The notes under the pieces were generated by a model. That model saw only the letters and a program-made list of their open reading frames with translations, ran no database searches and was not told where the DNA came from. A program made the translations under genes and the position numbers. Shown in pieces: positions 1 through 24,699 of a stretch of DNA of 24,699 nt. Each line of letters starts with the position of its first letter. Position 1 is the first letter of the stretch. The stretch lies in IMG/VR virus record IMGVR_UViG_3300033182_000628, positions 1-24,699 of that record, one strand, 5' to 3'. The DNA is from a virus.

Positions 1-1
1 A

Positions 2-859
2 TCTGGGAATAAGATTACTGCTATTGCTGGAGAGTCTTCTACTGGAAAGACTTTCTTTTCTCTCGCTGTGGTTAAGAATTTTCTTGATACTAACCCCGAT
101 GGTTATTGTCTCTACTTTGATACTGAGGCTGCCGTCAACAAATCCCTACTTGAATCTAGGGGTATTGACCTCACTCGGGTAGTTGTAGTCAATGTTGTTA
201 CTGTTGAGGAATTCCGTAGCAAGGCACTCAAAGCAGTTGACATGTACTTAAAAAAACCTGAAGAAGAACGCAAACCCTGTATGTTTGTGCTAGACTCCTT
301 AGGTATGCTCTCCACAGAGAAAGAGATTACTGACGCACTTAACGACAAGCAAGTTCGGGACATGACCAAATCCCAACTTATCAAAGGTGCCTTCCGTATG
401 CTCACTCTCAAGTTGGGTCAGGCAAACATTCCCATGATTGTCACTAACCACACCTACGATGTCATTGGCGCTTATATTCCTACAAAGGAAATGGGAGGCG
501 GTAGCGGTCTTAAGTATGCTGCTTCTACTATCATTCATCTCTCAAAGAAAAAGGAAAAAGACGGAACTGAAATCGTCGGAAACCTTATCAAGGCTAAGAC
601 TGCTAAGTCACGTTTAAGTAAGGAGAATCAAGATGTTACGGTACGTTTGTTTTACGATGAGCGTGGTCTTGATCGTTATTATGGTCTTCTTGAACTCGGT
701 GAAATTGGCGGTCTCTGGAAAAATGTCGCAGGACGCTATGAGATCGACGGCAAAAAAGTCTATGCTAAAGCAATTCTCAAAGACCCCGAGCAATATTTCA
801 CTCCAGAAGTAATGGAAAAACTGGATTCTATTGCAAAGAAAGAATTCAGTTATGGTTGA
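2..859 (+). CDS. uvsX: UvsX recombinase (RecA-like), 5' end outside window
   Basis: RecA-family strand-exchange ATPase of T4-like phages. It coats ssDNA and drives recombination-dependent replication and repair. The reading frame is open from base 2, so the true start lies upstream of the window. The Walker A loop GESSTGKT is encoded at 29-52, so the first in-frame GTG at 68 lies downstream of the ATP-binding loop and cannot be the start. A Walker B-like strand (MFVLDSLG) follows near 280-303, and a RecA-core region with VTNHTYDV follows near 438-461. The C-terminal part (about 90 residues) is typical of phage UvsX. The stop (857-859) overlaps the next gene by 8 bases, so the two are probably co-transcribed and translationally coupled. 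This gene heads a replication block with gp41 and later gp61. Family assignment is secure; only the N-terminus is missing. Confidence 0.93.
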
Positions 860-1409
860 TCTTAATGATCTTATCCATGTCTATGAAGATGCATTAGACC
901 CTGAGATTTGTGATTTTTTGATTACTACATTTGATGGTGCATCAAAACATCACGAATCCGTTCAGAATGAAGGAAAACCAAACTTCACTCAGTTTAATCT
1001 GACAAAAAATTCTGATGTCACAGACGAGTTGAGTAAAATACATAAGCACATCATTAAAAGAGTGCAATACTACCGCGATGTCTATTATGAGTTTGTGGAT
1101 GCCAGAGTGTTTCCTTCTACACATGCATTTGAACAATTTCGGATAAAGAGGTATAATACTGGTGGTGAGGATAGGTTTGGTACACATGTCGATGTAGCAG
1201 ACTATTCTTCTGCCAGAAGGTTTCTCTCTTTTATGTTTTATCTGAATGATGTTTCGGAAGGTGGAGAGACAGTTTTTAGAGATAAAAAGATTACTCCAAA
1301 GAAAGGATCTCTTTTAGTATTTCCTCCTCTGTGGATGTATCCCCATCGTGGTGATCCTCCTATTAGTAATCCAAAGTATATTATGAGCACTTATTTGCAC
1401 TATAAGTAA
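852..1409 (+). CDS. 2-oxoglutarate/Fe(II)-dependent oxygenase (prolyl-4-hydroxylase-like)
   Basis: This 185-residue protein has the double-stranded beta-helix oxygenase pattern. The iron ligands are H112 and D114 ([11 protein letters not shown]) with a distal H165 (YPHRGDPP). A basic residue near K175 is placed to bind 2-oxoglutarate. The segment [12 protein letters not shown] (about 131-142) is characteristic of the prolyl-4-hydroxylase-like subgroup. I chose the ATG at 852, inside the end of uvsX, over the upstream TTG at 831, because it gives a short overlap typical of this genome. The stop TAA shares its last A with the ATG of the helicase gene. Such oxygenases are common in marine cyanophages, but their substrates are mostly unknown. 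The position between uvsX and gp41 makes a DNA- or replication-related substrate conceivable, which is inference only. Confidence 0.88.
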
Positions 1410-2041
1410 TGGAAAGAATCGAAACCACTATTCTCAGAAACTTAATACACAGTGAGGATTATTCTCGTAAAGTCATTCCATTTATTGAACCAACATACTT
1501 TGAACAACGAACGGAGAAGGTAATCTTTGAGGAGATTGCCAAGTTCATAGTCAAGTACGGTTCTGCTATTACAACAGAAGCTCTAAATATTGAGGTTGAG
1601 AATAGGACTGATCTAAACGAGAGTGAAATTAAAGAGACAAGAGAAATTTGTAATTCTTTTAATGACTCTCCAGTAGATCATCAATGGTTGCTAGACACCA
1701 CTGAAAAGTGGTGCCGAGATCGTGCGATTTATCTTGCCTTGATGGAATCAATCCACATTGCAGATGGTAATGATGAAAAGAAAAATCGGGATGCCATTCC
1801 CAGTATTCTTTCTGATGCACTGGCAGTTTCTTTTGACAATAATATTGGACACGACTACTTACAAAACTACGAAGAAAGATATGAGTTCTATCACAAGAAG
1901 GAAGACAAGATTCCATTTGATCTCGAATACTTTAACAAAATCACAAAAGGTGGTTTACCTAACAAGACTCTTAACATCGCGCTTGCTGGTTGTGTTCATC
2001 CAGAGACCAAAGTTAAAATTAGGTTTAGGAAGATTTCTTGA
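1409..2041 (+). CDS. 41: gp41 replicative helicase, N-terminal half fused to a 16-residue N-intein
   Basis: This is the N-terminal part of the T4 gp41-type (DnaB-like) replicative helicase. Residues 1-194 are the DnaB-like N-terminal region and the start of the RecA-like core, ending ...LNIALAG. Residues 195-210 begin with Cys (CVHPETKVKI), a typical intein block A, and run to a TGA at 2039-2041. The break falls inside the Walker A loop. Joining residue 194 to the T encoded at 3105 restores [A]GTGVGKS, so the protein can bind ATP only after ligation. Length fits: 194 residues here plus 265 from the second half gives 459, close to the roughly 475 of T4 gp41. The ATG overlaps the preceding stop (TAATG). 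Trans-splicing is inferred from the complete set of intein end motifs; a simple broken gene is less likely. Confidence 0.9.
   Translation: MERIETTILRNLIHSEDYSRKVIPFIEPTYFEQRTEKVIFEEIAKFIVKYGSAITTEALNIEVENRTDLNESEIKETREICNSFNDSPVDHQWLLDTTEKWCRDRAIYLALMESIHIADGNDEKKNRDAIPSILSDALAVSFDNNIGHDYLQNYEERYEFYHKKEDKIPFDLEYFNKITKGGLPNKTLNIALAGCVHPETKVKIRFRKIS
1991..2038 (+). other. N-intein fragment (16 residues) of a split intein in gp41
   Basis: The segment starts with the catalytic Cys1 (TGT at 1991-1993) and reads CVHPETKVKI and a short basic tail, matching intein block A. It is far shorter than the roughly 90-100 residues of canonical split N-inteins. It resembles the atypically split inteins known from T4-like phage genes in metagenomes (AceL-TerL and VidaL types, with N-fragments of about 16-25 residues). 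The splice junction is between G194 of the extein and C195. Confidence 0.85.
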
Positions 2042-2693
2042 TTTTGGAGTTTGGTGCTGGTTCTCCTGTTCCAAACTTCCAACCTTCATTTAATTTACTA
2101 TCAACATTTTCTGGCAGTATTCTTTTCCATCCTTTTGTTCCTGGTAAGTGCATCACCTTCTTACCTTTGTGTGCTTTTCCTCCAAGAGATGCTCTTTCTT
2201 TTCTTCCTTGATTGGACGCCCAGTAATTGAATTCTTTGGATGCTCTTTGCTTTCCTCCAAGAGATGCTCTTTCCTTTCTCCCTTCTTCTGTACTCCAATA
2301 ATAAAAGTTTTTAGTATTGTTGTGTAAGTATTCTTGTTTTTGAGTTTCTATTCCTTTAATCATCCATTCTTTCCTTTCTTCTATTGGTATAGAAAATAAA
2401 CCAATTTGATTATCTCTACAAAACTCTCCTGTTATTCTTCTGTGTTGTGGAGATAAGTTTGCTCCTAGCATTTTCATAGATCTTAAATCATTAGGATTTT
2501 TATGAATCTTCCATAGCAAATAATGTGCTATGATGTGCTCTCTAACATTTAAATATGTAAGGTTACATTCTTCATCCGTTCCTCCCATATGTTTAGGAAC
2601 AATATGATGCTCGTGTAACCCAGAATATTTTTTATGGTTTTCTTTCCTTGACTTATTGCTTTCGCATAAGTTAGAATAGATTTGATTAAACAT
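2025..2693 (-). CDS. HNH homing endonuclease nested antisense in the split gp41 locus
   Basis: The 222-residue protein has an HNH core: EHHIVPKHMGG with H29-H30, then N44 (ECNLTYL) and H53/H57 (REHIIAHYLLWKI). The C-terminal half contains a repeated GRKERASLGGK unit (about residues 137-147 and 162-172), probably a DNA-binding module like those of other phage HNH enzymes. It lies on the opposite strand to every other gene here and fills the space between the two gp41 halves, overlapping the N-intein stop by 17 bases. A Shine-Dalgarno-like AGGGAG lies just before its ATG, and a TATAAATA late-promoter box lies 24 bases upstream on the same strand. The shared HHIxPxxxGGTDxExNL pattern places it in the same family as the HNH gene at 16810. 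It probably cuts an uninterrupted gp41 allele to spread the intein cassette (inference). Confidence 0.9.
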   Translation of the reverse strand: MFNQIYSNLCESNKSRKENHKKYSGLHEHHIVPKHMGGTDEECNLTYLNVREHIIAHYLLWKIHKNPNDLRSMKMLGANLSPQHRRITGEFCRDNQIGLFSIPIEERKEWMIKGIETQKQEYLHNNTKNFYYWSTEEGRKERASLGGKQRASKEFNYWASNQGRKERASLGGKAHKGKKVMHLPGTKGWKRILPENVDSKLNEGWKFGTGEPAPNSKIKKSS

Positions 2694-2717
2694 TTTCTCC
2701 CTGTCCCTGCTACTGAT

Positions 2718-2725
2718 TATTTATA
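2718..2725 (-). promoter_or_regulatory. T4-type late promoter for the antisense HNH gene
   Basis: The minus strand reads TATAAATA here, an exact match to the T4/cyanophage late promoter box. The HNH start codon is 24 bases downstream. The box lies in the 36-base gap between the divergent starts at 2693 and 2730. Confidence 0.7.
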
Positions 2726-2729
2726 TAAA

Positions 2730-3104
2730 ATGTGGATTGAAAAAGAAACATCAATTGCTGAAATCAAAACATTACTTGATAATGGATATGAGGTAGAAGT
2801 TGATTCTCCCGATGGATATGTTCCTGTTAATTTTTTCATTAACAAGGGAATGTATGATGAATATGTTTTAAAGGTTGATGGTTATGAACCAATCAAATGT
2901 AATGCCGATCATTTATTTGAAACATCTTTTGGATGGATGAAAGCATCGGATCTTTATGAAAAATACAAGATAATGCATTTTTTGACTAGAGATGGATATA
3001 AACTTGGAAGTGTATTTAAAACTGGAAATCAAATACCTATTGTGGATATTAATGTAAATCATCCAAATCATAGGTACTATACTGATGGAGTTTCTTCTCA
3101 TAAT
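2730..3104 (+). other. C-intein fragment (125 residues) of the split gp41 intein
   Basis: Block B appears as IKCNADHLF, with H61 of the usual TxxH placed as NADH. Block F/G is VDINVNHPNHRYY..GVSSHN, with the penultimate His and terminal Asn, followed by a +1 Thr extein residue. Added to the 16-residue N-fragment, the intein totals about 141 residues. That is the size of a mini-intein without an endonuclease domain and agrees with the endonuclease being a separate gene. Confidence 0.87.
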
Positions 3105-3902
3105 ACTGGAGTTGGAAAATCGTTGTTTATGTGCCACGTCGCTAGCTCCGTGCTGCTCCAAGGACGGAACGTTCTCTACATTACAATGGAGATGGCAGAA
3201 GAGAAGATTGCTGAGCGAATTGATGCAAACCTCCTGAATGTTCCAATTCAGGATCTGACAGATCTTCCTAAAAAGACTTTTGAAACCAAAGTTAATAAGT
3301 TGGCAGCAAAGACTCAGGGAACTCTTATAATTAAAGAATACCCGACTGCATCAGCACATAGTGGACACTTTAAGGCACTTCTTAATGAGCTTGCACTTAA
3401 GAAGTCATTTAGACCTGATATTATTTTCATTGATTACCTTAATATATGTGCTTCCTCCCGCTATAAGTCGGGTATGTCTGTCAATTCATATAGCTATATT
3501 AAAGCTATTGCAGAGGAGCTTAGAGGGTTGGCTGTTGAGGCAAAAGTCCCTATCGTATCTGCCACGCAGACCACTCGTAGCGGTTTTGGTAGTTCTGATC
3601 CAGAATTGACCGATACGAGTGAGTCTTTTGGTTTGCCTGCTACTGCTGATCTTATGTTTGCCCTTATTAGCACTGAAGAACTTGAACAGTTGGGGCAGAT
3701 TATGGTAAAACAGTTAAAAAATCGTTATTCTTCAACTGATAAATATAAGAGGTTCGTGTTAGGAATTGATAGAGCAAAAATGCGTCTTTATGATTGTGAG
3801 CAAACCGCTCAAAGGGATATTTTAGATTCTGGTAAAGATGAAGATTTTGTTTATGCTGATGAACCAAAAATAAAAAAATCATTTGATGGATTTAAATTCT
3901 AA
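2730..3902 (+). CDS. 41: gp41 replicative helicase, C-terminal half preceded by the C-intein
   Basis: Residues 1-125 are the C-terminal intein fragment, ending in VSSHN. From T126 (codon at 3105) the protein is the helicase RecA-like core: GVGKS completes Walker A, followed by YITMEMAEEKIAERID (about 150-165), IIFIDYLN (Walker B), VSATQTTRSGF, and a basic RFVLGIDRAKMR segment near the end. It unwinds the lagging-strand template at the phage fork, working with the gp61 primase encoded at 13492. I chose the ATG at 2730; an in-frame TTG at 2682 would add 16 residues and overlap the antisense HNH start. No clear Shine-Dalgarno precedes 2730, so its initiation is an open point. The last 27 codons (3819-3899) have a diverged duplicate at the end of the next gene. 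The stop overlaps the ATG of the GIY-YIG gene. Confidence 0.9.
   Translation: MWIEKETSIAEIKTLLDNGYEVEVDSPDGYVPVNFFINKGMYDEYVLKVDGYEPIKCNADHLFETSFGWMKASDLYEKYKIMHFLTRDGYKLGSVFKTGNQIPIVDINVNHPNHRYYTDGVSSHNTGVGKSLFMCHVASSVLLQGRNVLYITMEMAEEKIAERIDANLLNVPIQDLTDLPKKTFETKVNKLAAKTQGTLIIKEYPTASAHSGHFKALLNELALKKSFRPDIIFIDYLNICASSRYKSGMSVNSYSYIKAIAEELRGLAVEAKVPIVSATQTTRSGFGSSDPELTDTSESFGLPATADLMFALISTEELEQLGQIMVKQLKNRYSSTDKYKRFVLGIDRAKMRLYDCEQTAQRDILDSGKDEDFVYADEPKIKKSFDGFKF
3819..3902 (+). repeat. gp41 tail copy 1 (recoded, carried by gp41)
   Basis: This is the last 27 codons and stop of gp41, starting ILDSG and ending SFDGFKF. It pairs with 4538-4621: 18 of 27 residues are identical, while several identical residues use different codons (ILDSG reads ATT TTA GAT TCT GGT here and ATA CTT GAC TCT GGA there). 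Both copies end with the same TAATG junction. Confidence 0.85.
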
Positions 3903-4537
3903 TGGGCATTATTTACTGTATTCATAGTTTATCTACTGGTAAAAAGTACATAGGGCAAACTATTGAAAAAATGCAGAGAAGAGTTTTGCGTCATTTTAGA
4001 ACTATAAATGAAACTAAAATTAGTAGGGCAATTAAAAAATATGGTAAATGTGATTTTGTTTATGGTATAGTTGAAGAAACGGAAGATAAAAATTTATTAG
4101 ATGAAAGAGAAAAATATTGGATAAAATATTATGATTCTATAGATAATGGATTTAATATTAAAGAAGGTGGTAAATGTGCAAGAGGGTTTAAACAATCTGA
4201 AAGTTCTATAGAAAAAAGAAGACAAAAATTAATTGGAAGACCTTTAAGTGTGGAGCATAGAAAAAGTATAAGTAAAGCACATAAAGGGAAAGTTTTATCA
4301 AAAGAAACTGTTGATAAAATGATTGCATATAGAACGGGCAAAAAACTTACTGATAGTTGTAAAGAAAAAATTGCTTTATCTCATAGCAAAAACATTTATC
4401 AATTAGAAAACATAGATGGAACTATTCTAATAATAAAAAATCTCGCACAGTTTTGTAGAGATAATAAGTTTTCTCAAAGTTATTTTACTCGTATTTTAAA
4501 GGGAGAAAGGAAAACTTATAAAGGATGGACTATCAAG
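3819..4537 (+). mobile_element. GIY-YIG homing cassette inserted at the 3' end of gp41
   Basis: The proposed insert consists of a recoded gp41 tail (3819-3902) and the GIY-YIG/NUMOD3 coding region up to the displaced original tail (4538). The insertion keeps gp41 full length and keeps the TAATG coupling to the downstream mazG gene. The exact left boundary is uncertain by some tens of bases. The cassette is more A+T-rich than its neighbours. Confidence 0.65.
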
Positions 4538-4621
4538 ATACTTGACTCTGGACAGGATGAAGAGTATAATGATTACGAAGAAAAGAAACCCAAAAAATCA
4601 TTCGACGGATTTAAATTTTAA
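3902..4621 (+). CDS. GIY-YIG homing endonuclease with NUMOD3 repeats, fused to a displaced gp41 tail
   Basis: The N-terminal GIY-YIG nuclease domain (about residues 1-90) shows IIYCI, KKYIG (14-18), the catalytic-type R27, a Glu near 68-70 (DEREKYW) and GFNIKEGGK. Residues 95-165 carry several NUMOD3-like DNA-binding repeats (SVEHRKSISKAHKGK and similar). Residues 165-212 resemble the helix-turn-helix tail of I-TevI-like enzymes, ending GWTIK. Residues 213-239 are unrelated to such enzymes and match the gp41 C-terminus. The gene starts on the gp41 stop (TAATG) and its own stop overlaps the mazG ATG. It is A+T-rich relative to neighbours. It likely cleaves the 3' end of uninvaded gp41 genes; target and activity are inferred. 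Confidence 0.9.
   Translation: MGIIYCIHSLSTGKKYIGQTIEKMQRRVLRHFRTINETKISRAIKKYGKCDFVYGIVEETEDKNLLDEREKYWIKYYDSIDNGFNIKEGGKCARGFKQSESSIEKRRQKLIGRPLSVEHRKSISKAHKGKVLSKETVDKMIAYRTGKKLTDSCKEKIALSHSKNIYQLENIDGTILIIKNLAQFCRDNKFSQSYFTRILKGERKTYKGWTIKILDSGQDEEYNDYEEKKPKKSFDGFKF
4538..4621 (+). repeat. gp41 tail copy 2 (displaced, fused to the GIY-YIG gene)
   Basis: This is a diverged duplicate of the gp41 C-terminal 27 codons plus stop. It sits directly before mazG with the TAATG junction expected for an uninterrupted gp41-mazG pair. It is therefore probably the ancestral gp41 end, now read as the C-terminus of the endonuclease. Confidence 0.8.
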
Positions 4622-5031
4622 TGACTAAGCATATTGATTTTGAACGCTATCAAAAATTTGTTGATGCGGTTACTAGCGATGCCTCTACTGATTTTGTCGC
4701 TCTTTCCGACCGCCTTGTTGCCCTTGATGAGAAGGGTGCCAATATTGAGCGACTTCTTACTGCAGGTGTTGGTATTAATGCTGAGGGTGGGGAGTTTCTT
4801 GAAATCATCAAGAAGATGGTTTTTCAGGGAAAACCTTGGAACGACGATAACCGTGAGCATCTTATTATTGAACTCGGTGATCTTATGTGGTACGTTGCTC
4901 AAGCCTGCATGGCACTCGATGTTTCATTCGATGATGTGATTGCTCGCAACGTCAAGAAACTTGAGAAGCGTTATCCTGAAGGCACCTTTGATGTTTACTT
5001 CTCTGAAAACCGTGCTGCTGACGACCGATGA
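4621..5031 (+). CDS. mazG: MazG-like nucleotide pyrophosphohydrolase
   Basis: A 136-residue all-alpha NTP pyrophosphohydrolase. The metal-binding pattern EXXE...EXXD is present as E58-E61 (GEFLE) and E84-D87 (IELGDLMWY), followed by NVKKLEKRYPEGTF (110-123), the usual end of phage MazG domains. Members hydrolyse nucleoside triphosphates to monophosphates. Cyanophage MazG has been discussed both in relation to (p)ppGpp control and as a deoxynucleotide-pool enzyme. Context favours nucleotide metabolism: it sits in the replication operon and nrdA/nrdB lie further along. It starts on the stop of the GIY-YIG gene (TAATG), presumably inherited from the original gp41-mazG junction, and ends in an ATGA overlap with the next ORF. 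Confidence 0.88.
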   Translation: MTKHIDFERYQKFVDAVTSDASTDFVALSDRLVALDEKGANIERLLTAGVGINAEGGEFLEIIKKMVFQGKPWNDDNREHLIIELGDLMWYVAQACMALDVSFDDVIARNVKKLEKRYPEGTFDVYFSENRAADDR

Positions 5032-5207
5032 CTGATAAGAAAGTAACCGTAGAAATGGACGTGTATGCTGCTGCTGCAGTTCGCCAAGTCCTCTTTGAAG
5101 CACAAAAAGGATATGGCACTGAATACGTTCCTACCCGTGTTGTTAGTATCCGTCAGGTTGTTCTGGACCTTGACGATGCCATCAGTAGTGTGGTAGAATC
5201 TGACTGA
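5028..5207 (+). CDS. Conserved-looking 59-residue protein of unknown function
   Basis: The ORF starts with an ATGA overlap on the mazG stop, so it is probably translated from the same message. The product is a small, slightly acidic soluble protein with a central VYAAAAVRQVLFEAQKGYG helix-like segment and an acidic C-terminus (VLDLDDAISSVVESD). There is no signal peptide, membrane segment or recognised domain. Its stop codon forms the first base of the TTCG hairpin that follows, so this looks like the last gene of the uvsX-gp41-mazG transcription unit. Coding status rests on the tight overlap, clean frame and position; no function can be assigned. Confidence 0.65.
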   Translation: MTDKKVTVEMDVYAAAAVRQVLFEAQKGYGTEYVPTRVVSIRQVVLDLDDAISSVVESD

Positions 5208-5221
5208 CCCTTCGGGGTTTT
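5207..5221 (+). terminator. Short TTCG-tetraloop intrinsic terminator
   Basis: ACCC-TTCG-GGGT stem-loop followed by TTTT, immediately after the 59-residue ORF and 3 bases before the tRNA. The stem is short (4 bp) but the TTCG loop is highly stable. It could be a terminator or a processing hairpin in front of the tRNA. Confidence 0.5.
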
Positions 5222-5223
5222 CT

Positions 5224-5297
5224 GGGGAATTAACTCAGTCTGGTAGAGTGCGACCTTTGCAAGGTCGAAGTCAGGAGTTCGAGTCTCCTATTCTCCA
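5224..5297 (+). tRNA. tRNA-Ala (anticodon TGC)
   Basis: A full cloverleaf of 74 bases. The acceptor stem is GGGGAAT/ATTCTCC with one G-T pair. The D stem is ACTC/GAGT. The anticodon stem CGACC/GGTCG encloses TTTGCAA (anticodon TGC). The T stem AGGAG/CTCCT encloses TTCGAGT. The discriminator is A and CCA is not encoded. Loops and the TTCGA motif are canonical. Cyanomyoviruses often carry tRNAs, thought to match phage codon use. Confidence 0.93.
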
Positions 5298-5334
5298 CTT
5301 CTAAATAGATTATACAGGTATAATCAAAATAACG

Positions 5335-6801
5335 ATGAAGTCTTTCGGGGATTTTATATTCATTTGTGAGGAAAAGAAGGGACGTAGTGGTCCAAAGTAT
5401 AACTATGAGGTTGCTCTGGTTAGGTTGTATAACCACTTGATTAAAGGCGAAGATAAAGGAAATAATAAAGGTAAAATTCTTAGAGGTCTTGTAAGCAGAG
5501 GAGATACAGAGGGACTTACAGATTTTCTTGCTCAGGAACTGAATGATGCTAAGAATGATGAGAAGCATCCCCTACACTTTAATAATGCCGATGATGAGGG
5601 ATTCACAGGCGGTAAGAAAACTGATGCCCATAAAGATTCTTATTATGGAGAACTAGAAGATCAGTTCTATACCTTCTTGAATGATAGTCAGAGCAAACTT
5701 GGTAAGAGTTTAATATCTCAGGGTTATACTGTTAAGAGACTTGGCGACGATAAGATTCCACTATCAAAGTCTGGAAAGTCTGCTTATGGTAAGGAGACTG
5801 ATACATCTAAGGCAGATATAGTTTTTCAACATCCAACAAGACCTGAAAGAGAAAACTATTCAAGTCTTAAAAAAGCATCAGGTGCAGTTTCTGCTTCTGC
5901 TGGTGCTGATGAGACTGCTGGCAATTATACTGTCGGTATGAGGAATGCCCTACAACTTGCAGTCAAGAGTGGAAAGATTACAAAAGATCAGGCAAAGAAA
6001 TTGGAATCAGAGGGAGACACAAGAATCTCTGCTCTTAAAGATGCCATGTCTGGTAGTAAGGGTATGAGTAAGGAGCAGCAAAAAGATTTGCTTCCTCAGT
6101 TGGATAAACTTCGTGGAAATATTGAGGATCTTATTCCTGGAACTGAAAGAGAAACGGCAAAGGCACAATTGAGTGGTGCGGGCAAATTCCAAAAAGCAAT
6201 TGATAGTTTCCTCTCAACTGGACGTGGTGGTGGAAGAAAGAAAAAACCAGAAGAGGTTTCTGGAACTAATCAGAGAATGAGACTCGGTAAAGGAACCACT
6301 AAGACGAAAGAAGGTCCAGTCCAAAGACCAGTTACATCTACTGGTGACATTAAACCACCAAAAACTGGAGAACCTACTGATGCCGCTAGTTTCTTAAAGA
6401 GACTTTCTGATGCGGAAGATGAAAGAAAACAAGCACAAAGAGAGTTGGAAACTAATAGTGATGGTTCTAAAACTTACTTACAACATCAGGCACAAAAGAG
6501 AAGAAATAATCCAGACCTTGATGCCAGATTGACTGCTGCTGATACTGCAATAACAACAGCACAAAATAATCTTACAGATTTTCGTGCTAGGGCACAAGCA
6601 GCAGAGAAACCAAAACCAGAACCCACTAAACCAGAAGCACCGAAACCAGAACCACAAAGGACTGAACCAGTAGATACTAAACCAACACCACAACCAGAAA
6701 CACCAGAACAGAAGAAAAGAAAAAGGGAAAGAACTGAGGCAGAAAGAGCAGATACTAGAAGGAGAATGGACGCTGCTGGACAAAGACTAGGAATGGAGTA
6801 A
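5335..6801 (+). CDS. Late protein with PD-(D/E)XK-like nuclease signature and possible capsid-targeting N-terminus
   Basis: A 488-residue protein I recognise only as a cyanophage late-region type. Its first residues, MKSFGDFIFICEE, resemble the capsid-targeting peptide of T4 internal proteins (MKTYQEFIAEA). A conserved-looking core runs from about 100 to 200: E106/E108 in YYGELEDQ, then KADIVF with D161, then YSSLKK with K179, followed by ASGAVSASAG..ETAG. The D...SLK pattern is typical of divergent PD-(D/E)XK nucleases. Residues 200-330 are helical and charged. The C-terminal 150 residues are low complexity, with Lys/Glu/Pro repeats (PKPEPTKPEAPKPEP) and a very basic tail. The neighbour at 6806 shows the same DI..SLKK pattern. 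Nuclease activity and packaging into the head are hypotheses. Confidence 0.72.
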   Translation: MKSFGDFIFICEEKKGRSGPKYNYEVALVRLYNHLIKGEDKGNNKGKILRGLVSRGDTEGLTDFLAQELNDAKNDEKHPLHFNNADDEGFTGGKKTDAHKDSYYGELEDQFYTFLNDSQSKLGKSLISQGYTVKRLGDDKIPLSKSGKSAYGKETDTSKADIVFQHPTRPERENYSSLKKASGAVSASAGADETAGNYTVGMRNALQLAVKSGKITKDQAKKLESEGDTRISALKDAMSGSKGMSKEQQKDLLPQLDKLRGNIEDLIPGTERETAKAQLSGAGKFQKAIDSFLSTGRGGGRKKKPEEVSGTNQRMRLGKGTTKTKEGPVQRPVTSTGDIKPPKTGEPTDAASFLKRLSDAEDERKQAQRELETNSDGSKTYLQHQAQKRRNNPDLDARLTAADTAITTAQNNLTDFRARAQAAEKPKPEPTKPEAPKPEPQRTEPVDTKPTPQPETPEQKKRKRERTEAERADTRRRMDAAGQRLGME

Positions 6802-6805
6802 TCTT

Positions 6806-8236
6806 ATGGCTAAGTTTGAAACTACTATGTTACTTTTTCTTTCTAGTATAGAAGGAACCAAAAATGGTGACATTTATGATGTAGTTCTTGGTAGAGACGG
6901 ATTTGATGTAATATCTGAAAAATCTAATAACAAATTTAGAGATGAAATAAAACAGATAGTTGCTAAAAAATTTCAGAAGGGAGATAGAGCAGTTCTTAGT
7001 ACCACTGCGGGGGGAATCAGAATTATACCAGATGATATTTACATCAATTTTAAAAAGAGATCAAAAGCGAAAAAAACTTCTAGTGGTAAAAAAGTACCCA
7101 CTGCTATTCAAGAGGCAGGAAGTGCTTTTGTTATGCAACAAGTTCTTAATAATAATGCAAATTTTGAAACACCAATATCAATAAAGCAAGATCAAGCAAC
7201 GTATAAGGGACTAGAAAAAATTTTTGGATCTCATAAAGACAAACTGAATGATTGGATTCACAGTTATTATGAACATCAAAATGCATTTTTTAAAGAATTT
7301 AAACGTTCACAGTGGAGTATTTTTGAGCACGGTGGAGAAGACTTTATGGCATTCATAAAAAAACAAGCTAAAAATGTAAAGGAAAAAACAGTTTCTGGAA
7401 ATTTTAAAGATGTTGGTAAATATGAGACTTGGAATCCATCAGACATTTGGGCAGTATATGATAAAGATAAAGTAAAAAAAGAAATTGATGATGCTATTGA
7501 TGATAAGGGTCAGACATTAGATGAATTAAATAATGTTCTTTTAAATTTGATGAACTCAACTCCAACTAAATTGATAGGTCTTTCCTTAAAAAAAATAGAT
7601 CCTAGTGAGACTGCAAGTTTTGCTTATGTTAATAAAGATCCAAAAAGAGTGGAATTTGCCAAAGTTGAAAAAACAAAAATGAGTGATATTAAAATAGAAA
7701 TAAAAACAGAAAAAACTCAGGACGGTATGTCTCAGGGAGCATATGTTTTGTTTGGAAAATATACGATTAATATTATAAGAACACCAGGAGAAAATAAGTT
7801 TACAAATTTGAAATTTGAAAGTGTTATAAAGGGTAGTGGAGGAAGAGGAGGTGCTGCTCCCGTTGAACTCGTTGCAGACTTATTGAAATCTAAAAGTCCT
7901 GGATATAATATTTCTTTTATTAATAAACACCAAGAATATCCACAAACATCTGAGGATTTTTATGATGACACCAGAGATTATGAAAAGATGTATAATTCGC
8001 TAAGACAATATATAACAGGCACTTCTGGTTATATAGAATTTAGAAATAGAATAAATGAAATGTTTGATTCTGATAGGGAAAAAAATAGATTAGTTGCTCA
8101 ATCCAAATTGATGCAACTTCATTTCTTTTCCGACGCACTTGCTAAGAATAGTAATAGTCCAGAATTTTGGACTGACTTATTATATCTTTCCCTGAAAGTC
8201 GGAAAGAGATTTGCACCTCACGGAAAATTAGCATGA
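6806..8236 (+). CDS. Protein with PD-(D/E)XK-like nuclease signature, function unproven
   Basis: A 476-residue protein starting 4 bases after the previous stop. It has a helix with a candidate acidic residue (TAIQEAGSAF, E103), then WNPSDIWAV with D213, then LIGLSLKKI with K262, followed by DPSETASFAYV. The order E...(P)SD...SLK is that of a divergent restriction-endonuclease-like fold and parallels the preceding gene. The rest is lysine-rich and soluble, with a Gly-rich SGGRGGAAP turn near 350. Regions are more A+T-rich than neighbours. It ends in an ATGA overlap with the next ORF. It could be a virion-associated or DNA-processing protein; no family name can be given with confidence. Confidence 0.7.
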   Translation: MAKFETTMLLFLSSIEGTKNGDIYDVVLGRDGFDVISEKSNNKFRDEIKQIVAKKFQKGDRAVLSTTAGGIRIIPDDIYINFKKRSKAKKTSSGKKVPTAIQEAGSAFVMQQVLNNNANFETPISIKQDQATYKGLEKIFGSHKDKLNDWIHSYYEHQNAFFKEFKRSQWSIFEHGGEDFMAFIKKQAKNVKEKTVSGNFKDVGKYETWNPSDIWAVYDKDKVKKEIDDAIDDKGQTLDELNNVLLNLMNSTPTKLIGLSLKKIDPSETASFAYVNKDPKRVEFAKVEKTKMSDIKIEIKTEKTQDGMSQGAYVLFGKYTINIIRTPGENKFTNLKFESVIKGSGGRGGAAPVELVADLLKSKSPGYNISFINKHQEYPQTSEDFYDDTRDYEKMYNSLRQYITGTSGYIEFRNRINEMFDSDREKNRLVAQSKLMQLHFFSDALAKNSNSPEFWTDLLYLSLKVGKRFAPHGKLA

Positions 8237-8457
8237 ACCCACAAGTTACAGAACTATTACAGTCCTTTGAGACTGACTCAAAGACACCGAAAAGGAAGTA
8301 TAATGATTTCCTTGCTCACGTCTACACAACCTTTGACAAACACATCACAATGTGCAAGACAGATAAGATGATGAATAAATATAAGAAAATGAGGAATAGT
8401 GTCCTCAGTTATATTGTTGCAAACGAAAAATCCATAATTAAAAAACTGAGTAAGTAA
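8233..8457 (+). CDS. Small basic protein of unknown function
   Basis: A 74-residue, lysine-rich, helical product that starts in an ATGA overlap with the gene before and ends on the ATG of the gene after (TAATG). This tight packing argues that it is translated with both. It has no membrane segment, signal peptide or recognised motif. The composition (many Lys, Asp and Met; KPKRKYNDF and KYKKMRNS segments) suggests a nucleic-acid or protein adaptor, but nothing in the sequence decides this. Confidence 0.7.
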   Translation: MNPQVTELLQSFETDSKTPKRKYNDFLAHVYTTFDKHITMCKTDKMMNKYKKMRNSVLSYIVANEKSIIKKLSK

Positions 8458-9698
8458 TGAAGAGCTTCTTCCAATTTTTATCTGAATCCACCGCAGTTCA
8501 GCAGGCAGCACGTCTGGGACTGAAAGGTGATGGTCATGGTGGATGGTATGACAACAAAGGTGAGTTTGTTGCCAAGACAGAAAAAGGAAGACTGAAGTTT
8601 TATAATAAGCGTCAGAGAGTTGGTAGACAGGATCCTCCACAAACTGATAGAGAGAAGAATCTTTCTGCGACTTCATACGAAAAAGAACCAGCACAAGAAC
8701 CTGCACCACAACAGCAGGCACCAGCACCAGAACAACCTGCCGCACAACAGGCACCAGCACAAGAAGGTCCGCCACCAGTAGAAAAAACCAAAGGAACACT
8801 GACGATTGCCTTTGGTCGTTTTAATCCACCAACGACTGGTCATGAAAAACTTCTGGACACAGTGGCTAAAAGTTCTGATGATGGTGACTATATTATTGTT
8901 CCGTCCAGAACACAAGATAAGAAAAAGAACCCATTAGATCCGGATACCAAAGTCTCTATTATGAGACAGATGTATCCTAATCACAGTGAGAGAATTGTAA
9001 ATGATCCACAAAACCGCACCATCTTTGATGTGCTCAAGAAGGCACATATGGACGGATATGCTGGTGTAAGAATCATCGGTGGTGGTGATAGAGTAAAAGA
9101 GTTTGAGAAACTCTCTGGCGATTATAACGGAAAGCTTTATGCCTTTGATAACCTAGAAGTTCGTTCGGCAGGAGACAGAGATCCTGATAGTGATGATGTT
9201 TCTGGAATGTCTGCATCAAAACAGAGACAGGCAGCAGCAGAAGGAGACTTTGCCACATTCCGTAAGGGTGTTCCTGCTTCTATGAATAATAAGCAGGCAA
9301 GAGAACTTTATAATACTCTTCGTGCTGCGATGCAGATCAAAGAAGGTTGGAGTCTCTGGGAGATTGCACCTAAGTTTGATTGGATTGGTTTACGTGAAAA
9401 CTTTATCCAAGAAAAGGTTTTTAATGTCGGTGACATTGTAGAAAATCTGAATACTGGATTGGTTGGTAAGATTATTCGCAGAGGTACTAACTATCTGATT
9501 TGTGTCACCGAAGACAATATTATGTTTAAGTCTTGGATCAAAGATGTGATGGAAGCAGTCACAAATAGCGATGCACCATCGGGAGTTCCTGCCGATCAGA
9601 GACTTGTAGGAACCGATGCATTTAGAAAGTATGTTGAGAAAATGGTTCCCGGAAGTGAATGGGGAAAGCAATTTATAAATAAGTATAGAAAAAAGTAA
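8457..9698 (+). CDS. Nucleotidyltransferase-domain protein with T4-like capsid-targeting N-terminus
   Basis: A 413-residue multidomain protein. Residues 1-11, MKSFFQFLSES, resemble the T4 capsid-targeting sequence, with LSE before S11 fitting the (L/I)-x-E gp21-type cleavage rule. Residues 15-55 form a small domain with GHGGWYDNKGEFVAK. Residues 76-108 are a Pro/Gln/Ala linker. Residues 114-275 are a HIGH-superfamily nucleotidyltransferase: AFGRFNPPTTGH (ATP-binding TxGH at 126-129), RIIGGGDR, and SGMSASKQR (249-257) in place of the ISSTxxR motif. Residues 315-360 look like an SH3-like beta domain (FNVGDIVENLNTGLVGKI). Possible reactions are NMN adenylyl transfer or cytidylyl transfer; the sequence does not decide between them. 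A late promoter box for the next gene lies inside its 3' end. Confidence 0.8.
   Translation: MKSFFQFLSESTAVQQAARLGLKGDGHGGWYDNKGEFVAKTEKGRLKFYNKRQRVGRQDPPQTDREKNLSATSYEKEPAQEPAPQQQAPAPEQPAAQQAPAQEGPPPVEKTKGTLTIAFGRFNPPTTGHEKLLDTVAKSSDDGDYIIVPSRTQDKKKNPLDPDTKVSIMRQMYPNHSERIVNDPQNRTIFDVLKKAHMDGYAGVRIIGGGDRVKEFEKLSGDYNGKLYAFDNLEVRSAGDRDPDSDDVSGMSASKQRQAAAEGDFATFRKGVPASMNNKQARELYNTLRAAMQIKEGWSLWEIAPKFDWIGLRENFIQEKVFNVGDIVENLNTGLVGKIIRRGTNYLICVTEDNIMFKSWIKDVMEAVTNSDAPSGVPADQRLVGTDAFRKYVEKMVPGSEWGKQFINKYRKK
9674..9681 (+). promoter_or_regulatory. Late promoter TATAAATA upstream of the 9717 gene
   Basis: An exact T4-type late box inside the last codons of the preceding gene, 35 bases before the ATG at 9717. 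Confidence 0.6.
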
Positions 9699-9716
9699 GA
9701 ATTATTAGATCTTCCA

Positions 9717-11279
9717 ATGAGTAAGCATATTTCTGAGGAGTCCAAAGGACCACGTAAGGGTCATGCGGCAGGAGATACTAGCATTGAGCAACAGGCATCT
9801 CAACTTGCGTCTGATATTAAGTATAAGGCAAGACAAAAGATGAAGGGCACATCAGGATCTAATCTGAGTCCTGGTCAGGTTCAGGCACTTTATAGATCTT
9901 TGTTGAATTCTTCACCTGCTCCTAGTGGTGTTAAGGCAATCGTCAAGAAGAAGTTGTTTGGTGAACAAATTGATCGTGGTGAGAAACTCGTAGCAGAGAC
10001 ATTAGAAAATAAGACCTCTACTGTATTTGGAAGAGTATTTGTAGAAGGTGGTGGGCAGAAGGTAGAAGTAGAAGAGATTGAAGAGGCAGCAGATCAGAAG
10101 TTTATTATCCGCGTAACGGATAAGGCAACTCGTAATACGACATATAGAAAGGCAGATCGTGCTAAGATTGCCGAGCTGAGAGCAAATAAGAACATCGCTT
10201 CTGTTGAAATCACTGGAAGAAAGAAAGCAGACGATGCTTATGGTGAGAAGCATGAGAAGAAGTATGGTCCCGCAAAAGGTAAGAACACCGTTGGTGATAA
10301 GGACGGAGACGGAACCGAAGAACCAGATCGTCACGAGTATGCTGGTGTAAAAGACCGTGCCATTAAAAAAGCAATGGCAAAAGAAGAGTATGTTGATGAG
10401 GCATTCCCAAAGGTTCCCATTGCCAAGAGTATTCAAAGAGAATTGGGGCATCAGGATAAAGTATATCAAAACAAAGATGGGAGCAGAACCACTGTTCGCG
10501 TGAAGATTGACAAGGAAGGAAATAAGCAGGGTGTTATCGGTTCTAGAACCGTTAAGGGAAAAATGGATGAGGAAATCATCTATGAGAAGGAAGATAATGG
10601 AGACAAAAAACTTGATGTAATGAAGGGTAAAAATACTATCAAGGTTAATCCAACCATCGGTGAAAGCATTCGTGCCAAACTTGATGCACTGAAGGCACAA
10701 AAGATTGAGGAGCAGGAAGCTGCTGCAAAAGCAGCAGGTCCTTCACCAGAAGAAAGACGGCAACTTATGAATAAAGATAAGATGCTGAAGAAAAAGATTA
10801 TGATGCAGAAGCAAATAATGCAGATGCAAAGACAGGGAAGACTCCCTCTGAATTATAGTGAAGAAGCAGGTGTAGTTCGTTATTGTCCTAAGTGCGATAA
10901 GAATGAAACCAGAGAAGAGTGTAAGTATGGTGGTGAGTACTGGGATGAAAACTCAAAACCAGCAAAGGCAGAAGATCCAAGAGAAGAACCAACAAAGGCA
11001 ATGCTCTTTAAGAACAAGTTGAGAGCAAGAGGCATTCAGGTTGCTGGTCTTTCACTCTCACCAAGAAACATGAAGACATATGATGATCTTGGTGAAGAAG
11101 CATCAGATCGCGCAAGAGATGAGCATCAGATGCGTGGTGGAATGGCTGCTCGCAAGGACTATGATCGTCCACCTGCCAAGAAACTCTCTAATAAGGAACT
11201 CGGTATTAGAAAGTTTACCCCTGCTGAAAAAGCAAAAAGGGCAAAGGAGATGGTAGCACACCTCAAAAAGATGAAGTGA
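9717..11279 (+). CDS. Large charged late protein, probable virion structural protein
   Basis: A 520-residue, highly charged protein, rich in Lys and Glu, with no membrane segment. Visible elements in order: a basic N-terminal region (1-80); a small beta domain (128-165); a calcium-loop-like DxDxDG segment (D194, D196, D198; GDKDGDGTEEPD) followed by HEYAGVKDRAIKKA; a lysine/methionine coiled coil (345-375); a CPKC...C group (C390, C393, C402) that could be part of a zinc site; and a basic C-terminus. Proteins with this DGDG...EYAGVxDxAIKKA segment recur in cyanophage genomes and are usually considered structural. A TATAAATA late box lies 35 bases upstream, supporting late expression. I know of no defined function. 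Confidence 0.75.
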   Translation: MSKHISEESKGPRKGHAAGDTSIEQQASQLASDIKYKARQKMKGTSGSNLSPGQVQALYRSLLNSSPAPSGVKAIVKKKLFGEQIDRGEKLVAETLENKTSTVFGRVFVEGGGQKVEVEEIEEAADQKFIIRVTDKATRNTTYRKADRAKIAELRANKNIASVEITGRKKADDAYGEKHEKKYGPAKGKNTVGDKDGDGTEEPDRHEYAGVKDRAIKKAMAKEEYVDEAFPKVPIAKSIQRELGHQDKVYQNKDGSRTTVRVKIDKEGNKQGVIGSRTVKGKMDEEIIYEKEDNGDKKLDVMKGKNTIKVNPTIGESIRAKLDALKAQKIEEQEAAAKAAGPSPEERRQLMNKDKMLKKKIMMQKQIMQMQRQGRLPLNYSEEAGVVRYCPKCDKNETREECKYGGEYWDENSKPAKAEDPREEPTKAMLFKNKLRARGIQVAGLSLSPRNMKTYDDLGEEASDRARDEHQMRGGMAARKDYDRPPAKKLSNKELGIRKFTPAEKAKRAKEMVAHLKKMK

Positions 11280-11280
11280 T

Positions 11281-11646
11281 ATGCCAGCACTATCTAAAGC
11301 ACAACAACGTTTCATGGGCATGGTTTATGCCGTGAAGAAAGGAGATATGCCTGCACCTTCCCCCGAAGTTGCACAGGCAGCAGCATCTATGAAAAAAGGA
11401 GATGCTAAGGACTTTGCTTCTACTAAGCACAAAGGTCTCCCTGAAAAGAAGAAAGTTGAAGAAGGTCTTGGATTAGATGTTGCTCGAGCAATTGATAAGA
11501 CAAAACCACCCCTTGGACGTGCAAGTCTAAGAAGAAGTGTTAGCAGTGCCCTTAAGATGGGTGCTGTTAAAAAGAGTATGGAAAAAAGAAAGAAGTCTTT
11601 CAGTGAGTTTCAGAAAAAAGTAGAAGCAGCAAAAGACAAGAAGTAA
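11281..11646 (+). CDS. DUF3008-like small basic phage protein
   Basis: 121 residues. The opening MPALSKAQQRFMGMVYAVKKG matches the characteristic start of the DUF3008 family (SKAQQRFMG), found in many phages and some prophage regions. Residues 25-60 continue with a KKGDAKDFASTKHKGLPEKK segment that is also typical; the C-terminal half is a basic helix. It starts 1 base after the previous stop. Function is unknown; the position in the late cluster suggests a minor virion or assembly protein. Confidence 0.8.
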   Translation: MPALSKAQQRFMGMVYAVKKGDMPAPSPEVAQAAASMKKGDAKDFASTKHKGLPEKKKVEEGLGLDVARAIDKTKPPLGRASLRRSVSSALKMGAVKKSMEKRKKSFSEFQKKVEAAKDKK

Positions 11647-11681
11647 GTTCCTATATAGTGATAGGTTATTTGGAAACCATC

Positions 11682-11885
11682 ATGTTAGGATTTTTACTTC
11701 CACTCGCAGCAAAAGTAATTCAAGATTCTGTTGCCAAGATTCCTGAAAATGAGGAACTCGGTGAGAAACTCATTGAGATTTGTCTTGTTATTCTTGGTAA
11801 GGCAGTCAAACTGACCAAAACCGATATGGACGATAAGCTTTTAGAGACGGTTGCAGCGGCAATTAGAAACAGAGAAGCTGAATAA
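11682..11885 (+). CDS. Small protein with hydrophobic N-terminus
   Basis: 67 residues from the ATG at 11682. An in-frame GTG at 11658 would add 8 residues, but the ATG gives the compact MLGFLLPLAAKVIQDSV opening. The first 14 residues and a second stretch (IEICLVILGKAV) are hydrophobic, with acidic residues between, so the protein may be membrane-associated or form amphipathic helices. No family name can be given. It is the last gene before a late promoter and probably belongs to the 9717-11885 unit. Confidence 0.65.
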   Translation: MLGFLLPLAAKVIQDSVAKIPENEELGEKLIEICLVILGKAVKLTKTDMDDKLLETVAAAIRNREAE

Positions 11886-11888
11886 TTT

Positions 11889-11896
11889 TATAAATA
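11889..11896 (+). promoter_or_regulatory. Late promoter TATAAATA upstream of the 11930 gene
   Basis: An exact late box in the 44-base gap after 11885, 33 bases before the ATG at 11930, which also has a purine-rich AGGTAGGG ribosome-binding region. Confidence 0.75.
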
Positions 11897-11929
11897 TCTG
11901 TATACAAAGAATTTTATAGGTAGGGAAAC

Positions 11930-12472
11930 ATGGCTCTTTGGGGCAATAAAGACTCTTTTAGTAATCTGACAGGAACAGTATCTGTAGATTATGCTACTAA
12001 GATTGTTACTGGTTCTGGAACTACTTTTGTCACCGCAGGAATTTCAACTGGTGACGTGATCGCAATCGGAGCAGGTAATACTTTTGGCGAGGCAGTTGTT
12101 GCAGGCGTTACATCAGCGACTCAACTCTCAATTGCTTCTACTCAATTCTTGAGTGGAGACGCTATTTCGGGTATTGCTTATACCGTATCTCAGCAACCAG
12201 TATATGCTCTTGGTGTTGGATCAACACTTAGAGGTACAGTTGGTGGACCTTCACTCATCTACGGTGTAGATAGAAATGAGGTCGGTATGGCTGCAACAAC
12301 ATCAGCTTTCGGTAAGACTGGTGCTTTTGCTGTTGCACACTCTGGATGGGTTTCTGTTGCAGCAACATATATTGACTCCAGCGGTAATCTGAGAGTTAAG
12401 AGTGAAGTATTAGTTGCCGGTGGCATCAATACTAGCTTCGATGCTGAGGACGACACCTTCTTCCCAGAATGA
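11930..12472 (+). CDS. Small beta-rich virion-type protein of cyanophages
   Basis: 180 residues starting MALWGNKDSF, an opening I associate with a widely conserved cyanophage/marine T4-like protein. The sequence is rich in Gly, Ser, Thr and Val, with alternating hydrophobic residues (TGTVSVDYATKIVTGSGTTF; VAHSGWVSV), as in beta-sandwich structural proteins, and ends in an acidic DAEDDTFFPE tail. It has its own TATAAATA promoter and a good ribosome-binding region, consistent with strong late expression. A structural role (tail or capsid decoration) is inference. Confidence 0.75.
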   Translation: MALWGNKDSFSNLTGTVSVDYATKIVTGSGTTFVTAGISTGDVIAIGAGNTFGEAVVAGVTSATQLSIASTQFLSGDAISGIAYTVSQQPVYALGVGSTLRGTVGGPSLIYGVDRNEVGMAATTSAFGKTGAFAVAHSGWVSVAATYIDSSGNLRVKSEVLVAGGINTSFDAEDDTFFPE

Positions 12473-12486
12473 TAACTGAATGATGT

Positions 12487-12858
12487 ATGAGATTTGATGA
12501 GTTGAACGAGAGCAACTATTTGCTCTTTGCTATAAAATTCTACGATAATCCTCAGGCAGTTACTAAGGATGACTTTGATGACGATCTGAAAAGAATCAAA
12601 TATATTAAAAGGTTATTAAAGAGATATAGAAACACTGGTGAGTTAAAGACGCATCTCATATTGAATCATTTGACCGTTCTTTTTAATGTGTTTAATGATG
12701 CTACTGTTCCCCTACTTTTTTATAATTTAGAGAAAGATCTTTGGCCTTACATAAAGAGTTTTCTGGTATTCTTAAACAGGATACCAGAATACCCCAAAAC
12801 TGAAATTAATAATATCGAGAGCGATCGGGATTGTCTAGTTAAGTTAAAGGAAATCTGA
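12487..12858 (+). CDS. Conserved cyanophage protein of unknown function
   Basis: 123 residues, opening MRFDELNESNYLLFAIKFYDNP, soluble and helical. The motif KRYRNTGELKTHLILNHLTVLFNVF (split here as KRYRNTGELK and HLILNHLTVLFNVF) recalls a protein seen in many T4-like marine phages near structural genes. It starts 14 bases after the previous stop and ends sharing an A with the next ATG. Function is unknown. Confidence 0.75.
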   Translation: MRFDELNESNYLLFAIKFYDNPQAVTKDDFDDDLKRIKYIKRLLKRYRNTGELKTHLILNHLTVLFNVFNDATVPLLFYNLEKDLWPYIKSFLVFLNRIPEYPKTEINNIESDRDCLVKLKEI

Positions 12859-13061
12859 TGAACTTAGATAAAATTATTGGTATCGTTAGAAACCTCAATG
12901 AAGAGGGTATGATGGGTGCTGCACCTGCCAATAATGCTTCTAGCGGAAATATTGCTGGACTTCCACCAGATCAACCTCCCGTAAGAAAGAAGAAGAAAGA
13001 AAGAAAGTATATGAAAGGTCCAGGAAGAAAAGTATGGATGGATTATCTAAACGGTAAGTAA
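12858..13061 (+). CDS. Small basic protein with Lys-rich C-terminus
   Basis: 67 residues, starting in an ATGA overlap with the gene before. A short N-terminal helix (MNLDKIIGIVRNLNEE) is followed by an Ala/Asn/Gly/Pro-rich linker and a strongly basic end (VRKKKKERKYMKGPGRKVWMD). Similar small proteins occur at this place in cyanophage genomes, with no known function. The basic tail could bind nucleic acid (inference). Confidence 0.7.
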   Translation: MNLDKIIGIVRNLNEEGMMGAAPANNASSGNIAGLPPDQPPVRKKKKERKYMKGPGRKVWMDYLNGK

Positions 13062-13062
13062 A

Positions 13063-13479
13063 ATGTTCTCGCAGGGATCAAAGGTTGCAGTTTTAGAATC
13101 AAAACTTGATATGTATGAGGACTTGTCCCGTGAGATGTTGTCTAAGTTAGAGTCTGCCGTAGAAAAAATATCGGAAGGAAACAATCGTATTGCTGCTATT
13201 CTTGCGAAGCACGATGAAAGAATAGAGCAAAGTATGAAGACTGATTCTCTCATCATTAAAATGATTGATGAGTTAAAACAAGAAAGTGAGAAGGATCATA
13301 AGGTTATCCATGATAGGATTGATAGAATACAAGTAGAAATAAAAGGACTATCAAAGTTTCGTTGGCAAGTAGGTGGAGTGTTAGTAGTTGCAGCACTCAT
13401 CATTGGAGCAGGTAGTAGAATTGCTCCCATCTTCTTGACACCACAGGCAGCACCTACTACAATAGAAAGGTCAAAGTAG
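13063..13479 (+). CDS. Coiled-coil protein with C-terminal membrane anchor
   Basis: 138 residues. Residues 5-95 form a long charged helical or coiled-coil region. Residues 102-125 (WQVGGVLVVAALIIGAG...) are a single transmembrane segment, followed by a short tail. This helix-linker-TM layout (HDRIDRIQVEIKGL just before the TM) resembles XhlA-like small phage membrane proteins associated with lysis modules, but it lies next to primase rather than a lysin here. It may be a membrane-tethered spacer or lysis accessory; confidence in function is low. Confidence 0.72.
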   Translation: MFSQGSKVAVLESKLDMYEDLSREMLSKLESAVEKISEGNNRIAAILAKHDERIEQSMKTDSLIIKMIDELKQESEKDHKVIHDRIDRIQVEIKGLSKFRWQVGGVLVVAALIIGAGSRIAPIFLTPQAAPTTIERSK

Positions 13480-13491
13480 TGCCCCTTTATA

Positions 13492-14463
13492 ATGGATTTG
13501 GTTGACTCCAAGTATATTGGACTAGTTTCTTCGCGTCTGCAAAAATTCAAGAGGGTTAAAGCGGATCTCTACAACTTCCGCTGCCCTATCTGTGGGGACT
13601 CCCAGAAGAACAAAAACAAGACGAGGGGATACTTGTATCCTGTGAAGAATAACACCAACTTCAAATGTCATAATTGTGGTGCTAGTTTGTCATTTAATAA
13701 TTTTCTGAAAGAATTAGACCCAGTGCTTCATAAGCAATACACATTGGAAAAGTTTAAAGAGGGTCATACTGGAAGAGGATTTGTGGTTGAAGAACCAAAG
13801 TTTGAGTTTACTAAACCAGTATTCAAAACAAAATTAGATTTGCCAAAGGCATCTGAAATTCCTGCTGCCAGAGAATACCTTGAGAAGAGGAAACTAAACC
13901 CAGAAAAGTTTTACTTTGCTGACAAGTTTAAAGAGTGGACTAACTCTCAGAAACAGACATTCGACACTATTGGTAGGGATGAGTGTCGCATTATTATACC
14001 AATGTATGATAAAGACAATAACCTTATCGGTTTTCAGGGAAGAAGTCTAGTTTCCAACTCTGTTAAATATATCACTGTGATGCTTGATGAGGAGGCACCG
14101 AAGATTTATGGACTTAATGAAGTCAATGACAAACTACCAATCTATGTGGTTGAAGGACCCTTTGACAGCACTTTCGTCAACAATAGCGTGGCTTTGTGTG
14201 GTAGTGACGGTGACCTGGGTTATTTTGAGGGAAGCGATGTCATTCTTGTTTATGATAATGAACCCCGTAATCGAGAAATCGTCAATAGAATTGGCAAATG
14301 TATTACAAGAGGTGAGAGAGTCGTCATCTGGCCAAACGGAATCATAGAGAAAGACATCAATGACATGGTTCTCTCTGGACTTAATGTTATGGATGTGTTA
14401 AAATCAAATACATACTCAGGTTTAGAAGCAAAAATTAAGTTTAACAACTGGAAAAAAATATGA
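13492..14463 (+). CDS. 61: gp61 DNA primase
   Basis: 323 residues. The N-terminal zinc-binding domain has C31-x2-C34 (FRCPICGD) and C59-x2-C62 (FKCHNCGA). The TOPRIM catalytic domain shows the conserved Glu in YVVEGPFDS (E221) and the DxE-type acidic site in VYDNEPRN (D255, E257), followed by KDINDMVLSG. Length is close to the 342 of T4 gp61. It makes RNA primers on the lagging strand as part of the primosome with gp41 (1409/2730). It ends in an ATGA overlap with nrdA, linking priming and dNTP supply in one transcript. Confidence 0.93.
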   Translation: MDLVDSKYIGLVSSRLQKFKRVKADLYNFRCPICGDSQKNKNKTRGYLYPVKNNTNFKCHNCGASLSFNNFLKELDPVLHKQYTLEKFKEGHTGRGFVVEEPKFEFTKPVFKTKLDLPKASEIPAAREYLEKRKLNPEKFYFADKFKEWTNSQKQTFDTIGRDECRIIIPMYDKDNNLIGFQGRSLVSNSVKYITVMLDEEAPKIYGLNEVNDKLPIYVVEGPFDSTFVNNSVALCGSDGDLGYFEGSDVILVYDNEPRNREIVNRIGKCITRGERVVIWPNGIIEKDINDMVLSGLNVMDVLKSNTYSGLEAKIKFNNWKKI

Positions 14464-16754
14464 GCAACGGAACAAAAGTTGTCAAGAGAAACGGTGGAAC
14501 AGAACCTCTTGACTTGAATAAACTCCACGTTATGGTGGAAGAGGCGTGTAAAGACCTTGCAGGGGTCTCTGCAAGTCAGGTTGAGATGAAGTCGGGCATT
14601 CAGTTCTACGACGGCATTACAACGGCAGAAATCCAAGAGATTCTGATTCGTGCTGCTTCTGACCTGATTGACCTGGATCATCCTAACTATCAGTTTGTTG
14701 CCGCTCGTCTGCTATTGTTTGCCACCCGTAAGCAGTTGTATGGGCGTATGCATGACATCCCAGACCTCAAGCAACACGTTGAGCGTTGCATAAAAAACGG
14801 AGTTTATGATGCAGAAATTGTGGACCTCTATACTGAAGAAGAATTTGATAAACTTCAGTCGTTTATTGATCATCACCGTGACTATCTGTTCACTTATGCA
14901 GGTCTACGTCAAGTCGTTGATAAGTACCTCGTGCAAGATAGAAGCAGTGGCGCATTATATGAAACGCCACAGTTTATGTACTTGATGATTGCGGCAACTA
15001 TTTTCTCTAAATATCCAAAGGAGACCCGCCTAGATTACGTTAAGAAGTACTATGACGCAATCAGCAAGCACAAAATCAACATTCCCACACCTATCATGGC
15101 GGGAGTGCGAACTCCACTTCGACAATTTGCTAGCTGTGTCCTTGTTGACGTTGATGACACCCTCGATAGTATCTTTACTAGCGATATGGCTATTGGCAGA
15201 TATGTTGCACAAAGGGCGGGCATCGGTATCAACGCAGGCAGGATCCGTGGCATCAACAGTAAAATCAGAGGCGGAGAAGTTCAGCATACAGGTGTTGTCC
15301 CTTTCCTCAAAAAGTTTGAAGCAACTGTCCGTTGCTGCACACAGAATGGCATTAGAGGTGGATCAGCGACTGTCCACTTCCCCATCTGGCACCAAGAGAT
15401 AGAAGATATCATCGTACTGAAGAATAACAAGGGAACTGAAGATAATCGTGTCCGTAAACTAGATTACTCCATTCAGATTTCCAAACTCTTCTATGAGCGT
15501 TTCATCAAAAATGAAAACATCTCACTCTTCTCTCCGCACGACGTTCCTGGTCTGTATGATGCTTTTGGTACTCCTGGATTTGATGAGTTATACAATGCTT
15601 ATGAACGAGATGAGTCTATTCCAAGAAAGACTATCGGAGCTCAAGAACTCTTTCTCGATATTCTGAAGGAGCGTGCCGAGACTGGTCGTTTGTATATTAT
15701 GAACATCGACCATTGTAACTCCCACTCTTCCTTCTTGGATAAAGTTGAGATGAGCAACCTCTGTCAAGAGATTACACTTCCTACTAGACCACTACAACAC
15801 ATTGATGGTGATGGCGAAATTGCTCTTTGCATTCTTTCTGCTATTAATATTGGAAAAATTAGGGATCTTGAAGATCTTGAAGTTCTTTGTGATCTTGCTG
15901 TTAGGGGTCTTGATGAACTCATTGATTTTCAAGGATATCCCATCAAAGCAGCAGAAATCGCCACCAAGGCACGACGCTCCCTTGGAATCGGTTATATTGG
16001 TCTCGCACACTACCTAGCCAAGCATGGGCATCAATATGATTCTCAAGACGCCTGGCAGGCGGTCCACGACCTTACTGAGGCATTCCAATACTACCTCATC
16101 CAGGCTACTGTAAATCTTGCAAAAGAAAAAGGTGCTTGTGAATATAGTAACCGCACCAAGTATGCACAGGGAATTTTTCCAATTGATACATACAAGAAGG
16201 ACGTTGACGAAATCGTACCTAACGAGTTAAAATATGATTGGGAAGGTCTTAGAGCACTGGTCAAGCAATACGGAGTACGGAACTCAACATTGTCTGCACA
16301 GATGCCTTCGGAGAGCAGTTCCGTTGTGTCAAACGCCACAAACGGAATCGAACCTCCCAGAGCATACATGTCCGTTAAGAAGTCCAAGAAGGGCGTCCTT
16401 AAACAGATTGTTCCTCAATACGGATCTCTTAAAAACGCTTATACGCTTCTTTGGGATATGGAGTCCAATCGTGGTTATATTAATGTTGTTGCTGTAATGC
16501 AAAAGTTCTTCGACCAAGCAATCAGTGGCAACTGGTCTTATAATCCGACTCATTATCCCAACAATGAGATTCCTATTTCCGTTTGGGCACAAGACCTTTT
16601 AACTACATATAAGTACGGTTGGAAAACCAGTTATTATCAAAACACTTATGATATGAAGGACGATGAGGTTGAAGAACCAAAACAAGACCTTCAAGCACTG
16701 CTTCAAGAACTTTCCGATGCTGATGAAACAACTTGCGATAGTTGTTCTATTTAA
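14460..16754 (+). CDS. nrdA: Ribonucleotide reductase class Ia, large subunit
   Basis: 764 residues. It reduces ribonucleoside diphosphates to the deoxy form with NrdB. An ATP-cone regulatory domain is present at the N-terminus (KVVKRNGGTEPLDL, about 6-95). The catalytic set is complete: C226 (FASCVLVD) and C457 (EIALCILS) as the redox pair, N433, C435 and E437 (SNLCQEI) as the radical site, Y725-Y726 (KTSYYQN) for radical transfer, and C-terminal C759/C762 (TTCDSCSI) for reduction by thioredoxin or glutaredoxin. Full length and apparently intact, with no intron or intein. The gene overlaps gp61 and is separated from nrdB by an inserted HNH gene. Confidence 0.96.
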   Translation: MSNGTKVVKRNGGTEPLDLNKLHVMVEEACKDLAGVSASQVEMKSGIQFYDGITTAEIQEILIRAASDLIDLDHPNYQFVAARLLLFATRKQLYGRMHDIPDLKQHVERCIKNGVYDAEIVDLYTEEEFDKLQSFIDHHRDYLFTYAGLRQVVDKYLVQDRSSGALYETPQFMYLMIAATIFSKYPKETRLDYVKKYYDAISKHKINIPTPIMAGVRTPLRQFASCVLVDVDDTLDSIFTSDMAIGRYVAQRAGIGINAGRIRGINSKIRGGEVQHTGVVPFLKKFEATVRCCTQNGIRGGSATVHFPIWHQEIEDIIVLKNNKGTEDNRVRKLDYSIQISKLFYERFIKNENISLFSPHDVPGLYDAFGTPGFDELYNAYERDESIPRKTIGAQELFLDILKERAETGRLYIMNIDHCNSHSSFLDKVEMSNLCQEITLPTRPLQHIDGDGEIALCILSAINIGKIRDLEDLEVLCDLAVRGLDELIDFQGYPIKAAEIATKARRSLGIGYIGLAHYLAKHGHQYDSQDAWQAVHDLTEAFQYYLIQATVNLAKEKGACEYSNRTKYAQGIFPIDTYKKDVDEIVPNELKYDWEGLRALVKQYGVRNSTLSAQMPSESSSVVSNATNGIEPPRAYMSVKKSKKGVLKQIVPQYGSLKNAYTLLWDMESNRGYINVVAVMQKFFDQAISGNWSYNPTHYPNNEIPISVWAQDLLTTYKYGWKTSYYQNTYDMKDDEVEEPKQDLQALLQELSDADETTCDSCSI

Positions 16755-16779
16755 TGTGTAACATATAATGTGTAAAATA

Positions 16780-16787
16780 TATAAATA
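16780..16787 (+). promoter_or_regulatory. Late promoter TATAAATA upstream of the nrdA-nrdB intergenic HNH gene
   Basis: An exact late box 22 bases before the ATG at 16810, in an A+T-rich 55-base spacer that also holds two copies of AATGTGTAA (16753-16761 and 16767-16775). Confidence 0.7.
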
Positions 16788-16809
16788 GTATATAGATACA
16801 TCAACATTT

Positions 16810-17523
16810 ATGGACTATAAGAAACATTATAATTTACTAATACAAAAAGCACTCAATAGAAATATTGAGTGCTATGTTGAACAACATCATATTATTCCAA
16901 GATGCTTGGGTGGAACTGATGATGAATTAAATTTGATACAATTAACTCCAGAAGAGCATTTTATTGCACATAAACTTCTCACTAAGATTTATCCAAATAA
17001 TTTAAAGTTATTATATGCTTTTAATTTTATGTCTGCTCCCGTTTCTGGAAGAAATATAAACAATAAAAAATTTGGATTTGTTAGAAAAGAAATTTCTAGA
17101 CTAATGCAAGGTGACTTGAATCCCATAAAAAGATTTCCAGAAAAAAATCATATGCGAGGAAAATTTGGAAAAAATCATCCTGCTTATGGTAGAATAGTTA
17201 GTGATTATGAGAGGCAAAAAAATTCTAAAAGAATGAAAATTAATAACCCTTGTAAAGGTCTTTCTCCTTGGAATCATCCCAGATGTGATGATTATAATAA
17301 AAAAATATGGGTTTTTGCGGATGAGTATTATAATGAATGGAAAATAACGAAAGAATCTTACTGCGCTTTATCTAAAAAATTTGGATATGAAAAATACACT
17401 GCTTCTCATATTAATATGATTAAAAAATTTAAATCTGGATGGATACCAGATCAAGATTCTGAGTGGATTAAGTTCAAACAATTATTTTCAAAAAATTTAA
17501 CTTCGTTAAATATTACATTGTGA
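16810..17523 (+). CDS. HNH homing endonuclease between nrdA and nrdB
   Basis: 237 residues. The HNH core lies at 24-57: VEQHHIIPRCLGGTDDELNL with H26-H27 and N41, then EEHFIAHKLLTKI with H50/H54. The middle is Lys/Asn-rich with FGKNHPAYGR, a NUMOD-like element; the C-terminus (SHINMIKKFKSGW) resembles the DNA-contacting tail of similar enzymes. It is markedly A+T-rich compared with nrdA and nrdB and has its own late promoter, so it reads as an inserted free-standing homing gene. The core is of the same family as the antisense HNH at 2025. The insertion leaves both nrd reading frames open. The target is presumably an nrdA-nrdB junction lacking the insert. Confidence 0.9.
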   Translation: MDYKKHYNLLIQKALNRNIECYVEQHHIIPRCLGGTDDELNLIQLTPEEHFIAHKLLTKIYPNNLKLLYAFNFMSAPVSGRNINNKKFGFVRKEISRLMQGDLNPIKRFPEKNHMRGKFGKNHPAYGRIVSDYERQKNSKRMKINNPCKGLSPWNHPRCDDYNKKIWVFADEYYNEWKITKESYCALSKKFGYEKYTASHINMIKKFKSGWIPDQDSEWIKFKQLFSKNLTSLNITL

Positions 17524-17534
17524 GTTAGTTTAGT

Positions 17535-17540
17535 AAGGAG
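17535..17540 (+). promoter_or_regulatory. Strong ribosome binding site of nrdB
   Basis: AAGGAG lies 4 bases before the ATG at 17545. It decides this start over the downstream in-frame ATGs (for example 17584 and 17596) that would give an N-terminus more like T4 NrdB. Confidence 0.75.
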
Positions 17541-17544
17541 AATT

Positions 17545-18726
17545 ATGCCATTTAGTTTTAAAACAAACAAAGAAGAACGACCAATGGTTGAGTCCATGAC
17601 AGTTTTTAACTCTAACGAGGTTGATACAAAGAAACAACCAATGTTCTTTGGTCAACCACTAGGCATTCAGAGATATGATTCTTACAAATATCCAATCTTT
17701 GAAAAACTTACAACACAACAACTAGGTTACTTTTGGAGACCCGAGGAGGTCTCCCTCCAAAAAGATCGTGGTGATTATCAATCACTGCGTCCAGAACAAA
17801 AGCATATCTTTACCAGCAATCTGAAGTATCAGATTATGCTGGACTCTGTTCAGGGTCGTGGACCTGGTATGGCATTTGCTCCATACTGCTCCCTTCCTGA
17901 ACTGGAGGCTTGTATGAAGGTGTGGGAATTCATGGAAATGATTCACTCACGCTCCTACACTTATATTATCAAAAACGTTTATTCGGACCCATCTGAGGTT
18001 TTTGATACCATCCTCAAAGAGGATCGTATTATGGAGCGTGCAGTAACCGTTACACAAGCGTATAACGATTTTATTAATTCGGCACATCAGTATGATAATT
18101 CTGCTGAGTGGTTGCACGCATTAGAACAAGTCCCCTACGCACAAGAGGCAAGGTATGAACTCAAGCGTAAGCTCTATAGAGCAGTTGCAAACGTTAATAT
18201 TCTTGAAGGTATTCGCTTTTACGTGTCATTTGCTTGCAGTTTTGCTTTTGGCGAACTCAAGCTTATGGAAGGAAGTGCAAAAATCATCTCCCTAATTGCT
18301 AGGGATGAGAATCAGCACTTGGTCATTACTCAAAACATTCTTAAAAACTGGATGAACGGTGATGACCCAGAGATGAAGCAGATTGCCAAAGAAGAAGAGC
18401 AATGGTTGTACAAAGCGTTTGAGAATGCAGTCAATCAAGAAAAGTATTGGGCAGAGTATCTGTTCAAGGATGGTTCTATGATTGGTCTGAATGACAAACT
18501 GTTACAGCAGTATGTTGAATGGATTGCCAATCGTAGAATGAAAGCAATCGGACTCAAACCACTCTATGACATTGCCGCAAAGAATAATCCACTTCCTTGG
18601 ACAGAGCACTGGATTTCTTCTAAAGGTCTTCAAGTGGCACCCCAACAAACTCAAGTGCAGTCATATATTGTTGGAGGAATCAAACAAGATGTTACCGAAA
18701 ATTCTTTCTCAGGATTCCAGTTGTGA
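17545..18726 (+). CDS. nrdB: Ribonucleotide reductase class Ia, small subunit
   Basis: 393 residues. All di-iron ligands are present: D100 (MLDSV), E131 and H134 (EMIHSRSY), E221 (LEGIRFY), E255 and H258 (RDENQH). The radical tyrosine Y138 sits four residues after H134 as in E. coli. It generates the tyrosyl radical used by NrdA. With the start favoured by the AAGGAG site, the protein has about 17 extra N-terminal residues before MTVFNSNEV, the segment that matches the T4 NrdB start. The extra stretch might date from the HNH insertion upstream. The C-terminus VTENSFSGFQL, needed for docking to NrdA, is encoded at 18691-18723 and has a synonymous duplicate at 19788. Confidence 0.95.
   Translation: MPFSFKTNKEERPMVESMTVFNSNEVDTKKQPMFFGQPLGIQRYDSYKYPIFEKLTTQQLGYFWRPEEVSLQKDRGDYQSLRPEQKHIFTSNLKYQIMLDSVQGRGPGMAFAPYCSLPELEACMKVWEFMEMIHSRSYTYIIKNVYSDPSEVFDTILKEDRIMERAVTVTQAYNDFINSAHQYDNSAEWLHALEQVPYAQEARYELKRKLYRAVANVNILEGIRFYVSFACSFAFGELKLMEGSAKIISLIARDENQHLVITQNILKNWMNGDDPEMKQIAKEEEQWLYKAFENAVNQEKYWAEYLFKDGSMIGLNDKLLQQYVEWIANRRMKAIGLKPLYDIAAKNNPLPWTEHWISSKGLQVAPQQTQVQSYIVGGIKQDVTENSFSGFQL
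18691..18726 (+). repeat. nrdB tail copy 1 (on nrdB)
   Basis: The last 11 codons plus stop of nrdB (VTENSFSGFQL). It matches 19788-19823 at 30 of 33 coding bases. The three differences (GTT/GTC, ACC/ACA, TCT/TCC) are all synonymous third positions. The stop differs (TGA here, TAA there). Confidence 0.9.
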
Positions 18727-18762
18727 TTGACATTAAGACTGAAGTAGTGTATTATATAAATA
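18727..18762 (+). promoter_or_regulatory. Overlapping sigma70-like and T4-late promoters
   Basis: TTGACA (18727-18732), a 17-base spacer and TATTAT (18750-18755) form a near-consensus host-type promoter. TATAAATA (18755-18762) overlaps its -10 by one base. Both point at the GIY-YIG gene at 18784, which could thus be read early and late. Confidence 0.7.
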
Positions 18763-18783
18763 ATAGGTAAGTTCAGCCTTATA

Positions 18784-19398
18784 ATGAATAACTACATTCT
18801 TTATTATTACTTGAGGGAGGACTTTAGTTCTCCCTTCTATATTGGTTATGGAAAACCAAGGAGAATACACGCAAAACATTTAAGAAGTAATGGTGCAAAC
18901 CTACTACCTCCAAGGGAAAGAAGGTGGATTGTAAAATCTGGATTAACCAAAGAAGAAGCAATAAAACTTGAGATAAAACATATAGCACTCTGGAAAAGAG
19001 AGTGTGATGGTGGAGTTTTACTCAACCAGAATTTGGGGGGAGAAGGAAAACCTGGAGGACAAAAAACTAAAGGATTTAGTGGAAGAAAACATAGTGAAGA
19101 AGCAAAGAAAAGAATAAGTGAAAAGGTTGCAGGTAAGAATAATCCAAGATATGGTGTTAAATTATCACAAGAGACAAAAAATAAGATAAGTCAAAACATA
19201 ACACCAAAATTTGGTAAAGATAATCCAAACTCTAAAACTTGGAAGATTGTTTCTCCACAAAATAAAGAGTATATTATTACTGGAGCATTAAAAGAGTTTT
19301 GTAAGTCTCAAAATATTTCATATGCAACTATGCACGCAGCAATTCTTTATGATAGAAAAGGTCCAAGAAGAAATGGATGGAGTATTGAGAAAATTTAA
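18784..19398 (+). CDS. GIY-YIG homing endonuclease with NUMOD3 repeats
   Basis: 204 residues. The N-terminal GIY-YIG domain (1-90) shows YILYYYL, PFYIGYG (17-23), a basic R26-R27, a candidate catalytic E63 (IKLEIKHI) and LLNQNLGGEG. Two or more NUMOD3-like repeats follow (SGRKHSEEAKKRISEKVAGK; GVKLSQETKNKIS). A C-terminal helix-turn-helix-like element runs from TWKIVSP to GWSIEKI. The arrangement equals that of the gp41-associated enzyme at 3902, but the sequences differ enough to be separate acquisitions. It begins 57 bases after the nrdB stop, under its own promoters, and is followed 1 base later by an unknown gene. The likely target is the 3' end of nrdB in phages lacking the cassette. Confidence 0.9.
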   Translation: MNNYILYYYLREDFSSPFYIGYGKPRRIHAKHLRSNGANLLPPRERRWIVKSGLTKEEAIKLEIKHIALWKRECDGGVLLNQNLGGEGKPGGQKTKGFSGRKHSEEAKKRISEKVAGKNNPRYGVKLSQETKNKISQNITPKFGKDNPNSKTWKIVSPQNKEYIITGALKEFCKSQNISYATMHAAILYDRKGPRRNGWSIEKI

Positions 19399-19399
19399 A

Positions 19400-19786
19400 A
19401 TGTCTCTACCAGAAGATGTGTGTGTAATAAAACTTCAGGAGTATTGTAAGTTTTCTTCTACACTATTAAAAATACCAGTCATATCCAAACCATTATGTGT
19501 AGATGCAAATTGTCATAATAATGTAAATTATTATGTGAATACTTATGGTGGGGAAAAAATAAGTGGTTATTATCTAATTACGGATGTTGATAATGAAACT
19601 TATGGGTGTGCAATATATCATAGTATCTGGAAAAATACTTATGGTGATTTAATAGATATAACACCTTTTGAAGATAAAAGAAGATATAATATGTTTTCCA
19701 TCTCCAATAATACAGAATATTACTCTGGAGTTGTCTATGATGGGAACACTTATAGAATATTAGAACCAGGTTGCAATATAATCTAA
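19400..19786 (+). CDS. Cargo protein of the nrdB cassette; unknown, with a Cys-His-Asp pattern
   Basis: 128 residues from the ATG at 19400, directly after the GIY-YIG stop. I do not recognise a named family. A conserved-looking core reads CVDANCHNNV (C38/H39), GYYLI, then YHSIW (H74), then GDLIDITP (D86). This order recalls small bacterial proteins with a C..H..D arrangement of the CFxN...HAVW...DVTP kind, and a Cys-His-Asp catalytic site or a metal site is possible. There is no signal peptide or membrane segment. It lies inside the cassette, its stop overlaps the ATG of the next gene, and its composition matches the endonuclease. It may be passenger DNA, an accessory factor or a host-directed effector. 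Confidence 0.72.
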   Translation: MSLPEDVCVIKLQEYCKFSSTLLKIPVISKPLCVDANCHNNVNYYVNTYGGEKISGYYLITDVDNETYGCAIYHSIWKNTYGDLIDITPFEDKRRYNMFSISNNTEYYSGVVYDGNTYRILEPGCNII

Positions 19787-19959
19787 TGTCACAGAAAATT
19801 CCTTCTCAGGATTCCAGTTGTAAGGGAAACTGTAACTGTAACTGCTTAAAACCAGAAGATGCTTTAAAGGCATACCAAGAAGCAGCAGACTGCGATGAAT
19901 ATCTCTTCGGGGATTATGATTATTGTTCGGAATGGATGAATGATATAGAGGGTCTTTGA
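19786..19959 (+). CDS. Small Cys-rich acidic protein downstream of nrdB
   Basis: 57 residues from the ATG at 19786 (TAATG with the previous stop). The first 11 or so codons re-use the displaced nrdB tail in another frame. The rest has a CKGNCNCNC cluster and an acidic, aromatic end (DYDYCSEWMNDIEGL). Six Cys in 57 residues suggest a metal-binding or redox role, perhaps linked to ribonucleotide reduction given its original place just after nrdB; this is inference. In an uninvaded ancestor it probably overlapped the end of nrdB or started just after it. Its stop codon lies in the stem-loop of a terminator. Confidence 0.65.
   Translation: MSQKIPSQDSSCKGNCNCNCLKPEDALKAYQEAADCDEYLFGDYDYCSEWMNDIEGL
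19788..19823 (+). repeat. nrdB tail copy 2 (remnant)
   Basis: Encodes VTENSFSGFQL and a TAA stop. In this frame there is a stop just upstream (19779), so it is no longer translated as part of nrdB. It is the presumed original nrdB end left on the far side of the cassette. Confidence 0.85.
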
Positions 19960-19972
19960 CCCTCTTTTTTTT
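19947..19972 (+). terminator. Intrinsic terminator of the nrd region
   Basis: Perfect 8-bp stem AGAGGGTC/GACCCTCT with a TTT loop, followed by an uninterrupted T run to 19972. The stop codon of the Cys-rich ORF (19957-19959) is inside the hairpin. The T run merges into a late promoter box. Confidence 0.88.
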
Positions 19973-19979
19973 ATAAATA
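19972..19979 (+). promoter_or_regulatory. Late promoter TATAAATA upstream of the 20008 gene
   Basis: An exact late box beginning on the last T of the terminator tract, 28 bases before the ATG at 20008. Confidence 0.75.
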
Positions 19980-20007
19980 TCCATATAAAAGATATTAAAA
20001 TAGTAAC

Positions 20008-20847
20008 ATGAAGCCCCTGTCGCAGTCAGAATACGGAGAACTCAGATCTCTTTATCAACAAGTTTATGCTTCACCAGAAGTAGAAATCACCGAAGAACTT
20101 ATTGATGAAATTTTTGATGAGTTACTAGATGAACTCGTAGAAGAGGGATATGAGCAGGAAGAAGCAATTCAAATTTTAGATGAAGCAATTGATGATTATC
20201 TTGCGGAAGGATACTATGATAGTGCTGTTTCGGGATCTAAGAAAAATGCTGCTGCATTAGACAGAGCAGCAAGACAGAAGAGAAGAGCAGGTCAGGCTAG
20301 GTATTATAAGAGAAAGGCAGGAGAGGCAGTTAAGAGAGGAAAGGAACTCGCTGTTGCGGCAAAAGCAGGCGCTTCATTGGCAAAAGACTTTGCTGGGGAT
20401 GAATTGAGGAGAGCCGGACGTAAGGCGGCACACAGCGCCTCTAAGGCAGCATCTGCTGTTAAGAGTGCTCCTGGTAAGGCGAAGGAGAAGGCAAAGAGCG
20501 GCATCAAGGGATTTATCAAGCGCCAGGCAGAAAAGGTCGTGAAGCGTATGAGTGAAGAAGCAGTAGGAGAAGGTATTGACTTTAAGGGTGCTGCCCGTGA
20601 GCAGGCACGCCGTGATGCCATCCAAGCAGCGAAGGATAAGAAGAGTCCTTCCAGCAAGCATCGCCGTCTTGCAATGGGTAAGTTCCGTCCTGGTGCATCA
20701 GCAGCAGAGCGTGCAGAAGGTGGTCGTGATGCCATGAGAGAGAAAGGAACCTCTCCTATCAAAAATGGTAAGAAGATGTTTGAGGAACTGCAAGCAACTG
20801 GATTGTTCACTGATAAGGAAATTCAGGCATTAATGGATGCTGAGTGA
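20008..20847 (+). CDS. Late protein with acidic N-terminus and histone-H1-like basic region
   Basis: 279 residues. Residues 21-68 are very acidic and helical (EELIDEIFDELLDELVEEGY). Residues 77-180 are rich in Ala, Lys and Arg with SASKAASAVKSAPGKAKEK, much like histone H1 or bacterial H1-like proteins. Residues 188-279 are another basic segment with IDFKGAAREQARRDAI and RPGASAAERAEGGRDAMREKG. It stands alone between a strong terminator with a late promoter on one side and another terminator on the other, so it is a single-gene late unit. A DNA-binding or head-packaged structural protein is plausible; the acidic part could shield the basic part before assembly (inference). Confidence 0.75.
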   Translation: MKPLSQSEYGELRSLYQQVYASPEVEITEELIDEIFDELLDELVEEGYEQEEAIQILDEAIDDYLAEGYYDSAVSGSKKNAAALDRAARQKRRAGQARYYKRKAGEAVKRGKELAVAAKAGASLAKDFAGDELRRAGRKAAHSASKAASAVKSAPGKAKEKAKSGIKGFIKRQAEKVVKRMSEEAVGEGIDFKGAAREQARRDAIQAAKDKKSPSSKHRRLAMGKFRPGASAAERAEGGRDAMREKGTSPIKNGKKMFEELQATGLFTDKEIQALMDAE

Positions 20848-20869
20848 TACAAAACTCACATAATACTCA

Positions 20870-20895
20870 GGGGGCTTGACAAGTCCCCTTTTTTT
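20870..20895 (+). terminator. Intrinsic terminator after the 20008 gene
   Basis: Stem GGGGGCTT/AAGTCCCC (8 bp with one G-T pair), 3-base loop GAC, and a run of seven T (20889-20895). Confidence 0.9.
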
Positions 20896-20922
20896 GTCTA
20901 GACTAGGTTTGTCCCGGTTAAA

Positions 20923-20930
20923 GATAAATA
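20923..20930 (+). promoter_or_regulatory. Late-promoter-like GATAAATA upstream of the 20953 gene
   Basis: One mismatch at the first, least constrained base of the TATAAATA box, 22 bases before the ATG at 20953 and just downstream of a terminator, where a new promoter is needed. Confidence 0.5.
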
Positions 20931-20952
20931 ATAGCTCATTGAGATCTATAAG

Positions 20953-21426
20953 ATGAGCTTGGATATAAATACTAATGTAAGTTATGAAAATCCATGGACG
21001 TTTGATAACAAACCTTTTGATAGTAATGATATTGGGGATTACTTCGGGTTTGTTTATCTCATTACCAATAAGTCCAACCAACGAAAATACCTTGGGAGGA
21101 AGTATTTTTGGTCGTTCAGAAAACCACCAGGTAAAAAAAGAAAAGTAAAACAAGAATCGGATTGGAAGAAGTATTACGGTTCTTGCCCAGAATTAAAAGA
21201 GGATTTAAAAAAATACGGTAAAGAGACTTTCAATAGAGAAATAATAAGTCTCCACACCACGAAGGGTAATTGTAATTTTGAGGAAACAAAACAGTTATTC
21301 TTAAATAATGTCTTATCTGAGGCACTTGACGACGGCAGTCCAGCATACTACAATAGCAACATCCTTGGACGCTACATGCGAAAAGATTATGGTAACTTTG
21401 GAAGACACCCTGAAATTGACACATGA
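20953..21426 (+). CDS. SegE-like GIY-YIG domain protein
   Basis: 157 residues. The segment GFVYLITNKSNQRKYLGRKYF is a GIY-YIG variant (VYLI...KYLG), followed by a basic KPPGKKRKVKQ region, DWKKYYGSCPELKEDLKKYGKETFNREII and a C-terminal YYNSNILGRYMRKDYG. This is the pattern of the T4 SegE-type putative endonucleases, which are widespread in T4-like marine phages. Unlike the two GIY-YIG genes at 3902 and 18784 it has no NUMOD3 repeats, its composition matches the surrounding genes, and there is no sign of an interrupted host gene, so it looks like a long-term resident. It overlaps the next ORF by 38 bases. Confidence 0.85.
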   Translation: MSLDINTNVSYENPWTFDNKPFDSNDIGDYFGFVYLITNKSNQRKYLGRKYFWSFRKPPGKKRKVKQESDWKKYYGSCPELKEDLKKYGKETFNREIISLHTTKGNCNFEETKQLFLNNVLSEALDDGSPAYYNSNILGRYMRKDYGNFGRHPEIDT

Positions 21427-21595
21427 CTGGGCAGTAGATCGTATACATACTCTTTGTGATATTCCTACTTATGATGTCGTGAATACCGTTGAAGATGCAT
21501 ATGCCATCAAAGCCGAATTCTATGAGTGGTTGAATCCAGAAATCGAAGACCATGAAATCTATTCACTAGAATACTTAGGAGACACGGATGACTAA
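21389..21595 (+). CDS. Small acidic protein of unknown function
   Basis: 68 residues from the ATG at 21389, which lies inside the end of the SegE-like gene; longer in-frame starts would overlap that gene more. The product is acidic, with helical VTLEDTLKLTHDWAVDRIHTL and an acidic end (DHEIYSLEYLGDTDD). No motif is recognised. It overlaps the next small ORF in an ATGACTAA arrangement (8 bases), suggesting translational coupling. Confidence 0.6.
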   Translation: MVTLEDTLKLTHDWAVDRIHTLCDIPTYDVVNTVEDAYAIKAEFYEWLNPEIEDHEIYSLEYLGDTDD

Positions 21596-21749
21596 CGGAG
21601 CATCAGACAGTTTTAAAAAGAGGATACTCGAAGAGTGTGAGAAACTGGCTTGCGATGGACACCACATCGAAGCAAGTCATTTGTTCAGAACTTACTTCCC
21701 AGAGTTTGGGTCAGCACTCCCTGACAGATTTGACACAGTGCGGGTTTAA
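21588..21749 (+). CDS. Small protein of unknown function
   Basis: 53 residues starting 8 bases before the previous stop. The product (MTNGASDSFKKRILEECEKL..., then HIEASHLFRTYFPEFGSALPDRF) looks like a genuine soluble cyanophage protein, with two short helices and no membrane segment. It competes with a 54-60 codon ORF in another frame over 21637-21819; I favour this one because of the tight overlaps at both ends and its protein-like composition. Confidence 0.6.
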   Translation: MTNGASDSFKKRILEECEKLACDGHHIEASHLFRTYFPEFGSALPDRFDTVRV

Positions 21750-21826
21750 TGCTAAACTACATAAACTTGTGCCGACAGAGATTTTATCTCTATGCGGATG
21801 TAGAGTTCAAACGATTTAATGTTTAA
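21749..21826 (+). CDS. Possible 25-residue peptide
   Basis: A TAATG junction starts a 25-codon ORF (MLNYINLCRQRFYLYADVEF...) that ends 8 bases into the lysozyme-like gene. The coupling at both ends is the only support. It may simply carry ribosomes across to the next gene or be chance. Confidence 0.3.
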   Translation: MLNYINLCRQRFYLYADVEFKRFNV

Positions 21827-22430
21827 CAAAATTATTGCTACAATTCTTGCAACAACTGGTGCAGCATGTGCCTATCCTTCAATCAGTGAGATTGCAGCAC
21901 CGCCACAAGTTGCAATGGTCGATGTGAAAGTTGATAATGGTAAGGCAATTCCAATCGAAGTGGTAGAAAAAACTTGGAGGTGTCCGGGATGTAATAGTAA
22001 TGAAAAGTATGTCCTAGCAAAACTTCAAGAAAGCACAAAAATTCGTGACCGTAATGCCCTTGCAACGATTATGGGCAATATCAAATCAGAGTCTGGTTTC
22101 CGTCCTAATGTTTGTGAGGGAGGTGCTATTGTCCCCTACGAAAAATGTTATCGTGGTGGTTATGGTCTTATTCAATGGACTACTTATGCTAGGTATAAAG
22201 GTCTAGGAACCTTCTGTAAGAAATATGGTTGCAATCCTAGCAGTATTGAAGGGCAGACTCGTTATATGATTAACGAATCTCAGTTCCAAAAAATTCTTCC
22301 TGAGTTTGAGGGTGCTGGGCAACCTGTTCATCAATACATGGTTGGTGCTTACTACTGGTTAGGTTGGGGCATCAAAGGGCATCGTGAACATTACGCTTAT
22401 AACTATACTAAGAAACTTGTTTGGGCATGA
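21819..22430 (+). CDS. Exported phage lysozyme-like peptidoglycan hydrolase
   Basis: 203 residues. Residues 1-18 form a Sec-type signal (MFNKIIATILATTGAACA, cleavage probably before Y19). A CPGC pair is at 55-58. Residues 64-200 match the phage tail lysozyme type: NALATIMGNIKSESGF with a candidate catalytic E91, then GGYGLIQWTTYARYKGL, then a C-terminal YWLGWGIKGH region. Such enzymes cleave the glycan backbone of peptidoglycan. An N-terminal signal means it would be sent to the periplasm by the host rather than depend entirely on a holin. It could be the endolysin or a virion lytic enzyme; the sequence alone does not decide. It is followed in tight overlap by the 22427 gene. Confidence 0.82.
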   Translation: MFNKIIATILATTGAACAYPSISEIAAPPQVAMVDVKVDNGKAIPIEVVEKTWRCPGCNSNEKYVLAKLQESTKIRDRNALATIMGNIKSESGFRPNVCEGGAIVPYEKCYRGGYGLIQWTTYARYKGLGTFCKKYGCNPSSIEGQTRYMINESQFQKILPEFEGAGQPVHQYMVGAYYWLGWGIKGHREHYAYNYTKKLVWA

Positions 22431-22828
22431 TTAAAAAAGTAGTCAAAAAGGGGATTAAATACGTCAAGAAAGTATTCATCCCTAGGAGTGAGTTCATTGA
22501 AGATACTCCTAAAAAACCTGAAAAGAAACAACCGACTTACACGGGAGTTGTTGCCCCTGTTGTTACTCCTTTTGATTCTTGGTTTTCTAAGCCTGTAAAG
22601 AGTGAAAGGGTTATTGCTTACGAAAAGCATGTTGCCCAGAAGATTGAAGAGCAAAAGATTGTTGAGGCAGCACAACCTAAAAAAGAAGCACAAGACATCC
22701 ATCAACTGATGTATGAGCGTGCTTCTAAGTATTGGGGCACTTGGAAAGAAGAACTCCAAAGTCCTGGTGGGTCTGAAAATTTTCAAAGTGGTTGGAATTC
22801 TGGTAATGGTATGGGGCAGTTCAAATGA
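22427..22828 (+). CDS. Basic protein of unknown function
   Basis: 133 residues from the ATG in the ATGA overlap at 22427. A TTG at 22421 would add two residues but is less likely. The N-terminus is strongly basic (MIKKVVKKGIKYVKKVFIPR) and amphipathic, as in membrane-surface-binding peptides. It is followed by a Pro/Lys segment, a helical middle (KHVAQKIEEQKIVEAAQPKKEAQD) and a Gly/Asn-rich tail. No family is recognised. It is sandwiched between the lysozyme-like gene and a conserved small gene, overlapping both. Confidence 0.65.
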   Translation: MIKKVVKKGIKYVKKVFIPRSEFIEDTPKKPEKKQPTYTGVVAPVVTPFDSWFSKPVKSERVIAYEKHVAQKIEEQKIVEAAQPKKEAQDIHQLMYERASKYWGTWKEELQSPGGSENFQSGWNSGNGMGQFK

Positions 22829-23040
22829 ATGAAGACTGGCGTTACTCTGACGAGAGAATGAAACTTCGTGAACAAGCACTCAACTTATTGTTAAAAAGAT
22901 TTGGTAATGAGTTGCAAGAAAACGGAGAACCAGTATACTCTAATCAATCAATCTATGAGTGTGCCCATGACTGGGTATCACAAGGAAATGTAAACACCTT
23001 CGGGTTGGTTAAATACTATAAAGCGTATTACACATCATGA
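22825..23040 (+). CDS. Conserved small cyanophage protein
   Basis: 71 residues in ATGA overlaps at both ends. It opens MNEDWRYSDERMKLREQALN and continues with SIYECAHDWVSQGN and GLVKYYKAYY. I associate this pattern with a small protein conserved across T4-like cyanophages, of unknown function. Soluble and helical, with no signal peptide. The position between exported proteins does not by itself imply export. Confidence 0.75.
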   Translation: MNEDWRYSDERMKLREQALNLLLKRFGNELQENGEPVYSNQSIYECAHDWVSQGNVNTFGLVKYYKAYYTS

Positions 23041-23708
23041 AAAAATTTTTACTTGGTCTGATAGGTTCATCTTTGCTTGCTATTCCAGCACTAGCAAAAG
23101 AATCTAAACTTAAAAAAGGATTCTATAGTATGGATGCTTTGGGTTGCATGATATTACGAGAATGCACCGAGAATGTCCGACGAATCAAGAGTATCGAAGA
23201 TATTCGTAAAGAGTATCCTGATTCTAATTTTGATCTTGTTGCTGACGAGTTTGACTCGATGTTGGTGTCCCTTGATAAGATCGGAGTTATGGTTTTTCTA
23301 GGGCACGAAAAGTATTTTCCCCCTGGACATCGTGGTGCTTATCACACTGTATCCAATAACTTCTATCTGAATGATAGATTCATGCATCGCCCACATGTGC
23401 TGATGACTGTGATGCGTCATGAAGGTTGGCACGCAGCACAGGACTGTATGGCAGGTAGCATCAAGAATAGTATGATTGCTATCATTCACCCAGAAGAAAT
23501 GGTTCCACCTATCTGGCGTGATATTGTAGAGAAGACCTATCCCAAGTCTGCTGTGCCCTGGGAAGCAGAGGCAAAGTGGGCAGGTAGAACTGAAGGTATG
23601 ACTGCCGAAGCACTCAAAGCATGTGCTACTGGTAAGATGTGGGAAATATATAAACCCACACCTTTGACTGAGAAGTGGTTGCGTGAAGAGGGGTTTATTA
23701 CTAAATAA
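23037..23708 (+). CDS. Exported zincin-like (HEXXH) metallopeptidase-type protein
   Basis: 223 residues. The signal peptide MKKFLLGLIGSSLLAIPALA has a classic ALA cleavage site after residue 20. The zinc site is HEGWH (H128, E129, H132) in a helix (VMRHEGWHAAQDCM), with a possible third ligand among E176/E178 in PWEAEAKWAG. Two Cys pairs may form disulfides in the periplasm. The HExxH-plus-downstream-Glu order is that of gluzincin-like peptidases, but the family is not one I can name. Related proteins occur in cyanophages without known function. The gene overlaps the previous one (ATGA) and is the second exported product in this cluster. Confidence 0.75.
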   Translation: MKKFLLGLIGSSLLAIPALAKESKLKKGFYSMDALGCMILRECTENVRRIKSIEDIRKEYPDSNFDLVADEFDSMLVSLDKIGVMVFLGHEKYFPPGHRGAYHTVSNNFYLNDRFMHRPHVLMTVMRHEGWHAAQDCMAGSIKNSMIAIIHPEEMVPPIWRDIVEKTYPKSAVPWEAEAKWAGRTEGMTAEALKACATGKMWEIYKPTPLTEKWLREEGFITK

Positions 23709-23729
23709 CTGAGCCTTACTCCTCTACTT

Positions 23730-24053
23730 ATGGCTGATACAAAACCAGCAGTAGAGAAGGAAGACCACCATCATGAAGATAGAAGTGAAGTTTTGGGAAA
23801 TCTAGTGAAAGTTGTAGTTCTGATATGGTCTGCCTCTCTTCTCACATTCAGTTACGTTAGACTTCCTAACGGACAAAAAATTCTAGATTTTGACCCAACC
23901 TTTATCGCATCGGTGTTCTCTGGTTCTCTTGCTGCTTTCGGACTTTCTCCTGCTAAGAATAGTGGAAATGGTAACTCTGCTCCTAAAAAAGTAGAAGCAA
24001 AGAAAGAACCAGAAGTTGTGTCTGCAGTAGAGCCAAAGGATAAAGCATACTAA
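23730..24053 (+). CDS. Small membrane protein, two predicted TM segments
   Basis: 107 residues. A His/Glu/Asp-rich N-terminus (EKEDHHHEDRSE) is followed by a TM segment near 22-44 (LGNLVKVVVLIWSASLLTF) and a second hydrophobic segment near 54-73 (PTFIASVFSGSLAAFGL). The C-terminal tail is lysine-rich. Size and topology would be compatible with a holin-like or spanin-like role next to the lysozyme gene, but no family signature is visible and this is inference. Confidence 0.7.
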   Translation: MADTKPAVEKEDHHHEDRSEVLGNLVKVVVLIWSASLLTFSYVRLPNGQKILDFDPTFIASVFSGSLAAFGLSPAKNSGNGNSAPKKVEAKKEPEVVSAVEPKDKAY

Positions 24054-24071
24054 TCCATTGCTTCTAATAAA

Positions 24072-24668
24072 ATGGAAACCTCAGTCAGTGAAACAAAAAC
24101 CAAAAAACAACAACTAGTAAAACCTCAACGGTCTCCATTCAAGTGGGCAGTGCTCACTGTGGGGACCGTTTTTGGTGTTGCTCATCTAGGTGTTCTTGGT
24201 CATCTTCTAAACAGACAACAACTTCCTATTATTAACCTACCCGTTGGTGACTACACTGCTTATCAGGTAGAAGCAGGCAAAGATGGATATCGTATTCAGT
24301 ATCGATCAAACTCCCCACAAGTTATGGGTAAGGATAAGGTTGTTGTGAAGAAGAATGGTTTCTTCGGTATTGGTGGAGATACTAAAATAGTCCAACAAGA
24401 ACAGTACACCATGGACGGAGCGACTCATCTCCAGGGTGGTGAAGTGGGAAAGTTGACTGCCAAAAAGATAGAGTGTATCAAGGCGGAAGGTGGTGGCGAA
24501 AATGCAGGAAGACTAGTGGGAACTAGTATCGGTGCTTCTGCTGCTCCAATGTTTGCCAATATTCCTTACATTGGTTGGTTAGCAGCAGGATGGGTAGCAA
24601 TGTTTGGTGGAAACACCGGTGCTGAAATTGGTAGTGAAGTTGCTACGATGATGAAAGACTGTGACTAA
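24072..24668 (+). CDS. Membrane-anchored protein of unknown function
   Basis: 198 residues. A cytoplasmic basic N-terminus precedes a TM segment at about 25-47 (WAVLTVGTVFGVAHLGVLGHLL). A soluble domain (50-140) with KKNGFFGIGGDTKIVQQEQYTMDG and a single Cys (KKIECIK) follows. A Gly/Ala-rich hydrophobic region (about 145-190; GTSIGASAAPMF, WLAAGWVAMFGG) may insert in the membrane. I recognise the type from cyanophage genomes but not a function. It overlaps the next gene (TAATG). Confidence 0.7.
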   Translation: METSVSETKTKKQQLVKPQRSPFKWAVLTVGTVFGVAHLGVLGHLLNRQQLPIINLPVGDYTAYQVEAGKDGYRIQYRSNSPQVMGKDKVVVKKNGFFGIGGDTKIVQQEQYTMDGATHLQGGEVGKLTAKKIECIKAEGGGENAGRLVGTSIGASAAPMFANIPYIGWLAAGWVAMFGGNTGAEIGSEVATMMKDCD

Positions 24669-24699
24669 TGGAACACAAGTTTAAGTATTATTGGGGTGG
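24668..24699 (+). CDS. Start of a further gene, cut by the window end
   Basis: The ATG in a TAATG junction opens a frame MEHKFKYYWG... that runs off the window. Too short to identify; reported because the junction type is the same as for the neighbouring genes. Confidence 0.5.
   Translation, partial: MEHKFKYYWG

Follow-up and report, generated by a model that had tools for sequence, protein, structure and literature searches.

Mobile open reading frames (ORFs) that bring a foreign C-terminus to the gene they enter have been described in fungal mitochondria, in atp6 of Allomyces macrogynus and in atp6, atp9, cox2 and nad3 of Glomus (PMC3630166). The native C-terminus in these cases matches close relatives at 91–98%, versus 64–81% for the substitute; the atp9 element encodes a GIY-YIG enzyme, and the native tail goes unexpressed at atp6 and cox2 (PMC3630166). 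Duplicated host-gene ends are also known from mitochondrial introns of Tremella, where they accompany intron-type insertions and are described as N-terminal duplications (PMC7315562). In phage T4, the passages of a review that we searched describe SegF, SegG, SegA and SegE as free-standing GIY-YIG endonucleases located between phage genes; several seg genes are promoterless and overlap the upstream ORF, and the enzymes target the neighboring gene with co-conversion of its flanks (PMC2988022). A substitute tail, a displaced native tail or an embedded downstream promoter is not mentioned in those passages, and our search of the open-access literature, with subscription papers outside its range, found no phage precedent for tail replacement.

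The locus described here lies in a 24,699-nt stretch of viral DNA (the window) whose source is a T4-like cyanophage. As in the fungal mobile ORFs, an element occupies the 3′ end of an essential gene, bearing a divergent substitute C-terminus with the native one downstream (PMC3630166); in the window, the upstream gene is a hybrid and the downstream native C-terminus is the one closest to relatives. Unlike the fungal examples, the cassette resides in a dsDNA phage, and the native tail forms an in-frame extension of the endonuclease that contains the next gene's conserved promoter-like sequence. The likeness is therefore one of layout alone, such that the cassette works like the fungal elements rather than being a member of their family, but it extends to phages a layout described in fungal mitochondria. 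With the T4 Seg enzymes, as far as the review passages describe them, it shares enzyme class, position between genes and co-conversion (PMC2988022). Exchange of gene fragments through element mobility is common to the Tremella introns, which differ in being fungal mitochondrial and intron-type (PMC7315562).

We consider it probable, at roughly 85%, that a free-standing GIY-YIG cassette entered the 3′ end of gp41, that the substitute tail and its adjoining tract are mobile with the enzyme gene, and that the native tail was kept for the promoter and start of mazG. Were this so, a selfish gene with neither intron nor intein could insert itself into an essential phage gene at no apparent cost.

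The gp41 locus and its duplicated tail

The N-terminal half of gp41 and a short split-intein N fragment (CVHPETKVKIRFRKIS) occupy positions 1409–2041 on the plus strand, as judged from the ORF list, the translation and a weak Pfam match to the DnaB N-terminal domain. A split-intein C fragment and the C-terminal helicase half follow at 2733–3902, also on the plus strand, with helicase sequence from 3105 (DnaB_C, Pfam E = 1.2×10−17). We take the gene (1409–3902) to be divided by a split intein whose N fragment is very short; the arrangement, with an HNH-like ORF between the halves (2025–2693, opposite strand), is presumably of the fractured-gene type. The gp41 stop overlaps the start of the GIY-YIG ORF (3902–4621) in a TAATG, and a second TAATG joins the end of this ORF to the start of mazG (4621–5031, plus strand; Pfam MazG, E = 5.2×10−10; 96% identical to mazG of locus L129). 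A tRNA-Ala (TGC) lies downstream of mazG at 5224–5298.

The endonuclease body (3902–4537, plus strand) comprises a catalytic domain (about residues 1–82), a NUMOD3-like motif (about 112–130) and a C-terminal domain that runs to WTIK (residue 212). It matches the Pfam GIY-YIG model above the cut-off (PF01541, E = 1.5×10−8); beyond this, Pfam gives only a sub-threshold NUMOD3 match and no match to the SegE model. The best match in the PDB is the catalytic domain of I-TevI (E = 2×10−6). The IIY..YIG motifs and candidate R, E and N residues, which we presume to be catalytic, are invariant across 10 homologues. Catalytic domain and motifs thus mark the protein as a predicted GIY-YIG homing endonuclease with putative cleavage activity. 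Elsewhere in the window, an ORF at 20953–21426 is SegE-like (Pfam SegE_GIY-YIG, E = 3.5×10−56).

gp41 terminates at 3819–3902 (tail 1, plus strand) with ILDSGKDEDFVYADEPKIKKSFDGFKF and a stop codon, and the endonuclease ORF terminates at 4538–4621 (tail 2, plus strand) with ILDSGQDEEYNDYEEKKPKKSFDGFKF and a stop codon. A first-pass annotation of the window had pointed out that the final 27 residues of gp41 recur at the C-terminus of the endonuclease, and the coordinates, frames and counts it gave are exact: 18 of 27 residues are identical, four of the five ILDSG codons differ between the copies, and both copies terminate in TAATG. At the nucleotide level the tails are identical at 59 of 84 positions. 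The pair is the longest direct repeat that a repeat scan detected in the window (80 nt, 73%), and its protein-level score against shuffled tails corresponds to z = 13.4; the repeat is thus not due to chance.

Close homologues of the endonuclease (73–95% identity over residues 1–211) are present on about twenty further IMG/VR contigs, directly behind gp41 wherever flanks exist, so that no close homologue with flanks carries the tail away from gp41. The invaded set consists of 14 loci, or 13 distinct ones, window included, if L084 and L085 are counted once because they have gp41 and the endonuclease in common; all 13 have one common layout. Phage isolates yielded no example of the gp41 cassette: in no record did the match extend over 80% of the query (3400–5031), and the endonuclease body had no high-identity counterpart among the matches listed. 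The protein H107 of Synechococcus phage MA10 is a distant homologue amid hypothetical genes, with no annotated gp41 adjoining.

The retained tail and its promoter-like site

In phages that lack the insert, gp41 runs directly into the next gene. mazG begins within 20 nt of the gp41 stop in 111 of 164 uninvaded IMG/VR loci, and Synechococcus phage S-SRM01 and other isolates have the empty layout with gp41 overlapping a pyrophosphatase gene. The closest empty-site relative, L129, has the gp41 tail ILDSGQDEEYNDYEDKKPKKSFDGFKF, which is identical to tail 2 at 79 of 84 nucleotides and to tail 1 at 57 of 84 (68%); its mazG is 96–97% identical to that of the window, and identity over tail 2 and mazG is in the range of 94–97%. 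The proposal that the copy fused to the endonuclease is native and the one in gp41 a substitute is borne out across the set, where 13 of 14 invaded loci have a tail 2 that resembles the local empty-site relative more closely than tail 1 does, although the loci are related and Fisher and sign tests on such counts overstate their independence. The sole exception, L099, has lost the protein tail. No uninvaded tail exceeds 78% identity to the copy at 3819–3902 or to any other tail 1, whereas tail 2 reaches 98% identity to empty sites. All of this evidence comes from comparing the sequences of environmental contigs.

Tail 2 contains a sigma70-like promoter sequence, TTGACT-N17-TATAAT, upstream of mazG (4542–4570, plus strand). 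With 11 of 12 consensus positions it is the top-scoring site in the surrounding 2.2-kb region. Of the 130 distinct uninvaded tails, 122 have a promoter-like site with at least 10 of 12 consensus positions at this offset, as does every one of the 13 examples of tail 2; none of the 13 examples of tail 1 does. Synonymous reshuffling with gp41 codon usage produces such a site in 48 of the 130 tails, compared with 122 in the real sequences. The codon pair CTT-GAC occurs in 115 uninvaded tails, while GAC makes up 26% of gp41 Asp codons, and the site reaches 95% conservation at its position, against 36% for the next best position within the final 600 nt of gp41. Given the reshuffling result, the CTT-GAC bias and the limit of 36% at any other position, conservation of the protein alone is insufficient to account for the site. 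Wobble positions within the hexamers are nearly fixed (third base of GAC, 97%; TAT, 96%; AAT, 97%), and neighboring positions vary.

Two invaded loci separate the site from the coding sequence. In L097 the tail has an in-frame stop eight codons in, with TTGACT-17-TATGAT still in place, and L099, having lost the protein tail, retains TTGACT-17-TAAAAT in position. Because the boxes are kept where coding capacity has been lost, we favor a reading of the retained part as the putative promoter and start region of mazG, with the fused peptide as a by-product. The promoter-like sequence can in this way explain why the native tail is kept at all. Divergence between the tails might additionally lower the rate at which the cassette is deleted by direct-repeat recombination.

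It is rather unlikely that tail 2 lacks a promoter function and serves only as a right-hand homology arm for homing and as the stop/start coupling with mazG. Crossovers do fall within it, since L084 and L085 are identical in their gp41 end, tail 1 and endonuclease, differ in mazG (77%) and switch within tail 2, and a TAATG-type overlap is retained in several loci. However, mazG itself would supply homology, and the near-fixed wobble positions of the hexamers among variable neighbors and the persistence of the boxes after coding is lost also speak against this reading.

We regard as quite improbable the idea that tail 2 was kept as part of the enzyme, for folding, DNA binding or docking in the manner of gp41. 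The frame is open in 11 of the 13 distinct loci and is read in phase with the endonuclease, but in L097 and L099 the tail is truncated or lost while the endonuclease body is intact and the promoter-like site remains at its exact position. The first-pass annotation had called the tail foreign to GIY-YIG enzymes, and homology agrees: alignments of most unrelated homologues extend only to query residues 203–219, around the tail boundary at 213, with one longer GIY-YIG match reaching residue 228 at 25% identity. An AlphaFold model based on 10 homologues, poor overall (pLDDT 48), gives the tail no structure.

The mobile tract and the predicted target

In comparisons with invaded phages of the main clade, the window is mostly 80–100% identical from about 3720 to 4537, with lower values on either side. 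This is the footprint of spread, in which one cassette occurs in differing genetic backgrounds for which empty sites are known. The swap was originally taken to be limited to the tail; the 84-nt tail is indeed duplicated, but the substituted part of gp41 is a tract of ∼180 nt that starts at about 3720. Both the identity profile and a codon table place this element-type tract at 3720–3902 (plus strand), and invaded phages share it even where their mazG flanks differ.

The most marked element-specific change is found 75–90 nt upstream of the tail. Among the 60 codons before the tail, those at 3729–3746 read TCT TCA ACT GAT AAA TAT in invaded phages, with few variants, and mostly AAY GAY CCN ACN ATY plus one variable codon in uninvaded phages. 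The SSTDK codons (3729–3743, plus strand) thereby replace NDPTI-like codons in 13 of 13 invaded loci and in none of 133 uninvaded ones. A search of the IMG/VR viral collection for coding sequence of the pattern SSTDKYKR returned 17 stretches. Thirteen of these were read, with the endonuclease next in 12 and one ending too early; the other four belong to contigs in which the endonuclease had been found before (L095 and the contigs of L093, L094 and L082).

The substitute tail travels with the endonuclease, and the retained tail is local. Within the main clade tail 1 is mostly 82–98% identical despite differing mazG types, and it varies in step with the endonuclease (Mantel r = 0.68, P = 0.0005), as do the last 120 nt of gp41 before the tail (0.78); no covariation of tail 1 with mazG was detected (r = 0.17, P = 0.23). 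Across all pairs, similarity of tail 2 is likewise uncorrelated with that of mazG (r = 0.19, P = 0.19) but correlates with that of the endonuclease (0.56), and so tail 2 is probably a frequent site of the right crossover, or else conversion has taken place. Both tails end alike in L093/L098 (KFSGFKF) and in L097 (KKTFEGFKF), which suggests exchange between the copies or several origins of tail 1. Such endings, found in several clades, would also suit a tandem duplication of the gp41 tail within each lineage followed by drift of the first copy, but this is highly improbable, as the tails of one genome are only 64–71% identical while tail 1 is shared between hosts with differing flanks, empty sites resemble tail 2 and not tail 1, and the upstream tract is substituted too.

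If a GIY-YIG cassette did enter gp41 as we propose, the mobile unit would consist of the endonuclease ORF and, ahead of it, the gp41 3′ tract that starts at about 3720 and includes the SSTDK-type motif, tail 1 and its stop. The insertion point would lie 4 nt upstream of where the −35 box begins in the promoter embedded in the gp41 tail. Tail 1 would supply gp41 with a working C-terminus, and the native tail, now downstream, would keep an active promoter and the start region for mazG while being read as a dispensable extension of the endonuclease.

The first-pass annotation was right in placing the cassette in the gp41 3′ end with the original tail fused to the enzyme. Its further suggestion, that the recoded tail protects the carrier by altering a target within it, does not hold in that form: native tail DNA is still present at 4538–4621, and thus the target cannot lie wholly within the tail. 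We infer instead that the enzyme would cut uninvaded gp41 in the SSTDK-equivalent region of the upstream tract or across the insertion point, and that the changed tract may render the carrier resistant. SSTDK could alternatively be a marker of the donor lineage rather than the target. The I-TevI cleavage motif CNNNG is not a consistent mark of uninvaded tracts, being present in 75 of 159. A hidden promoter inside gp41 and the endonuclease target are the direct predictions of our reading.

A parallel arrangement at nrdB

The repeat scan detected a second duplicated gene end in the window (D3), in which the nrdB tail occurs twice (18689–18741 and 19786–19838) on either side of a NUMOD3-type endonuclease gene and a small ORF. 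The nrdB tail itself is at 18689–18726 (plus strand). The endonuclease gene (18784–19398, plus strand) has a NUMOD3 domain (Pfam E = 3.4×10−13) and is GIY-YIG-like, its GIY-YIG class being presumptive; among its 80 IMG/VR relatives, nearly all of those shown lie behind nrdB. Repeat scan and locus comparisons point to the segment at 19786–19822 (plus strand) as the presumed displaced native nrdB tail, which also provides the first codons of an overlapping downstream ORF. Immediately behind the nrdB stop, the sequence TTGACA-N17-TATTAT (18724–18760) lies in DNA largely conserved among carriers and is possibly the endonuclease's own promoter. Between nrdA and nrdB, an ORF at 16810–17523 resembles an HNH homing endonuclease and has no Pfam match.

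The invaded nrdB set comprises 80 loci (79 from IMG/VR and the window). A displaced nrdB tail is found downstream in 51 of these, versus 1 of 77 uninvaded loci, and counting only good downstream matches, the displaced copy is closer than the nrdB tail to the empty relative in 24 of 26. In most loci listed, a conserved ORF of ∼50 codons has its start codon where the displaced part begins. In uninvaded phages this ORF and the end of nrdB share 38 nt, 61 of 77 having an overlapping ORF of at least 30 codons; in invaded ones its frame is open when read from the displaced tail in 45 of 51 loci and when read from the tail of nrdB proper in none of 80. Unlike at gp41, we found no strong element-specific recoding of the invaded nrdB tail. 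For the window's own nrdB copy, where no close empty relative turned up, the comparison of tails (26 versus 28 of 36) favors neither.

Both loci fit one rule: each of two genes with overlapping information ends up with a copy of its own once the cassette is in place. Their occurrence in one window suggests a general mode by which phage homing genes enter gene-dense genomes, with overlapping information separated so that the upstream gene receives a substitute end and the native end remains as the promoter (gp41/mazG) or start region (nrdB and the gene overlapping it) of the next gene; we give this generalization even odds. If true, it would make insertion harmless where genes overlap. It also suggests that essential replication genes of cyanophages have repeatedly lost their 3′ ends to replacement by mobile elements, which would disturb gp41 and nrdB gene trees. 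A scan of other GIY-YIG loci returned one weak lead only, with a score just above those of shuffled sequences and differing stops: in L117 and L118, the sequence ILTNHINI is repeated in what is possibly a displaced gene end behind a GIY-YIG-like ORF.
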